A stretch of DNA of 64,000 nucleotides, taken from positions 1,054,001-1,118,000 of the forward strand of contig NZ_CP042909.1 of the NCBI RefSeq assembly GCF_012317585.1. The letters run 5' to 3'. Position 1 is the stretch's first letter, and the number at the start of each line of letters is the position of its first letter. This document shows, one piece after another, positions 1 through 64,000 of this stretch. The notes under the pieces were generated by a model. That model was not told the DNA's origin and did no database searches. It was given only the letters and a program-made list of their open reading frames with translations. Origin of the DNA: Thermosulfurimonas marina. Its GTDB lineage: Bacteria; Desulfobacterota; Thermodesulfobacteria; Thermodesulfobacteriales; Thermodesulfobacteriaceae. The position numbers and the translations under genes were made by a program.

Positions 1-1592
1 TGGTGGCCAGTGTTTCCTGCATTTACGGTCTGGGTTCTCCGGAGGAATACGCCCGGTTTCACCTCTATCTCCGGGTGGGAGACACGGTAAGCCGGGATCA
101 GCTCCTCCGGCGCCTGGTCACCATGCATTACGAAAGAAACGACTATGATTTTCGGCGCGGGACCTTCCGGGTGCGTGGGGATGTGATCGAGGTCTTTCCG
201 GCCAGCGAGGAAAAACGCGCCCTGAGGATCGAACTTTTCGGAGACGAGGTAGAGGCCCTTAAGGTTATCGATCCCTTTCGGGGAAAGGTCCTGGGGCGTT
301 TGCGGGAGACGGTGATCTTTCCGGCCACCCATTACGTTACCGGGGAGGATCGCCTGCGCCGGGCCATCGAGGAGATCCGCAAGGAGCTTGAGGAGCGCGT
401 GCGCTGGTTTGAGGAGCGAGGCCAGCACCTTTACGCCGAACGCCTCAAAAAGCGTACCCTCTACGATCTCGAAATGCTCGAGGAGATGGGCTATTGTCAT
501 GGAATCGAAAATTACAGCCGTTACCTAGACGGCCGGCGTCCGGGGGAGCCCCCCTACACCCTGCTTGACTATTTCCCCGACGACTTCCTGATCTTTATCG
601 ATGAAAGCCACATCACCATCCCCCAGTTGGCCGGGATGTACCGAGGGGATCGCTCCCGGAAGGAGACCCTGGTGGAGTATGGCTTCCGCCTTCCCTCGGC
701 CTTGGACAACCGGCCGCTCACCTTCGAGGAATTTGAGGCCCGGGTCCATCAGGTCATCTATGTTTCGGCCACTCCGGGACCTTACGAGCTGGAAAAGGCC
801 GGGGGGCGGGTGGTGGAGCAGATCATAAGACCCACGGGGCTCCTGGACCCCAAGGTGGAGGTGCGCCCGGCCCAAAATCAGGTGGACGATCTCCTTTCGG
901 AGATCCGTAAACGGGTGGCTCGGGGCGAGCGGGTCCTGGTCTGCACCCTTACCAAGCGTATGGCCGAGGAGCTTACGGAATACTATGCGGACCTGGGGAT
1001 CCGGGTGAAGTATCTCCACTCGGATATCAAGACCCTGGAGCGGGCCCGGATCATCCGCGACCTGCGCAAGGGGGTCTTCGACGTCCTGGTAGGGATCAAT
1101 CTCCTGCGGGAGGGGCTGGATATCCCGGAGGTCTCCTTGGTGGCCATTCTGGATGCGGACAAGGAGGGTTTTTTGCGTTCCGAGCGGGCGCTTATTCAGA
1201 TGATGGGGCGTGCGGCCCGAAATGTAAACGGCACGGTCATCCTTTATGCGGACCAGGTTACCCCTTCCATGCGGAGGGCCATAGAGGAGACCGAACGCCG
1301 GCGGCGCCTTCAGGAAGAATACAACCGCCGGCACGGAATTACTCCCCAGACCATCCACAAGAAGGTGGAGGATACCCTGGCCCGAATCGCGGAAGCCGAC
1401 TACGTGGATCTTCCCAAACTCCTTGAGGTGGAAGAGGAGGAGAAATTTGAAAGCCTGGAGGAACTCCGGGCAGAGATCCGGCGCCTGGAGCGGGAGATGA
1501 AAAAGGCGGCCAGGAATCTCGAATTTGAGAGGGCCGCAGCCCTGCGCGATCGTCTCTTCGCCCTGCGCCAGCGCCTTTTGGAGTGGCAGTAG
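1..1592 (+). CDS. uvrB: UvrABC excinuclease subunit B (5' end outside window)
   Basis: UvrB verifies DNA damage with UvrA and then loads UvrC for dual incision in nucleotide excision repair. The reading frame is open from base 3; the first residues align with the conserved [16 protein letters not shown] stretch, so roughly 140 N-terminal residues (Walker A and the damage-probing beta-hairpin) lie upstream of the window. Visible here are the Walker B-like IDESH, the ATHYV and [10 protein letters not shown] segments, the helicase motif [14 protein letters not shown], the arginine-finger motif GRAARN, and a C-terminal UVR coiled coil (EEL-x-EI-x-RLE to LRD) that contacts UvrC. uvrC is also in this window, at 37068. 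Codon use matches the neighbours. Confidence 0.97.
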
Positions 1593-1635
1593 AGGGCTTT
1601 TTATTTTTAAACCTTTCTGTGATAACTTAGAAAGG

Positions 1636-2904
1636 ATGGTCAGAGGGGCCTTGGTTGCGGTAGGGGATGAGTTGGTCTCCGGGCGGGTGTTGAACACCAC
1701 CAGTTTTGAGGCCGCCCGGATCCTCTCCTCCTATGGCTATCGTATCCTGGAAATGGTAAGCGTGGGCGATGAAAAGGAGGTCATCGCCTATCACCTCCAG
1801 CGACTCCTCCGAGAGGTGGATTTTCTGGTAGTGAGCGGAGGCCTGGGGCCTACCGAGGACGATCTCACGGTGGAGGCCGCGGCCCGGGCCCTGGGGCTTC
1901 CCCTGCGCCTTCACCAGGGCATCCTCGTCCGCATCCGGGAGAACGAAAAGGCCCAGGGGCTTGCCGAAAATCCTCTGCGGGACAAAATGGCCTATCTTCC
2001 GGAAGGGGCGGAGCCCCTCTCGCGAGATCTTTCGGTGGCCGGTTTTTTCCTGCGTCACCAGGGAAAGCTCCTCTTTTTCCTCCCTGGGATCCCCGAACAG
2101 TTTCAGCGTCTTCTGGTGGACCGGGCCCTCCCCATACTGCTTGAGGCCTTTCCTCCGGAAGAGGAAGTCTTTGTGCGTACCCTGCGCTTTTTCGATCTCC
2201 GGGAGGCGGAGATCAATCAGGCGGTGCGGGAAAGGGATCTTTCCGGGGTGGAGGTAGGATTTTACCCGGTCTTTCCGGAGGTACGGGTGACCTTGATCTC
2301 GCGGGCCAAAAACCTGGAAGAGGCCCGCAAGAGGGTCTTCTCTCTGGTGGAATTTCTCAGGGGCCGCTTTCCGGAACATCTTTTCGGGGAGGACGAAGAA
2401 GAATTACCTGCGGCCTTGGGGAAACTCCTCCGGGAGCGAAGCCAAACCCTTTCTCTGGCCGAATCCTGTACCGGAGGTCTGGCTTCCTCGCTGGTCACGC
2501 GCATTCCCGGATCTTCCGACTACTTTTTGGGCGGGGCCGTGACCTATGCCAACCAGGCCAAAAAGGAAATTCTGGGGGTGCCAGAGCGCTTTTTACGACT
2601 CTTTGGAGCGGTCTCGCGGGAGGTGGCCCGGGCCATGGCCGAGGGAGTGCGCCGGAGGTTCGGGGCCACTTACGGCCTTTCGGTGACCGGGATCGCCGGT
2701 CCCGGAGGCGGAAGTCCGGAAAAACCCGTGGGGACCGTGTGGATGGGGCTTTCTACCCCTACGGAGACCGTGGCCCGGCATTTCCTTTTTCCGGGCACGC
2801 GGCACGAAATCCAGACCCTTGCGGCCTACACCCTCCTTGACTGGTTGCGCCGTTATCTCCTTACGGGAAACCTCTTTCCCCACTATCGCTTTGCGAGGGA
2901 ATAG
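1636..2904 (+). CDS. cinA: CinA family nicotinamide-nucleotide amidohydrolase
   Basis: A 422-residue protein with the two classic CinA parts. The N-terminal MoCF-like domain (about residues 1-170; GDELVSGRVLNTTS, SGGLGPTEDDLT) is linked in this family to ADP-ribose pyrophosphatase activity. The C-terminal CinA/PncC amidase domain (about 260-410; AESCTGGLASSLVT with the catalytic-type serine, VTGIAGPGGGSPEKPVGTVW) is linked to NMN deamidation in pyridine-nucleotide salvage. An upstream in-frame start would overlap uvrB, but ATG 1636 gives the canonical N-terminus and lies 43 bases after the uvrB stop. In related bacteria cinA often sits next to thpR; here the pair is separated by an AT-rich toxin-antitoxin insertion. 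Confidence 0.93.
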   Translation: MVRGALVAVGDELVSGRVLNTTSFEAARILSSYGYRILEMVSVGDEKEVIAYHLQRLLREVDFLVVSGGLGPTEDDLTVEAAARALGLPLRLHQGILVRIRENEKAQGLAENPLRDKMAYLPEGAEPLSRDLSVAGFFLRHQGKLLFFLPGIPEQFQRLLVDRALPILLEAFPPEEEVFVRTLRFFDLREAEINQAVRERDLSGVEVGFYPVFPEVRVTLISRAKNLEEARKRVFSLVEFLRGRFPEHLFGEDEEELPAALGKLLRERSQTLSLAESCTGGLASSLVTRIPGSSDYFLGGAVTYANQAKKEILGVPERFLRLFGAVSREVARAMAEGVRRRFGATYGLSVTGIAGPGGGSPEKPVGTVWMGLSTPTETVARHFLFPGTRHEIQTLAAYTLLDWLRRYLLTGNLFPHYRFARE

Positions 2905-2906
2905 CT

Positions 2907-3170
2907 ATGAGATCACTAAAAGAGATTGTCTCTCTTAGCTCCAAGGGGCAAATAGTAATCCCACGTGAGGTTCGTGAAAGGCTGGGGTTAAAGAAGGGAG
3001 ATCTTTTGGAAATGGAACTGGAAGGAGAGCTAATTAAGCTAAAACTGCTCAGCAAATCGAAGAATTTAAAAAATTGGAAATCTCTTCGCGGGCTTCTTAA
3101 GGGAAAATATTCTACCAGAGAGTTTTTAACGGATCGTGCGGAAGAAAGAAAACGCGAGTTTTGCAAATGA
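2907..3170 (+). CDS. AbrB/MazE-fold antitoxin (VapB-like)
   Basis: An 87-residue protein with an N-terminal swapped-hairpin AbrB DNA-binding domain (about residues 5-50; SLSSKGQIVIPREVRERLGLKKGD is typical), followed by a basic, charged tail of the kind that wraps a PIN toxin. It starts two bases after the cinA stop, and its TGA overlaps the ATG of the downstream PIN-domain gene (ATGA), the usual antitoxin-first VapBC layout. The stretch 2907-3543 is clearly richer in A+T than its surroundings, suggesting acquisition by transfer. Because the partner toxin is interrupted, the antitoxin may now be orphaned. Confidence 0.88.
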   Translation: MRSLKEIVSLSSKGQIVIPREVRERLGLKKGDLLEMELEGELIKLKLLSKSKNLKNWKSLRGLLKGKYSTREFLTDRAEERKREFCK

Positions 3171-3547
3171 GGATTATTTTGGATACATATGCTCTCATGA
3201 AATGGCTTCTTGAAGAACCAGGCTGCGAAAGAATTGAATAATATTTGGAAAATATTTCGGTTTTTATGAGCACTATCAATTTTGGAGAAGCCTTCTATAT
3301 GCTCATCAAGAAAGGATTTAGGGAAGAAGCCTACACCCTTTGGAATAAAAGAGACCAATTGCCCCTAAAGTTTATCTCTCCCACCTGGAAAAGAATAAAA
3401 CTAGCTGCGGAGATTAAGGCAGTTTACCCGTTGTCTTATGCTGATGCCTTCTGTGCCGCTTTGGCGCTAGAAATGGAGGCTCCAGTGCTCGCCGGGGATC
3501 CTGAATTCAAAAAAGTCAATGGGTTGGAGCTTATCTGGATCCCATGA
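3167..3547 (+). pseudogene. PIN-domain toxin (VapC-like) interrupted by an in-frame stop
   Basis: Starting at ATG 3167, 24 codons read MRIILDTYALMKWLLEE and so on, a normal PIN N-terminus with the first acidic residue (LDTYAL). The frame then meets TAA at 3239-3241 and continues in the same frame, with no shift, to TGA 3545. The second part holds the remaining PIN motifs: NFGEAFY, LSYADAFCAALAL and GDPEF, so all four acidic metal ligands survive across the two halves. The downstream part could restart only at TTG 3245 or an internal ATG and would lack the first aspartate. VapC enzymes are Mg-dependent endoribonucleases. One substitution such as GAA to TAA would explain the break; a sequencing error is the alternative. 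Confidence 0.85.
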
Positions 3548-4107
3548 TCCGCTGTTTTTTGGCCGTCAGTCTTCCTGAAGACTTAAAAGAGATCCTGCGC
3601 GAGATTCAAGGACGTCTTGCTGCCGAAACTTCCGGGGTGCGCTGGGTCCGTCCGGAGGGCTTTCACCTGACTCTCAAGTTCTTTGGAAACATCCCTGAGG
3701 AGAAGCTTCCGGCCCTGGTGCGGGCCGCGGAAAGGGTCCTGCAGGAGTTCCGTCCCTTCGAGTTGGTTCTGGAAGGGCTGGGCTTTTTCCCGGAGAGCGG
3801 GCCGCCCCGGGTGGTCTGGGTGGGCCTTTCCGGAGAACTTGAGCCTCTCCTAGAGATGGAAAGACGCCTTTCCCGGGCCTTTGCCAAGCTGGGTTTTCCT
3901 CCGGAAAAACGTCCTTTTCACCCCCATATCACCCTGGGAAGGGTCAAAGACGGCCGCCGAAGCCGGGAACTGCGCGCGCGGGCGGCAGAAATCCGGGTCC
4001 CCCCGGGAAGATTCCGTCTGGATCACCTCACCTTTTATCAGAGTAAACTCCACCCCGAGGGGGCCCTTTATTCCGTACTCAAAGAGGTGCCCCTAGGGAA
4101 TGCGTAA
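3544..4107 (+). CDS. thpR: RNA 2',3'-cyclic phosphodiesterase (ThpR/LigT family)
   Basis: A 187-residue protein of the 2H phosphoesterase superfamily. Both catalytic H-x-T motifs are present: FHLTLKFFG near residue 41 and HPHITLGRV near residue 127. The family hydrolyses 2',3'-cyclic phosphate RNA ends to 2'-phosphate and can ligate tRNA halves in vitro. The start ATG overlaps the stop of the broken vapC gene (ATGA), so the gene is transcribed from upstream. Its stop is likewise overlapped by the next gene at 4100. thpR next to cinA is a common arrangement in anaerobic proteobacteria-like lineages. Confidence 0.93.
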   Translation: MIRCFLAVSLPEDLKEILREIQGRLAAETSGVRWVRPEGFHLTLKFFGNIPEEKLPALVRAAERVLQEFRPFELVLEGLGFFPESGPPRVVWVGLSGELEPLLEMERRLSRAFAKLGFPPEKRPFHPHITLGRVKDGRRSRELRARAAEIRVPPGRFRLDHLTFYQSKLHPEGALYSVLKEVPLGNA

Positions 4108-5686
4108 AATCCTCCTGGGGATACTCCTTTTTTTCTTTCTGGCGCCTCCGCTCCGGGCCCAGGACTATGGGGACGCCGTGGTCATCGGGACCATCGGGGA
4201 CGCGAGCACCCTGATCCCCATGCTGGCCACGGACGCTGCAAGCCACGAGGTGGCCGGTCTCATCTTTAACGGTCTGGTGAAATATGACCCCTATCTAAAC
4301 CTCGTAGGGGATCTCGCCCAGGACTACGAGATCTCTCTGGACGGCCGCACCATCACTTTTCATCTCCGCCGAGGGGTAAAGTGGCACGACGGGGTGGAGT
4401 TTACCGCCGAGGACGTGATGTTCGGCTTCAAACTCATTACCGATCCCCATACCCCTACGGCCTATGCCGGGGACTTCCTGGAGGTGGACCGGGCCGAAGT
4501 GGTGGACCGCTACACCTTCCGGGTCCATTACCGGCGGCCCTTTGCCCCGGCCCTTTCCTCCTGGGGCAACCTGGTGGTTCTACCCAAACATCTCCTGGAA
4601 GGCAAAGACCTCACCCGCACGGACTTCGGCCGCCATCCCGTAGGCACCGGTCCCTTCCGTTTCAAGGAATGGCGCAGCCAGGAGAAGATCGTCCTGGAGG
4701 CCAACCCGGACTACTTTGCCGGCCGCCCCTATCTTAACTGGATCGTCTTTCGGGTCATCCCGGATCCGGCCACCATGTTTATGGAGCTCAAGGCCGGGGG
4801 CCTGGACTGGATGAACCTCACCCCCCTTCAATATGCCCGCGAGACCAACTCTCCGGCCTTTCGGGCCCGCTTTCGCAAGTATAAGTATCTGGCCTTCTCC
4901 TACACCTACCTGGGATACAACCTGCGCCATCCCCTTTTTCGGGATCGACGGGTGCGCCAGGCCCTCTCCTATGCCATCGACAAGCAGGAGATCGTGGACG
5001 GGGTCCTTTTCGGACTGGGGGTTCCGGCCACCGGCCCCTATAAACCCGACACTTACTGGTACAATCCTAATGTGCGCCGCTATCCTTATGATCCCCAGAA
5101 GGCCCGGGAGCTCCTGGCCGAGGCCGGATGGCGGGATACGGATGGTGACGGGGTGCTCGACAAAAAAGGTCGGCCCTTTGAGTTCACCATCCTCACCAAC
5201 CAGGGGAATCTTTCCCGTCTCCTGGCCGCCCAGATCATCCAGCGGCGTCTTTCCCAGATCGGCATCCGGGTCCATATCCGCACCGTGGAGTGGACGGCCT
5301 TTATCCATGATTTTATTGACAAGCGGCGTTTCGAGGCCGTGATCCTGGGCTGGACTACCGGCCCGGAGCCTGACCTTTACGACGTCTGGCACTCGAGCAA
5401 GATTAAACCCCCGGGGCTCAATTTCATCTCCTACGCCAACCCGGAGGTGGACCGGTTGCTGGAGGAGGGGCGCCGGACCTTTGATCGGCGCAAGCGGAAA
5501 GAAATCTACGACCGTTTCCAGGAAATCCTGGCCGAAGACCAGCCCTATACCTTTCTTTACGTCCCCATGGCCCTCCCCTGTATCCACAAGCGCTTCCGGG
5601 GCATAAAGCCCGCCCCGATAGGCATCTCCTATAACCTTGAGCGCTGGTGGGTACCCAAGGGGGCCCAGAAGTATCTGGTCCCTTAG
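4100..5686 (+). CDS. Periplasmic peptide/solute-binding protein of an ABC transporter (family 5)
   Basis: A 528-residue SBP_bac_5 protein (DppA/OppA type). Residues 1-20 form a signal peptide with a hydrophobic LLGILLFFFLAPPL core and an AxA-like end (LRAQ); there is no lipobox cysteine, so it should be free in the periplasm. Typical family segments are DASTLIPML, FHLRRGVKWHDGVEFTAEDVMF, GTGPFRFKEW, VRQALSYAIDKQEIV and the C-terminal RFRGIKPAP. Substrates in the family are peptides, nickel or other solutes; the sequence alone does not decide. No permease or ATPase genes are nearby, so it is an orphan binding protein here. Its stop shares four bases with the convergent gene at 5683. Confidence 0.9.
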   Translation: MRKILLGILLFFFLAPPLRAQDYGDAVVIGTIGDASTLIPMLATDAASHEVAGLIFNGLVKYDPYLNLVGDLAQDYEISLDGRTITFHLRRGVKWHDGVEFTAEDVMFGFKLITDPHTPTAYAGDFLEVDRAEVVDRYTFRVHYRRPFAPALSSWGNLVVLPKHLLEGKDLTRTDFGRHPVGTGPFRFKEWRSQEKIVLEANPDYFAGRPYLNWIVFRVIPDPATMFMELKAGGLDWMNLTPLQYARETNSPAFRARFRKYKYLAFSYTYLGYNLRHPLFRDRRVRQALSYAIDKQEIVDGVLFGLGVPATGPYKPDTYWYNPNVRRYPYDPQKARELLAEAGWRDTDGDGVLDKKGRPFEFTILTNQGNLSRLLAAQIIQRRLSQIGIRVHIRTVEWTAFIHDFIDKRRFEAVILGWTTGPEPDLYDVWHSSKIKPPGLNFISYANPEVDRLLEEGRRTFDRRKRKEIYDRFQEILAEDQPYTFLYVPMALPCIHKRFRGIKPAPIGISYNLERWWVPKGAQKYLVP

Positions 5687-6087
5687 AGACCGGAGAGCCA
5701 GAAACGCGGCCCGGTAAGGATCAGGGCCGTTCCCATGAGAAAGTAAAGAACCCCCAGGAGGTCTCGGGGAAGAGGGGAACGGCGCAGGGTGATCCCGAGG
5801 AGGATCATCCCTCCCATAAGAAGCCAGCTTCGCCGGGGCTGGAAGGCCCAGAAAGTGACCCGTTCCGGAAGGGTGGCTATGTAGGCCAGGTTGCGCCGGG
5901 CTACCCGGAAAAGGACCCGGGAGGCGAAGAGGAAGGCCACCGGAAGCAGAGCCACCAGGGCCAGTTCCGCCCCGGGGGAGTGCCAGGGGCGCCACCAAAG
6001 GAGGCCCCGAACCGCGAGCCCCAGCCCTACGGCAAGCCAGAGTCCGCCGGCCACAAAGGGAAGATAGCGCTTAGGCACGCGCACCAT
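5683..6087 (-). CDS. Membrane protein of unknown function (4 predicted TM segments)
   Basis: A 134-residue hydrophobic protein that I do not recognise. Four hydrophobic stretches are visible at about residues 10-28, 40-60, 88-102 and 110-128, separated by short arginine-rich loops (RVARR, FQPRRSW), which suggests an inner-membrane protein. It begins inside the 3' end of ttuA (17-base overlap) and is the last gene of the leftward YihY-ttuA operon, so it is probably translationally coupled to ttuA. Its stop overlaps that of the convergent binding-protein gene. No catalytic motif is apparent. Confidence 0.7.
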   Translation of the reverse strand: MVRVPKRYLPFVAGGLWLAVGLGLAVRGLLWWRPWHSPGAELALVALLPVAFLFASRVLFRVARRNLAYIATLPERVTFWAFQPRRSWLLMGGMILLGITLRRSPLPRDLLGVLYFLMGTALILTGPRFWLSGL

Positions 6088-7003
6088 ATTCCTCCTTCAG
6101 GCGGCAAAGGAGACAGGGACTGGAGACCGCAGGTTCTCCGCAGCGCTCGCAGGTGATAAGCTCCCGATCCATAAATTCTTCCCGGTGCCCGGCGAAAAGG
6201 GGATAGGCCTTGCGCAGATAGTCCAGGTAAAAGCGGAGCTTGGTCCCCGGGGCCTTTTCTTCTAGTTCGTCCAGGAGTTGCGCGTAAAAGGGGCGGGTGG
6301 CCTCCTCGGAAAGGGGGCAGCTTTCGGCCAGATAGGGGAGCTTGCGGATTTCGGCATAGAGGCGGATTTCCCGGACACTATGGCGACAGAGGGGTTTGGC
6401 CTTGCGCACGAAACCCCGCTCGGCCGGGAGCACCGGATACTTGCGGGCCAAGTACTTAAGATTCCAGTTAAGGAGGTTTCCCAGGAGGGAGGAGGCCTCG
6501 TCGTCCAGGTTGTGTCCGGTGACGATGACCTCATAGCCCAGGCGCTTGGCGATCTGGTTGAGATACTGGCGCTTGACCGTACCACAGAGGGAGCAGGTCT
6601 TGCGGGTCTTGCGGCGGAGGTCCGGGACGCTGAAGCCCAACTCCCGGGGCATATCGATAATATGCAGGGGGCGCCCCAGGCGTTCGGCCATGGCCTCCGC
6701 CGCTCGCCGGGAAAGAAGAGAAAAGGAGTTTTCCTCGATCCCCAGATAGATAAAGACCCCGTCGGCCTCGTATCCCAGAGAGGTCAGGGCCTGCCAGAGG
6801 GAGAGACTGTCCTTGCCCCCGGAGACGGCCACGAGGATCCGCTGGCCCCGGGTGAACATCTTAAAAGACCGGATGGTACGGTCGAGATACCGCTCGAACC
6901 AGGAGAGAAAGTGCTCCCGGCAAAGGGGAAGACGGTGGGCCGGGAGATAGATTTCGGCCGGGGTCCTCTGTCCTTGATTACGGCAGAGACGGCAGCGGGC
7001 CAT
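6071..7003 (-). CDS. ttuA: tRNA-5-methyluridine(54) 2-sulfurtransferase TtuA-like
   Basis: A 310-residue ATP-pyrophosphatase-type tRNA thiolase. The PP-loop is SGGKDS (about residue 60). The [4Fe-4S]-binding cysteines known for TtuA are present as CSLC plus the later KPLCRHS cysteine. Zinc-finger cysteine pairs occur at the N-terminus (CRLC...LCREH) and C-terminus (CERC...CLLC), as in Thermus TtuA. TtuA makes 2-thioribothymidine at position 54, which stiffens tRNA at high temperature. I chose ATG 7003 because the GGAGG lies four bases upstream of it; a GTG directly before it is also possible. It overlaps the YihY stop. Confidence 0.9.
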   Translation of the reverse strand: MARCRLCRNQGQRTPAEIYLPAHRLPLCREHFLSWFERYLDRTIRSFKMFTRGQRILVAVSGGKDSLSLWQALTSLGYEADGVFIYLGIEENSFSLLSRRAAEAMAERLGRPLHIIDMPRELGFSVPDLRRKTRKTCSLCGTVKRQYLNQIAKRLGYEVIVTGHNLDDEASSLLGNLLNWNLKYLARKYPVLPAERGFVRKAKPLCRHSVREIRLYAEIRKLPYLAESCPLSEEATRPFYAQLLDELEEKAPGTKLRFYLDYLRKAYPLFAGHREEFMDRELITCERCGEPAVSSPCLLCRLKEEYGARA

Positions 7004-8151
7004 CACGCCTCCGCCAGGGTCTTCTCTAGAATTTTTTCCCTTTCTTTAAAAAGAAGATAGGCCCGGCGCAAGTTCGCGGGCTCCGGGGGGCTTTCCGGTA
7101 GGGCCCCAGCCACCGGGGAAACGATCTCCCGCAGGGAGAGCTTTTGCGGGCTACAGGTAAGAAGGAGCCCCTCTTCCGTGCGCACCAGGAGCCCCCGGGC
7201 CTCCAGGGCCTCCACTACCTCCTCCACCTCTCCGGGAGAGATCCGGAGGTTCCGGGCCAGATCCGCAAGAGGCAAAGGGGCCTGGCCGGTCTCGCAGGCC
7301 TGGGCCAGTTCCAGGGCCAGGGCTACAGCCACTACCTCCCGCGGGAGCCGATAGCCGTTGCCCAGCCATTCTTTTTCCTCGTAGACCGCCGCCGCTTCCG
7401 CCCCAAAGAGGGTGATAGCCCAGGAGATGAAAAGCCAGAGCAGGAAAAAGGGCAGGGCGGAAAGCGATCCGTAGAGCTTGGAATAGGCCACGGCCTTGGC
7501 CGTGTAAAAGGTATAAAGATAGGCTGCGGTGAGCCAAAGAAAACCGGCTACCGCTCCGCCGAAAAGGGTGGCCGCTAGCTTGACCCGGCGATTGGGAAGA
7601 TAAAAGTAAAGTCCGGAAAAAAAGAGGCAGACCGTAAGGACATAAAGGATCTTAAGGAGCCAGGTAGCCAGTCTTTGGTGGGAAAAGTGGGCTAGATAAA
7701 AGGAGGCCGCCGGGGGCAGGATCATGAGCACCGGACCCAGAGTGAGAATCATCCAGTAGGCGGTGATCTTTTGGGGAATGCTCCGGGGCCTGGTCACCCG
7801 AAAGATGCGGTTGAGCACCCCCTCGGTTTGCATAAGAAGCCCCACGATCATGGTGAGGAAGATGAGCATGCTGGCCTTACCCAGAGGGGCCCGCTGGGCC
7901 TTCTCCAGGAGGTTAAAAAGGGTCTGTTGCACGGTATCGATGGCCGCAGGGTTGAGGAAGCGGGAAAGGAGTTCCTCGGAGCGGGCGATGAGGTCTTCGG
8001 CCTGAATGAAAAGCCGGGCCACGGCAAAGGCCAGGGCCAGAAGGGGGATGAGGGAAAAGAGGGTGGTATAGGTCAGGGCCTGGGCCTCGGTGAGAGCTCG
8101 ATCTTCGGAAAAGCGTTGCCAAACCGTTTTCCAGAAGATAAAGCGCCACAT
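7003..8151 (-). CDS. YihY/BrkB-family membrane protein with C-terminal winged-helix domain
   Basis: A 382-residue protein. The first ~265 residues are the YihY/UPF0761 membrane domain with about six hydrophobic helices and the family signatures ALTYTTLFSLIPLLALAFA near the start and LSALPFFLLWLFISWAITLFGAE near the end of the domain. The remaining ~100 residues form a soluble tail resembling a winged helix (LPLADLARNLRISPGEVEEVVEALEARGLL). The family was once called RNase BN; its function is uncertain. The gene starts close behind a promoter-like -10 with no ribosome-binding site, so the mRNA may be leaderless. It leads an operon with ttuA. Confidence 0.85.
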   Translation of the reverse strand: MWRFIFWKTVWQRFSEDRALTEAQALTYTTLFSLIPLLALAFAVARLFIQAEDLIARSEELLSRFLNPAAIDTVQQTLFNLLEKAQRAPLGKASMLIFLTMIVGLLMQTEGVLNRIFRVTRPRSIPQKITAYWMILTLGPVLMILPPAASFYLAHFSHQRLATWLLKILYVLTVCLFFSGLYFYLPNRRVKLAATLFGGAVAGFLWLTAAYLYTFYTAKAVAYSKLYGSLSALPFFLLWLFISWAITLFGAEAAAVYEEKEWLGNGYRLPREVVAVALALELAQACETGQAPLPLADLARNLRISPGEVEEVVEALEARGLLVRTEEGLLLTCSPQKLSLREIVSPVAGALPESPPEPANLRRAYLLFKEREKILEKTLAEA

Positions 8152-8160
8152 GAAAAACTA

Positions 8161-8189
8161 ATCATAAGATTCCCGGCTTATCTTGACAA
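8161..8189 (-). promoter_or_regulatory. Promoter for the YihY gene
   Basis: On the minus strand, TTGTCA (8189-8184) is followed after 17 bases by TATGAT (8166-8161). The YihY ATG lies nine bases beyond the -10, so the predicted transcript begins within a few bases of the start codon and has no room for a Shine-Dalgarno site. The -35 overlaps the -35 of the divergent tRNA promoter in a CTTGACAAG palindrome. Confidence 0.6.
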
Positions 8190-8211
8190 GACGCCGGGAA
8201 GTGGATATAGG
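8183..8211 (+). promoter_or_regulatory. Sigma-70-type promoter for tRNA-Pro
   Basis: TTGACA at 8183-8188, a 17-base spacer, then TATAGG at 8206-8211. Transcription would start near 8218, a few bases before the mature tRNA 5' end at 8225. The -35 is shared, base for base, with the divergent promoter of the leftward YihY operon. Confidence 0.7.
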
Positions 8212-8224
8212 TTTGTCGCAGCTT

Positions 8225-8301
8225 CGGGACGTAGCGCAGCCTGGCAGCGCACCCGCTTGGGGTGTGGGGGGTCGGCGGTTCAAATCCGCCCGTCCCGACC
8301 A
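8225..8301 (+). tRNA. tRNA-Pro (anticodon GGG)
   Basis: A 77-base cloverleaf: acceptor stem CGGGACG/CGTCCCG, D-arm GCGC/GCGC, anticodon stem CCCGC/GTGGG with loop TTGGGGT (anticodon GGG, reading CCC and CCU), T-arm GGCGG-TTCAAAT-CCGCC, and an encoded CCA end. All stems pair, with one G-T in the anticodon stem. A strong promoter lies just upstream. A short AT stem (TTTTTA-TTTG-TAAAAA) follows the CCA. Confidence 0.96.
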
Positions 8302-8327
8302 TTTTTATTTGTAAAAATTTTCAAAAA

Positions 8328-8343
8328 CCAGGCCCTGGCCTGG
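8328..8343 (+). promoter_or_regulatory. Stem-loop directly before the speD-like ribosome-binding site
   Basis: CCAGGC, loop CCTG, GCCTGG: a six-pair GC-rich hairpin whose 3' edge touches the Shine-Dalgarno GGGGAGG (8344-8350) of the SpeD-family gene. It could be a processing or terminator remnant of the tRNA transcript, or a translational control element. No T-run follows it, which argues against a classic terminator. Confidence 0.35.
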
Positions 8344-8356
8344 GGGGAGGTGTGAG

Positions 8357-8788
8357 ATGCGAACCACCCCAGTGTGCCAGATTGACCGGTTGGATGTCCT
8401 TCCCGCCCAGGGGGGCAGACGGGAGAGAGCCTTTCCGGTTTCCACTCATCTTCTGGTGGAGATGTGGCAGGCGCCCTTTAAGGTCTTGGCCCGAGCCCAC
8501 GAGGTAGAGCGAGCCCTGCGCTATTCCGGAAATGGTTGTGGGGACCGGGGCGAGGTGATCGCCTATCAGTTTCAGCCCTATGGGGTTTCGGCCAAGGCCA
8601 CCTTCGAGGAGGCCCACATCTTCATCCACACCTGGCCGGAAAACGGTTACGCGGCGGTGGACATCTTTGCCGCCAGCCAGGAGGAGGCCTACGCCATCTT
8701 GGAGCGCATGAAGGAGGCCTTCCGTCCGGCCTACGTCCATGTGGTAGAGGTCAAACGCGGCAATCTCTTTGCCGAGGGAGAGACTTGA
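8357..8788 (+). CDS. SpeD-family protein lacking the pyruvoyl serine and catalytic cysteine
   Basis: A 143-residue homologue of bacterial S-adenosylmethionine decarboxylase (class 1B). The family core is clear: HLLVEMW near residue 31, YGVS at 75-78, IHTWPENGYAAVDIF at 90-104, VHVVE at 127-131. In active enzymes (Thermotoga maritima numbering) Ser63 self-cleaves to the pyruvoyl cofactor, His68 assists and Cys83 is the catalytic acid. Here Ser63 is Ala86 (EEAHIFIHTWPE), His68 is kept as His91, Ser55 as Ser78, and Cys83 is Ala106 (IFAAS). It therefore cannot mature or decarboxylate AdoMet in the known way. It has a ~20-residue N-terminal extension. Its stop overlaps the speE start (TTGA), so the two are translationally coupled. 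A regulatory or structural role is inferred, not shown. Confidence 0.85.
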   Translation: MRTTPVCQIDRLDVLPAQGGRRERAFPVSTHLLVEMWQAPFKVLARAHEVERALRYSGNGCGDRGEVIAYQFQPYGVSAKATFEEAHIFIHTWPENGYAAVDIFAASQEEAYAILERMKEAFRPAYVHVVEVKRGNLFAEGET

Positions 8789-9618
8789 CTCACTACTGGT
8801 GGCGTGAGAGCCTGGGCCGGGACTACGGTCGCAGCTTTCGGGTGGGCTTAATCTACGAGGAACGCACCCCGGCCGGCCAACTCCTCCAGATCTTCCACAA
8901 TTCCTTCTGGGGCCGCTTGGTGGTCCTGGACGGGATTGTGCAGTTTACGGAGCGGGACGAGTTCATCTACCACGAGACCATCGTCTATACCCCGGCGGCC
9001 GTGCTTCCGGAGGCCCCCCGTCGGGTCCTCATTGTGGGAGGCGGAGACGGAGGGGTCCTGCGAGAACTCCAGAAATTAGAGGGATTGGAAAGCATCGTCC
9101 AGGCAGAGATCGACCTTTCGGTCTTTCGGGCCTGTAAAAAATACTTCCCGGAACTTTCCGGAAATTACGACGATCCCCGGGTGGAGTTTCGGGTAGAAGA
9201 TGGACTGGAGGCGGTGAGACGTCTTCCGGAGGGGGCCTTCGATCTGGTAATTGTGGACTGTACCGATCCGGTAGGGCCCGCCAAGACCCTTTACACGGCG
9301 GAATTTTATGTCGGGCTACATCAGGTCTTGCGGCCGGGCGGAGTCTTTATTCAGCAGGCCAGCCTTCCCGGATTTTTTCCGGAGATCCTGAAAGGGGCCT
9401 TCCGTTTGGCTCGGGAGATCTTTCCTTCGCTTCGGGTCCTACGGGCCATGGTCCCCTGCTATGGGGACGAGATCGCCTTTCTTCTGGGCTCCACCCGGCA
9501 GAAGGAGGATTTCCTCCCTCGAAGGGAAATTCGGGGACGTCACTATAGCCCGGAGATGCACCGGGCCTCCTTGGTCCTCCCCCCCTGGTGGCAGGAGCTT
9601 TTAGAGGCGCAGTCTTAG
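8785..9618 (+). CDS. speE: Spermidine synthase (polyamine aminopropyltransferase)
   Basis: A 277-residue SpeE. It transfers an aminopropyl group from decarboxylated AdoMet to putrescine or a related amine, giving spermidine-type polyamines and methylthioadenosine. Motifs: the nucleotide-binding GGGDGGVLREL (about residue 84), the acidic AEIDLSVF strand that binds the ribose, and the catalytic/putrescine-binding DCTDPVGPAKTLYTAEFY (about residues 161-178). The start is TTG 8785, which overlaps the previous gene's TGA; the N-terminus then matches the family (HYWWRE). Longer in-frame extension upstream would run through the SpeD-like gene. Its 3' end overlaps sbcC by 18 bases tail to tail. Confidence 0.93.
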   Translation: MTHYWWRESLGRDYGRSFRVGLIYEERTPAGQLLQIFHNSFWGRLVVLDGIVQFTERDEFIYHETIVYTPAAVLPEAPRRVLIVGGGDGGVLRELQKLEGLESIVQAEIDLSVFRACKKYFPELSGNYDDPRVEFRVEDGLEAVRRLPEGAFDLVIVDCTDPVGPAKTLYTAEFYVGLHQVLRPGGVFIQQASLPGFFPEILKGAFRLAREIFPSLRVLRAMVPCYGDEIAFLLGSTRQKEDFLPRREIRGRHYSPEMHRASLVLPPWWQELLEAQS

Positions 9619-12597
9619 ACGGCTGCCGGCCCTCTCAGGCAGGACTTCCAGCCCCGCAGGGATCCTTTCGGCCAACTCCCGCACATGGGAGATAAGACCC
9701 ACCAGGCGCCCTCCAGCCCGGAGCTCGGAAAGCACGGAAAGGGCGGTCTCCAGGGCCTCGGGGTCCAGATTTCCGAAACCCTCGTCAATGAAAAGGCAAC
9801 CCAAAGGGCGTCCCCCGGCCAGTTCCTGGACCACTTCCGAAAGGGAAAGCGCCAGAGCCAGGGCCGCAAGAAAGGACTCTCCCCCGGAGAGGGTGGCCAC
9901 CGGGCGGGTGGCCCCGGCCCAGGCATCGAACACCAGGAGGTCTAGACCCGCGGCCCGGCGACGGTCGCGCACTTCGGTCTCCCGCAAAAGCCGATAGCGC
10001 CCCCCGGTCATCCGGGAGAGTTTTTGCGAGGCCCGGACCAGCACCCTTTCCAGTAAGGCCGAGACCACAAAGCGATGGAAGGAAAGCCGGCGGTCGTTCT
10101 GCCCGGAAAGGAGACGTGAAAGCCCTTCGAAAAGACGCAGACGGGCTTCGGCCTCCCGAAGTTCCTGAGAAAGCCGTCTCAGTTCCCGGGCCCTTTCCCC
10201 CAGGGCGGCCTCTTCCTGGGCCAGGGCCCCCTGCCGGGCGGAAAGGCGCCTTTTCTCTTCGAGGATTTCCTGAAGACGCCGGCGCAGGGCCTCGAGGTCT
10301 GGTTTTTCCTTGCCCGAGAGCCTCTCCCGCAGTTCTTCCACCTCAGCCGCAAAGCGGGAAAGACGCCCCTCGTATTCTCGCAGTTTTTTCTCTAGGGCTT
10401 CCCTTTCGTCGAGGCGTTCTATCCAGAAGGTCATCTGGTCTCGGTCGGAAAGGCCCGCTTGGGCCAGCTTTTCAGCAAGTTGTCCCTCAAGGGCCTTTCG
10501 ATCTTTTTCGGCTTCTTGAAGGCGCCGCTCGATTTCGGAAAGACGGGCGGCCAGGGCCTCTTTTTCTCTCTGAAGGCCTTCCTTTTGCTCGCGCAGGGCC
10601 TCAAGGGCCTTTTCGCTTTCCTGGATCTTCCCCTGAAGCTCCGCTTCCCGGACTTCGAGGGTAGCTAAGGAAAGCCCTGGAGGGAGATCTTCGAGAAGGG
10701 CCCCGAGGCGGGCCTGAAAAGTTTCCTTCTGGAGGGTCAACTCCTTGAGGCGCTCTTCCAGCACCTCCCGCAGGCGATAGCTTTCTCGCAGCTTTTGATG
10801 TTTTTCGGTGGCCAAACGGGAGAGCCTTTCGGCCTCCCGGTGGAGCCTGCGGGCCTCCTCATAGGCCTTCCGGGCCCGGAGGGCGGCCTCCTCCAGGGCC
10901 TGAAGGTCGGCCAGCTGAGGGGCGGCCGAAAGTCTCCTTTCGATCTCCGAGACCAGGCGGGCTTCCTCCTTAAGGAGGGACTCCTGGCGGCCCCGACGTT
11001 CAGAAAGCTCCTTCCGCAGACCAAAGAGGTCTTCCTCCAGTTGGAGCAGACGCTCCGGCTCCGGCACCTCTTCCGGAGGGCAGGCCGGGGCCGGGTGCTT
11101 TCGGGAGCCACAAACCGGGCAGGGGCTTCCCGGAGCAAGCTCCCGGGCCAGTTCCCAGGCCTTATGTCCTTTAAGAAGAGCCCGAAGACGGTCCAGGAGT
11201 TTCTTCCCTTCCCCCAGGGCCTTTTCCAGCTTCCGGATTTCGGCCTCAAGCTCCTCCAGCTGCTTGCGCACCGTGGAGAGATTTTCCCGAAGACGGGACA
11301 CCTCTTTTGCGGCCTCGAGATCTCTGGCCGCGGCCAGACAGGCCTCCTCCAGAGGGGCCAGCTCCGGGAGCTCAAGGGTCTGGCGACGCCGGTCCAGTTC
11401 TTCCAGTTCCCTTTCGGCCTCGGCCAGGGCCCTTTGGCAGGCCTCCTTTTCGCGGGCCAGGGCCTCAGTCTCCTGATCCAGTTTGCGGGCCTTCTTTTCC
11501 AGATCCCGGACCTCAAGGAGCCGTTTTCGCCATTCCGCAAGACGCAAAAGCTCCGTCCGGAGGGCCTCGATTTCCGGACGCCGCGCCTCGAGCCGGGACC
11601 ATTCCTGACGGGTACGGTGAAGGTCCTCCTCTAATTTCTTCCCTCGCGCAGCCAAATCCTCAATTTCTTTCCGATCCCGGGCCATCTGGTTTTCCAGACG
11701 CAGAAGATTTTCGTGGAGGGGTTTCAGGGCCTCCACCTTCTGGAGGATAGCCAAATCCCGACGCCAGGCCTCGGCCTCCGGGCGTAAGGCCTCAAGCTTT
11801 CGGTACTCTTTTTCCGCGGCGGCCCATCTTTCGAATTCCCGGGCGAGCTTCAGGGCCTCCTCGAGTTCTCTTTCCAGCCCCTGGCGCCGCCTCCGGAGGG
11901 CCGAAAGTCTTTCCGCAAGGGCCTTCTTCTCTTGGGCCAACTCCTTGAGGCGGGCTTCCAGGGCCGCTTCTTCCTCTACCCCTGCCGAGCGCAGGAGGGC
12001 TTCCCTTTGCGCCACCAGGCCTTCCCACCGGCGCCGGGCCTGAGAGGCCTCTTCCCGGAAGGCCTCTTCCAGGGCCAGAAAGCGTTCGGTCTGAAAGACC
12101 GCCCTCAGGAGGGCTTCTCGTTCTTCGGCCCGGGAAAGGAGAATCTCCCGGAAGCGGCCCTGGGGGATGAGAAGCACCCGGCGAAATTCCCGGGCGGTAA
12201 AGCCCAGGATCTCCCGCAGGCGGGAGGTGACCTCCGTGGGCCGCTGGGCAAGGAGGCGTCCCTCCTCCCAGAGGGCCGCCTCCTTGGTAAAGGTTTTCCC
12301 GGTGATCCGCAGACGCCGGAGGACCCTAAGCCTGCGGCCGGCAAGCTCAAACTCGAAATCCACCTCCGTGGGAAGCTCCGGAGGGGCCTTAAGGGAGCGC
12401 AGATCGCGATCACTTTTTTCCTCCAGACTGGCCTCTCCGTAAAGGGCAAAGGTCAGGGCGTCAAAGAGGGTGCTCTTTCCCGCTCCGGTGGGCCCGGAGA
12501 TCAGAAAGAGTCCGTAAGGTTCAAACCGCCGGAAATCCACCTCGGCTCGGGAAAGATAAGGACCGAAGGCCTGGATACGCAGTTGCCCGGGACGCAT
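9601..12597 (-). CDS. sbcC: DNA double-strand break exonuclease subunit SbcC (Rad50-like)
   Basis: A 998-residue SMC-like ATPase of the SbcCD nuclease, which opens hairpins and processes blocked DNA ends. The N-terminal Walker A is SGPTGAGKSTLFDAL (about residues 34-48). Long charged coiled coils run from about 180 to 800 with the zinc hook CPVCG near residue 493. The C-terminal lobe has the ABC signature TLSGGESFLAALALALSLSE and Walker B CLFIDEGFGNLDPE. sbcC and sbcD usually abut; here sbcD lies 2 kb away in the pyr/arg operon, with a chemoreceptor gene between them on the opposite strand. Confidence 0.95.
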   Translation of the reverse strand: MRPGQLRIQAFGPYLSRAEVDFRRFEPYGLFLISGPTGAGKSTLFDALTFALYGEASLEEKSDRDLRSLKAPPELPTEVDFEFELAGRRLRVLRRLRITGKTFTKEAALWEEGRLLAQRPTEVTSRLREILGFTAREFRRVLLIPQGRFREILLSRAEEREALLRAVFQTERFLALEEAFREEASQARRRWEGLVAQREALLRSAGVEEEAALEARLKELAQEKKALAERLSALRRRRQGLERELEEALKLAREFERWAAAEKEYRKLEALRPEAEAWRRDLAILQKVEALKPLHENLLRLENQMARDRKEIEDLAARGKKLEEDLHRTRQEWSRLEARRPEIEALRTELLRLAEWRKRLLEVRDLEKKARKLDQETEALAREKEACQRALAEAERELEELDRRRQTLELPELAPLEEACLAAARDLEAAKEVSRLRENLSTVRKQLEELEAEIRKLEKALGEGKKLLDRLRALLKGHKAWELARELAPGSPCPVCGSRKHPAPACPPEEVPEPERLLQLEEDLFGLRKELSERRGRQESLLKEEARLVSEIERRLSAAPQLADLQALEEAALRARKAYEEARRLHREAERLSRLATEKHQKLRESYRLREVLEERLKELTLQKETFQARLGALLEDLPPGLSLATLEVREAELQGKIQESEKALEALREQKEGLQREKEALAARLSEIERRLQEAEKDRKALEGQLAEKLAQAGLSDRDQMTFWIERLDEREALEKKLREYEGRLSRFAAEVEELRERLSGKEKPDLEALRRRLQEILEEKRRLSARQGALAQEEAALGERARELRRLSQELREAEARLRLFEGLSRLLSGQNDRRLSFHRFVVSALLERVLVRASQKLSRMTGGRYRLLRETEVRDRRRAAGLDLLVFDAWAGATRPVATLSGGESFLAALALALSLSEVVQELAGGRPLGCLFIDEGFGNLDPEALETALSVLSELRAGGRLVGLISHVRELAERIPAGLEVLPERAGSRLRLRL

Positions 12598-12682
12598 GCG
12601 ATCTTAAAGATAATCGACCTTTAGCTCTCAGGCCAACAGCTAAAAGTGATATTCAAAATTTCCTCCTTTAGTGTAATAATAC

Positions 12683-12711
12683 TTAAAATTAAGGATAGCC
12701 TAAAATATGAT
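12683..12711 (+). promoter_or_regulatory. Possible promoter of the chemoreceptor gene
   Basis: TTAAAA (12683-12688), 17 bases, TATGAT (12706-12711), within a 146-base AT-rich divergent region between sbcC and the chemoreceptor gene. The -35 match is weak and other AT-rich boxes are nearby, so this is only a candidate. Confidence 0.35.
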
Positions 12712-12743
12712 CTATATAAACAACTTTTTAAAAGGAGGGAAGG

Positions 12744-14651
12744 ATGAAGGCCTGGAGGACAGGGTTTTATTTGGTGATAGCCGTATTAGGGGCCTTTCTT
12801 GGGGCCCTGCGTCCGGTGCCGGCCCCCTGGTTTTACCTCTTTCCTTTGGGCACCCTGTTGGCCGTGGGGCTTGCGGCCCTGGAGGGCCGGAGAGACAAAA
12901 AAGAGGAAGACTTGCCGGTCCTCCGAGACTATCTCCATCTGGAATTTGTGCGGGCTCTCCCTTCGGAGGATCCTCTGGAAGAGCTGACCCTCAATTTTGC
13001 GGCTAAGGTGGCCGCCTATCTTCACACCATGCAGCAGCAGGGCCTGGTCCTTTCGGAGATCAAGGATTTCGTAAACGAGGCCACCCAAAGACTGCTTTCC
13101 TTTGCGGAAAAGACCGACCACCTGGCCCTGGATCTTTTCGGCACCTCACGGGAGGCCCGTCAGGATGTGGAGACCCTTTCCCGGGCGCTTAACGATCTCA
13201 ATCTGGCCGCGGGGGAGATTGCGGGAAACATCTCTCAGACCGCGGCCAAGAGCGCCGAGACCCGGGAGCGGGCGGTGGAGACCCGGAAAACCATCGAAAA
13301 TCTCTTGGCCAGCGCGGAAAAGATCGGCTCCGTGACCCAGGTGATCAACGAAATCGCTGATCAGACCAACCTTCTGGCCTTAAACGCCACCATTGAGGCG
13401 GCCCGGGCCGGGGAGGCCGGAAAGGGCTTTGCCGTAGTGGCCAATGAAGTCAAGGAACTGGCCCGTCAGACCGCCGAGGCCACCAAGGAAATTGCCCGCA
13501 TCATTGAAGAAATCCAGGAGGAGACCCGAAGGGCGGTCTCTGCGGTGGAGGGCATCACCGAAAGCATTCTGGAGATCGACCAGATGGCCGCAACTATTGC
13601 CGCAGCCAGCGAGGAACAGACGGCCACCATCTCCGACCTTACCCAGAATGTAGAAAGGGTGCGAGAGGTGGTGGAAAAGACCCACCAGGTCTCGGAGACC
13701 CTCATGGAACACACCAAAGGTTTTTCGGAAGTCCGCACCCTCATGGAGGGCTTTCGGGCGGCCACCGAGGCCGTGACCGTGGAAAACAATCTCCTCCTTC
13801 ATGGCCTGAGGGCCTCGCCGGAATTCGAAAAGGCCACCGAGGCCCGTCTCCTCGAAGAAGTGCGGCTCGAAAGGGTTCTTACCAAACACTATCAGTGGTT
13901 AAATGAAGTCCTGAATGGGCTTCTGGCGGGAAAGCCCCCGGAGGTGGAGACCGATCCCCATCGCTGTGCCCTAGGGCGTTTCCTCAAGGAATACCGGCCC
14001 CCCTCGGAGGTGGAGCCTCTCCTTGAGGAGCTCCGTCCTATCCACGAGGAGTTCCATCGTACAGCCGTGGAAATCCAGAAGCGTCTTTCCGCAGGAGATC
14101 AGGCCGGAGCCATCGAGATCTTTCGCCGGGAGACCCTGCCCCGATTTCTCCGCCTTTCGGAAATCTTTTTCCGTTGGATCGCCCTGGTGGGGGGGCGCAG
14201 GGAAGAAGGGGTCCATCTGAGCCTGGGAGAGACCGAAGAGGAATTTTTCCGGTTTACCCCGGAGCTTGAGACCGGGGTTCCGGAGTGCGATCAGCAGCAC
14301 CGCAAACTGGTCTCCCTGGTGAATCGGCTTTACGGGGCGGTCAAGTCCGGAAAGGGCCGGGAGGTCTTGGGCGAGATCCTGAACGAACTGGTGGCCTACA
14401 CCGACTACCATTTCAAGACCGAGGAATATTACTTCGACCGTTTCGGCTATCCTGAGGGAGACCTCCACAAGGAGATCCACCGCAAGCTCACCGCCCAGGT
14501 CCTCTCCTTCAAGGAGAAATTCGAGCGGGGCGAGGCCACGGTGTCCTACGATCTCCTGAACTTTCTCAAGGACTGGCTGGTGAACCACATCGGAAAGACG
14601 GACAAGAAATATGGGCCCTTCCTTAAAGAAAAGCTGGCCCGAGGCGCTTAA
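12744..14651 (+). CDS. Methyl-accepting chemotaxis protein with CZB and bacteriohemerythrin domains
   Basis: A 635-residue receptor. Two N-terminal hydrophobic helices (about 7-24 and 28-46) have almost no periplasmic loop, so sensing should be cytoplasmic. The signalling domain spans about 120-360 with the hairpin tip [31 protein letters not shown]-type zinc-binding domain follows (about 378-450; HYQW, CALGRFL, PIHEEFH). The C-terminus is a bacteriohemerythrin domain (about 500-630) with the di-iron ligands in [27 protein letters not shown] and [12 protein letters not shown]. Hemerythrin receptors bind O2; CZB domains respond to zinc or oxidants. The start ATG follows a strong AGGAGGGAAGG. 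The 3' end overlaps sbcD by 29 bases. Confidence 0.92.
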
Positions 14652-15738
14652 GGACCTCCCGGAAGGCCGTCCTTTCTTCCTCCGAGGGCGGCCTTCCGGC
14701 CACCTCCTGGAGAAATTTCCCGAAAAGCTCTTCCTCGCTTAGGGACTCGGGACTTGGTGGAGGCCTGAGGGGCCCGCTAGAGGAATTCTCCGGAGCGAAC
14801 TCCAGGGCCAGAAGGTAGGGATAACGCTCCTTCAGGCGTTCGAAGGCCTGGGGAATGGGCCCGGAGTCTTCCAAGACGATCTTGAGATAGGCCTCTTCTC
14901 GGGGGCCGGAGAGGAGTTCCTCAAACCGTCCCCGGAGGACCCGGAAGGGCCGTGGAGGGCAAAGGGGCAGAAATTCCCGGTGCCCCGGCCGTCCCCTTTC
15001 GTCCATTTCGAAAAACCAGACCCCTTTTTGGTCTTCGGCTTCGGAGAAGGAAAGGGGAAGAAGAGAGCCGGCATAGTAGATATTTTCGGCCGGACGCTGA
15101 GGGCGGTGGAGGTGCCCCAGGAGGACGAGATCGAGCTTTTCGAAGGCCCTGGCCGGGACAGCCTCCTCGCCTCCCACCCAAAGGCGGGCCTCGGATTCCC
15201 CGGCTTGCCCGCCCTCTACAAAGAGATGCCCCACGAAAATTCCCCCGGGGGAGAGCCGGGAAAGGAGCCTTTCCCAAAGCCCTCGGGGGCTTTCCGGAAG
15301 ATCTCCCTCCCCGAAGGAGGCCAAGAATTCCCGCAGTCGAAAGGGGGAGAGATGGGGAGCCACATAAAGGGGCGGACCTCCGAGAAGGAGAAGCGGGCGC
15401 CGAAGGTATCTCTCGTCCGCCACCACAAAGACCCGCACCCGGGCCAGGAGTTCCCGGGCAAAGGAAAGGCGCTCGGGGCTATCGTGATTGCCGGGGATGA
15501 CCAAAAGCGTGGCCCCGGTCTCCGCCAGTCGGGCCAGCACCTCTCCCAGGAGGGCTACGGCCTCTCCCGGAGGTACCGGACGATCGAAGATGTCTCCGGC
15601 GATAACCACCAGGTCGGGCCGGAGGTCCCGCACCAGAGGGAAAAATTCCTCCTCCAGCAGCCGGGCCTGATCTTCGGTGAGATGGATCCCGTGGAAGAGC
15701 TTTCCCAGGTGCCAGTCCGCGGTATGGAGGACCCTCAC
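14623..15738 (-). CDS. sbcD: Exonuclease subunit SbcD (Mre11-like)
   Basis: A 371-residue metallophosphoesterase, the nuclease partner of SbcC. The conserved metal-binding blocks appear in order: HTADWHLG (about 5-12), [34 protein letters not shown] and LLGHLHRPQ. The start GTG overlaps the argH stop as GTGA and gives the standard [13 protein letters not shown]-terminus; the 39 in-frame codons further upstream are argH antiphase sequence. It is the last gene of the pyrB-pyrC-argH-sbcD operon, an unusual location for sbcD. Confidence 0.93.
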
Positions 15739-17135
15739 GGAAGTTCCTCGGCCGAAAGCTCCTCTTCCGCCTGGGCCAGGGCTTCCCTTACTCTCTCCGG
15801 AGCGGTGCCTCCATAAGTGCGTCTCCGGGCCACCGACCCCTCCACCGAAAGCCACTCGTAGACATCTTCTTCAATGAGGTCCGAAAAACGCCGAAGGTCT
15901 TCCAGCGGAATCTTCCAGAGTTTGAGGCCTCTCTCCTCGGCGAAGGCCACGATGCGCCCGGTGACCTCGTGGGCCTCCCGAAAGGGAAGACCCTTCATCA
16001 CCAGATAGTCCGCAAGATCCGTGGCCGTGGGATGTCCCTCCTCGGCCGCGGCCCTCATCCTTTCGGCCCGGGGCGAAAGCCCTCGGACCAGGAGCGCAGC
16101 CACCTTAAGGGAGGCCCGGAGGGTGTCTGCGGTGTCAAAGGCCGGTTCTTTATCCTCCTGAAGGTCGCGATTGTAAGTGAGGGGGAGCCCTTTCATTACC
16201 GTAAGGAGGGCCAGGAGGTTTCCGTAAACCCGGCCGCATTTTCCGCGCAGAAGTTCGGCCACATCCGGGTTTTTCTTCTGGGGCATTATGGAGGATCCGG
16301 TGCACAGGGCGTCTGGAAGATCCACAAAGCCGAATTCCGGGCTCATCCAGAGGACGATCTCTTCGGCCAGGCGCGAAAGGTGCATCATGGTGACCGCGGC
16401 GTCGAAGAGGAACTCTAGGACAAAGTCCCGGTCGGAGACCGCGTCCATGCTGTTGCGCGAGGGCCGCTCAAAGCCCAGAAGGCGGGCGGTGAGCTCCCGG
16501 TCCAGAGGGTAAGGAGTGCCGGCCAGGGCCGCCGAGCCCAGAGGGCACTCCGCGGTACGCCGCAGGGTATCCTGAAAGCGGTCGGCATCCCGGCGGAACA
16601 TCTCGTAATAGGCCAAAAGATGGTGGGCCAGGAGGACCGGCTGGGCATGCTGGAGATGGGTGAATCCGGGGAGGATGATCTCCAGGCCCTCCCGGGCCTT
16701 TTCCACCAGGGCCCGTCGCAGGTCATGGAGAAGCCGCAGGATTTCCCGGATTTCGTCCCGGAGGTAAAGGCGAAAATCCGTGGCCACCTGGTCGTTGCGG
16801 CTGCGGCCCGTGTGAAGTTTTCCGGCCAGGGGCCCGATCTTCTCCCGCAGGGCGGCCTCGATATTCATGTGTACGTCTTCGAGTTCGGCCCGGAAGACGA
16901 AACGCCCTTCGCGAATCTCGGCCTCGATTTCCGAAAGCCCTCGGGCGATGCGCTCCGCCTCTTCCTCGGTAACCACCCCGGCGCGCTTCAGGGCCTCCAG
17001 ATGGGCCAGGTCCTGCCGGAGGTCATGGAGGGCCAGACGCTGGTCAAAGGAGACCGACTCCGTAAATTCTTCCACCAGACGGTCCGTGTCCTCCCGAAAG
17101 CGCCCTCCCCAGGGCTTTTTTACCGAAGACGCCAC
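15735..17135 (-). CDS. argH: Argininosuccinate lyase
   Basis: A 466-residue ArgH, catalysing argininosuccinate to arginine plus fumarate. Signatures: KKPWGGRF at the N-terminus, HTGRSRNDQVATD (about 110), PGFTHLQHAQPV (the catalytic His region), and GSSIMPQKKNPDV, the fumarase/lyase superfamily motif with the catalytic serine. I take GTG 17135 as the start because it is preceded by GGAGAG and gives a normal N-terminus; this overlaps the end of pyrC by 16 bases. argJ, from the same pathway, begins at 63902. Confidence 0.95.
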   Translation of the reverse strand: MASSVKKPWGGRFREDTDRLVEEFTESVSFDQRLALHDLRQDLAHLEALKRAGVVTEEEAERIARGLSEIEAEIREGRFVFRAELEDVHMNIEAALREKIGPLAGKLHTGRSRNDQVATDFRLYLRDEIREILRLLHDLRRALVEKAREGLEIILPGFTHLQHAQPVLLAHHLLAYYEMFRRDADRFQDTLRRTAECPLGSAALAGTPYPLDRELTARLLGFERPSRNSMDAVSDRDFVLEFLFDAAVTMMHLSRLAEEIVLWMSPEFGFVDLPDALCTGSSIMPQKKNPDVAELLRGKCGRVYGNLLALLTVMKGLPLTYNRDLQEDKEPAFDTADTLRASLKVAALLVRGLSPRAERMRAAAEEGHPTATDLADYLVMKGLPFREAHEVTGRIVAFAEERGLKLWKIPLEDLRRFSDLIEEDVYEWLSVEGSVARRRTYGGTAPERVREALAQAEEELSAEELP

Positions 17136-18397
17136 CGCACCTCTCCTTCGACCAGGGTAAGGACCGCCCTTCCGCGCATCTCCCAACCCAGAAAGGGGGA
17201 GTTCTTGCTTTTGGAATGCAACTCCTCTTCGGTTACCACCCAGGGGAGATCGGGATCAATGAGGGTGACATCGGCCGGAGAGCCGGGCTTAAGGGTTCCC
17301 CCGGGGACTTTGAGGATTCTTGCCGGGGCGGTGGAAAGGAGTTCGGCAAAGCGTAAAGGGCTGAGGAGTCCCTCCCGTACCAGATTCAGGGTGAGGGGGA
17401 CCGCGGTCTCCAGCCCGAGGAGTCCGAAGGCTGCGGCCGGAAACTCCACCTCTTTTTCCAGGGGGCTGTGCGGAGCATGATCCGTGGCCACGGCGTCGAT
17501 GACCCCTTCGGCCAGGGCCTGACGCACGGCCTCCCGGTCGACCTCGGTCCGCAGAGGGGGGTTTACCTTGGCCTGGGTATTGTATTCCAGGACCGCTTCT
17601 TCGGTAAGGGTGAAGTAATGAGGGGCGGTTTCCGCGGTCACCGGAAGGCCCTCTTCTTTAGCCCGGCGGAGGATCTCCACGGAAAGGGCGGTAGAGACGT
17701 GGGCGATATGTACCGGAACTCCGGTGAGCGCCGCCAGACGTACCTCCCGGAAAATAGCCACCGCCTCGGCCTCGGCCGGAATGCCTTTCAGCCCCAGGCG
17801 GGCGGCCACCGGCCCCTCGTTTACCTGTCCCCCGGCCGAAAGTCCGGGGTCTTCCGCATGCGAGATCACCGGCAGATCAAAGCTTGCCGCATACTCCAGG
17901 GCCAGGCGCATAAGTCCAGAATCCGCCACCGGGCGGCCGTCATCTGAAAGGGCCACCGCCCCGGCCTCTTTGAGCTCTCCGAAGGGGGCCAGCTCTCGCC
18001 CCTCCTGGCCTTTAGAAATACAGGCCACAGGCCAGACCCGGGTCCGGCCCACCTCCCGGGCCCGGGAAAGGAGGTAACGGGTCACCTCCGGAGAGTCATT
18101 CGGAGGGCGGGTATTGGGCATGCAGGCTACGGCGGTAAAGCCACCGGCGGCGGCTGCCGTGGTTCCGGTTTCCAGGTCCTCCTTCCACTCCTCTCCGGGC
18201 TCCCGCAGATGGACATGGAGATCGATAAGACCCGGGAGAGCCCAAAGTCTTTGAGCCTCAAAGATTTCGCAATCGGAAGGAGGAGGGATCTCTCGATCCA
18301 GGGCCACAATCCGCCCTTCCTCGATCAAGAGGTCCCCTTCCAGATCGAGTCCCTGCGAGGGATCTAGGATCCGAGCCTTACGAATGAGAAGCCTCAT
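17120..18397 (-). CDS. pyrC: Dihydroorotase
   Basis: A 425-residue class I dihydroorotase, the third step of pyrimidine synthesis (carbamoyl-aspartate to dihydroorotate). Zinc and substrate motifs: DLHVHLREPGEEWKED (about 58-73), CMPNTRPPND, the later HAEDP and HIAHVST histidines, and ATDHAPHS with the catalytic aspartate. The ATG is overlapped by the end of two small membrane-protein reading frames (ATGA with the 95-codon frame), indicating coupled translation within the pyr operon. Confidence 0.96.
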   Translation of the reverse strand: MRLLIRKARILDPSQGLDLEGDLLIEEGRIVALDREIPPPSDCEIFEAQRLWALPGLIDLHVHLREPGEEWKEDLETGTTAAAAGGFTAVACMPNTRPPNDSPEVTRYLLSRAREVGRTRVWPVACISKGQEGRELAPFGELKEAGAVALSDDGRPVADSGLMRLALEYAASFDLPVISHAEDPGLSAGGQVNEGPVAARLGLKGIPAEAEAVAIFREVRLAALTGVPVHIAHVSTALSVEILRRAKEEGLPVTAETAPHYFTLTEEAVLEYNTQAKVNPPLRTEVDREAVRQALAEGVIDAVATDHAPHSPLEKEVEFPAAAFGLLGLETAVPLTLNLVREGLLSPLRFAELLSTAPARILKVPGGTLKPGSPADVTLIDPDLPWVVTEEELHSKSKNSPFLGWEMRGRAVLTLVEGEVRWRLR

Positions 18398-18491
18398 GAC
18401 CTCTGAGAGAGTGCCGATGCCAGATCCACACTCCTCCGGCTATGATTAGGGCCGTGGCCGTAAACATAAGCGCCATCTCCATGGGGCCCAT
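18378..18491 (-). CDS. 37-residue single-TM membrane mini-protein overlapping two genes
   Basis: This short frame lies +1 relative to the 95-codon frame at 18394. Its ATG (18491-18489) follows an excellent GGAGGGAAAA ribosome-binding site. The product has one hydrophobic helix (ALMFTATALIIAGGVWIW) and a basic, His-rich tail (HRHSLRGHEASHS). It overlaps the start of pyrC by 20 bases. A second 37-residue mini-protein with the same layout is at 55829-55942, again starting inside the last codons of a two-helix protein. The family is unknown to me. Alternatively, removing one A from a five-A run would fuse it to the upstream frame into one protein. Confidence 0.6.
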   Translation of the reverse strand: MGPMEMALMFTATALIIAGGVWIWHRHSLRGHEASHS

Positions 18492-18681
18492 TTTTCCCTC
18501 CGAGTTCAAGAAAATAGATTCCGGTTATTAAACATACTCCAAAGCTTAATTCCAGCAAAAAGGCCAATTCTCTGCTCATGAATTTTTGGGAGACTAGAGG
18601 AGTCAATATTCCCGTCACAAAAAGGGCCAGAGCCAGGTTGAGAAACCACTTCCCCATCTCCAAAAGGGTGCGAGATTTCAT
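18394..18681 (-). CDS. Small membrane protein between pyrB and pyrC
   Basis: The frame is 95 codons long and starts at an ATGA junction with pyrB. Residues 1-62 look real: MKSR, an amphipathic segment, and two hydrophobic stretches (about 14-31 and 39-58), resembling the small two-helix proteins grouped as DUF6722 (low-confidence resemblance). After residue 65 the sequence becomes Gly/His/Ser-rich and un-protein-like, just where the second mini-ORF (18491-18378) begins in another frame. The TGA overlaps the pyrC ATG. Either the tail is genuine read-through, or the natural stop near residue 65 has been lost. Confidence 0.6.
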   Translation of the reverse strand: MKSRTLLEMGKWFLNLALALFVTGILTPLVSQKFMSRELAFLLELSFGVCLITGIYFLELGGKNGPHGDGAYVYGHGPNHSRRSVDLASALSQRS

Positions 18682-19610
18682 GCTTCCGCAGCCTTAAGAA
18701 GCAGGAGCAGGAGGGCCATGCGCACGGCCACTCCGTTTTCCACCTGTTCCAGGATGACCTGTCCGGGAAAGTCCTCCAGCTCTGGAGCCAGTTCCACTCC
18801 CCAGTTGATGGGCCCGGGATGCATAAGGAGAGCCCCCTCTGCCGCCCGGGAAAGAACGCGGCGGTTAAGTCCGAAAAAGCGGGAGTATTCGTGCCAGCTG
18901 GGGAAAAGGGACCGGCCGTGGCGCTCCTTCTGTACCCGCAGGGCCATGACCACGTCTGCCCCCTCCACGGCCTCTTCCACCCGCCGGACCACCCGGGCCC
19001 CCAGAGCCTCCCTTTCCGGAGGGAGCATGGTCCCCGGGCCGGAGACCCAGACCTCGGCCCCCAGCTTGCGAAAGGCCAGGATGTCCGAATGAGCCACCCG
19101 ACTGTGCCGAATATCTCCGATGATGGCCACCTTGAGCCCCTGGAAATCTCCCTTTCTTTCCCAAACCGTAAGGAGATCCAGAAGGGCCTGGGTGGGATGT
19201 TCGTGAAAGCCGTCGCCGGCATTGATCACCGGGATTCCGATCTTGCGAGCTACAAAATGGGGAGCCCCGGAGGCCGGATGCCTGATGACCAGAAGGTCCG
19301 GCCCCATGGCCGCCACGTTTTTTATGGTATCCAGAAGATTTTCTCCTTTTTCCAGACTGCTCCCCCGGGCCGAAAAGTTCAGGACCTCGGCCGAAAGCAC
19401 CTTGGCCGCCCGCTCAAAAGAAAGGCGGGTCCGGGTGCTGGGTTCGAAAAAGAGGTGGGCCACCACCTTTCCCCGGAGAGTGGGGACCTTGGGAATGGGT
19501 CTCCGGAGCACTTCCTTGAGGTTGCGGGCGGTCTTAAGAACGGTCCAGAGGTCCTCCGGGGAAAGAGGACCGATCTCTAGGAGGTGGCGGTGCGGGAAAT
19601 CTACACCCAT
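18678..19610 (-). CDS. pyrB: Aspartate carbamoyltransferase catalytic subunit
   Basis: A 310-residue ATCase catalytic chain that commits carbamoyl phosphate and aspartate to pyrimidine synthesis. Motifs: FFEPSTRTRLSFE (carbamoyl-phosphate binding, about 53-65), KGENLLDT, VIRHPASGAPH, HEHPTQALLD and the C-terminal MHPGPINWGVELAPE. ATG 19610, preceded by AGGAGATGG, gives the normal length; the longer upstream frame runs antisense into dnaE. No regulatory PyrI subunit follows. First gene of the pyr/arg operon. Confidence 0.95.
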   Translation of the reverse strand: MGVDFPHRHLLEIGPLSPEDLWTVLKTARNLKEVLRRPIPKVPTLRGKVVAHLFFEPSTRTRLSFERAAKVLSAEVLNFSARGSSLEKGENLLDTIKNVAAMGPDLLVIRHPASGAPHFVARKIGIPVINAGDGFHEHPTQALLDLLTVWERKGDFQGLKVAIIGDIRHSRVAHSDILAFRKLGAEVWVSGPGTMLPPEREALGARVVRRVEEAVEGADVVMALRVQKERHGRSLFPSWHEYSRFFGLNRRVLSRAAEGALLMHPGPINWGVELAPELEDFPGQVILEQVENGVAVRMALLLLLLKAAEA

Positions 19611-19739
19611 GGTCCATCTCCTATTTAGCCGGAGAGGGGCCCTCGGGTCAAGCCTCAAGCAGCCGCGGAACAAGCCGGCCATTTTTCGGAAAAAATGGCC
19701 GCTCGCCCCCGGCGGCAAGGGAGATAAAATAGAAACACC

Positions 19740-22700
19740 ATGGCGGAGTTCGTCCATCTCCATCTCCATACCGAATGGAGTCTCCTTGACGGGGCCCTCC
19801 GGGTCTCGGATGTGGTCCGCAAGGCCATAGAATACAAGATGCCCGCGGTGGCCATCACCGATCACGGGAATCTTTTCGGAGTGATCCATTTCTATGAAAA
19901 GATGCGGGAGGCCGGGCTTAAGCCCCTTATCGGCTGCGAATTTTATGTCGCTCCGGGGTCTCGCTTTGAAAAGAAGGCCAAAAGTGCCCATGAGGCCGGC
20001 TATCACCTGGTCCTTCTTGCGGAAAACGAGATCGGCTACCGCAACCTCTGTAGGCTGGCCACCAAGGCCCATTTTGAGGGTTTTTACTGGAAGCCCCGGA
20101 TCGACAAGGAATTGCTAAAAGAGCACCACGAAGGTCTCCTGGCCCTCACGGCCTGTCTCCACGGAGAAGTGCCGGCGGCCATCCTTTCCGGAAACCTGGA
20201 TCGGGCCCGGGAGCTCATCGAGACTTATAGCGCTATCTTTCCCGGACGGTTTTACCTAGAGATCCAGGAAAACGGGCTGGCCGACCAGCGCCGGGTCAAT
20301 GAGGTCCTCTTGGAGATGGGCGAAAGCCTGGGACTTCCGGTGGTGGCCACCAACGACTGCCATTTCCTTTCTCCGGAGGACGCCTTCGTGCACGAGGTCC
20401 TCCTCTGCATCCAGACCGGAAAGACCCTGAACGATCCCAACCGCTTTCGTTTTGAGACCGACCAGGTCTACTTTGCCTCCCCGGAGGAGATGGCCGCCCG
20501 TTTTCGGGACTATCCTCCGGAGGTCCTCACGCGCACCCTGGAAATTGCCGAAAGGATCCATCTGGAACTTCCGCTCGGGGAACACCATTTTCCGGTCTAT
20601 CCCCTTCCGCAGGGCAAGACTTACGAGGAGGTCTTTGAAGAGGCCGCCCGGCGAGGTCTTGAGGAGCGACTGGCCGAACTCAAGGCCGGCCCGGGGCTTG
20701 CGGCCCCGGAGGCCGAATATCGCGAGCGCCTGGATTACGAGATCGAGGTCATCACGAAGAAGGGCTTTGCCAGCTACTTTTTGATCGTGGCCGATTTTAT
20801 CGCCTGGGCCCGCCGGCACGGGATCCCGGTAGGGCCGGGCCGAGGCTCGGCGGCGGGAAGTCTGGTGGCCTACGCCATGCGCATTACCAACCTGGACCCC
20901 CTGCGCTACGGACTCCTTTTCGAGCGGTTTTTAAATGCCGAGCGGGCCAGTCTTCCGGACATCGACGTGGATTTCTGCATGCAGCGGCGGGATGAGGTCA
21001 TTGAGTATGTCCGGGAAAAATATGGCGGGCAGGAATACGTGGCCCAGATTGCCACCTTCGGGCAGCTCAAGGCCCGGGCCGTAGTGCGGGATGTGGGCCG
21101 GGCCCTGGGCTTTAAGCCCAAGGAGATCGACCCCATCGCCAAGCTCATCCCCGAAGGCCCCAACGTAAAGCTGGAAGAGGCCTTGAGTGCGGAACCGCGG
21201 CTCAGGGAGCTGGCCGAAAAGGACGAACGGGTGGCCCGGCTTTTTGCCATCGCCCGGGCGCTGGAGGGTCTGCCCCGCCATTCCTCCACCCATGCCGCAG
21301 GGGTGGTCATCGCCGACCGTCCTCTCACCGATTACCTCCCTCTGATGAAAGGCGAGCACGGGGAGATCATCACCCAATTCGACATGAAGGCCGTAGAGAA
21401 GATCGGCCTCATCAAGTTCGACTTTCTGGGGCTCAAGACCCTCACCATTCTGGATCAGGCGGTGAAACTGGTCCGCGAACACTATGGAAAGGAGATAGAT
21501 CTCGACCATCTTCCCCTGGATGACGAGAAAACCTTTGAGCTCCTGCGAAGGGCGGACACCGACGGGGTCTTCCAGCTGGAATCTTCGGGGATGAAGGATC
21601 TTCTGCGCCGCCTGCAGCCCACGGACTTCAACGACCTTATTGCCGTGCTGGCCCTTTACCGACCGGGCCCCCTGGAGTCCGGAATGGTGGAGCAGTACAT
21701 CGAGGTCAAGCACGGTCGCCGCAAGCCCGACTATCTTCATCCCAAGCTTGAGCCCATCCTGCGCGAGACTTACGGGGTGATCCTCTATCAAGAGCAGGTG
21801 ATGAAGATCGCCCAGGAGCTTGCGGGCTACACCCTGGGCGAGGCGGATATCCTGCGCAAGGCCATGGGGAAGAAGATCCCGGAGGTCATGGCCCAACAGC
21901 GGGCCCGTTTTGTATCCGGGGCCGTGGAGCGAGGTATTCCGAGAGAGCTTGCCGAACATATCTTTGACCTTATGGAGAAGTTTGCCGGCTACGGCTTCAA
22001 CAAGAGTCATTCCGCGGCTTACGCCTTGGTGGCTTATCAGACGGCCTATCTCAAGGCCCACTACCCCCTCTGTTATATGGCCGCCCTTCTTTCCTACGAA
22101 ATGGGCAAGGCCGAGGAGGTCATGAAGTATGTGGCGGTGTGCCGGAAGATGGGGATCGAGGTGCGCCCTCCGGATGTGAACGCCAGCGGAGTGGCCTTTA
22201 CCATCGAAGGAGAAGCCCTGCGTTACGGCCTTGCAGCCATAAAGAATGTGGGGGCCGGGGCGGTGGAAGAGATCGTGGCCGAACGCGAGGAGAAGGGCCC
22301 CTTCCGGTCCCTGGCGGATTTCTGTGTGCGGGTGGATCCCGGAAAGGTCAATCGCCGGGTGCTCGAGGCCCTGATCAAGGCCGGGGCCTTTGACCGTCTG
22401 GAGCCCAACCGGGCCAAGCTCTTAGAGAATCTGGAAGCGGTAATGGATTGGGCCCAGAAGGAACGCGAGGCCCGGGCCCGGGGCCAGATTTCCATCTTCG
22501 ATTTAAATAAAGAGAGGTCTTCGGGAGAAGGGCCGGTGCTCCAGGAGGTCCCGGACTGGTCCCCGGAGGAGCGCCTCTTTCGGGAGCGCGAGGCCTTGGG
22601 TTTTTACCTTACCGGGCATCCCCTTTCGGCCTTCAGGGACTGGCTTTCGGTGATCACCCCTTACAGCATTTCCAATCTCCGGGAGGCCCCGGAGGGACGA

Positions 22701-23201
22701 AAGATCCTGGTGGGGGCCGCCTTGGGGACTATCAAGACCAAGACCACCCGCCGCGGAGAGAAGATGGCCTTCGTACAGCTTGAAGATGGAGAATCCGTGG
22801 TGGAGGCCCTGGTCTTTCCGGAGGTTTACGCCCGGGCCCTTTCCTTCCTGGAGGAGGGCCGGTTGGTCCTGGCCCGGGGCACGGTAGAAAAGGCCACGGA
22901 GGAGGTGCGCCTCCTGGTGGAGGATCTGCGGCCCCTTTCGCAGGCCGCCGAGGCCCTTTCCGGAAGATTGGTCTTGACTCTGGACGCCGAAGGCCTGGAC
23001 CGCCGGCCTCTGGAGACCCTACGCGAACTCTTGTCCCAGGCCCACGGCCCCTGCGAGGTCCAGCTGGAACTCCGTTTCCCCGAAGGAGTGGTGCGGGTGG
23101 ATCTCAACGGGACCTTACGGGTCAAAGTCTCTCCGGAGCTGGTGCGGGAGACCCGGAGATTTCTGGGGGAGAAACTGGTAGCCCTGAGGCTTGAGGCCTA
23201 G
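19740..23201 (+). CDS. dnaE: DNA polymerase III alpha subunit
   Basis: A 1153-residue C-family replicative polymerase. The N-terminal PHP domain keeps metal-binding residues (HLHTEWSLLDGALRV, ITDHGN). The palm has GPGRGSAAGSLVAYAM (about 365-380) and the catalytic PDIDVDF (about 406-412); the finger region has the RPGPLESGM and GYGFNKSHSAAYA motifs. Tandem HhH and OB-fold segments (about 980-1070) precede the C-terminal tau-binding region. Length and order match standard DnaE1. Its TAG and the TAG of convergent glyS share the palindrome CTAG. Confidence 0.97.
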   Translation: MAEFVHLHLHTEWSLLDGALRVSDVVRKAIEYKMPAVAITDHGNLFGVIHFYEKMREAGLKPLIGCEFYVAPGSRFEKKAKSAHEAGYHLVLLAENEIGYRNLCRLATKAHFEGFYWKPRIDKELLKEHHEGLLALTACLHGEVPAAILSGNLDRARELIETYSAIFPGRFYLEIQENGLADQRRVNEVLLEMGESLGLPVVATNDCHFLSPEDAFVHEVLLCIQTGKTLNDPNRFRFETDQVYFASPEEMAARFRDYPPEVLTRTLEIAERIHLELPLGEHHFPVYPLPQGKTYEEVFEEAARRGLEERLAELKAGPGLAAPEAEYRERLDYEIEVITKKGFASYFLIVADFIAWARRHGIPVGPGRGSAAGSLVAYAMRITNLDPLRYGLLFERFLNAERASLPDIDVDFCMQRRDEVIEYVREKYGGQEYVAQIATFGQLKARAVVRDVGRALGFKPKEIDPIAKLIPEGPNVKLEEALSAEPRLRELAEKDERVARLFAIARALEGLPRHSSTHAAGVVIADRPLTDYLPLMKGEHGEIITQFDMKAVEKIGLIKFDFLGLKTLTILDQAVKLVREHYGKEIDLDHLPLDDEKTFELLRRADTDGVFQLESSGMKDLLRRLQPTDFNDLIAVLALYRPGPLESGMVEQYIEVKHGRRKPDYLHPKLEPILRETYGVILYQEQVMKIAQELAGYTLGEADILRKAMGKKIPEVMAQQRARFVSGAVERGIPRELAEHIFDLMEKFAGYGFNKSHSAAYALVAYQTAYLKAHYPLCYMAALLSYEMGKAEEVMKYVAVCRKMGIEVRPPDVNASGVAFTIEGEALRYGLAAIKNVGAGAVEEIVAEREEKGPFRSLADFCVRVDPGKVNRRVLEALIKAGAFDRLEPNRAKLLENLEAVMDWAQKEREARARGQISIFDLNKERSSGEGPVLQEVPDWSPEERLFREREALGFYLTGHPLSAFRDWLSVITPYSISNLREAPEGRKILVGAALGTIKTKTTRRGEKMAFVQLEDGESVVEALVFPEVYARALSFLEEGRLVLARGTVEKATEEVRLLVEDLRPLSQAAEALSGRLVLTLDAEGLDRRPLETLRELLSQAHGPCEVQLELRFPEGVVRVDLNGTLRVKVSPELVRETRRFLGEKLVALRLEA

Positions 23202-25288
23202 CGGGTATATTCCGAAAGATCGAGCTCTGAAAGGTCGGCCACCTTCAGGAAGTCTTCCGCAATGCTCTGCAGAAGCCCTAGGCGATTTTTTCGCCGGGCC
23301 TCGTCTTTTACCATGACGAAGACCTCGTCGAAGAAGCGGTCGATGGGGTCCTTGAGTCGGGTGAAAAGGAGGAGGGCCTCCTGATAGCGCCTTTCGGAAA
23401 GGAGGGGCGCAAGTTCGGCCTTTACCTCTTGGAGGACCTGGTAGAGGACCCGTTCTTCCTTTTTTTCGAAAAGGCCTTCATCCACAGAGTATCTTTCCGC
23501 CAGTCCCCGGACCATGTTCATGACCCGTTTGAAGGCCACCGCCAGGGCGGCGAATTCAGGCCTCTGGCGCACGGCGTGCAGGGCCGCCAGGCGCCGATGG
23601 GCCTCCAGGGGATCGTCGGCCCCTACCCGGATCACCGCCCGGACTTCGTCTAACGGAAACCCCTCGGCCAGAAATTCCCCCTCCAGGCGCCGGGCCAGAA
23701 ACTCCAGGATCTCGGAAAGGACCTCATCCTGGGGACGCTTCAGGAAGCCCTGATTTTTGAGGAGCCAGAGGGTGAAGGTGAAAAGTTCCCGCAGGGAGAG
23801 GGAAAGTTCGTTCCGCAAAAGGGTCTTGAGCAACCCGTAAGCGGCCCGACGCAGGCCGTAAGGATCAGCCGCCCCGGTGGGTCGTTCCCCGATCCCGAAA
23901 AAGGCCGCCAGGTGATCCGCCTTGTCCGCAAGGGAAAGTACGATTCCGCAAGGACTTAGGGCCACCCTTTCTTCAGCCCCTCGGGGAAGGTACTGTTCGG
24001 CCAGGGCCTCGGCCACCTCCGGGGGCTTCCCGGCGGAAAGGGCGTAGATACGGCCCATCTCCCCCTGAAGAGAAGGAAACTCCCCTACCACCTCGCTCAC
24101 CAGGTCGGCTTTAGCCAGTTCTGCCGCCTGCACGGCAAAGGCCTTCACCTCCGGAAAGAGCCTTTCGGCAAGATACCCGCAAAGGGCCTTTAAGCGCTCG
24201 GTCTTTTCCAAAAGGGTGCCCAGGGCTGCATGATAGACCACCCCGGAGAGTTCCCGCACCCTTTCGGAAAGAGGAATCTCCAGATCCCGTTGGTAATAAA
24301 AGCGGGCGTCCTCCAGCCGGGCCCGGAGGACCCTCTCGTGTCCGGCCCGCAGGATCTCCGGATTTCGGGGCCGGTTGTTATTTACCGCCACAAAGGCCGG
24401 AAGGAGTCGGCCCTTACCGTCGCGCACCGCAAAATAACGCTGATGCTCCCGCATGGCGGTGATGAGAAGGGGCTCGGGAAGCTCCAAATATTCCTCGGGA
24501 AAGGTCCCGGAAAGGGCAAAGGGGAATTCCACCAGATGGGCGTTTTCGGAAAGGAGTTCCGGATCCTCCTCTGGACGCCCTCCGGCCTCCTCGGCGGCCC
24601 GGAGGACCTCCCGGCGGGTGGCCTCGAGGCGCTCTCCCGGGTCCACCAGAACGAAGGCCTCCCTCAGGGCCGAAAGATAATGGTTGAAGTCGCGGACCTC
24701 CAGGGCCTTCGGGGCCAGAAAGCGGTGTCCGTAGGTGACCCGGCTGCTTTTTACCCCGGCCACCTCAAGAGGTACTACTTCATCCCCGAAAAGGGCGAGC
24801 AGCCAGCGGATGGGCCGGGCAAAGGTGAAGTCGTGGTTTCCCCAGCGCATGCGCTTGGGAAAATGGATCCTGGCCAGCAGGGTGCGCAGGATCTCCGGGA
24901 GGATTTCCGTGGTCCTGCGGCCGGCAAGGAGCTTTTCCACCGCCAGATATTCCCCTTTGGGAGTTTTCTTGACCCGGACTTCCGAAAGACCCACCCCCTG
25001 CTTGCGGGCAAAACCCAGGGCCGCCGCGGTGGGCTGGCCCTTTTCGTCAAAGGCCACCCGTTTGGGAGGCCCCAGGATTTCTTCCCGGCGGTCAGGCTGT
25101 TTTTCCGAAAGATCCTTTACGTAGAGGGTAAGACGGCGTGGAGTCCCCAGGGTGCGGATCTCCGCAAATTCCAGGGCGGCCTCGGAGAAAAGACCCCGGG
25201 CCTCCTCGGAGAGACTTTTAAGAGCGGGTTCGAGAAAACGGGCCGGCAGTTCCTCACAGCCGATCTCAAAGAGAAGATCCCGGGCCAT
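23198..25288 (-). CDS. glyS: Glycyl-tRNA synthetase beta subunit
   Basis: A 696-residue GlyS. With GlyQ it forms the alpha2beta2 bacterial GlyRS; the beta chain binds tRNA and holds the HD-like and C-terminal anticodon-binding domains. Typical segments are LLFEIGCEELPARFLEPALK at the N-terminus, FPKRMRWGNHDFTFARPIRWLLALFG, and REHQRYFAVRDGKGRLLPAFVAVNN. The ATG directly abuts the glyQ stop with no intervening base, so translation is probably coupled. Confidence 0.96.
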   Translation of the reverse strand: MARDLLFEIGCEELPARFLEPALKSLSEEARGLFSEAALEFAEIRTLGTPRRLTLYVKDLSEKQPDRREEILGPPKRVAFDEKGQPTAAALGFARKQGVGLSEVRVKKTPKGEYLAVEKLLAGRRTTEILPEILRTLLARIHFPKRMRWGNHDFTFARPIRWLLALFGDEVVPLEVAGVKSSRVTYGHRFLAPKALEVRDFNHYLSALREAFVLVDPGERLEATRREVLRAAEEAGGRPEEDPELLSENAHLVEFPFALSGTFPEEYLELPEPLLITAMREHQRYFAVRDGKGRLLPAFVAVNNNRPRNPEILRAGHERVLRARLEDARFYYQRDLEIPLSERVRELSGVVYHAALGTLLEKTERLKALCGYLAERLFPEVKAFAVQAAELAKADLVSEVVGEFPSLQGEMGRIYALSAGKPPEVAEALAEQYLPRGAEERVALSPCGIVLSLADKADHLAAFFGIGERPTGAADPYGLRRAAYGLLKTLLRNELSLSLRELFTFTLWLLKNQGFLKRPQDEVLSEILEFLARRLEGEFLAEGFPLDEVRAVIRVGADDPLEAHRRLAALHAVRQRPEFAALAVAFKRVMNMVRGLAERYSVDEGLFEKKEERVLYQVLQEVKAELAPLLSERRYQEALLLFTRLKDPIDRFFDEVFVMVKDEARRKNRLGLLQSIAEDFLKVADLSELDLSEYTR

Positions 25289-26146
25289 CTACGCCTCCTC
25301 CGTCCCCTTCTGTGAGGCCAGCCAGACCTCGGCGCTCTTTTTGGCCAGGGTCCGTACCCGGGCGATGTAGGCCGTGCGCTCGGCCACGGAAATAGCCCCG
25401 CGGGCCTCAAGGAGATTAAAGAGATGGGAACACTTGATGGTGCAATCGTAGCCCGGAAGGACCAGCCCTAAATCGAGAAGCCTCAACCCTTCTTTTTCGT
25501 AACGGTCGAAAAGTTCCCGGAGCATCTCCGTGTCGGCTTCGTCGAAGTTATAAATGGAATACTCCACCTCGGCCCGGTGGAAGAGGTCCCCGTAGGTAAG
25601 TTTTTCGTTCCAGCGCAGGGCAAAGACATTTTCTACCCCTTGGAGGAACATGGCCAGGCGCTCCAGACCGTAGGTAATCTCCACGGTGACCGGACGGCAC
25701 TCTATTCCTCCCACCTGCTGGAAATAGGTAAATTGAGTAATCTCCATGCCGTCGAGCCAGACCTCCCAGCCCAGCCCCCAGGCCCCCAGGGTGGGGCTTT
25801 CCCAGTCGTCCTCCACGAAACGGATGTCGTGGTCCGCCGGATCTATTCCTAGAGAGGAAAGGCTTTCGAGATAGATTTCCTGGATGTTTTCCGGAGAGGG
25901 TTTAATGACCACCTGGTACTGAAAGTAGTGCTGGAGGCGGTTGGGGTTTTCCCCGTAACGGCCGTCGGTGGGCCGGCGACAGGGTTCGGGATAGGCCGCG
26001 GCCCAGGGCTCCGGCCCCAGGGCCCGCAAAAAAGTCGCCCAATGAAAGGTCCCGGCCCCCACCTCCATGTCATAGGGCTGGAGGATGGCGCAACCCTGCC
26101 TGGCCCAGAACTCGTTGAGTCGGGCGATAAGGTCCTGAAAATACAC
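25289..26146 (-). CDS. glyQ: Glycyl-tRNA synthetase alpha subunit
   Basis: A 285-residue GlyQ, the class II catalytic subunit that activates glycine. It shows [36 protein letters not shown] at the N-terminus, then [23 protein letters not shown] and the active-site [24 protein letters not shown]. It starts with GTG at 26146, preceded by GGAGGGGA. Lead gene of the glyQS operon, divergent from trmJ. Confidence 0.96.
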
Positions 26147-26240
26147 GACTCCCCTCCTTGCGCCTATCTCCTATAACACGTCCTTTTTGAAAGAGAAAGA
26201 CCGTGATAGAAGAGGGATTTCCGGATATCCTGAGAGGGCC

Positions 26241-27023
26241 ATGCAGGTAAGAGTAAAGACCAAGAAGCTACGCACCCGGCTGGAGAATCTGGCCGTGGTC
26301 CTGGTGGACACCCTTTATCCGGAGAATATCGGTTCCGCGGCCCGGGCCTGTGCCAACTTCGGGGTCTCGCAACTCATCCTGGTTCGCCCCCGGGATCTCA
26401 CCCCGGAGAAGATGCGGGCCATGGCCACCCGCAGCGGGCTCCCTATCTTGGAGAAGATGCGCATTTATGAGGACCTGGTCTCTGCCCTTTCCGACTTCAA
26501 TTACGTGGTGGGGACCACGGCTCGACTGGGCAAACAGCGCAAGGTCTATGAGACGGTGCGCGAGATCGTGCCGCGGATCGTGGATCTTTCCCAGGAAAAC
26601 CGGGTGGCCTTTCTTTTCGGAAACGAAAAGTGGGGGCTCACCAACGAAGACCTTTATCATTGCCACACGGTGGTCACCATCCCCACCACCGAGGCCGCAA
26701 GCCTCAACGTGGCCCAGGCGGTGGTCATCGTGCTTTACGAGATGTTCTGTGCCTCGGCGGAGGTGGAACTCCCCAAGCCCCGCCTGGCCACGGTAAAGGA
26801 ACTGGAGATCATGTACGAGATCATCCGGGAGACCCTCAAGCGCATTGATTACATTCCTCACGAAAACGAGACCCTCTGGATGACCACCATCCGGCGTTTT
26901 CTCTCGCGACTGGATCTTACGGCCCAGGAGGTGCGGGTCATCCAGGGCTTTTGCAAACAGCTCCTCTGGGCTCTGGAGCACCGTCCGTCAAAGACCTCAG
27001 GACCTTCGGCGAAGCAGGGTTAG
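26241..27023 (+). CDS. trmJ: TrmH-family SPOUT tRNA methyltransferase (TrmJ-type)
   Basis: A 260-residue knotted SPOUT methyltransferase. Family motifs: LVDTLYPENIGSAARACANFG (about 20-40), FLFGNEKWGLTNEDL (about 125) and IPTTEAASLNVAQAVVIVLYE (the AdoMet-binding knot). TrmJ enzymes 2'-O-methylate residue 32 of tRNAs; the C-terminal ~85 residues are the helical extension typical of this subgroup. ATG 26241 with GAGAGGG upstream is preferred to an ATG 54 bases earlier, which adds a non-conserved basic segment. Its 3' end overlaps the next, convergent gene by 27 bases. Confidence 0.85.
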   Translation: MQVRVKTKKLRTRLENLAVVLVDTLYPENIGSAARACANFGVSQLILVRPRDLTPEKMRAMATRSGLPILEKMRIYEDLVSALSDFNYVVGTTARLGKQRKVYETVREIVPRIVDLSQENRVAFLFGNEKWGLTNEDLYHCHTVVTIPTTEAASLNVAQAVVIVLYEMFCASAEVELPKPRLATVKELEIMYEIIRETLKRIDYIPHENETLWMTTIRRFLSRLDLTAQEVRVIQGFCKQLLWALEHRPSKTSGPSAKQG

Positions 27024-28313
27024 GACCTCCAGGTGGTAGGTCTGGGGGAACATGTCCAAACCCAGGATCCTTTCCACCTCGTAGCCGGCGGCCAGGAGAA
27101 GTTTGAGATCCCGGGCCAGCGTCGGGGGATCGCAGGAGATATAGACAATGCGTTCGGTAGCCACTTCCGGAAGATAGCGCAGAAGCTCCCGGCAACCCCC
27201 CCGCGGCGGGTCCAGCAGCACCAGGGGCCAGGTCTCGGCGGCCTTCCAGGTCTCGATAAGGGCCTCGGTGGCCGAAATCCGTTCCAGGGTTACCCGTTCG
27301 GCAAGCCCCAGATATTCAGCGGTGTAGCGGCCGTCGGCGATGGCCCCGGGGTCGGTGTCCACCCCCCGGGCCTCCTCCGAAAGGGAGGCCAGGGGAAAGA
27401 GAAAGTTGCCCATTCCGGCATGGAGATCCAGGACCCGGCCTGGAGAGCCCGCCACCTCTCTCAAGATTTTCATGAGGCGCAGGTTGATCTCCCAGTTGGC
27501 CTGGGTGAAGACCCCGGGCCGGACCAGGTAGAGGGGCTTTTCCACCCCGGGGAAAAACTCCCGGGGTACCGGAAAGAGACGCCGGCCCCCGTGAGGGGCC
27601 TCCGGGGGAAAGGGCCCCCGGGGTTTGGGCCCGCGCACCCAGTAAAAGACACTTTTCATCCCCGGAATCTCCCGGGCCAGGGCCTCTACGTCCTCGGAGG
27701 ATGGCTCCACGGTGATCCAAAAAAGGAGGGTCACCAGGCCCTCCGCCGGGGAGGCCTCGATTTTTACCCGCTTGGCAAAGGCCTGGAGCCTTCGCCAGGC
27801 ATCACTTTCGGGAATTTTCTCCAGGGCCAGATTCAGATTCTCTTCTCCCAGGAGACAGCGCCGGATGAGGACCAGGTCATGGCTGCGGCGTTTGACGAAA
27901 CCCAGGGCCCCGGTCCCCGGTTCTACATGAAAGCGCAGGCGGTGGCGATAGTGGAATTCCCGGGGAGAAGGAACGACCCCCTCCACCAGGTCCTCGGGCA
28001 GACCCCCCAGCCGCCGCAGGGTCTCCCGGAGCATTTCCGTCTTGGCCCTTACCTGGGCCTCGTAGGCGAGATGCTGGAGCTGGCAGCCCCCGCAGAGACC
28101 GAAGTAGGGGCAGGGGGGCTTGCGTCGGTCCGGCGAAGGGGAAAGGATTTCCTCGGCTTCGGCCAGGGCATAGTCCTTATCTTCCCGCAGGATCTTAAGG
28201 CGTACCCTCTCTCCCGGGGCCACCTCCGGCACGAAGGCCACCCGTCCGTCCGGAAGACGGGCCAGGCCGTCCCCTCCGAAAACCAGCTTTTCGATCTCTA
28301 CGACGAGGCTCAT
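26997..28313 (-). CDS. 23S rRNA m5U methyltransferase (RlmD/RumA-like), Fe-S type
   Basis: A 438-residue protein. The N-terminal TRAM domain (about 1-55) is followed by the [4Fe-4S] cysteine motif CPYFGLCGGCQLQH (about residues 69-82; the fourth cysteine is probably C153 in RRCLLGEENL). The C-terminal Rossmann methyltransferase has VLDLHAGMGNFLFPLA, LLDPPRGG and ISCDPPTLARDL with the catalytic cysteine. The family 5-methylates uridine in 23S rRNA; whether the target is U1939, U747 or a tRNA position cannot be told from sequence. Confidence 0.87.
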   Translation of the reverse strand: MSLVVEIEKLVFGGDGLARLPDGRVAFVPEVAPGERVRLKILREDKDYALAEAEEILSPSPDRRKPPCPYFGLCGGCQLQHLAYEAQVRAKTEMLRETLRRLGGLPEDLVEGVVPSPREFHYRHRLRFHVEPGTGALGFVKRRSHDLVLIRRCLLGEENLNLALEKIPESDAWRRLQAFAKRVKIEASPAEGLVTLLFWITVEPSSEDVEALAREIPGMKSVFYWVRGPKPRGPFPPEAPHGGRRLFPVPREFFPGVEKPLYLVRPGVFTQANWEINLRLMKILREVAGSPGRVLDLHAGMGNFLFPLASLSEEARGVDTDPGAIADGRYTAEYLGLAERVTLERISATEALIETWKAAETWPLVLLDPPRGGCRELLRYLPEVATERIVYISCDPPTLARDLKLLLAAGYEVERILGLDMFPQTYHLEVLTLLRRRS

Positions 28314-28373
28314 TGTCCTTTCGGCTAAGGTATGGTAGGAGGCTAAGTATAAACTAGCCTCGGAGGATCATCC

Positions 28374-28967
28374 ATGGCCGAAAGGCGCCTGGGTACGGTC
28401 AATCAGATGGCCAAGTTGATTTGCGAGGCGGTAAAGGAGGTGCTCGAGGCCTCCACCGGCTCCTCCATCCGCTATGCCCCCACCATCCAGCGAATACCCC
28501 TGGTAAGTCTCAAACCGGATCTAGGGGCCTTCGTGGAGTTCACCGGGGACTATAACGGCCTTTTCTGTATGAATTTTTCCGGAGAGGCCGCTCTTGAGCT
28601 TTACCGTCGGGCCATGACCTTTATGGGGCTTCCTGAGGAGGAGCTGGCTCGGGACTATACCTCGGAGGAGGTGGTGAACTTCGTGGGGGAGATCGTCAAC
28701 CAGATCGTGGGAGGGATGCGGCGCAGGGTGGAGGCCCAGTTCGGACTTGCGGCCCGAAATAGCCAGCCCCGGGCCATCGCCATCAACCAGACCATTACCC
28801 TCCTTTTGAGCACCCTCATTGAAAAACCCCAGTGCCGCAGGCTCTCCTTCAGGACCGAGGGCAATGCCCCCTTTTATGTGGAGTTCGGCCTGGAGCAGAC
28901 GGAGTTCATTCCTTTGGAGCACCCGGAAGAGGTGGATGTGGACGACCTTTTGGCCCAATTTTCCTAG
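28374..28967 (+). CDS. CheX-like chemotaxis/phosphatase-fold protein (DUF3334 type)
   Basis: A 197-residue cytoplasmic protein with a CheC/CheX-like fold. The key helix carries EIVNQIVGGMRR (about 119-130), matching the E-x-x-N signature that CheX and CheC use to dephosphorylate CheY-P. The GAFVEFTGDYNGLFCMNF strand region is also typical. It begins after GGAGG and sits directly upstream of mdh. With two chemoreceptors in the window, a role in chemotaxis or motility signalling is plausible but inferred. Confidence 0.72.
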   Translation: MAERRLGTVNQMAKLICEAVKEVLEASTGSSIRYAPTIQRIPLVSLKPDLGAFVEFTGDYNGLFCMNFSGEAALELYRRAMTFMGLPEEELARDYTSEEVVNFVGEIVNQIVGGMRRRVEAQFGLAARNSQPRAIAINQTITLLLSTLIEKPQCRRLSFRTEGNAPFYVEFGLEQTEFIPLEHPEEVDVDDLLAQFS

Positions 28968-28982
28968 ATAAGGAGGTATACT

Positions 28983-29909
28983 ATGGCCAAACTGGCTATC
29001 ATCGGGGCCGGGGCGGTGGGGACGGCTGCGGCCCATTGGGCGGCGGTCAAGGCCGTGGCCGAGGAGATCGTTCTCATCGACATTGTTCCGGATCTGGCCA
29101 AGGGCAAGGCCCTGGATCTGGCTCAGGGGGCCCCGGTAGAGGGCTTTTCGGCCCGCATCTGGGGGACGGAGGATTTTTCCGCCCTTTCCGGATCGGAGGT
29201 GGTCATTCTCACCGCGGGCCGGCCCCGCAAACCCGGAATGAGCCGGGAAGACCTGCTGAAGAGCAATCTGGAGATCGTGCGCTCCTGTGCCGAGGCGGTG
29301 CGGGAGTTTGCCCCGGAGTGTGTCCTCATCGTGGTGACCAACCCTATCGACGCCATGGTCTATGCCGCTTTCCGGGTCACAGGCTTTCCCCGAGAACGGG
29401 TGCTCGGCATGGCCGGAGTGCTGGATTCTGCCCGTTACCGGTATTTTATCGCTGAGGCCCTGGGGGTCTCCCCTCGGGATGTCCAGGCCCTGGTTATGGG
29501 GATCCACGGAGATCACATGTTGCCCCTGGTGAGGCTGGCCAATGTGGTCGGGATCCCGGTGACCGAGCTCCTGCCCGCGGAGAAGATCGCCGAGATCGTG
29601 GAGCGCACCCGCAAGGGCGGGGGAGAAATCGTTTCCTATCTCAAGACCGGAAGCGCCTTTCTCACTCCGGGGCTTTCGGCGGTGGAAATGGCCCAGGCCG
29701 TACTGCGGGATGAAAAGCGGGTGCTTACCTGCTCGGTCTGGCTCCAGGGGGAGTTTGGTTTTTCGGAGGTCTTTATCGGGGTCCCGGTGGTTCTGGGGAA
29801 AGGGGGGATGGAGCGCATCCTGGAATTTGAGCTCACCGAGGAAGAACGCCGGGCCCTCAAAAAGTCCGTAGAGGCCGTCCGTTTGCAGATGGCCCTTACC
29901 GGGCTTTAG
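28983..29909 (+). CDS. mdh: Malate dehydrogenase (LDH-like fold)
   Basis: A 308-residue NAD-dependent dehydrogenase. It has an N-terminal dinucleotide-binding GAGAVGTAAA and the acidic ribose-binding LIDIVPDLAKGKALDL. The substrate loop GRPRKPGMSREDLL has arginine at the position that selects oxaloacetate/malate rather than pyruvate/lactate. The catalytic pair is the Asp in AGVLDSARYR and the His in GIHGDHMLPL. It would interconvert malate and oxaloacetate in the (reductive) TCA cycle. It follows the CheX-like gene by 15 bases with AAGGAGG before its ATG. Confidence 0.92.
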   Translation: MAKLAIIGAGAVGTAAAHWAAVKAVAEEIVLIDIVPDLAKGKALDLAQGAPVEGFSARIWGTEDFSALSGSEVVILTAGRPRKPGMSREDLLKSNLEIVRSCAEAVREFAPECVLIVVTNPIDAMVYAAFRVTGFPRERVLGMAGVLDSARYRYFIAEALGVSPRDVQALVMGIHGDHMLPLVRLANVVGIPVTELLPAEKIAEIVERTRKGGGEIVSYLKTGSAFLTPGLSAVEMAQAVLRDEKRVLTCSVWLQGEFGFSEVFIGVPVVLGKGGMERILEFELTEEERRALKKSVEAVRLQMALTGL

Positions 29910-29971
29910 GGCTTGCCCCGGGGGGAAGTTTTTGCTATGAGGGATCAAATACCAAGAAAGGAGGTCGGCCG

Positions 29972-31435
29972 GTGCGTAGAGAATTGCTGTTTGTCCTCTT
30001 TATAGGGTTGTTGGTGGCTCCCCTGGCAGGGGGCTGGGCCTCTTCTGGGGACGAGGACCTGCGGGCCATGGTGCAGCAACTCCTTCGGGAGGTCCAGGAA
30101 TTGAAGAAGGAAAATGCGCAACTCAAGAGCGAGATCGAAAAGCTAAAGAGCCAGCGGCCTCCGGCCCCGGCCGAGGCCCTGGTGACCGCCCCAAGCTCCA
30201 AAAAGCACAGCTTTTTCAGCAAAGGGGGCTACGGGGCTCGCCCCAGCGGCATCGATTTTTACGGCTTCCTCAAGGCGGATGTGGTCTGGCAGGACGCCAA
30301 CGCCGTAGGAGACGAATACGTGCTCTGGGTCCTTCCGGAACACAATACCAAAGGGGGTCACAAATTCGGTTCGGATTCCACCTTTACCATCAATTTCCGG
30401 CACAGCCGCTTCGGCTTTGACCTTTGGAAAGACTACAAAGATTGGAAACTTTTCGGAAAATTCGAGATGGACTTCTATACCCAGAGCCATGGGGAAGACA
30501 CCCTGCCCTGGAACCCCAATCACTCCCCCCTCCGGGCCCGGCGGGTTTTTGTGGGGGTAAGGAAGGGAACCTGGCAGCTTCTTGCCGGGCTCGACTGGAT
30601 GACCATTTCCCAGCTCTATCCTCATCTCTCGAACTTTCCTTCCGGAACTTTTATGGGCAACATAGCCTATCGTATGCCCCAGGTACGTCTTTCCAAATGG
30701 TTCAAGGTGGGGGAAGGGACCTTAAAGTTTGAAGGGGCGCTGGAGAAGCCCTACGGCTTTCCGCGTATGGAGGGGATCATCTGGGATGAGGATCCCTCCA
30801 ATCGGGCCGGCTATCCCGGTTTTGAAGGCCGCATTTCTTACACCACCAAGATCTGGGGCCAGCCGGCCCTGGTGGCGCTATGGGGACATTACTCCGAAGA
30901 GGAGTATGATACCGTAGACGGCGTGGAGGACGCCGATAGCTATTCCCTGGGGCTGGAGGCCAAGTTTCCCCTTCCGCTTCCCTTTGCCCGCAAGGCCTTC
31001 CTTTTGGGAGAGCTCTGGAGCGGACGCAACCTCGATGGCTACTACACCGGCGGGGTCAATCAGGGGACGCGTTTTCGGCTAGATAACGGTCGCTACGTTA
31101 CTGACCTCCGATCGAAATACACCGACGGGGGGCATATCCTGGATGTAGATGAAATTGATGCTGTAGGAGGGTATGTGGAGCTTGAGGTCTTCTGGAGTCC
31201 CAAGCTGGTCACCCACTTCGGCTGGGGAATCGACAACCCCGACGATAGTGATCTCGAAGGGGTCAGGGGAGCCCGTCTCCAACAGCAAATGTATTACGCC
31301 AATTTCCTCTATCGGTTCACCAAAGAGTTCGCCGTGGGCGGAGAGTATATGTATATCGACTGTGATTACCGAAAGAGCGACGGGGACGATGGGGAGCTCA
31401 ACCGCTTCATGGGAAGTTTCTACTACTTCTTCTAG
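29972..31435 (+). CDS. Outer-membrane porin-like beta-barrel protein with N-terminal coiled coil
   Basis: A 487-residue secreted protein. It starts at GTG 29972 after GGAGG. A signal peptide (about 1-24; LLFVLFIGLLVAPLAGGWA) is followed by a short coiled coil (about 30-58; MVQQLLREVQELKKENAQLK) that probably trimerises. The rest is alternating amphipathic, aromatic-rich strands (HSRFGFDLW, KLFGKFEMDFYT) and ends in SFYYFF, a C-terminal phenylalanine signature recognised by the BAM machinery. It resembles DcaP/anaerobe porins; the substrate is unknown. A terminator hairpin follows. Confidence 0.85.
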   Translation: MRRELLFVLFIGLLVAPLAGGWASSGDEDLRAMVQQLLREVQELKKENAQLKSEIEKLKSQRPPAPAEALVTAPSSKKHSFFSKGGYGARPSGIDFYGFLKADVVWQDANAVGDEYVLWVLPEHNTKGGHKFGSDSTFTINFRHSRFGFDLWKDYKDWKLFGKFEMDFYTQSHGEDTLPWNPNHSPLRARRVFVGVRKGTWQLLAGLDWMTISQLYPHLSNFPSGTFMGNIAYRMPQVRLSKWFKVGEGTLKFEGALEKPYGFPRMEGIIWDEDPSNRAGYPGFEGRISYTTKIWGQPALVALWGHYSEEEYDTVDGVEDADSYSLGLEAKFPLPLPFARKAFLLGELWSGRNLDGYYTGGVNQGTRFRLDNGRYVTDLRSKYTDGGHILDVDEIDAVGGYVELEVFWSPKLVTHFGWGIDNPDDSDLEGVRGARLQQQMYYANFLYRFTKEFAVGGEYMYIDCDYRKSDGDDGELNRFMGSFYYFF

Positions 31436-31471
31436 GATAAAGCGGGCCGGCTAGCCCGGCCCCAAAATGAA

Positions 31472-31497
31472 AAAGGCCCGCCAGAAGGCGGGCCTTT
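31472..31497. terminator. Bidirectional intrinsic terminator between the porin gene and csp
   Basis: AAAGGCCCGCC, loop AGAA, GGCGGGCCTTT: an 11-pair stem flanked by A-rich and T-rich arms, located between two convergent genes. It can work in both directions. A second GC-rich dyad (GGGCCGG...CCGGCCC) lies just before it at about 31444-31462. Confidence 0.8.
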
Positions 31498-31517
31498 GAT
31501 TTTCTAGGGCCAGTTTC

Positions 31518-31721
31518 CTAGCCGATGACGCGCACGTTGCTCGCCTGCTCTCCCTTCGGGCTTTGCGTAACCTCAAACTCTACCTTCTGGCCCTCCCGAA
31601 GGGTCTTGAACCCCTCCATCTGGATGGCGGAATAATGTACGAAGACATCCCCGCCATCGTCCCGCGAAATGAACCCGTAACCCTTCTTCTCGTCAAACCA
31701 CTTCACCGTACCTGTTGCCAT
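31518..31721 (-). CDS. Cold-shock-domain protein (CspA family)
   Basis: A 67-residue OB-fold RNA chaperone with both RNP motifs: KGYGFISRD (RNP1) and DVFVHYSAI (RNP2). These small proteins melt RNA secondary structure and are often abundant at all temperatures. The ATG follows AAGGAGG. It lies 68 bases downstream of proB in the same direction and may have its own promoter. Convergent with the porin gene across a shared terminator. Confidence 0.95.
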
Positions 31722-31789
31722 GATGCTAAAACCTCCTTAAAAATTTGCTCTGCCTCCAGCCTAACATTTCTCAGGCAAAAGTAAAGGGC

Positions 31790-34522
<2,733 letters not shown>

Positions 34523-34542
<20 letters not shown>

Positions 34543-35605
34543 CGGAAAGGACCCTGGGGATGTTTTCCGGATAAGGGGGCTGGATAATCCCCTTTTCGGT
34601 AATAAGGGCCGTGACGTAGGGGGCCGGGGTCACATCAAAGGCGGGGTTGAGCGCCGAAACTCCCCGGGGGGTGATCCTGCGGCCGGCACAAAGATGGACC
34701 TCCTCCGCCGCCCGCTCTTCAATAGGGATCCCCTCCCCGGAGAAACAGGTCAGATCGAAGGTGGAGGAAGGGGCGGCCACATAGAAGGGGATTCCGTTTT
34801 CCCGGGCCAGCACCGCCAGACTGTAGGTTCCGATCTTGTTGGCCACATCGCCGTTGGCGGCAATGCGGTCGGCCCCGACGATCACCGCCTGTACCCGCCC
34901 CCGGGCCATAAGGAACCCCGCGGCCGCATCCGGAATGACGGTTACCGGAATACCCACCTTGTGCAACTCCCAGGCCGTAAGGCGGGCCCCCTGGAGGTAG
35001 GGGCGGGTCTCGTCGGCCAGCACGGAAAGGCGTTTTCCGGCCTCTACCGCGGCCCGGATCACCCCCAGGGCGGTACCGTAGCCCCCGGTGGCCAGGGCCC
35101 CGGCGTTACAGTGGGTAAGGACCGTGCCCTCTTCGGGCAGAAGCCCGGCCCCCAGGGCCCCCATGCGGCGGCAGGCCTCAAGATCCTCTTCCCAGAGGGA
35201 AAGGGCCTCGGCCCGGAGGATTTCCAGCAGTTCCTGCGGTCCGGCCGCGGCTTCCGCCTCGGCACGCTTTACCATACGCTCGAGGGCCCAGAAGAGATTG
35301 ACCGCCGTGGGGCGGGCCTTGGCCAGCCCTTGGGCTATGCGCTTTAGCCCTGAAAGAAAGGCCCTGCGGGTCCGGGCCCGGAGTCTCTCCGCGCCGAGCA
35401 CCAGCCCAATGGCGGCGGTAATCCCGATGGCTGGGGCCCCCCGGACTACCATATCTTTGATGGCCCGGCGCACCTCCTGCCAGGTGCGACAGTGAACATA
35501 GACCTCGCGGGCGGGAAGTTTGCGCTGATCCAGAAGATAGAGCCCCCGGTCTGTCCAGCGCCAGGCGCAAAGGAGATCGGGATTTCGGGGCTGAAAGACC
35601 TTCAT
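34523..35605 (-). CDS. mtnA: S-methyl-5-thioribose-1-phosphate isomerase
   Basis: A 360-residue MtnA of the methionine salvage pathway, which recycles the methylthioadenosine made by SpeE. Family motifs: [16 protein letters not shown] (about 52-67), the catalytic-cysteine segment [18 protein letters not shown] (about 162), [18 protein letters not shown] with the catalytic aspartate, and the C-terminal [20 protein letters not shown]. Overlaps gatB as ATGA and is overlapped by rex. Confidence 0.93.
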
Positions 35606-37032
35606 TCCTCAAGGAGCCTGGTAAGGATTTGATTGACCAGCTTGGGGTTGGCCTTGCCCTGGGTTTTGCGCATGACCTGTCCCACGAAAAAGCCGATCAC
35701 CCCTTTCTTTCCGCTGCGGTACTTTTCCACCTCTGCGGGATTTTCCGCCAGCACCTCCCGGCAGACGGCCTCTAGGGCCCCCTCGTCACTTTCCTGCCGG
35801 AGGCCCTTTTCCTCCACCAGTTCTCCGGGGGAGCGCCCGGTGGCGTAGACCTCGGGAAAGATCTTTTTGGCCGCGGTGATGGAGATCACGCCCTCTTCCA
35901 CCAGCTTGAGAAGCTCAACCACGTGTTCAGGCCTGAGGCGAGTTTCGTCGATCTCCTTTCCCTCCCGGTTGAGTTCCCTTAGGACCTCGGTCATGATCCA
36001 GTTGGAGACCTTTTTCGGCTGAGGAAAGAGTTTCACGCATTCTTCAAAAAATTCCGCCAGAGGCCGCGAGGCGGTAAGGATCTCCGCATCGTAGTCCGGA
36101 AGGCCATACTCTTCTACGAAACGAGCCTTTTTGGCGTCCGGAAGCTCGGGAAGCTCGGCCCGCACCCTTTCAATCCAGGCCTCATCTATGTGTAGCGGGA
36201 CCAGATCCGGGTCCGGAAAGTAGCGGTAGTCGTGGGCCTCCTCCTTCCCGCGCATGGAATGCGTGGTTCCTGTGGCCTCGTCAAAAAGCCGCGTCTCCTG
36301 CACCACGGTTTTTCCTTCGAGAAGGAGCCCGATCTGGCGTTTGATCTCGTAGCGCAGGGCCCGTTCCACGTGCCGGAAGGAATTCATGTTTTTGAGTTCC
36401 ACCTTGACCCCAAATTCCTGGGCGCCCTTGGGCCGTACGGAGACGTTGGCATCACAACGCAGGCTCCCCTCCTCCATGTTCCCGTCACAGATCCCCAAAT
36501 AGCGCACGATGGTCCGCAGTTTTTTGAGGTAGGCCACGGCCTCTTCCGGACTGCGGAGGTCCGGCTGGCTTACGATTTCCAGCAGGGGCACCCCGGTGCG
36601 ATTGAAGTCCACGTAGGAGACCGGACGGTGTTCATCGTGGACCAGCTTTCCGGCGTCCTCCTCCATGTGGATGCGCACCAGGCCGATCTTCTTGCGCCTT
36701 CCCTCCACTTCGATCTCGATGGCCCCTCCTTCGGCGATGGGGGCCTCGTACTGGGAGATCTGATAGTTCTTGGGAAGGTCCGGATAGAAGTAATGTTTGC
36801 GGGCAAAGATACAGACCGGATTGATCCGGGCCCCCACGGCCAGGGCCAGACGCAGGGCGAAGTCCACCACCCGGCGGTTAAGTACCGGGAGGCTTCCAGG
36901 CATTCCGGTACAGACCGGACAGGCGTGGTGATTGGGCGGGGCCCCGAAGCGGGTGGAGCAGCCACAAAAGATCTTGCTTGCGGTAAGAAGCTGGGTATGG
37001 ACTTCCAGCCCGATGATGGCCTCAAATTCCAT
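35602..37032 (-). CDS. gatB: Asp/Glu-tRNA amidotransferase subunit B
   Basis: A 476-residue GatB, the kinase and tRNA-binding subunit of GatCAB that amidates misacylated Glu-tRNA(Gln)/Asp-tRNA(Asn). It begins with [23 protein letters not shown] (zinc/Mg site) and shows [24 protein letters not shown] and [16 protein letters not shown]. The C-terminal YqeY-like helical domain ends in [12 protein letters not shown]. gatA and gatC are not in the window. Confidence 0.96.
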
Positions 37033-37067
37033 CTAGGGTGCCTCCCTCTGGAAACTTTTCACAAAGC

Positions 37068-38900
37068 TTAGCCTTTGGGGGAGGGACGGTCAACCGAAAG
37101 ACGTTCTCGGAGGTGGGCCTGAAGCTTCCGGGCCACCGGACGGTTGAATCCCGGAAGGCGGGCAATTTCCTCCTCTCCGGCGGCCAGGATCTCCTCCGGC
37201 GAGGAGAAACGGGAAAGGAGGACCCTCTTGCGGCGCTCGCCGATTCCCGGAAGACCGTCCAGAAAACTCCGCAGGGATTCTCTTTCCCGGGTCTTCTGGT
37301 GAAAGGAGAGGACGAAGCGGTGGACCTCGTCGCGCACCCGCATGAGAAAACGCAGGACCTCTCCGTGTCGAGAGAGCTTAAGGGGATTCTTGCGCCCGGG
37401 AATATAGATTTTTTCTCCCTCATCGGCCCGTTCCTTGGCGAGGGCACAGAGGCCCAGTTTCTCCGAAAGGCCCAACTCTTCCACCACTTGACGGGCGGTC
37501 TCCAGATGCCCCTTGCCTCCGTCTATCACTAAAAGATCGGGGAGGTCTTTTTCTTCAAGGCCACGCTTCAAGCGCCTTTCCAGCACTTCGCGTAGCATAG
37601 CGTAGTCGTCCGGAATTCCGGAGACGGTGCGGATGTGATAGCGCCGATAGCGGGCCTTGTCGGGTTCTCCCTCAAAAAAGGCCACGATAGCCCCCACCGG
37701 GGCCGTCCCCTTGAGGCTTGAGAGATCCACGGCCTCCACCCGTTGAGGGATCACGGGAAGGCGCAGTACCGCGGCCATCTCTTCGGCCAACTCTTCCCAG
37801 GTACGCTCTCCTCGCAAGCGGGCCCTCAGGGCCTCTTCGGCATTCCGGCGGGCGGTCTCAAGAAGCCCTTTGAGGGTCGGATCTTCCTCCGGGGCCAGAA
37901 TTTTTACCGGACCTCCCCGGACCTCCGAGAGCCACTCTTCCAGGATTTCGGCCCCCTCCGGCCGTTCCGGAAGGAGGATCTCTTCCGGGACCAGTTTGCC
38001 CTCGTCGTAGAACTGGGCAAGCACCGTCTCCCAGAGATTTTCTTCGGGCACCCCTCCCAGGTGAAAGATCTTGTGCCCCAGGAGTTTTCCCCGTCTTACG
38101 AAAAGCACGGCCCCGGTGAGCCGTTCTCCCTGGCGTGCCAGAGCAAAGGCATCGAGATCCTTTTCTTCGGGAAGGACTACGGCCTGGGCCTCGAGGGTCT
38201 TCTCCAGGGCCCGGAGGCGATCCCGCAGGCGGGCCGCTCGCTCAAACTCCAGCCTTTCGGCGGCCTTTTCCATCTCGCGCCGCAGGCCCTCAAGGAGATC
38301 CTGATTCCGTCCCGCGAGGAAGGCCACCGCCTGGCGGACGATCTTTTGGTAATCCTCGGCCCGGATGAGCCCCACGCAGGGGGCCGGACACTTTCCGATC
38401 TGGTAATAGAGGCAGGGGCGGGTCCGGCGGGCCATTTCCGCATTGGAGCAACGCCGAAGGGGAAAAAAGCGGGTGAGGGTGCGTACGGTCTCCCTCACCG
38501 CCCCGGCTGAAGGATAGGGGCCGAAATAAAGGGCCCGGTCTCCCCGGCGCTTGCGTCGAACAATGGTAAGCCGGGGGAATTTTTCCTGGAGATTGATCCG
38601 GATGAGGGGGTAGGCCTTGTCATCACGCAGAAGCACGTTGTAACGGGGACGATGGCGCTTGATAAGGTTGGCCTCCAGGATCAGAGCCTCTTTTTCGTTG
38701 CGGGTGACCACGATTTCCAGTTCCCGGGCCCGGGCTAGGAGATGGCGCACCTTGGGGGTGGAGGGGGTGAGATAGGAGGCCAACCGGCGGCGGAGATCGC
38801 GGGCCTTGCCCACATAGAGGACCGTCCCCCGTTCGTCCTTGAAGAGGTAGACCCCGGGGGCCTCGGGGATCTCTTTGAGCCTTTGCGGGCTAAGCTCCAT
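37068..38900 (-). CDS. uvrC: UvrABC excinuclease subunit C
   Basis: A 610-residue UvrC. The N-terminal GIY-YIG nuclease (about 13-95; GVYLFKDERGTVLYVGKARDLRRRL) makes the 3' incision. A four-Cys-like region (CSNAEMARRTRPCLYYQIGKCPAPC) and a UVR motif (about 205-240) follow, then the RNase H-like endonuclease domain for the 5' incision (AVDLSSLKGTAPVGAIVAF, DLLVIDGGKGHL) and a C-terminal HhH pair (LPGIGERRKRVLL, LPGFNRPVARKL). Complete length. Overlaps ispF by 11 bases. Confidence 0.97.
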   Translation of the reverse strand: MELSPQRLKEIPEAPGVYLFKDERGTVLYVGKARDLRRRLASYLTPSTPKVRHLLARARELEIVVTRNEKEALILEANLIKRHRPRYNVLLRDDKAYPLIRINLQEKFPRLTIVRRKRRGDRALYFGPYPSAGAVRETVRTLTRFFPLRRCSNAEMARRTRPCLYYQIGKCPAPCVGLIRAEDYQKIVRQAVAFLAGRNQDLLEGLRREMEKAAERLEFERAARLRDRLRALEKTLEAQAVVLPEEKDLDAFALARQGERLTGAVLFVRRGKLLGHKIFHLGGVPEENLWETVLAQFYDEGKLVPEEILLPERPEGAEILEEWLSEVRGGPVKILAPEEDPTLKGLLETARRNAEEALRARLRGERTWEELAEEMAAVLRLPVIPQRVEAVDLSSLKGTAPVGAIVAFFEGEPDKARYRRYHIRTVSGIPDDYAMLREVLERRLKRGLEEKDLPDLLVIDGGKGHLETARQVVEELGLSEKLGLCALAKERADEGEKIYIPGRKNPLKLSRHGEVLRFLMRVRDEVHRFVLSFHQKTRERESLRSFLDGLPGIGERRKRVLLSRFSSPEEILAAGEEEIARLPGFNRPVARKLQAHLRERLSVDRPSPKG

Positions 38901-39369
38901 GAACTTCGGCTAATACCGCCACGGCCCAGGCGGCCACGGCCTCCCCGCCGAAGACCCCCAGGCCCTCGGTGCTCTTGGCCTTGAGACCGATGCGGCCTTC
39001 GGGAATTCCCAGAAGATCCGCAAGCCTTCGCCGCAGGGCCGGATAATGGGGCCGGAGTTTAGGCTGATCGAGAAGGAGCACCAGATCCACCTGGTAAAGG
39101 GCCAGACCCTTTTCGGAGATCATCTCCAAGGCCTTCTGCAGAAAAAGGGAGCTTTCGGCCCCGGCAAACCGGGGGTCGGTCTCCGGAAAGAGGCTTCCCA
39201 GGTCGGGAAGACCCGCCGCTCCCAGAATAGCATCAGTCAAGGCATGCAGGGCCACATCCGCGTCGGAGTGCCCCAGCGGCCCCACCTCGCAGGGTATCTC
39301 CATCCCGCAAAGAATAAACTTCCGCCCTGGGACCAGACGATGCAAATCAAATCCCAGCCCCACACGCAT
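38890..39369 (-). CDS. ispF: 2-C-methyl-D-erythritol 2,4-cyclodiphosphate synthase
   Basis: A 159-residue IspF of the non-mevalonate isoprenoid pathway. Zinc ligands Asp8 and His10 are in GFDLHRL, and the third histidine is in LGHSDADVALHALTDAILGA. The trimer-interface and CMP-binding segment near the C-terminus reads GLKAKSTEGLG. ispD, two steps earlier in the pathway, lies 3.7 kb away on the other strand. First gene of the leftward ispF-uvrC-gatB-mtnA-rex-obg-proB run. Confidence 0.96.
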   Translation of the reverse strand: MRVGLGFDLHRLVPGRKFILCGMEIPCEVGPLGHSDADVALHALTDAILGAAGLPDLGSLFPETDPRFAGAESSLFLQKALEMISEKGLALYQVDLVLLLDQPKLRPHYPALRRRLADLLGIPEGRIGLKAKSTEGLGVFGGEAVAAWAVAVLAEVHGA

Positions 39370-39376
39370 GATTTTA

Positions 39377-39385
39377 TGGTATCAT
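39377..39385 (+). promoter_or_regulatory. Extended -10 promoter candidate for the EAL-HDOD gene
   Basis: TGGTATCAT (TG-n-TATCAT). Transcription starting about seven bases later leaves a very short leader before ATG 39403 and excludes ATG 39376 as the start. The same 12-base TTATGGTATCAT occurs in front of mntA at 53707-53718. Confidence 0.45.
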
Positions 39386-39402
39386 GGGAAAACGAAAGCG
39401 CT

Positions 39403-40647
39403 ATGCCTGATCATCGGTTTTATTACGTATATGTGGCCCGGCAGCCCATCCTGGACCGCAGGGGGCGTACTTTCGGGTACGAGCTCCTCTATCGCGAAGG
39501 CCTGGAGAACTTTTTTCCAGAAGGTAGCTTGCCGGAGGAGGAAGCCAGCCGTCGGGTATTGGTCAATGCCTTATTTCGTTTCGGCATTCGGGAGCTGACC
39601 TACGGCAAAAAGGCCTTCATTAATTTCACCCTGGAACTTCTTCGAAGCGGGCTAGTGCGGTATTTTCGTCCCCAACATCTGGTCATCGAGATCCTGGAAA
39701 GGACGAAAAACACTCCCGATCTCTTGGAGATCTGCCAGGAGCTTTATCGTAAAGGCTATGCCCTGGCCCTGGACGACTTCGATGGGCAGTCCCCCTTGAG
39801 AGAGCTTTTGCCCTACATGAAGTACATCAAGATTGATTTCCGAGCCCTTTCTCCGGAAAGCCGGGCGGCCCTGGCCCGGGAATTGGGAAGCGATTTCTAT
39901 CTGGTGGCCGAAAAGATCGAAACCCGGGAAGAATACGAAGAGGCCCGGGATCTGGGCTTTCATTTCTTCCAGGGGTTTTATTTTGCCCGTCCCAAGATTT
40001 TGGCCTCTCGAGAGATTCCGGTCTTCAAACAGCATTATCTGCGCCTTCTGGGATTGCTTCAAAAGGAAGGGGACAATCTAGACGAAATCATAGAGGTCAT
40101 CCAGGCCGAACCTTCTCTTACTCTGAAACTCCTGCGCTACATCAACTCGGCCTTCTTCGGCTTTCCGGTAAAGGTCCGTTCTGTAAGACATACCGCGGTG
40201 TTACTAGGAAAGGAGGGGTTGCGCAAATGGGGCTCTTTGGCCACCCTCTTTTTGCTGGCCGCAGATCAACCTCCGGAGTTGATCGTCCAGGCGGTGATCC
40301 GGGCCAAGTTCATGGAGTCTCTGGCCGAAAAGCTGGGGTTTTTCGAGCAAATGGAGGAGGCCTTCCTGGTGGGGCTCTTTTCTCTCTTAGAGCCCATAAC
40401 CGATCAGCCCCTTTTCATGATCTTGAAAGAGCTCCCTTTGGAAGAAGACCTCAAGAAGGCCCTTCTGGGAGAGCCGGGGCCCTTCACTCCCCTTCTTTCC
40501 CTGGTGGAAAATTATGAGCGGGGGGTCTGGGAAAGGGTCCATCAAATCCTGACCGAACTTGATCCCTCCCTGAGAGAGATCCTTCCGGTGATGTATCGCG
40601 AGGCGGTAAAGTTTGCCCACCAGATCTTTGCTCTGGGCCGCAAATGA
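39403..40647 (+). CDS. EAL-HDOD signalling protein (YuxH-like)
   Basis: A 414-residue cytoplasmic protein. The N-terminal EAL-like domain (about 8-205; ARQPILDRRGRTFGYELLYR, ALDDFDG, IKIDFRAL) is degenerate: the EAL motif is replaced (VIEILERT) and the catalytic acidic cluster is incomplete, so c-di-GMP hydrolysis is unlikely. The C-terminal HDOD domain (about 215-400; IQAEPSLTLKLLRYINSAFFGF) is a non-catalytic HD relative. Such proteins act as scaffolds in motility and c-di-GMP signalling. The stop overlaps mpl (ATGA). Confidence 0.85.
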   Translation: MPDHRFYYVYVARQPILDRRGRTFGYELLYREGLENFFPEGSLPEEEASRRVLVNALFRFGIRELTYGKKAFINFTLELLRSGLVRYFRPQHLVIEILERTKNTPDLLEICQELYRKGYALALDDFDGQSPLRELLPYMKYIKIDFRALSPESRAALARELGSDFYLVAEKIETREEYEEARDLGFHFFQGFYFARPKILASREIPVFKQHYLRLLGLLQKEGDNLDEIIEVIQAEPSLTLKLLRYINSAFFGFPVKVRSVRHTAVLLGKEGLRKWGSLATLFLLAADQPPELIVQAVIRAKFMESLAEKLGFFEQMEEAFLVGLFSLLEPITDQPLFMILKELPLEEDLKKALLGEPGPFTPLLSLVENYERGVWERVHQILTELDPSLREILPVMYREAVKFAHQIFALGRK

Positions 40648-42044
40648 GCCTTCACTTTTACCTCCTGGGCATTGGCGGAATAGGGATGAGCGCCCTGGCC
40701 GGCCTTCTTAAGGCCCGAGGGTTTCAGGTCTCGGGGAGCGAGGGCGCGCCTCCCTCCCCTCCTGCCTCCCAAGTCCTCAAACGTCTAGGCCTAATCCCCT
40801 TTTGTGGATGGGATCCAGAACGCCTTGAAAAAATCTCCCCCGACTATGTGGTGGTGGGAAACGCCATCCGGCGGGATCATCCCGAAGTAGAGGCCGCCCG
40901 GAGGCAGGGACTCCCCCTCCTTTCCCTTCCCGAAACCCTGAAACGATTCATCCTCCCCGGGAAACTCCCCCTGGTGGTGGCCGGAACCCACGGAAAGACT
41001 ACCACCTCCGCCCTCCTGGCCTTCGTCCTGGAAAGGCTGGGCCAAGAGCCCACCTTCTTCCTGGGCGGGCTTCTCCGGGATCGAGAACTTAATTTTGGCT
41101 CCGGAGAGGGCCCCTATGCCGTAGTCGAAGGAGACGAGTACGACTCGGCCTTCTTTGAAAAGACCCCTAAATTCTGGCACTACCGGGCTTTTTCGGCCAT
41201 TCTTACCTCTCTGGAGTACGATCACGCCGATATTTATCCGGATTTGGCCAGCCTGGAGGCGGCCTTCAGGACCTTTGTGGAACTCCTGCCGGAAGAGGGG
41301 CTCTTGGTCTTCTGGGGGGATGCGGACCGGCTGGTCCGGTTGGCTGAAAGAAGCCGGGCCCGTCGGGTCTCCTACGGTCGCTCTCCGAAAAACACCTACC
41401 GTCTTCTGGAACGCACCCCTTTTCCTCGCGGACAGAAGGTGCGTTTCTGCGGCCCCCAAGGGGAGGGGACCTTCGATCTTCCACTTTACGGAGAGCACAA
41501 TGCCCTCAATGCTCTGGCGGTCCTGGCCTTACTGGTGGAGCTGGGCCTGTCACCAGAAGAAGTGGCCCGGGCCCTGGGAGAATTTTGTGGGGTCTTGCGG
41601 CGTCAGGAAATCCTCTATCAGGGCCGGGTCACCGTGGTGGATGATTTTGCCCATCATCCCACGGCGGTGCGGGAGACCCTTTTAGCTCTGAAAGAGGCCT
41701 TCTCCCCCCGACGGATCTTCCTGATCTTTGAGCCCCGCACCAATACCAGCCGGCGCAGGGTCTTTTTGTCCGCCTACCAGGAGGTCCTCTCTCTAGCCGA
41801 AGCGGTGGTCTTAAAGCCTCCTCCGGGTCTAGAGAAGGTCCCGGAGGCCGAAAGGCTAGATCTTACGGCCTTGGCCCGAGGGCTTGAGGCTCGGGGACGA
41901 AGGGTGGGCTTCTTACAAAACGGGGTTTCCGACATCCTGGCGCTGGAGCCCAGCCCGGGAGACCTCCTAGTCTTTATGTCCAGCGCCTCTTTCGGAAAGA
42001 TCTATACCGATCTGGTGAAGGCTTTGAAAGAGCGAGGTCTTTGA
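40644..42044 (+). CDS. mpl: UDP-N-acetylmuramate:tripeptide ligase Mpl
   Basis: A 466-residue Mur ligase of the Mpl branch, which re-attaches the recycled L-Ala-gamma-D-Glu-mDAP tripeptide to UDP-MurNAc. Motifs: the N-terminal GIGGIGMSALAGLL, the ATP-binding GTHGKTTTSALL (about 113-124), the Mpl-typical EGDEYDSAFFEKTPKF and SLEYDHADIYPD, and DDFAHHPTAVRETL in the C-terminal domain. MurC is the nearest alternative, but the EYDSAFF segment is characteristic of Mpl. This implies peptidoglycan recycling and a Gram-negative wall. Confidence 0.9.
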   Translation: MSLHFYLLGIGGIGMSALAGLLKARGFQVSGSEGAPPSPPASQVLKRLGLIPFCGWDPERLEKISPDYVVVGNAIRRDHPEVEAARRQGLPLLSLPETLKRFILPGKLPLVVAGTHGKTTTSALLAFVLERLGQEPTFFLGGLLRDRELNFGSGEGPYAVVEGDEYDSAFFEKTPKFWHYRAFSAILTSLEYDHADIYPDLASLEAAFRTFVELLPEEGLLVFWGDADRLVRLAERSRARRVSYGRSPKNTYRLLERTPFPRGQKVRFCGPQGEGTFDLPLYGEHNALNALAVLALLVELGLSPEEVARALGEFCGVLRRQEILYQGRVTVVDDFAHHPTAVRETLLALKEAFSPRRIFLIFEPRTNTSRRRVFLSAYQEVLSLAEAVVLKPPPGLEKVPEAERLDLTALARGLEARGRRVGFLQNGVSDILALEPSPGDLLVFMSSASFGKIYTDLVKALKERGL

Positions 42045-42045
42045 G

Positions 42046-42465
42046 GTGGCCCAGGAGTATGTCTTTAAACCCATCGGTTTTGTGCGTACCAAGGCCCGGG
42101 AAATTCCCCGCCACTGGAGTGTCTCCAAGGTAGAGGGGGAGCTAGTGATCGATCCGGCCTATGAGAAGGGCCTGCAGGATCTCCGTCCGGGAGAGCGTCT
42201 GGTGGTCCTTTTTGTCTTCGACCGGGCCGAGCCCTTTGGGCCGGACAAATTGTTACAGACCCCTCCCCATCGGCAGAAATCCCGGGGAGTCTTCAGCACT
42301 TGCTCTCCGGTGCGGCCCAATCCTATAGGCCTTTCGGTGGTGGAGATCCTGGAAGTTCGGGGTCCGGTAATCCGGGTGCGGGGGTTAGATATGTTCGACG
42401 GGACCCCCATCCTGGACCTCAAACCTTACAAGGGCTACGCCGCGGATGAATCTGGAGACCCTTAA
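42046..42465 (+). CDS. trmO: tRNA (t6A37) N6-methyltransferase TrmO (TsaA family)
   Basis: A 139-residue beta-barrel AdoMet methyltransferase of the TsaA/TrmO family, which methylates threonylcarbamoyladenosine at tRNA position 37. Recognisable stretches: FKPIGFVRTKA, RGVFSTCSPVRPNPIGLSVVEI and LDMFDGTPILDLKPY. It begins at GTG 42046, one base after the mpl stop, and overlaps the endonuclease V gene by 20 bases. Confidence 0.88.
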   Translation: MAQEYVFKPIGFVRTKAREIPRHWSVSKVEGELVIDPAYEKGLQDLRPGERLVVLFVFDRAEPFGPDKLLQTPPHRQKSRGVFSTCSPVRPNPIGLSVVEILEVRGPVIRVRGLDMFDGTPILDLKPYKGYAADESGDP

Positions 42466-43084
42466 GGAGGAACAGCGGCGTCTGGCCTCTCGGGCCCGTT
42501 TTACCCCTTTGGGCCGCACGGTAAAAAAGGTGGCTGGGGCGGATGTAGCCTACCCCGAAAAGGCTCGGGCCCGGGCGGCGGTGGTCCTCCTTTCCTGGCC
42601 GGAGCTTAAGCCCTTGGAAGAGGTGGTGGTCGAAGGGCCGGTAAATTTCCCTTATATTCCCGGCTATCTTTCCTTCAGGGAGGTTCCGGCCTTGCTTGCG
42701 GCCTTTGAGAAACTTTCGAGCCCTCCGGATTTGGTTTTTGTGGACGGACAGGGGCTGGCCCACCCCCGGGGCTGCGGGCTGGCGGTGCATCTAGGGGTCA
42801 GTCTGGGGCTTCCCACCCTGGGTTGCGCGAAAAAGCCCTTGATCAAGGATTTCGATCCGCCGGGGGACGAATTCGGGGCACGAAGCCCTATCTGGCTCGA
42901 GGGCCGGGTGGTGGGCTATGCGGTGAGGACCCGGGTAGGGGTAAAGCCGGTCTATGTCTCTCCGGGGCATCTCTTAACTCCGGAAGAGGCGGTGGAGTAT
43001 GTGCTGGCTGCGGTGCGGGGCTTTCGCCTTCCAGAGCCCCTGCGACAGGCGCATCGTCTTTCCGTGGAGGCGGGCCGTGGCTAA
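42446..43084 (+). CDS. nfi: Endonuclease V (deoxyinosine endonuclease)
   Basis: A 212-residue Nfi. It nicks DNA one base 3' to deoxyinosine; deamination damage of this kind is frequent at high temperature. The catalytic carboxylates are in GADVAY, LVFVDGQG and the later acidic positions; the wedge motif PYIPGYLSFRE and the active-site GLAHPRGCGLAVHLG are intact. Embedded in a dense run mpl-trmO-nfi-ispD with overlapping ends. Confidence 0.93.
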   Translation: MNLETLKEEQRRLASRARFTPLGRTVKKVAGADVAYPEKARARAAVVLLSWPELKPLEEVVVEGPVNFPYIPGYLSFREVPALLAAFEKLSSPPDLVFVDGQGLAHPRGCGLAVHLGVSLGLPTLGCAKKPLIKDFDPPGDEFGARSPIWLEGRVVGYAVRTRVGVKPVYVSPGHLLTPEEAVEYVLAAVRGFRLPEPLRQAHRLSVEAGRG

Positions 43085-43757
43085 AGTGGGGGCCATTTTG
43101 GCAGCCGCCGGAAGGGGGGTCCGTTTCGGAGCCGAAGTCCCCAAGCAATTTCTGGAACTGGGGGGCCGACCTGTTTTCTTATGGGGGCTTTCGGCCCTGG
43201 AAAGGCATCCCCGGGTGGAGGAGATCGTGGTGGCCGTCCCTCCGGGCTGGGAAGAAAGGGTGCGGGACTGGTGTGGGGAATTCCGGAAGGTCTCCAGGGT
43301 GGTGGCCGGAGGGGAGAGCCGGCAGGCCTCGGTTCGGCGGGCCTTTGAGGCCCTTTCTCCCGGGGTGGAGATCGTCCTGGTGCACGATGCGGCTCGTCCT
43401 CTGGTCTCTCAGGAGGTGATCTCCCGGGTGCTCGGGGAGATTGAGAAGCGGGGGGCGGCCCTCGCAGCCCTTCCGGTGAGAGATACGGTAAAACGGGTTT
43501 CGGAGGAGGGACGGGTGTTGGAGACCCTCTCTCGGGAAGGCCTTTGGCTGGCACAAACTCCGCAGGGGGCCCGCCGGGACTGGCTGGCCGAGGCCTTCCG
43601 GAAGGCAGGCCGGGAGGAATTCACCGACGAGGCCGCTCTGCTTGAGGCGGCAGGCTTTCCGGTCTTTGTGGTCCTTGGAGACCCGAGAAATTTTAAACTC
43701 ACTTATCCCGAGGATTTTTCCCTTTTGGAGGCCTTTGGAGACTTGACAAGAATATAA
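43077..43757 (+). CDS. ispD: 2-C-methyl-D-erythritol 4-phosphate cytidylyltransferase
   Basis: A 226-residue IspD, which activates MEP with CTP in isoprenoid synthesis. The nucleotide-binding loop is ILAAAGRGVRFGAEVPKQFLEL; VVAGGESRQASVRRAFE, VLVHDAARPLVS and LAQTPQGAR are further signatures. The start is GTG 43077, inside the end of the endonuclease V gene and eight bases after GGAGG; a GTG three codons on is less likely. Confidence 0.93.
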   Translation: MAKVGAILAAAGRGVRFGAEVPKQFLELGGRPVFLWGLSALERHPRVEEIVVAVPPGWEERVRDWCGEFRKVSRVVAGGESRQASVRRAFEALSPGVEIVLVHDAARPLVSQEVISRVLGEIEKRGAALAALPVRDTVKRVSEEGRVLETLSREGLWLAQTPQGARRDWLAEAFRKAGREEFTDEAALLEAAGFPVFVVLGDPRNFKLTYPEDFSLLEAFGDLTRI

Positions 43758-43803
43758 ATCTGTGGGGGTAATAAAGGAAAAAATTGCTTTCAAGGAGGGA
43801 GGA

Positions 43804-44136
43804 ATGTTTGGCAAGGTGAAGAAAGGCTTGGCCGTTTTGGGTCTTTCGGGGCTTCTGTTGGTTCCGGTGGGTTGTGGTTTGAACCAAAAGGATCGGGCCC
43901 TTCTGGAACAGGCCATTCAGGCCTCTAAGGAGGCCCAGGCTGCGGCCGAGGAAGCCAAGAAGGCCCAGGCCCAGATAGAGGCGGAACTGGCCCGCATCGA
44001 GGCTGCGGCCAAACAGGCTGCTCTGGCCGCCGAAAGGGCCGACGCTGCAGCCAACCGGGCGGCCCAGGCCGCCGAAAGGGCTGATGCTGCGGCCGCCAAA
44101 ATGGAGCGCATTTTCGAAAAGAGCCTGCGAAAATAG
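43804..44136 (+). CDS. Lpp/OprI-like outer-membrane lipoprotein with C-terminal lysine
   Basis: A 110-residue protein. The signal sequence ends in a lipobox-like PVGC, giving lipidation at Cys24. The mature part is an uninterrupted alanine-rich helix of AAxxAxxAADAA-type repeats, expected to form a trimeric coiled coil like Pseudomonas OprI and E. coli Lpp. It ends in SLRK; Lpp also ends in a lysine that L,D-transpeptidases join to peptidoglycan. The gene directly downstream, convergent, encodes just such an enzyme. ATG 43804 follows AAGGAGGGAGGA. A TTGACA at 43743 is a possible -35. Confidence 0.78.
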   Translation: MFGKVKKGLAVLGLSGLLLVPVGCGLNQKDRALLEQAIQASKEAQAAAEEAKKAQAQIEAELARIEAAAKQAALAAERADAAANRAAQAAERADAAAAKMERIFEKSLRK

Positions 44137-44149
44137 AAGATTTGGGGTC

Positions 44150-45046
44150 CTAACGGACCTTTCCCACCGCCGTTGGGACCCCGTTGGCCTTCTTCAGGAC
44201 CTTGCGCACGGCGAAGAGGTCCAAAAAGAGGTCTTTTCCACTCTCCTTTTCAAGCCGGGCCGCCAGGCGAATCACTTCTAAGAGGGGCCCAGAGATCCTC
44301 TTTTCAAGGTCCGGAAAAACCTGGAGATAGATCTTTCCGTCTTTGATTCCCAATTTGATAGGCTGATAGAGGACGCGTACCGGGGTGCCTACCGGGACTA
44401 AGGGAAAAAGGGCGGCAATATCCTCGGGATAGAGACGGATACAGCCGTGGCTTACCCGGCGACCGATCCCCCAGGGTTTGTTGGTCCCGTGAAGGGCATA
44501 GGCCTCCCGGGAAAGGTAAAGGGCGTAATCTCCCAGGGGGTTTTCCGGACCTGGAGGGACCACCTCGGGAAGGGTAGGGTCCTCTTTACGTATGGATTCC
44601 GGGACATGCCAATAGGGATGTTCCTTCTTGCGGTAAACGGTGTAAACCCCCTCGGTCGTAAGGCGTCCCTCGGTTCCTACTCCTATGGGGGCGGTATAAA
44701 CCACGGTCTCGCCGGCCTCTTGGCGAAAATAATAGAGACGCATCTCCGGAAGATTGACCAGGAGGCCCGTATGGGGGCCTTCGGGCAGGACAAACTTTTT
44801 GGGGATAAGCAGGCGTTTTCCCGGGGGAGGGAGCCAGGGATCCACCCCGGGGTTGGCCAGAACGATCTGATTGTAGCCCAGATCGTAGGCCCGGGCCACA
44901 TCGAGCAGGGTCTCGTTTCCGGAGACCGTGTGATAAAGGATCTCCCCAAAGACTCCTTGTCCGGGCCTTAAGGGGTAACGATCTAGAGGGTAGGCCGTAG
45001 AGAATCCCGTTAGAAGAAGAACCAGTAGGCGAAGTGCAAGTTTCAT
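44150..45046 (-). CDS. L,D-transpeptidase (ErfK/YbiS/YcfS/YnhG family)
   Basis: A 298-residue secreted enzyme with a signal peptide (about 1-20), a LysM-like region (about 38-82; HTVSGNETLLDVARAYDLGYNQIVLANPGVDPWLPPPG), and the YkuD catalytic domain (about 92-230) with the complete active site HGTNKPWGIGRRVSHGCIRL, including the nucleophilic cysteine. In E. coli the close relatives anchor Lpp to peptidoglycan or make mDAP-mDAP crosslinks. A C-terminal tail of ~60 residues follows. Divergent from the cysteine gene by only 17 bases. Confidence 0.92.
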   Translation of the reverse strand: MKLALRLLVLLLTGFSTAYPLDRYPLRPGQGVFGEILYHTVSGNETLLDVARAYDLGYNQIVLANPGVDPWLPPPGKRLLIPKKFVLPEGPHTGLLVNLPEMRLYYFRQEAGETVVYTAPIGVGTEGRLTTEGVYTVYRKKEHPYWHVPESIRKEDPTLPEVVPPGPENPLGDYALYLSREAYALHGTNKPWGIGRRVSHGCIRLYPEDIAALFPLVPVGTPVRVLYQPIKLGIKDGKIYLQVFPDLEKRISGPLLEVIRLAARLEKESGKDLFLDLFAVRKVLKKANGVPTAVGKVR

Positions 45047-45063
45047 GCTAGAAATTTTAAACC

Positions 45064-47400
45064 ATGAGTCCTCAAGGCAAAGTCCGGGAGACCGTGCTCG
45101 AGCTCATTGGAAATACCCCTCTGGTCAAGCTTCGCCGCCTCCGGGTAAAACCTCGGGTAGAGATCTGGGTCAAGCTCGAGAGTTTCAATCCCGGAGGTTC
45201 GGTCAAGGACCGCATCGCCCTTTCTATGATCGAAGATGCCGAGGCCCGGGGGCTTCTTGGTCCGGAAAAGATTGTGGCCGAGGCCTCAAGCGGCAACACC
45301 GGAATCGGTCTGGCCATGGTCTGTGCGGTCAAGGGCTACCGGTGTCTTATCGCCATGCCGGAGTCGGCCTCCATTGAGCGCCGCAAGATCATGCAGGCCT
45401 ACGGGGCGGAGATCCTCCTTACCCCTGCGGAAAAAGGGACCGACGGGGCCATCGAGGCCATCTATGAACTGGTGCGCCAGCATCCTGAGCAATATTACAA
45501 TCCCGATCAATTCAATAATCCGGCCAACTGGCAGGCCCATTACCGCACCACTGCTCCGGAGATCTGGCGGGACACGGGGGGGCGTCTGACCCATGTGGTC
45601 TCGGCCATGGGCACTACCGGGACCCTCATGGGCCTGGCCCGGTACTTTCGGGAAAAGGCCCCCCAGGTGAAGGTCATCGGGGTGGAGCCCGTTCCCGGGC
45701 ACAAGATTCAGGGCCTGAAAAATATGAAGGAATCCTATCCGCCGGGGATCTACGATCGTAAGCTCCCGCACGCCATCGTGAATGTAGATGATGAGGAGGC
45801 CTACGAGCTGGCCCGGCGCTTGGCCCGAGAGGAGGGCCTCTTTGTGGGGATGAGTTCCGGAGCGGCCCTGGCCGGGGCTTTTAAGGTGGCCCGGGAGATA
45901 GAAGAGGGTCTGGTGGTGGTCATCTTCCCCGATGGGGGCGAACGCTATCTTTCTACCCCTCTTTGGGTCTTTCCAGAACCTCCCAAACGGGAGGACTTCC
46001 GGCTTACCAATACCCTTACCGGGCGCAAGGAGGTCTTTGAGCCCTTGGAGCCGGGAAAGGTGGGGATCTATACCTGTGGCCCTACCCTCAATCGCCGGCC
46101 GCATCTGGGGCTTTACCGGCGGATGCTCACCGCGGACCTTTTGCGGCGCTGGCTTGAGGCCCGAGGTCTTTCCGTAACTCACGTGGTCAATCTCACCGAC
46201 TTTGACGACAAGACCCTGGCGGCGGCCGAGGCCGCGGGTCGTCCCCTGAAGGAACTTACCGAAGAGATTGCCCGGGAATTCTTTGCGGACCTGGAGTTTC
46301 TCCGGATCAAGCCTGCCACCCACTATCCCCGGGTGAGCGAACACTTAGAGGATATGCTGGTCCTGGCTCGCCGACTCTTGGAGAAGGGGTATGCCTACGA
46401 AAAATATTCTTCCGTCTATTTTGATGTCTCCAAGCTTGCGGATTATGGACGGCTTTCCGGGGTGGATCCGGCGCGCCTGCGTCCGGGGGTCACCGTAGAT
46501 CTTGACGAATACGAAAAGGACGCCCCGGCGGACTTTACGCTTTTCAAACGCGTGACCATTCAGGAGCTCAAACAGGGCTATTTTTTGGACACCGAATGGG
46601 GCAAGGTGCGCCCCGGCTGGCATATCCAGTGTGCGGCCATCGCCATGCGCTATCTGGGAGAGACCTTTGACCTGCATACCAGCGGCACGGATCTTCTTTT
46701 TCCCCACCACGAAAACGAAAGGGCCCTGGCCCGGGCGGCCACCGGAAAGGAACTCTGCCGCTACTGGCTCCATTCGGCCCTGGTGATGGTGGAGGGCAAG
46801 AAGATGTCCGTTTCCGCGGGAAACGAAGTCACTCTGGAGGAACTGCGACAGGCGGGATATTCTGGCCGAGAGATCCGCTTTTTCCTTTTGCGTACCCATT
46901 ACCGTAAGCCTTTAAATTTCACCTGGAAGGCCCTTTCCGAGGCCCGCAGGGCCTTGCAGAACCTGGATCTCTTTTGTGGTTTATTGGCCGCGGCCCCGGA
47001 GGGTCCGGAGGCCCCCGAGCTCCGCAAGGCCCTTTCCGAGCTTTCCGAGGGCTTTGAGGCCGCCATGAACGACGATCTCAACACCCCGCAAGTGGTAGCC
47101 GGTCTCTTTCGCTTTTCCCGGAGATGGTATCCGGCGGTGGCCGGCCCTGGGGTGCCGAAGGATCTGCGAGAGGAAGCCCTGGCCGCGCTAGAGCGCCTCA
47201 ACCAGGTGCTTGCGGTGCTGGTCTTTCCGGAGGAGGCCCGGAGCGAAGAGGTGCGCAGGAGGCTGGCCGCCCGGGAGGAAGCCCGGCGGAGGGGGGATTA
47301 CGCCTTGGCCGACCGTATTCGAGAGGAGTTGCGGGCCGAGGGGTATCTGGTGGTGGACACCCCAGCCGGCCCCCGCGCCTTCCACCCCCCAGAAAAATAG
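45064..47400 (+). CDS. Fused cysteine synthase / cysteinyl-tRNA synthetase
   Basis: A single 778-codon frame. Residues 1-~310 are a complete PLP-dependent cysteine synthase (CysK/CysM): NTPLVKL, the PLP lysine in NPGGSVKDRIAL, the substrate loop ASSGNTGIGLA and the closing GERYLSTPLW. Residues ~318-775 are cysteinyl-tRNA synthetase: Zn ligands starting with Cys338 in TCGPT, WHIQC, DLLFPHHENE, and the C-terminal DALR/anticodon region. Two class I signatures are altered: HIGH reads HLGL (347-350) and KMSKS reads KMSVS (580-584). A fusion could channel new cysteine to tRNA. The stop TAG lies in a palindromic repeat. The fused architecture is seen directly; activity of the synthetase half is uncertain. 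Confidence 0.9.
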   Translation: MSPQGKVRETVLELIGNTPLVKLRRLRVKPRVEIWVKLESFNPGGSVKDRIALSMIEDAEARGLLGPEKIVAEASSGNTGIGLAMVCAVKGYRCLIAMPESASIERRKIMQAYGAEILLTPAEKGTDGAIEAIYELVRQHPEQYYNPDQFNNPANWQAHYRTTAPEIWRDTGGRLTHVVSAMGTTGTLMGLARYFREKAPQVKVIGVEPVPGHKIQGLKNMKESYPPGIYDRKLPHAIVNVDDEEAYELARRLAREEGLFVGMSSGAALAGAFKVAREIEEGLVVVIFPDGGERYLSTPLWVFPEPPKREDFRLTNTLTGRKEVFEPLEPGKVGIYTCGPTLNRRPHLGLYRRMLTADLLRRWLEARGLSVTHVVNLTDFDDKTLAAAEAAGRPLKELTEEIAREFFADLEFLRIKPATHYPRVSEHLEDMLVLARRLLEKGYAYEKYSSVYFDVSKLADYGRLSGVDPARLRPGVTVDLDEYEKDAPADFTLFKRVTIQELKQGYFLDTEWGKVRPGWHIQCAAIAMRYLGETFDLHTSGTDLLFPHHENERALARAATGKELCRYWLHSALVMVEGKKMSVSAGNEVTLEELRQAGYSGREIRFFLLRTHYRKPLNFTWKALSEARRALQNLDLFCGLLAAAPEGPEAPELRKALSELSEGFEAAMNDDLNTPQVVAGLFRFSRRWYPAVAGPGVPKDLREEALAALERLNQVLAVLVFPEEARSEEVRRRLAAREEARRRGDYALADRIREELRAEGYLVVDTPAGPRAFHPPEK

Positions 47401-47417
47401 GATCCGATCCTATTTTT
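47393..47417. repeat. REP-like palindrome, copy 1
   Basis: Stem arms AAAAATAGGATC and GATCCTATTTTT around a single C. The left arm supplies the last Lys codon and TAG stop of the cysteine synthase/CysRS gene. The T-run at the right may also make it act as a terminator. Confidence 0.9.
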
Positions 47418-47424
47418 TGCGACC

Positions 47425-48084
47425 ATGACTTCCGGCAGCGCTTATTATTCCACGGTGCTTCGCGAGATCTACGAAAGGCTCTACCAGCACTTTGGCCCTC
47501 AGGGGTGGTGGCCGGCGGAATCCCCCTTTGAGGTTTGTGTGGGAGCCATCCTTACCCAGAATACCAACTGGCGCAATGTGGAGCGGGCCCTCAAAAACCT
47601 CAAAGAGCGGGGGTTGCTTGAGCCTCACAGGTTAGCCAAGCTTTCGGAGACGGAATTGGCGAATTTGATTCGTCCTGCAGGTTATTTTCGGGTCAAGGCT
47701 CGAAGGCTCAAGGCCTTTCTGGGCTGGCTTCTTGAACGCTGTGAGGGCGATCTTTCGGCCCTGGCGGAGATAGACACTGAGACCTTGCGCCGCGAGTTTT
47801 TGGAAATTCCAGGCATCGGACCGGAGACCGCAGATAGCATCCTCCTTTACGCTCTGGAGCGCCCGGTCTTTGTGGTGGACGCCTATACCAAACGCATCCT
47901 TGTCCGCCACGGATTAGTGACCGAGGAGGCCGATTATTCAGAGATTCAGGGAGTTTTTATGGAAAATCTTCCCCCGGAGGTCCCCCTTTACAACGAATAT
48001 CATGCCCTTTTCGTGGCCTGCGGGAAACACTACTGTCTCCCCCGCCGCCCTCGCTGCCCCTCCTGCCCCCTCCGAGAAAAATAG
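47425..48084 (+). CDS. HhH-GPD DNA glycosylase, endonuclease III-like (MagIII-type)
   Basis: A 219-residue base-excision glycosylase. The helix-hairpin-helix reads EIPGIGPETADSILLY (about 130-145) and the catalytic aspartate lies in VFVVDAYTKRIL. Four C-terminal cysteines (C-x6-C-x2-C-x5-C pattern, ending CPSCPL) hold the [4Fe-4S] cluster. True endonuclease III has a lysine in the hairpin (GVGRKTA) for AP-lyase action; here that position is Glu, as in monofunctional alkyl-base glycosylases of the MagIII group. Its TAG stop is inside palindrome copy 2. Confidence 0.85.
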   Translation: MTSGSAYYSTVLREIYERLYQHFGPQGWWPAESPFEVCVGAILTQNTNWRNVERALKNLKERGLLEPHRLAKLSETELANLIRPAGYFRVKARRLKAFLGWLLERCEGDLSALAEIDTETLRREFLEIPGIGPETADSILLYALERPVFVVDAYTKRILVRHGLVTEEADYSEIQGVFMENLPPEVPLYNEYHALFVACGKHYCLPRRPRCPSCPLREK

Positions 48085-48101
48085 GATCCGATCCTATTTT
48101 T
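48077..48101. repeat. REP-like palindrome, copy 2 (shared by two gene ends)
   Basis: Identical to copy 1. Both arms are used as stop codons: TAG 48082-48084 ends the rightward glycosylase gene and TAG on the minus strand (48096-48094) ends the leftward RAYT gene. It sits in the convergent junction where a bidirectional terminator is expected. Confidence 0.9.
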
Positions 48102-48735
48102 TGCGAGGACGCCCTCGACGTTTTTCTTTGAACCCAAGGCGCTCCAAAAATTCTGGCGGTCCGAGCGGGCGGTTTTTCCGACTGTTCTGACGCAAGAAAG
48201 CCAGGAGTTCAGGGGATTCCGGTTGGTTGCGCCATTCTCGGTAGTATTCTAGGGCTTCCCGGGTAAAAGGAGGCTCCTCCCAAAAATAGGATCCGATCCT
48301 ATTTTTGTTGGCCGAGGAATAGGGGTAGTCCTCGGGGGAAGCGGCTAATCCTGCCCTTACGGGATTGCGTTCGATATACCGCATGACTTTCCAGAGATAA
48401 GTTTCCCCATCTACTATGGAAGCGTGGTATTTGGCTCGCCACAATTGTCCCTCAATGGCGTATTTTTGGTTGTAATATTGGGTGTAAGAGACCAGGAGCC
48501 CTTGCATAAACTTAACCAATTGATCAGAAGACGTTGGAACAACTAATAAATGAAAATGGTTGGGCATCAAGCAAAAACACCACAGTTTTATTTCTCTTTT
48601 TCGTTTCAAGTTAGCTAAAATTTCCAAAAAGGTGCGATAATCTTCCTCTTCATGAAAACAGGTTTGCCCATGATTGGTCCTAGAGACTACATGATGGGGA
48701 TATCCGGGGGCGATGATCCTGGGCCGGCTGGGCAT
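48094..48735 (-). CDS. REP-associated tyrosine transposase (RAYT)
   Basis: A 213-residue IS200-like Y1 transposase of the RAYT group. Diagnostic features are the N-terminal RPRIIAPGYPHHVVSRTNHG, the metal-binding HxH in CLMPNHFHLLV, the tyrosine-bearing helix (MQGLLVSYTQYYNQKY), and the GQLWRAKYHASIV and YIERNPVRAGL blocks. RAYTs bind and cleave REP palindromes and are thought to spread them. Palindrome copies lie upstream of its ribosome-binding site, inside its own coding region, and at its stop. The internal copy is read in frame as NKNRIGSYF, so the protein stays intact. It ends in a basic RRGRPRKK tail. Confidence 0.9.
   Translation of the reverse strand: MPSRPRIIAPGYPHHVVSRTNHGQTCFHEEEDYRTFLEILANLKRKREIKLWCFCLMPNHFHLLVVPTSSDQLVKFMQGLLVSYTQYYNQKYAIEGQLWRAKYHASIVDGETYLWKVMRYIERNPVRAGLAASPEDYPYSSANKNRIGSYFWEEPPFTREALEYYREWRNQPESPELLAFLRQNSRKNRPLGPPEFLERLGFKEKRRGRPRKK
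48282..48306. repeat. REP-like palindrome, copy 3 (inside the RAYT coding region)
   Basis: Identical 25-base element embedded in the transposase gene. On the coding strand it is read AAA-AAT-AGG-ATC, a frame without stops, so it adds NKNRIGSYF between YPYSSA and WEEPP without breaking the protein. Confidence 0.9.
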
Positions 48736-48746
48736 ACCCCCTCCTT

Positions 48747-48770
48747 AAAATAGGATCTGATCCTATTTTT
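48747..48770. repeat. REP-like palindrome, copy 4 (RAYT leader)
   Basis: Same arms with central T and one A fewer at the left edge. It lies immediately before the GGAGGGGG ribosome-binding site of the RAYT gene, where a hairpin or bound transposase could affect its expression. Confidence 0.85.
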
Positions 48771-48842
48771 AGGGAAGGCAGGGGAATTTGTCAAGAATTT
48801 TTGGAGGGGTTTTTCGAGGAATGTGAAGAGTAGCAAAGAGAC

Positions 48843-48879
48843 AAAAATGGGATCGGATCCTATTTTTGATCCTATTTTT
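48843..48879. repeat. REP-like palindrome, copy 5 plus tandem half-copy
   Basis: AAAAATGGGATC-G-GATCCTATTTTT followed directly by a second GATCCTATTTTT half. The left arm has one A-to-G change. On the minus strand the extra half gives CAA-AAA-TAG, the final Gln-Lys codons and stop of the EamA transporter gene. Confidence 0.88.
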
Positions 48880-49777
48880 GGGTGAGGGCCAGGAGGAAGA
48901 CGCCTCCCACCATGACCGCGGAGGCCAAAAACCTTATTCCGAAGTGTCTCTCGCGCAGGAAGGCCCCGCCCAAAAAGACTCCAAAGAGGATGCTGGTACG
49001 CTTTACCGCGATCATATAAGCCGCCGGGGCCAGACTTATGGCCTGCATGTGGCAGACCACCATGAGGGCCTGCGAGAGTCCCAGGAGGAAAAAGCCTAAA
49101 GGTCTTCGGCGGAAAAGAGGCAGGATCTTCTGCCCCGAGAGTATTCGCAGAAGGAGGGGCACCACCAGACCCAGGAGGATAAAGTAAAAGGAGGCAAACC
49201 AAAGGGGAGAAGAAAGAAGGATAGCCCTCTTCCCCAAAGCTGAGGTCACCGCATAAAGGGCGGCCACGGCCAGCATCAAAAGGGAGCCCCTTTCGCGCAA
49301 AAGCCCCTTTAGGGGAGCCAGAGGACCCTCCGAAAGATGGGGAAGATGCAAGAGGTAACTGCCCAGGACCACGAAAAGGATTCCGGCCACTCCCAGGGCC
49401 GAGGGTCTTTCCCCCAGGAGGAGAAAGCCCGTGCCGATGAGAAAGGCCGGGGTGAAGGCCAGAAGAGGTAGGGTGAGGGAAAGGGGGGAGACCCTGATAG
49501 CCTCCATGTAAAGAAAAAGGGCGGAGATCTCCAAAGGGAGAAGGGCAGCCAGGGTGAGGAGGAAGGCCGGCTTTTTGAGGACTTCCAGGGTGAAATAGAG
49601 ATAGGGTCCGGGCTCAAATTTGAGGAAAATTACCCCCAGGAGAAAGGGCACCGGGGCCAAGGTGCGGACCAGGGCCATGGCCGCCATACCTTCGGTGGCA
49701 AAGTATTTCTTATTAAAAAAATCCCCCAAGGCCACAAAAAAGGCTGCCCCCAAGGCCAGGATCAACCAGAGGCCCAT
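48872..49777 (-). CDS. EamA/DMT-family membrane transporter
   Basis: A 301-residue integral membrane protein with ten hydrophobic helices in two EamA repeats (about 3-140 and 165-298). Typical features are the N-terminal ALGAAFFVALGDFFNKKYF, an internal LLLGERPSALGVAGILFVVLGSYLL and the matching second-half GAFLRERHFGIRFLASAVMVGGVFLLAL. Members export amino acids, nucleotide precursors or other metabolites; the substrate here is unknown. The stop codon comes from the tandem half of palindrome copy 5. Confidence 0.88.
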   Translation of the reverse strand: MGLWLILALGAAFFVALGDFFNKKYFATEGMAAMALVRTLAPVPFLLGVIFLKFEPGPYLYFTLEVLKKPAFLLTLAALLPLEISALFLYMEAIRVSPLSLTLPLLAFTPAFLIGTGFLLLGERPSALGVAGILFVVLGSYLLHLPHLSEGPLAPLKGLLRERGSLLMLAVAALYAVTSALGKRAILLSSPLWFASFYFILLGLVVPLLLRILSGQKILPLFRRRPLGFFLLGLSQALMVVCHMQAISLAPAAYMIAVKRTSILFGVFLGGAFLRERHFGIRFLASAVMVGGVFLLALTQK

Positions 49778-49827
49778 GCTTTTCTCCTCGCCGGATTCGG
49801 TCTATTTTAAACCAAGGAGGCCATAGA

Positions 49828-50622
49828 GTGGGACGGATAACCCTCGGGACCTGGAATGTTAATTCCCTAAATGCCCGGCTGGAACAGGTCAAAAAATACT
49901 TAACCGCGCGGGCCCCGGAGGTCCTTTGCCTTCAGGAGACCAAACTGCGCACCGAGGCCTTCCCTCGGGAGGTTTTTGAGCCCCTGGGATACAAAGTCTG
50001 GCATGCCGGAGGGCCGGGAAGAAACGGGGTGGCTATTTTGGGCCGCCTTCAGGGAGAGGAATCCTTCCGGGGGTTTCCCGGAGAGGAAGACCCTCAGGCC
50101 GAAGAAAGGGTGCTTGCGGTAAATTTTGGGCCCTTTACCGTAATTTCGGTCTATGTGCCCAACGGCTCTCCGGTGGGCTCCGACTACTTTCTTTACAAGC
50201 TGGAGTTTCTTTATCGCCTTCGGGAAACCCTCGAGCGGCACTTCGACCCCCAAAGGGACCTTCTGGCCCTTTGCGGGGATTTCAACGTGGCCCCGGAGCC
50301 TCTCGATGTTTACGATCCAGAGCTCCTGGAGGGCCAGATCTGTTTCCATGAAAGAGAAAGGGCCGCCTTTCGGGTGCTCCTGGAGTGGGGACTTCTTGAT
50401 GCCCTACGGCTCAAGCACCCCGACCGCCCGGGGCTTTATACCTGGTGGGACTATCAGTTTGGAGCCTTTAAGGCCAACCGGGGAATGCGCCTGGACCACA
50501 TCCTAGTTACCCGGCCTCTGGCCGAACACCTCCGAGACTCTTACGTGGATCGGGAGCCCCGCGGCTGGAAAAGGCCTTCGGATCACGCTCCGGTGATAAC
50601 GGTCTTCGAGCTACCGGACTAA
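49828..50622 (+). CDS. xthA: Exodeoxyribonuclease III (AP endonuclease)
   Basis: A 264-residue XthA that cleaves 5' to abasic sites in base-excision repair. Mg and catalytic motifs: TWNVNSLNARL, LCLQETKL, YVPNGSP, the GDFNVAPEPLDV segment and the terminal SDHAPV. It starts with GTG 49828 after AAGGAGG. Its 3' end overlaps the convergent flavoprotein gene by 12 bases. Confidence 0.94.
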   Translation: MGRITLGTWNVNSLNARLEQVKKYLTARAPEVLCLQETKLRTEAFPREVFEPLGYKVWHAGGPGRNGVAILGRLQGEESFRGFPGEEDPQAEERVLAVNFGPFTVISVYVPNGSPVGSDYFLYKLEFLYRLRETLERHFDPQRDLLALCGDFNVAPEPLDVYDPELLEGQICFHERERAAFRVLLEWGLLDALRLKHPDRPGLYTWWDYQFGAFKANRGMRLDHILVTRPLAEHLRDSYVDREPRGWKRPSDHAPVITVFELPD

Positions 50623-51579
50623 GTCTCCATACTTTTCCAGAATGCGCTTGACCACGATGTGGGCCGTGTTGAAGGCGGCCATGATGCTGCCCTTCTCCAG
50701 GGCAATGTCTCCGGCCAGGAAGACCCCCGGCAGGTTGGTTTCGTAATATTTATCTATCTTCGGGCGGCTGTCCTCGAATTCCACCCCGATACTTCGGAGA
50801 AAACCGGCCGGAGTACTTCCTCCCAGGCAGTAATAAATGCGGTCAAAGACCATCTCCCGGCCGTCCTTGAAGACCACCTTTACCCCCTCCGGGGCCGCCT
50901 CCAGGTGATCGATATCCGTATTAAGCATGAGTTTGACCCGGCCCTCTTCGGCCTTCTTTCCCAGGTTTTGAAGGTTCACGGGGTTGATCCGGAAGAACTT
51001 GGGGCGCCGGTAAGAAAGATAGACCTCCTCACAGCCCTCGCAGAGAAAACAGGCTGTCTCCGCCGCGGTATCTCCTCCACCCACCACCAAGACTTTTCCT
51101 CCGCGGGGACACTCACAAGGGGCCTCAAAAAAAACCCGATCCCGCACCTCCTTGGGGATGGGGTAATCGGGCTTGCGGGGCTTTCCGAAAATACCGATGG
51201 CGATGACCACGATGGGGGCCTCAAGCACCCACTCCGAGCCCGCCCTCAGGCGGTAGGTTCCGTCTGTTTTTTCCAGACCATTAATCTCCGTCTTGTAGCG
51301 GATGTCGAGGGCGTAGTCCTGGATATACTTTTCCATGCGCTTTAAAAATTCTTCCTTGCTTTCGGTCTCAAAAGAACAGAGGCCCAGAGGCTCTACCCGC
51401 ATCTTGCGAAACACCGCATCTACCCGTTTCCCGGGACGATAGAGACGCTGGATGGTGTCGCAGAAGGTCTCCGCCTTCTCGAAGATGACTACCGGAGAGA
51501 TACCCTGGGCCCGGGCCTCCACACCCACGGCGATCCCTGCCGGCCCGGCCCCTACTACCGCAATCTTAGCCTTTTCCAT
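50611..51579 (-). CDS. FAD/NAD(P)-dependent oxidoreductase, YpdA-like
   Basis: A 322-residue two-dinucleotide-binding flavoprotein of the thioredoxin-reductase fold. FAD motif VVGAGPAGIAVGVEA (about 8-22), NAD(P) motif VLVVGGGDTAAETACF (about 165-180), and the FAD-closing NLPGVFLAGDIALEKGSIM. The CxxC redox pair of thioredoxin reductase is absent, as in YpdA, the bacillithiol disulfide reductase family. The physiological disulfide or electron acceptor is unknown. It follows uspA on the same strand but a GC-rich hairpin separates them. Confidence 0.82.
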   Translation of the reverse strand: MEKAKIAVVGAGPAGIAVGVEARAQGISPVVIFEKAETFCDTIQRLYRPGKRVDAVFRKMRVEPLGLCSFETESKEEFLKRMEKYIQDYALDIRYKTEINGLEKTDGTYRLRAGSEWVLEAPIVVIAIGIFGKPRKPDYPIPKEVRDRVFFEAPCECPRGGKVLVVGGGDTAAETACFLCEGCEEVYLSYRRPKFFRINPVNLQNLGKKAEEGRVKLMLNTDIDHLEAAPEGVKVVFKDGREMVFDRIYYCLGGSTPAGFLRSIGVEFEDSRPKIDKYYETNLPGVFLAGDIALEKGSIMAAFNTAHIVVKRILEKYGDLVR

Positions 51580-51586
51580 AAGCCAA

Positions 51587-51610
51587 CCCCCCGAGACCGT
51601 TTTCGGGGGG
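51587..51610 (-). terminator. GC-rich hairpin between uspA and the flavoprotein gene
   Basis: CCCCCCGA and TCGGGGGG pair around an eight-base loop, in the 47-base gap downstream of uspA (minus strand). The following sequence on the minus strand (TTGGCTTATGG) has few Ts, so it may attenuate rather than fully stop transcription. Confidence 0.5.
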
Positions 51611-51626
51611 CTAGCTTAGCATAACC

Positions 51627-52082
51627 CTAAGCCTTTTGAAAAGGGTTCACCGTGAGGACCGGACATGGGGCGGTCTTGACCACCTTCTCGGCCACACTTC
51701 CGAAAAGGGCCTTTTCCAGCCCCCGCCGTCCGTGAGTCCCCATGATGATGAGATCGGCCCCCTTTTCTCTGGCTACTTCACAGATCTTTTCCGCAATCTC
51801 CCCGGAGACCACCAGGGGTTCTACCTCCATCCCGGAGAAGTTTTGCTCCACAAATTCGGCCATGCGCTTTTGGGCCCCTTCGAAAAGATCCTTTTCCATC
51901 TTTTCCAGGGCCGCATGGGGCACATAGAAGCCGGCATAGCGCATGATATCTTCCACCACAAAGAGGACGATGAGTTTGGCCCCGAATTTTTCCGTAAAAA
52001 GCCGGGCATAACCAGCCACCCTTTCCGAGGCTTCCGTGAAATCCACAGGGAAGAGAATGGTTTTGATCTCGGCCATAGACAC
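51627..52082 (-). CDS. Universal stress protein (UspA family)
   Basis: A 151-residue single Usp domain. The ATP-binding signature G-2x-G-9x-G-(S/T) is present as MGTHGRRGLEKALFGSVAEKVV near residue 118. The N-terminal KTILFPVDFTEASERVAGYARLF is typical. Members bind ATP and accumulate in stress; the precise role is unknown. Preceded by AGAAGGGGGG before its ATG. Divergent from the PHP gene across a 53-base gap. Confidence 0.92.
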   Translation of the reverse strand: MSMAEIKTILFPVDFTEASERVAGYARLFTEKFGAKLIVLFVVEDIMRYAGFYVPHAALEKMEKDLFEGAQKRMAEFVEQNFSGMEVEPLVVSGEIAEKICEVAREKGADLIIMGTHGRRGLEKALFGSVAEKVVKTAPCPVLTVNPFQKA

Positions 52083-52135
52083 CCCCCTTCTTTGGATTAA
52101 ATTCCTAGAGACATTTTAGCAAAGGGAGAGGAAAA

Positions 52136-52990
52136 ATGATAGATCTCCACACCCATTCCACGGCCTCCGACGGCACTTATTCTCCGGCGGAGCTGGTGCA
52201 TCTCGCGGTCCAAGAGGGACTTTCGGCCCTGGCCCTTACCGATCATGACACCGTGGAGGGGCTTTTCGAGGCCCAGGCCGAGGCCCAGGGGCTGGGGCTG
52301 GCCTTCGTGCCCGGGGTGGAGATCAGCGTGCGCTTTGAAGGCCCCGGGCACTGCCATGTCCTGGGCTATTTTGTGGATCCGGAGTCCGAAGGCCTTCGGG
52401 AAACCCTGGCCCTTCTTCAACAGGCCCGCTCCGAGCGCAACCTCCGCATGGTGGAAAAGCTTCAGGCCTTGGGTATCGAAATCACCCTTGAGGAGCTTAA
52501 GGAGAGGGCCGGTGGAGGGGAGATTGGCCGGCCCCATTTTGCGGCTCTCCTGGTGGAAAAAGGGGTGGTGCGCAAGGTAGAGGAGGCCTTTGAAAGATAT
52601 CTCAAGAAGGGAGCCCCGGCCTACGTGCCCAAGGCCCGGCTCACCGAGGAGGAGGCCTTTTCCGCCATCCGCGCCGCCGGGGGACTTCCCGTCCTGGCCC
52701 ATCCCTGGCACCTACACCTTTCTCCGGAGGCCCTCGCCCGCTATGTGGCCCGGCTCAAGGATTTAGGGTTGGCGGGAATCGAGGCCTATTACACGGATCA
52801 TACTCCAGAGTTTACGAGTCTTTGTCTGGAGCTGGCCCGGCGTTTCGATCTGGTGGCCACCGGGGGAAGTGACTTTCACGGGCACAACAAGCCGGACATC
52901 AAGCTGGGGCGGGGCTTCGGGAACCTCCGGGTCCCCGAGGAATGTTACCGGCGGCTTCGGGAACGCTGGGAGAGTCGAGGAGGCGCCTGA
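52136..52990 (+). CDS. PHP-domain phosphoesterase (RNase AM / YciV-like)
   Basis: A 284-residue PHP protein. Metal ligands: DLHTHSTASDGTYSPAEL (about 3-20), LALTDHDTVEGL, the GVEIS glutamate, HVLGYF, and the C-terminal GGSDFHGHNKP. Family members are 5'-nucleoside 3',5'-bisphosphate phosphatases or 5'-3' exoribonucleases that trim 5S and 23S rRNA ends. The ATG follows AGGAAAA. The last 92 bases are antisense to the pseudouridine synthase gene. Confidence 0.88.
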   Translation: MIDLHTHSTASDGTYSPAELVHLAVQEGLSALALTDHDTVEGLFEAQAEAQGLGLAFVPGVEISVRFEGPGHCHVLGYFVDPESEGLRETLALLQQARSERNLRMVEKLQALGIEITLEELKERAGGGEIGRPHFAALLVEKGVVRKVEEAFERYLKKGAPAYVPKARLTEEEAFSAIRAAGGLPVLAHPWHLHLSPEALARYVARLKDLGLAGIEAYYTDHTPEFTSLCLELARRFDLVATGGSDFHGHNKPDIKLGRGFGNLRVPEECYRRLRERWESRGGA

Positions 52991-53702
52991 GGGCCCGCAA
53001 TTCCCACGAAGTTAAAGGGCGCATCTTTCCCGGAGGGAGGTCTCCCAGTTTAAGGGGGCCAAAGGCCACCCGCACCAGGCGCTTGACCCGGGAGCCCGCG
53101 GCCGCAAAGATCCTCCGCACCTCCCGCTTGCGCCCCTCATGAAGGCGCACCTCATAGACGCACTCCCGGCGGCTCCTTTTAACCAGACGCACTTCGTCGG
53201 GGAAGACCCGACGGCCTTCGATTTCCAGGCCTTCGCGCCGGATCCTTTCCAGAAGATCCTCCCGGGGCGGACGGGTGAGCCAGACCCGGTAGACCCGCGG
53301 GATGGCGTAACGGGGATGAAGGAGGCGCTGGGCCAGTTCCCCGTCGTTGGTAAGAAGGAGAAGGCCTTCGGAGTCCCGGTCGAGCCGGCCTACGGGAAAG
53401 ACCCCCGGAGGAAGACCTCCCAGAAATTCGGCCAGAGTAGGCCGACCGTGAGGGTCGGAAAGCGCCGTAAGGTACCCGCGGGGTTTATGAAAAAGGTAAT
53501 AGACTTTTTCTGGCAGACGCACCTCTTGCCCGTCCACCTCCACCCGGTCCCTTTCCGGGTCCACCCGGAAGGAAAGGTCCGTGACTACCTGGCCGTTGAC
53601 CTTTACCCGTCCGGACCGCACCAGGTCCTCCGCCTTGCGCCGGGAGGTCACCCCGGCCCGGGCCAGAAACCGGGCCAGACGCATTTTTTGCTTCGCGGCC
53701 AT
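52899..53702 (-). CDS. RsuA/RluB-family rRNA pseudouridine synthase
   Basis: A 267-residue protein. An N-terminal S4 RNA-binding domain (about 7-55; RLARFLARAGVTSRRKAEDLVRSGRVKVNG) precedes the synthase core with the catalytic aspartate in PVGRLDRDSEGLLLLTNDG (about residues 120-138) and the HEGRKREVRRIF segment. It most resembles RluB-type enzymes acting on 23S helix 89. The final ~30 residues are a low-complexity Pro/Gly/Ser tail encoded antisense to the PHP gene, longer than normal for the family. Confidence 0.9.
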   Translation of the reverse strand: MAAKQKMRLARFLARAGVTSRRKAEDLVRSGRVKVNGQVVTDLSFRVDPERDRVEVDGQEVRLPEKVYYLFHKPRGYLTALSDPHGRPTLAEFLGGLPPGVFPVGRLDRDSEGLLLLTNDGELAQRLLHPRYAIPRVYRVWLTRPPREDLLERIRREGLEIEGRRVFPDEVRLVKRSRRECVYEVRLHEGRKREVRRIFAAAGSRVKRLVRVAFGPLKLGDLPPGKMRPLTSWELRALRRLLDSPSVPEAAGNIPRGPGGSRSPAPA

Positions 53703-53709
53703 GGGATTA

Positions 53710-53718
53710 TGGTATCAT
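53710..53718 (+). promoter_or_regulatory. Extended -10 promoter candidate for mntA (leaderless)
   Basis: TGGTATCAT, seven bases before the mntA ATG. The expected transcription start coincides with the ATG, and no Shine-Dalgarno site is present, so translation may be leaderless. Confidence 0.45.
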
Positions 53719-53725
53719 TAAAAAT

Positions 53726-54061
53726 ATGGAACTACTTTATCGCTGGCAAAGCAAAGAAAAAGCCCGGCGGGAGGCCCTCAGACAAAAGGTGCTCTCTCGG
53801 ACCCAGAGAGCCTTGGGAGAGTTATATTCCAGAATACCCTTTCGTCGGGCCTTCATTTTTGGTTCCCTGGTTCGTCCGGGAGCCTTCGGGGATCATTCCG
53901 ATGTGGATATAGCCCTGGAAGGACTCCCTCCCGAACGTTTCTGGGAGGCCGTAGCCCTTCTTTCGGAGATCCTGGAAAGGGAGGTGGATGTTCTCCCTCT
54001 GGAGGAGGCCCGCTTTCGGAAAAAGATCGAAAAGGAGGGGATCTTGTGGAAGAGGCCTTAA
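53726..54061 (+). CDS. mntA: MntA-type minimal nucleotidyltransferase (antitoxin)
   Basis: A 111-residue minimal nucleotidyltransferase. The active-site motif is GSLVRPGAFGDHSDVDIAL (Gly46-Ser47, Asp59, Asp61), with a third carboxylate in REVDVLPL near residue 88. In characterised pairs MntA adds AMP to a tyrosine of the HEPN toxin and so neutralises it. The gene overlaps hepT by 16 bases, and lies 23 bases from the divergent pseudouridine synthase gene. Confidence 0.85.
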   Translation: MELLYRWQSKEKARREALRQKVLSRTQRALGELYSRIPFRRAFIFGSLVRPGAFGDHSDVDIALEGLPPERFWEAVALLSEILEREVDVLPLEEARFRKKIEKEGILWKRP

Positions 54062-54519
54062 GGGTTTTCATAGCCGAGTTGCGGGCTCAGAAAAAGGAAG
54101 TGGAGAAGATTTTTCGGAAGGTAGAGGACCGCTACTTTCAAATCCAGAAGGAAGCCACCCCGGAGCGGGTGGAGAGCCTGGCTTATCAGCTTCACAATCT
54201 TTATTGTGCGCTAGAGGATCTTTTTAAGTTAGTGGCCGGATTTTTTGAAAACCGGGTGGACGATAGTACCAGGTATCATCTCTGGCTTCTCAAACGTATG
54301 ACCGTGGAGATCGAAGGACTGCGCCCGGCCCTTCTTTCCGAGGAGACCTTTCGGCTGATGAACGAATTGCGGGCCTTTCGGCACGTCTTCCGGCATGCCT
54401 ATGCTTACGAATTGGATCCGGAAAGGGTGCGCCTCTTGGCAGAGAAGATGCCCCGCCTTCGGGGGCTTTTTGAGGCAGACTTTCAGAGGTTTGTCGCGGA
54501 GCTTTCTCGTGGATCTTAA
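54046..54519 (+). CDS. hepT: HepT-like HEPN ribonuclease toxin
   Basis: A 157-residue helical HEPN protein. It carries the RX4HXY signature: Arg112, His117 and Tyr119 in FRHVFRHAYAY. The R-x4-H pair is the ribonuclease site; the tyrosine is the residue modified by MntA in studied systems. Start GTG 54046 lies within mntA, preceded by AAGGAGGGG. Its end overlaps pmbA by 11 bases, an unusual coupling of a toxin-antitoxin pair with a housekeeping gene. Confidence 0.83.
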   Translation: MEEALRVFIAELRAQKKEVEKIFRKVEDRYFQIQKEATPERVESLAYQLHNLYCALEDLFKLVAGFFENRVDDSTRYHLWLLKRMTVEIEGLRPALLSEETFRLMNELRAFRHVFRHAYAYELDPERVRLLAEKMPRLRGLFEADFQRFVAELSRGS

Positions 54520-55825
54520 AAATCTCGGGGAAGTGGTGGAGGAGTTTTCTCGTCGAAAGGGGGTCTGGGGGGAGCTCTGGGGCGAGCTCTCCCGGGGGCT
54601 TACCCTTGAAAGACGGGATGGCCGCCCGCACGCCCTTGAGCCCTGGCGGGAGGTCTCTCTGGCGGTACGGATTGTCCGGAAGGGGCGGGCCGGGCTCTCC
54701 TACACCACCCAGGCCAAGCCGGAGGCGGTGCGGAGGGCGGCCGAAAGGGCCTACGAGGCCGCGTGCTTTTCCGAAGAGGAGGCCGTGATCCCGGAAGGGG
54801 AGACCCTACCCGATCTCCCCTCCTTTTCCTCAGAGGCCTTTCCTTCCCCCGAAGAACTTGAGGCCGATCTAATTTCGGCGGAGGAGGCCGCCCGGGCCGC
54901 CTTTCCTGAAGTCCACCGTCTGGAGCGCGCCGTCCTTTCCTGCGGAGAGGAATCCCTTTTTATTTTTCAGACCCGGGGGATTTCGGCCACCTTTTCCCGT
55001 CCCTCCTGGAGTTTTCTCCTCAGCCTGGTGGCCCGGCGGGGGGAGGAGGAGCGCACCGGTTGGGAGTGGCGGGAGGTCGTGCGCCGAGAGGATCTTTCTC
55101 CGGAGGTCCTCGCCCGGCGGGCAGCGGAAAAGGCGGTGGCCCTTCTAGGGGCGGAAAAGGGGCCCTCAAGGCGCCTTGCGGGGCTCTTTCCCCCGGAGGC
55201 TGCCGTGGCCTTGTTAGAGACCCTTTCTTTTTCCTTTTGCGGAGACGAGGTGGCCAAGGGGCGTTCGCGCCTGGCCGGAAAGCTCGGCCAAAGGATCTTT
55301 TCCGAAAAGCTCACCCTGATCGACGATGGACTCTATCCCCGGGGACTGGAGAGCCGGCCCTTCGACGATGAGGGCTTTCCTCAGAAGCGCACCATCCTCC
55401 TAGATCAAGGGACGGTAGCGGCCTTCCTTTACGACGGGCTCTGGGGACGACGGGCGGGGAAGGCCTCCACGGGAAACGCCCGCCGCCCCTCCTTTAAGGC
55501 CCTCCCTCGGATCGCCCCCACCAACCTCTACCTGGTCCCCGGAGAAAGCCCTCTTGAAGATTTGCGAAGCGCGGAGCCGGTCTTTGAGGTGCGGGAAATC
55601 CTGGGCTGGCACACCGCAGACCCTATTTCCGGAGACTTTTCCGTGGGGGTCTCCGGCCTTCTTTATCAAGGAGGCCAGAGGCGTCCCCTCTCCGGCATGG
55701 CCCTTTCCGGAAACCTTTTCGAACTCCTTTCCCGGGTGGAGGCCCTGGGGAACGACCTTACCTTCTATGGTAGCCTGGGCGCACCCTCGCTTTTTATCCC
55801 CGATCTTGACCTTGCGGGAAGTTGA
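54509..55825 (+). CDS. pmbA: PmbA/TldD-family protein (PmbA type)
   Basis: A 438-residue member of the PmbA/TldD family, whose heterodimer unfolds and degrades peptides and matures modified peptides. It lacks the HExxxH zinc motif of TldD, as expected for the non-metal PmbA partner; a tldD gene is not in the window. Typical parts are the central LTLIDDGLYPRGLESRPFDDEG, GNARRPSFKALPRIAPTNLYLVPGE and the C-terminal SGDFSVGVSGLLYQGG. GTG 54509 is chosen because it overlaps hepT and gives the standard N-terminus. Confidence 0.85.
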   Translation: MDLKNLGEVVEEFSRRKGVWGELWGELSRGLTLERRDGRPHALEPWREVSLAVRIVRKGRAGLSYTTQAKPEAVRRAAERAYEAACFSEEEAVIPEGETLPDLPSFSSEAFPSPEELEADLISAEEAARAAFPEVHRLERAVLSCGEESLFIFQTRGISATFSRPSWSFLLSLVARRGEEERTGWEWREVVRREDLSPEVLARRAAEKAVALLGAEKGPSRRLAGLFPPEAAVALLETLSFSFCGDEVAKGRSRLAGKLGQRIFSEKLTLIDDGLYPRGLESRPFDDEGFPQKRTILLDQGTVAAFLYDGLWGRRAGKASTGNARRPSFKALPRIAPTNLYLVPGESPLEDLRSAEPVFEVREILGWHTADPISGDFSVGVSGLLYQGGQRRPLSGMALSGNLFELLSRVEALGNDLTFYGSLGAPSLFIPDLDLAGS

Positions 55826-55828
55826 GGC

Positions 55829-55942
55829 TCAGCCGTGCTTGGCTTGAGGACGGCGACTTTCCCATTTAAGGGCCCCGAGGGCGATGATTACGGCCAAAAG
55901 GACCATACCCCATACGCCATACCAGGTAGAAATTTCACCCAT
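55829..55942 (-). CDS. 37-residue single-TM membrane mini-protein
   Basis: The ATG (55942-55940) sits inside the last codons of the 63-residue gene upstream and follows GGGAGGGATTAA, a strong ribosome-binding site. The product starts MGEISTWYG, has one hydrophobic helix (VWGMVLLAVIIALGALKW) and a basic tail ending RRPQAKHG. It has the same length and gene position as the mini-protein in the pyr operon (18378-18491). Function unknown; small subunits of membrane complexes have this appearance. Confidence 0.65.
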   Translation of the reverse strand: MGEISTWYGVWGMVLLAVIIALGALKWESRRPQAKHG

Positions 55943-56126
55943 TTAATCCCTCCCTTTCTTCGAAGTGTTTGTGCCAGCAATAAAGACCGCATAGGAAACA
56001 AAGGACAAAGGCGATCACTCCTCCTAGAAGGACCTCTCCCTCTATCGTTTCCTTAAGGAGGGCCTGAAATATCCAGCCCGCCACCACTACCAAGGCGAGC
56101 TTTAACAGAAAATCTCGGGACTTCAT
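55935..56126 (-). CDS. Small two-TM membrane protein
   Basis: A 63-residue protein: MKSR, hydrophobic helix 1 (about 8-24), a short acidic loop (KETIEGE), helix 2 (about 33-50, cysteine-rich: CFLCGLYC), and a charged tail WHKHFEEREGLNG. It resembles in size and layout the small protein between pyrB and pyrC (also MKSR...; both reach an N-G codon pair that contains the next ORF's ATG). The family is unknown to me. Divergent from secA. Confidence 0.68.
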   Translation of the reverse strand: MKSRDFLLKLALVVVAGWIFQALLKETIEGEVLLGGVIAFVLCFLCGLYCWHKHFEEREGLNG

Positions 56127-56205
56127 AAAGATCCCGCATATGTTACATTTTATCTTTCGAAAAAATAAAAGGCTAGCCTGGAAGGGGCTTCCCTAGATGA
56201 GGTGG

Positions 56206-56304
56206 ATGATCCTGTGGAAAGACTTATTTTGTGGAGGGTGGTTTGCGAGAGAGCGACAATATATGTTTGATCTTCTGGAAGGTCTGAAAAAACCTAATTT
56301 TTAG
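56206..56304 (+). CDS. Short ORF upstream of secA (possible leader peptide)
   Basis: A 32-codon frame: ATG 56206 (an in-frame ATG also at 56197) preceded by GAGGTGG, ending TAG 56302-56304, 33 bases before the secA ATG. The peptide starts MILWKDLF, has a Trp/Phe/Arg-rich middle and ends GLKKPNF. E. coli controls secA through the SecM leader, but this peptide lacks the SecM arrest sequence and any signal peptide. A GGAAG-GGG-CTTCC hairpin lies just upstream at about 56180. A real role is unproven. Confidence 0.35.
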   Translation: MILWKDLFCGGWFARERQYMFDLLEGLKKPNF

Positions 56305-56337
56305 AGAGAATAAAAAGTGTAGGATTTGGAGCTGAAG

Positions 56338-59082
56338 ATGGGGCTTTTTACCAAGATTGCGGCCAAGATTGTGGGCACCAAGAACGAGCGGGAGCTCAAG
56401 AAGCTCCGCCCGTTGGTGGAGCGGGTGAACGCCCTCGAGCCCGAGATGCGCAAGCTCTCCGACGCGGAGCTTGCGGCCAAGACCGCGGAATTCAAAGAAC
56501 GCCTCGACCGGGGAGCCACCCTGGACGATCTTCTTCCCGAGGCCTTCGCCGTGGTGCGGGAGGCCGCCCGGCGGGTCTTGGGGATGCGACATTTCGACGT
56601 CCAGATCATGGGAGGGATTGTCCTTCACCAGGGAAAGATTGCGGAAATGAAAACCGGAGAGGGCAAGACCCTGGTGGCTACCCTCCCGGCCTATCTCAAC
56701 GCCCTCACCGGCCGTGGAGTGCACATCGTTACCGTAAACGACTACCTGGCCAAGCGTGATGCGGAATGGATGGGGGCCATCTACCGCTTTCTGGGCCTTT
56801 CGGTAGGGGTCATCGTCTCCGGGATGGAGGACGCCGAGCGCAAGCGGGCCTACGCCTGCGATATCACTTACGGAACCAACAACGAGTTCGGTTTCGACTA
56901 CCTGCGGGACAACATGAAGTATTCCCTGGAAGATATGGTCCAGCGGGACCACTACTACGCCATCGTGGACGAGGTGGACTCCATCCTCATTGACGAGGCC
57001 CGCACCCCGCTCATCATCTCCGGTCCTTCGGAGGAGTCCACGGAGATCTACTATGAGGTGGACAAGCTGGTGCGCCAGCTCAAGCGGGACCAGCACTTCA
57101 CCATCGAGGAAAAGACCAAGACCGTGGCCCTTACCGAGGAGGGGGTGGCCGAGGTGGAGCGGCTACTCGGCATTCCCAATCTTTACGATCCTCGGCACGT
57201 AAATCTGGTGCATCTCATCCACCAGGCCCTCCGGGCCCATCACCTCTTTCACCGAGACGTGGACTACATCGTGAAAGATGGCCAGGTGATCATCGTGGAT
57301 GAGTTTACCGGGCGCCTTATGCCCGGCCGCCGCTGGTCCGACGGCCTGCACCAGGCCATCGAGGCCAAGGAAGGGGTGCGCATCGAGGCCGAAAACCAGA
57401 CCCTGGCCTCCATTACCTTCCAGAACTACTTCCGCATGTACGAGAAGCTGGCCGGGATGACCGGCACCGCGGAGACCGAGGCCGCGGAGTTCAAAGAGAT
57501 CTACAACCTCGATGTAGTGGTCATTCCCACTAACAAGCCCATGATCCGCATCGACTATCCGGATGTGGTCTATCGCACGGAGCGGGAAAAGTTCGAGGCC
57601 GTGGTGCGGGAGATCGAGGAGCTTTACCGGCAGGGCCGTCCCGTCCTGGTGGGGACTACCAGTATCGAAAAGAGCGAGCGCCTTTCGAAGATGCTCAAGA
57701 AAAAGAAGATCCCGCACCAGGTGCTGAACGCCAAGTATCACGAGCGCGAGGCGGCCATTATTGCCCAGGCCGGACGTCCCCACGCGGTAACCATCGCCAC
57801 CAACATGGCCGGCCGCGGGGTGGATATCCTTCTCGGAGGAAATCCCGAAGGCCTGGCCCGGGAGGAACTGGAACGGGAGGGCTACGACCTTGCGGAGCTC
57901 GACGAGCGGGCCTGGCGGGAGGCCCTTTCCCTGGCCCGCGAGGGGCGTGATCCCACGGAAAAGTACCCGGAACGCTGGGCCGAGGTCCTCTACGAGAAGG
58001 TGCGCCAGTGTCAGGAGGACTATGAGAAGGTCAAGGCCCTGGGAGGGCTCCACATTATCGGCACCGAGCGGCACGAGTCTCGACGTATTGACAATCAGCT
58101 CCGGGGCCGGGCCGGGCGCCAGGGAGATCCGGGCTCTTCCCGCTTTTACCTCTCCCTCGAAGACGATCTCCTGCGTCTTTTCGGCTCCGAAAAGCTCAAA
58201 GGCCTCATGGACAAACTGGGTATGGAGGAGGGGGAGCCCATCGAGCACCCCTGGCTCACCAAGGCCATCGAGCAGGCCCAGAAGAAGGTGGAGGCCCATC
58301 ACTTCGAGATCCGCAAGCACCTTCTCGAATACGACGACGTGATGAACCTCCAGAGGGAGACTATCTACCGCCAGAGGCGCGAGATCCTAGCCGCGGACTC
58401 GGTCAAGGACTGGATTGAGGACATGATCCTGGAGGTCTGCGAGTCCCTGGTGGAGGAGTTCCGGGAGGAGGGCCCTCCTGCGGAATGGGACCTCCGGGGC
58501 CTTTCCGAGCGGTTTCGGGCCATCTTCGGCTTTGTCCCGCGGCTTGAGCCCGTGCCGGAGGCCGCCGAGGAACTTTCCGAGCACCTCAAGGAGGAAGCCC
58601 TCTCCTTCTATCGCCGCAAGGAAGAAGAGACCGGACCGGACCTCCTGCGCTATCTCGAAAAGATGTTCCTTCTGCAGACCATCGATACCCTGTGGAAGGA
58701 CCACCTGCTGACCATGGATCACCTGCGGGAGAGCGTGGGGCTTCGGGGCTACGGGCAGAAGGATCCCCTCCAGGAATACAAACGCGAGGCCTACGAGCTT
58801 TTTGAGGAGCTGCTGGCCCGTATTCGGGAAAACACTCTGGCCTATCTCTTCCGGGTGGAGGTGGTCCGGGAGGAGGAGGTCCGACGCCTGGAGGAGGAGA
58901 GAAGGCGGGCCCGCCGTCGCCTGCGTTACGGCCGCGGGGAGGAGATGGCCGAGGCCGAAAGACCCCGCCAGGAACCTATCCGCCGGCAGAAGATCGGGCG
59001 CAACGATCCCTGCCCCTGTGGAAGCGGCAAGAAGTACAAGAAGTGCTGTGGCCGGCGGGAGGCCGCCGTGGCCGCGGCCTAA
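56338..59082 (+). CDS. secA: Preprotein translocase ATPase SecA
   Basis: A 914-residue SecA that drives proteins through SecYEG. Walker A is [11 protein letters not shown] (about 104-114); [20 protein letters not shown] is the Walker B/DEAD region near 209; [19 protein letters not shown] and [22 protein letters not shown] are helicase motifs. The C-terminal zinc/SecB-binding tail is intact (C892[12 protein letters not shown]). ATG 56338 gives the standard MGLFTKI-type start; an in-frame TTG 12 bases earlier is less likely. Its TAA overlaps the TAG of the convergent gene. Confidence 0.97.
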
Positions 59083-61487
59083 AGGTAGCGCTTACGAATC
59101 TCCTCGATAGGCTGGGGCTCTCCTATATAGTAACCCTGGGCATAGTCAATCCCCATCTCCCGGGTGAGCCGAAAGAGTTTCTCGTCGGCCACAAACTCGG
59201 CGATGGTTTTAATCTGGGCCTTGCGGGCAAATTCCACGATGGCCTCCACCAGGAGACGGGCCTTGGGATCTTCAGGAAGGCGCCGGATAAAGGAAGCGTC
59301 AATCTTGAGGTAATCCACCCCCAACTCCAGAAGGTTTTCCAGGTTGGCGTAACCGCTTCCGAAATCGTCGATGGCCACCTTACAGCCTTTGTCCTTGAAC
59401 CTCCGGAGGGTCTCCGTTACTAACTCCAGATTTTTCAATTTTTCGCTTTCCACTACCTCAAAGACTACCCGCTGGGGTTCAAGGAGGAGTTTTTCAGGGG
59501 CTTCCTCTACGGTCCGCAGCAGGAATTCCCTTATTTTTTCGTTCTCGAAATCCTGAAAAGAAAGATTAAGGGAGACCTTGAAGGGAAGACGGGCAAAGTC
59601 CTCCAGGGCGCGCTCTATCATGCGCCGAGTGATTTCCGGATAGACCCCCATCTTCTTGGTGATCTCCAGAAACTTGGAGGGAGAGACCACCGTTCCGTCT
59701 TCGTCAATAAGACGGACCAGGGCCTCAAACTTTTCCACCTTTCCGGTGCGGTGGCTATAAATGGGCTGATAGTAGGGGATGATGCGGCCTTCGCGCAGGG
59801 CCTCACGGGTCTTGCGGATCCAGAGGAGGCGTTCTTCATAAAGGGGGCGTCTCTTTTCCCCGGGAGAGACTACTTTTACCAGGCGAATATCCGCGTTCTT
59901 CGCCTCTTTGAGGGCATCATAGGCAAAAATTAAGAGTTTTTCCGGATGGATGCAGTCGCAGACCGCAGAAGAGAAGAAATCAAGGAAAATTTCGTTTTCT
60001 TTCCAGAAAAAAGGTTCTTCTTCCAGGGTTCGAAGGGCCTTTTCACAAAGGGTGAAAAATTCCTCTCGGGAAAGGCCCGTCCCCAGATCCACCACGGCTA
60101 CAAATTCATCCGGCCCCACACGGTAGATTTGGTGGGGCTTGAAACGCTCCTTCAGGCGCCGAGCCAGTTCCCGCAGGAGGTAATCCCCGCACTCTTCCCC
60201 GCAGACGAAATTGAGATCCTTGAAATTGTGGATGTCCAAAAGGAAAAGGGCCGGGGCCTCCAGAGATCTCAGGTCTTCCTGGAGCTTTTCCCGGTTGGGA
60301 AGACCGGTGAGCCGGTCATAATAGTGAAGGAAATAGATCTCCCGGAGACGGCGCCCCAGTTCCTCTACCGAATGGTTGAGGACCTGGGCCACCTCTCCGA
60401 TTTCGTCTGTAGGAGGGAGATTGATGCGGGCTTGGAAGTCGCCCTGGGCGATCTTTCGGGCCCCTTCGGAGATGAGGCGGAGTTTTCGGTGCACGTCCCG
60501 ATAGGCCAGATAGAAGGCGGAACAGAAGAAGGCCAGGATCGCCGTGAGAAAGGCCAGGGAGAGTCCGAACTGTAGGAGAAGTTTTTCCCTTCGGGTCTTT
60601 AGCCGCCGGACAAGCTCCCGGACCAATTCTTTGTAGGTTTCAAAAAAGAGATCGATCACCGAGGTGGCCACCTGAAAATAGGTCTGGGGATCCGAGGGGG
60701 AGTCTTCGGTGAAGATTTCTTCTCCCTGGCGCAGGAATTCTTCCAGCTGTTGGGAGGCCACCCTCAGGCGCAGGACGGTGGTTTCGGGAAAGCGGATGTT
60801 TCTTACGGTCCAGTCCAGAGCCCCGCTATAGGCATGAGCCGTGGCGTAGAGCCGCAGAAGAGTTTGGCGTTCGGCGGGCTTTAGGCGGGGATAGCGGGCT
60901 AGATATCCGCTGCCGAGCCCCCGGATCCTCCCCAGGAGCTCGGTAAGCTTGGGGATCTCGATCAGGGCCACCTGGGCCAGGGTGCGCACGTAAAGGTCCG
61001 GATCCGAAAGGAGTGCGTGCCTCTGACCCTCGGCCTCCAAGAGCTCCAGCAGGGTGGTGATAAGGCGGGTGTGTTCCCAGAAGTTTTCCTCCGGTGCCCC
61101 GCGAAAGGTTCGGAAGTATAGCCTTTGAAATTCTCGCCCAATTCGCCGGAGGTTTTCCCTCTCAAAGGAGTGGTCCTCTCCCAGGTTTTGGAGGGCCTCG
61201 GAGATCCGGGCCTGAAATTGCTTTTCCAGTTTTTCTAAAGGGGCCTGAAGGCCCTTGCGGGCGGAAGGAGGCTCCGAGAGGGCCAGATAAGAAAGACCTC
61301 GGTGTTTTTGAAGGAGATCGATAAGTTGAGTGTAGTAAGGAAGGTGCCGGGCCCCTCGGATTTCTTTACGAAGGGTGCGGATCTCCGGCCAGTGTTCCCA
61401 GGCCAAAAAGGCCAGCCCCAGGAGCCAGGGGATCAGCGCCAGGATCTGGAGCAAAAAGAGTTTTTGTTTGAGGGTCAGCCGAAGCAT
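59079..61487 (-). CDS. Membrane c-di-GMP phosphodiesterase (sensor-HAMP-GGDEF-EAL)
   Basis: An 802-residue protein: TM1 (about 11-30), a ~270-residue periplasmic helical domain opening with [20 protein letters not shown], which resembles nitrate/nitrite-sensing NIT domains, TM2 (about 305-328), HAMP (about 330-382), GGDEF (about 385-545) and EAL (about 560-800). The cyclase site reads VGPDEF instead of GGDEF, so synthesis is doubtful. The EAL site looks intact ([43 protein letters not shown]), so it should hydrolyse c-di-GMP. Divergent from the chemoreceptor at 61670. Confidence 0.88.
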
Positions 61488-61582
61488 ATCCTCAAATTTA
61501 TGCTGATGATCGGTGGCTGTAAATATTTAAAATTGGGTTAAAAAATTAAATAAAAGTTAAAACTTAAAAGAGAAAAAAATAA

Positions 61583-61610
61583 TTGACTGACAGGAAGAAT
61601 CCATTATAAT
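61583..61610 (+). promoter_or_regulatory. Sigma-70-type promoter of the PilJ-CZB chemoreceptor
   Basis: TTGACT (61583-61588), 16-base spacer, perfect TATAAT (61605-61610). It lies in a 182-base, strongly AT-rich divergent region (61488-61669). The leader is about 50 bases and ends in AAGGAGGGG before the ATG. Confidence 0.7.
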
Positions 61611-61669
61611 TTTATAATTTTAAAATAATTTAAAATGTGAATTAAAGCTTTGCTTTTCAAGGAGGGGCT

Positions 61670-63604
61670 ATGCGGCTTTCCCTGCGGAGCCTTATCCTGG
61701 GGGCGCTGGGGGTTCTGGTGTTCCTCCAGCTCCTTTCTCTAGGGGTGGTCTGGTATCTTTTTCGGTATCAGGGGGATCTCGCGGTTCTCATCAACCTTTC
61801 CGGGCGCCAGCGCATGCTCACCCAGCGTATGACCAAGGAGATCTTAGAATACGCCCGGGAGCCTTCCGCGACTTTGCGCGAGAGGGTGCGAGAGACAGTA
61901 AAGCTTTATGAAGAAAGCCTTCAGAAGATCACCAAAAGCCCCGCCCTTTCCGGGGCTGAGCAGGTGGCCGCGGCCCTTCGTGAGAATCGGGCCTTCTGGA
62001 ATCGTTTTCGGGAGAGGGTCATGGTTCTCCTTTCCGCCGAGCCTGGCTCTCCAGAATTCGAGGAGGCCCTTCGCTATATCCGAGAGAACAATCTCCGGCT
62101 TCTCAAGTTGAGCCACACGGTGGTCCAGGCCATTGAGGCCCTGAGCCTGCAAGGACAGAAGCGGACCCAGGTGGCCCTGGTCACCCTCTCGGGGCTTTTT
62201 CTCCTGGTGGCCCTGGGGGTCTTTCTTGCGGTGCGGGCCTGGGTGGTGCGTCCCCTGGGGGAGCTGACCGGAGTCTTTAGACAGTTGGGCTCGGGCGACC
62301 TGCAGGTGAGCGTGCCGAAGACCCGGCTTTTCGAATTGCGTTCCCTCTCGGAAGCGGCCCTAGGGCTTTCCCACTTCATCACCCGCACCCTTCAGGCGGT
62401 GAAGGTTCAGAACGAACTCCAGAGGGTCTCGGAGGAAGTGGTGCGGGAAAGTGCCCAACGCCTGCGGACCTCCTCGGAGGAACTTTCTTCCTTTTCCGAG
62501 GAAATAGCCCGGGCCGTAGTGGACACTCGGGAGTCTGTGGAAAGCGTGACCCGCTCCGCCCAGGAGCTCACTCAGGCCATCAGCGAGATCTCCCAGAGCG
62601 TGACCTCCACCGCAGCGGCCACCAATGAGGCTCGGGCCAAGGCCGAGGCTACGGACGCCGTGGTCAAGCGTCTGGGGGAGGAGGCGGGGAAGATCGGCTC
62701 CATCGTGGAGACCATCCAGACCATTGCCGATCAGACCAACCTTCTGGCCCTGAACGCCACCATCGAGGCCGCCCGGGCCGGGGAGGCCGGAAAGGGCTTT
62801 GCCGTGGTGGCGGGCGAGGTCAAGGAGCTGGCCCGGCAGACCGCCGAGGCCACCAAGAGGATCGCCGAGACCGTGGAAAGCATCCGCCGGGGAGTGGAGG
62901 AGGCCGTGGCCTCTACCGACGAGATCACGCAGACCGTGGTGGAGCTCAACGAATACGCTAACACCATCGCCAGCGCCGTGGAGGAGCAGACCACCGTAGT
63001 CTCGGAGATTTCGGGGGCCCTGGAGAAGGTCACCGAAGAGGTGGAGGGGCTTTCCGGAAGGGCCGAACGCCTCACCACGCTCGCCTCGGAATTTTCCGGC
63101 ATGAGCCTCGACCTTGAGGTTACCCTCCGGGGGGTGAAAGAGAGTGTGGAGGAGATGGAAAGGATCGGGCGGCTTTTCCGGGTTCAGGAGGTGGCCCTCG
63201 AGGTAAAGGGACAGCCCTGTGCCCTGGCGGTCCAGGAGGCCATGCTGGCCCATATCATGTGGCGTTGCCGGGTGATCGAGGCGGTCCTGCGGGGAGAGGT
63301 CCCTCAGGTCCAGCGAGATCCCACCAAATGTTATCTGGGGCGGATCCTTTCGGTCTGGAGCCCGCAGGATCCGGCCCTGGCCTCCCTGGTGGAAAAGATC
63401 CTCGAGCCCCACCGACGCCTTCACGGGCTCATAGACGAGTACGAGGCCTGGCTCAGAGAAAAAGGCCAGACTTCCATGGAAGAGAGGCTCTCCTGGCTGG
63501 AGGAAAAGCTCTATCCGGTCTTTGCCGAGGTGGTGGGTATTCTGGACCAGCTCCTGGAGCTCTGCCGCCGCCAGTACCGGGAGGGGATTTACGAGACCAT
63601 ATAA
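61670..63604 (+). CDS. Methyl-accepting chemotaxis protein with PilJ-type sensor and CZB domain
   Basis: A 644-residue receptor. TM1 (about 8-28) is followed by a periplasmic PilJ/NarX-like helical domain carrying the conserved [18 protein letters not shown] (about 42-60). TM2 is at about 168-188, then HAMP. The signalling domain has the tip [26 protein letters not shown] (about 350-380). A C-terminal CZB zinc-binding domain (about 528-590) shows HIMW, CYLGRIL and PHRRLH, giving the His-Cys-His-His ligand set. It may sense nitrate-like anions and zinc or oxidants (family knowledge, not shown here). Confidence 0.9.
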
Positions 63605-63608
63605 AGAA

Positions 63609-63628
63609 GGGGGCCCTTGCGGGCCCCC
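63609..63628. terminator. GC hairpin between convergent chemoreceptor and rubredoxin-like genes
   Basis: GGGGGCCC, loop TTGC, GGGCCCCC: an eight-pair stem. On the minus strand it is followed by TTCTTTATA, giving a modest T-run for the small gene; on the plus strand no T-run follows. Confidence 0.6.
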
Positions 63629-63661
63629 CGGGAGGAGGGAGGCAGGGAGGGGGAGAGGGGG

Positions 63662-63814
63662 TTAGCGCTTACAGCGCCCTTTGGAAGAAGCCTTGCAGGC
63701 GGGATCTCCGCCTTCTTTGACAAAAGTCCCCGATTCTCCACATTCCGGACACTTACGGGGTTTGCAACGGCTCTCCTTGCTGAAACCGCACTTGTCACAC
63801 TTCCAGAGGGCCAT
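63662..63814 (-). CDS. RCKP-type rubredoxin-like zinc-ribbon mini-protein
   Basis: A 50-residue protein, too short for routine gene finding. Cysteines 6, 9, 22 and 25 form two C-x2-C knuckles (KCDKC, KCPEC) typical of rubredoxin-like metal sites. The RCKPRKC stretch (17-22) gives this type its name, and further cysteines are at 40 and 48. It probably binds Fe or Zn; a redox or chaperone role is conjecture. The ATG follows GGAGG, and a TTGACA...TAACTT promoter lies upstream, back to back with that of argJ. Confidence 0.82.
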   Translation of the reverse strand: MALWKCDKCGFSKESRCKPRKCPECGESGTFVKEGGDPACKASSKGRCKR

Positions 63815-63844
63815 CTCCTTTACCTCCTTCTCTAGTTTGTTTGT

Positions 63845-63873
63845 AAGTTAATCAAATTAATCTACTTTGTCAA
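63845..63873 (-). promoter_or_regulatory. Promoter of the rubredoxin-like gene
   Basis: Minus strand TTGACA (63873-63868), 17-base spacer, weak -10 TAACTT (63850-63845). The -35 overlaps the -35 of the argJ promoter. Confidence 0.5.
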
Positions 63874-63895
63874 GTCCGCAAGGAAGGATTATATT
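63867..63895 (+). promoter_or_regulatory. Promoter of argJ (probably leaderless transcript)
   Basis: TTGTCA (63867-63872), 17-base spacer, TATATT (63890-63895). The argJ ATG begins only seven bases after the -10, so transcription should start at or next to the ATG. The GGAGG between them ends one base before the ATG, too close to work as a ribosome-binding site. Confidence 0.55.
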
Positions 63896-63901
63896 GGAGG
63901 C

Positions 63902-64000
63902 ATGCGGGCTCCCAAGGGGTTTCTTTTTTCGGCGGCAGCCGCGGGCATCAAGTATCGGGAAAGGCCGGATCTGGGGCTCATCCTCTCGGAGGCCCCGGCG
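63902..64000 (+). CDS. argJ: Glutamate N-acetyltransferase/acetylglutamate synthase ArgJ (3' part outside window)
   Basis: Only 33 codons are inside the window, but they match the conserved ArgJ N-terminus: PKGFLFSAAAAGIKYRERPDL and then LILSEAPA. ArgJ recycles the acetyl group between ornithine and glutamate in arginine synthesis. argH of the same pathway is at 15735. Start at ATG 63902, directly behind a promoter. Confidence 0.82.
   Translation, partial: MRAPKGFLFSAAAAGIKYRERPDLGLILSEAPA

Follow-up and report, generated by a model that had tools for sequence, protein, structure and literature searches.

In Pseudomonas fluorescens SBW25, REPINs occur as doublets of 71 and 110 bp, and their spacers show less conservation than the REPs themselves (Bertels and Rainey 2011, PMC3116915). 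The GTAG REPs lie close to gene 3′ ends, with some copies within ORFs, and their frequent donation of a TAG stop to flanking ORFs has already been published (Di Nocera et al. 2013, PMC3733652). The action of TnpA_REP depends on both the GTAG and the hairpin, to degrees that differ (PMC8266576). The settling of REPs on gene stops in Thermosulfurimonas marina is an extension of something known from other bacteria. The palindromes of this genome probably form a REPIN/RAYT population, small and readable, with the RAYT, a single domesticated transposase, as the mover and the survivors lying at gene junctions on native stops.

The window, i.e., the whole stretch of 64,000 nucleotides that was analysed, contains five copies of the 25-base palindrome AAAAATAGGATCNGATCCTATTTTT between 47393 and 48867, together with the following features:

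45064..47400, plus strand: fused cysteine synthase/cysteinyl-tRNA synthetase (CysK-CysS), with its stop in palindrome 1
47393..47417, no strand: REP palindrome 1, perfect, central C; supplies the Lys-TAG of CysK-CysS and lies 8 bp 5′ of the glycosylase ATG
47425..48084, plus strand: HhH-GPD DNA glycosylase, with its stop in palindrome 2
48077..48101, no strand: REP palindrome 2, perfect, central C; Lys-TAG for both the glycosylase (plus) and the RAYT (minus)
48094..48735, minus strand: RAYT, REP-associated Y1 (HUH) transposase, 213 aa (Y1_Tnp, 1.2e-15; REP_Tyr_transpos, 5e-22)
48282..48306, no strand: REP palindrome 3, perfect, central C; in the RAYT frame, codons 144–152, KNRIGSYFW
48746..48770, no strand: REP palindrome 4, one mismatch, central T; 10–11 bp 5′ of the RAYT ATG; half of the 97-bp doublet
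48746..48867, no strand: REPIN-like doublet, 122 bp, centres 97 bp apart
48843..48867, no strand: REP palindrome 5, one mismatch, one arm TGGGATC; other half of the 97-bp doublet
48868..48879, minus strand: extra half copy CAAAAATAGGATC; supplies the Lys-TAG of EamA
48872..49777, minus strand: EamA-family transporter, with its stop in the half copy 48868–48879

None of 100 dinucleotide shuffles produced such palindromes (chance expectation for the five, 0.00), and the five repeats around the RAYT gene described in the initial annotation are thus confirmed. Three of them are identical and perfect; the last two, described there as copies of the same palindrome, each carry one mismatch. Likewise, all four genes said to take their ends from the palindrome do end in Lys-TAG; CysK-CysS, the glycosylase, and the RAYT take it from full copies, but EamA uses the extra half copy. 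The service of one copy to two convergent genes holds for palindrome 2, which ends both the glycosylase and the RAYT. On either strand, the consensus is open in two frames and meets a stop in the third, and Lys-TAG is available in one of the three; the copy within the RAYT gene, earlier placed in the one frame without stops, occupies one of two open frames. The CysK-CysS fusion is a single 778-aa protein, and open frames of approximately 778–779 aa exist at that place in genus relatives.

The RAYT protein carries a Y1 HUH domain with a RAYT-type signature. Its match to the NCBIfam model REP_Tyr_transpos (E = 5e-22) reaches 78.4 bits, just below the cut-off of 80; residues H60, H62, and Y120 are invariant in an alignment of three clade members, and PDB 4er8 gives a sequence match with E = 0.013. 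The gene is the only Y1 transposase gene in the genome and is flanked on both sides by cognate repeats. Close relatives (58–79% identity) are encoded only by genomes with cognate palindromes, namely G003, G031 (two), G033, G038, and G039. Just 5′ of the start codon, every RAYT gene of this clade carries a palindrome, whether complete or degenerate, and most also have one at or near the stop. No close RAYT was found in the repeat-bearing genomes G004 and G035–G037, several of which are incomplete. The genes nth and eamA converge directly on each other in G001, G004, and G008, where no RAYT separates them. The REP_Tyr_transpos match, below its cut-off, and the cognate repeats around orthologous RAYTs together bear out the proposed REP/RAYT system. 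Other Y1 genes, in L086 and L088–L091 (G024, G016, G027, G014, and G020), are flanked by different long palindromes outside the gene, several of the CTACCACTTCCGAAGTGGTAG type.

The genome sequence (1,763,258 bp, one contig) contains 14 copies with at most three mismatches, in six places, and a reversed-pattern control over the same sequence gives 0 matches. The 11-mer AAAATRGGATC is confined, genome-wide, to these 14 copies or to half copies beside them. Within the genus, G003 contains 27 copies and G004 contains one, and no palindrome was found in three further same-genus genomes scanned. In a second family of this order, G038 shares the palindrome of the window genome, and a variant repeat with GGATCCGTTCC occurs in G031, G033, G036, G037, and G039. 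Single matches in contigs of Clostridia, Flavobacteriaceae, Mucilaginibacter, and Acidimicrobiia were taken as chance, approximately one match being expected by the authors' estimate. Repeats at the end of queA or 39 bp past it, in L120 (G003) and L157 (G035), belong to two families and may reflect parallel insertion.

The repeats pair at a preferred spacing, their principal unit being a doublet spaced at 97 bp, a REPIN. Exactly 97 bp separates 14 pairs from six genomes; three further doublets are spaced at 98 bp, one at 96 bp, and one at 100 bp, giving seven genomes in all, and the remaining distances range from 54 to 142. The 122-nt doublet of the window folds into one long hairpin with a 24-bp stem (−39.8 kcal/mol at 37 °C and −8.6 at 74 °C). 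REP orientation within a doublet is hardly defined, since the repeat is a perfect palindrome save for the central base. Spacer length is held in the 97-bp doublets while spacer sequence varies. Two G036 doublets on different contigs have 97% identical spacers, and hence a doublet can move as a whole unit; the G033 doublet spacer is 76–79% identical to them. Compared pairwise, the 72-bp spacers of the window genome are unrelated or weakly related at best (best z 3.2) and give no sign of recent movement, and the z values in a search for a conserved spacer fold, between +0.9 and −3.5, show no consistent trend. The spacer of the flgE–rnr doublet (G000:C1:1620929-1621050, L014) holds a strong terminator-like hairpin, and terminator-like hairpins also occur 3′ of flgE in repeat-free relatives; this spacer may be native DNA.

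A fixed 97-bp spacing could also reflect looping between operators of a transcription factor, with the palindromes marking a regulon; the perfect dyad and the location of some copies upstream of starts are in keeping with this. Such a regulon is very improbable, however, given that many copies lie at gene 3′ ends, that the genes are functionally unrelated, that one copy lies within a reading frame, and that G036 carries entire doublets, spacer included, at two sites.

A role as bidirectional intrinsic terminators kept at gene ends accords with the T-tract that follows the hairpin on both strands and with the copy situated between two convergent genes. Nevertheless, many copies are located in divergent gaps, 5′ of starts, and the RNA hairpin of a single palindrome weakens from −8.5 kcal/mol at 37 °C to −3.1 at 60 °C and approximately 0 at 74 °C, compared with −8 for ordinary terminator-like hairpins near flgE. 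Growth temperature was inferred from the genus, whose species are named thermophilic; 74 °C is the growth optimum of T. dismutans. At that temperature, the single palindrome does not form the stable G+C-rich hairpin before a U-tract that defines an intrinsic terminator, so that the terminator role suggested in the initial annotation is doubtful and this explanation of the repeats is unlikely.

A codon model trained on named genes was used to call the genes beside the repeats, and Pfam served to check several of them; a 708-aa ORF of L108 without a Pfam match was set aside as spurious. In the window genome, G003, and G038, the stop lies inside or touches the repeat at 24 of 27 adjacent gene 3′ ends, and 17 of the 27 take Lys-TAG from the repeat, which agrees with the expectation that copies sit at gene ends in that frame. 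Stop donation by the repeats is real. In the window genome, six ends are Lys-TAG (a DUF255/thioredoxin-like protein, DnaJ, CysK-CysS, the glycosylase, the RAYT, and EamA) and the seventh, FlgE, has TAA at the repeat edge, with no exceptions. G003 has ten Lys-TAG ends (YceG/MltG, a phosphate-binding-like protein, Lon, a glycosyltransferase, a prenyltransferase-like protein, a periplasmic binding protein, UvrC, the RAYT, EamA, and a PHP protein), two edge stops (a Na/Ca exchanger and QueA), and one repeat 45 bp past its gene. In G038, one end is Lys-TAG (RsmB), two have TGA in the centre of the repeat, two have edge stops, and at the last two the repeats lie 9 and 45 bp from the gene end. The G003 glycosylase and pseudouridine synthase read through the repeat, and both were left out of the 27. 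Several repeats of the second family, which is less compact, adjoin gene ends, but fewer of them coincide with stops.

Two further observations concern G003. The glycosylase (L118:925-1593) passes the palindrome in an open frame (QEMGSDPIF) and meets TGA directly after it. At L120:439-1521, an HD-domain protein may begin (MGSDPIL) at an ATG that the TGGGATC form of the palindrome created.

Because repeat-free relatives exist at several sites, the landing point of the repeat relative to the native stop is directly visible. Counted in codons, the native stop lies at offset 0 for dnaJ, cysKS, L112, and L115, at 0 or −2 for nth (−5 in one pair), at 0 or +2 for eamA, at 0 or −2 for PHP, and at +1 for mltG; in cysKS, the relatives have a native TAG at the same codon as the stop in palindrome 1. 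The native junctions in these relatives are tight or overlapping. Orthologues that lack the repeat thus end at the identical codon or roughly two codons away; the repeats are placed on native stops and have not trimmed the genes, contrary to the proposal that insertion replaces natural gene ends. That proposal had named natural stops just beside the repeats in relatives as an observation that would count against it, and the result comes close to this.

In the window, the median gap between tandem genes is 0 and that between convergent genes is −4; since the median gaps are zero or negative, viable insertions at such junctions must hit a stop, and a special low-cost spreading strategy, as had been envisaged, is not needed. 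A selective sieve imposed by genome compactness probably accounts for much of the stop pattern and leaves room for a modest target preference at stops. An alternative is that target choice rather than the sieve places the repeats, with the RAYT integrating at stop-like TAG/TAA or at palindromic CTAG/TTAA, sequences that gene ends often contain. In several genes, the new stop falls exactly on the native codon instead of being spread over the last codons, and in the edge case FlgE the native TAA is kept and the repeat begins right there. A per-base null derived from the window gaps gives P ~6e-10 for the 14 independent elements, out of 25, that lie on a stop. However, several of the long gaps contain hidden genes, including the RAYT, which makes this null too generous; with gaps >250 bp dropped, the expected share at non-divergent junctions is ~0.6, and 14 of 15 elements on stops give P ~0.006, both values being the authors' arithmetic from the window gap data under a null model that is rough and based on 64 kb. 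Target choice is a possible explanation, although the odds are somewhat against it.

Under the REPIN/RAYT reading, the RAYT is probably the mover of the palindromes, to judge from the sequences. The RAYT encoded at 48094–48735 would mobilise them as single REPs and as 122-bp doublets via single-stranded hairpins, its own gene being bracketed by a palindrome and containing one. Surviving insertions would be those at gene junctions. Where tandem or convergent genes abut or overlap, an insertion would hit the native stop, and a stop would then be restored at nearly the same codon by the TAG that each arm contains. The selective sieve, perhaps assisted by a preference for stop-like TAG/TAA as targets, would yield the present pattern, which suggests that stop donation by REPs may stem largely from genome compactness.

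All seven RAYT genes of the clade contain, at nucleotide 430 or 431 (codon 144), an internal 25-mer in which 10–12 of the 12 dyad pairs are formed, compared with 8–9 pairs at the next best dyad site of each gene. The Y1 gene of G041, 36% identical, has no palindrome at that position, and 22 other Y1 genes examined all lack one like it within the matched region. The internal palindrome is read as KN(R/G)IxSxF in six of the seven. In the G038 RAYT it is shifted by one base and read as QKWDLIPF, i.e., in the frame that would meet TAG; since both arms are altered there (TGG and CCA), the dyad is kept and the stop is avoided. At codon 144, the DNA symmetry is thus conserved where the peptide is not. 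It is tentatively proposed, at somewhat less than even odds, that this palindrome may be a functional DNA or RNA site for self-regulation or self-recognition, held by selection at codon 144 across two families whatever the frame. If so, the transposase gene would bear its own substrate within its coding sequence. The conserved palindrome provides a concrete lead on RAYT self-recognition or self-regulation. An AlphaFold model of the RAYT from three sequences has a mean pLDDT of 38.9, too low to place the palindrome-encoded peptide. The REP/RAYT literature searched gave no account of a REP within the reading frame of a RAYT, which is not proof of absence.

Compared with the known systems, T. marina and its relatives share with the REPINs and RAYTs of SBW25 (PMC3116915) the small palindromes arranged as doublets at a preferred spacing, the lower conservation of spacers than of repeats, and the one cognate RAYT flanked by them. 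There are also differences: the spacing is 97 bp rather than 71 or 110 bp, 14–27 copies are present rather than hundreds, the palindromes are perfect and hence have hardly any defined head–tail orientation, and one copy lies inside the RAYT frame. In common with the GTAG REPs and REPtrons (PMC3733652), the repeats lie mostly at gene 3′ ends, supply TAG stops for flanking ORFs, and include some intra-ORF copies. Unlike them, they are without the unpaired GTAG tag of typical RAYT substrates, which counts against the REPIN/RAYT reading: in place of an unpaired terminal GTAG, the arms AAAAATAG or AAAAATGG lie within the paired stem, and the few G003 copies that read AAAGTAG or AAGTAG still hold it inside the stem. 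Because the TAG lies within the paired arm, either strand can supply the stop; stop use is, in addition, compared here with the native stops of repeat-free relatives. As in the TnpA_REP systems and REPtrons of E. coli, S. maltophilia, and Marinomonas (PMC8266576), a sequence-related Y1 HUH protein adjoins its repeats; recognition of GTAG plus hairpin is shown in those systems. Finally, palindromes are tolerated in reading frames, similar to the Rickettsia palindromic elements (cited in PMC3733652), but here it is the transposase gene that carries the in-frame copy, at a single conserved codon.
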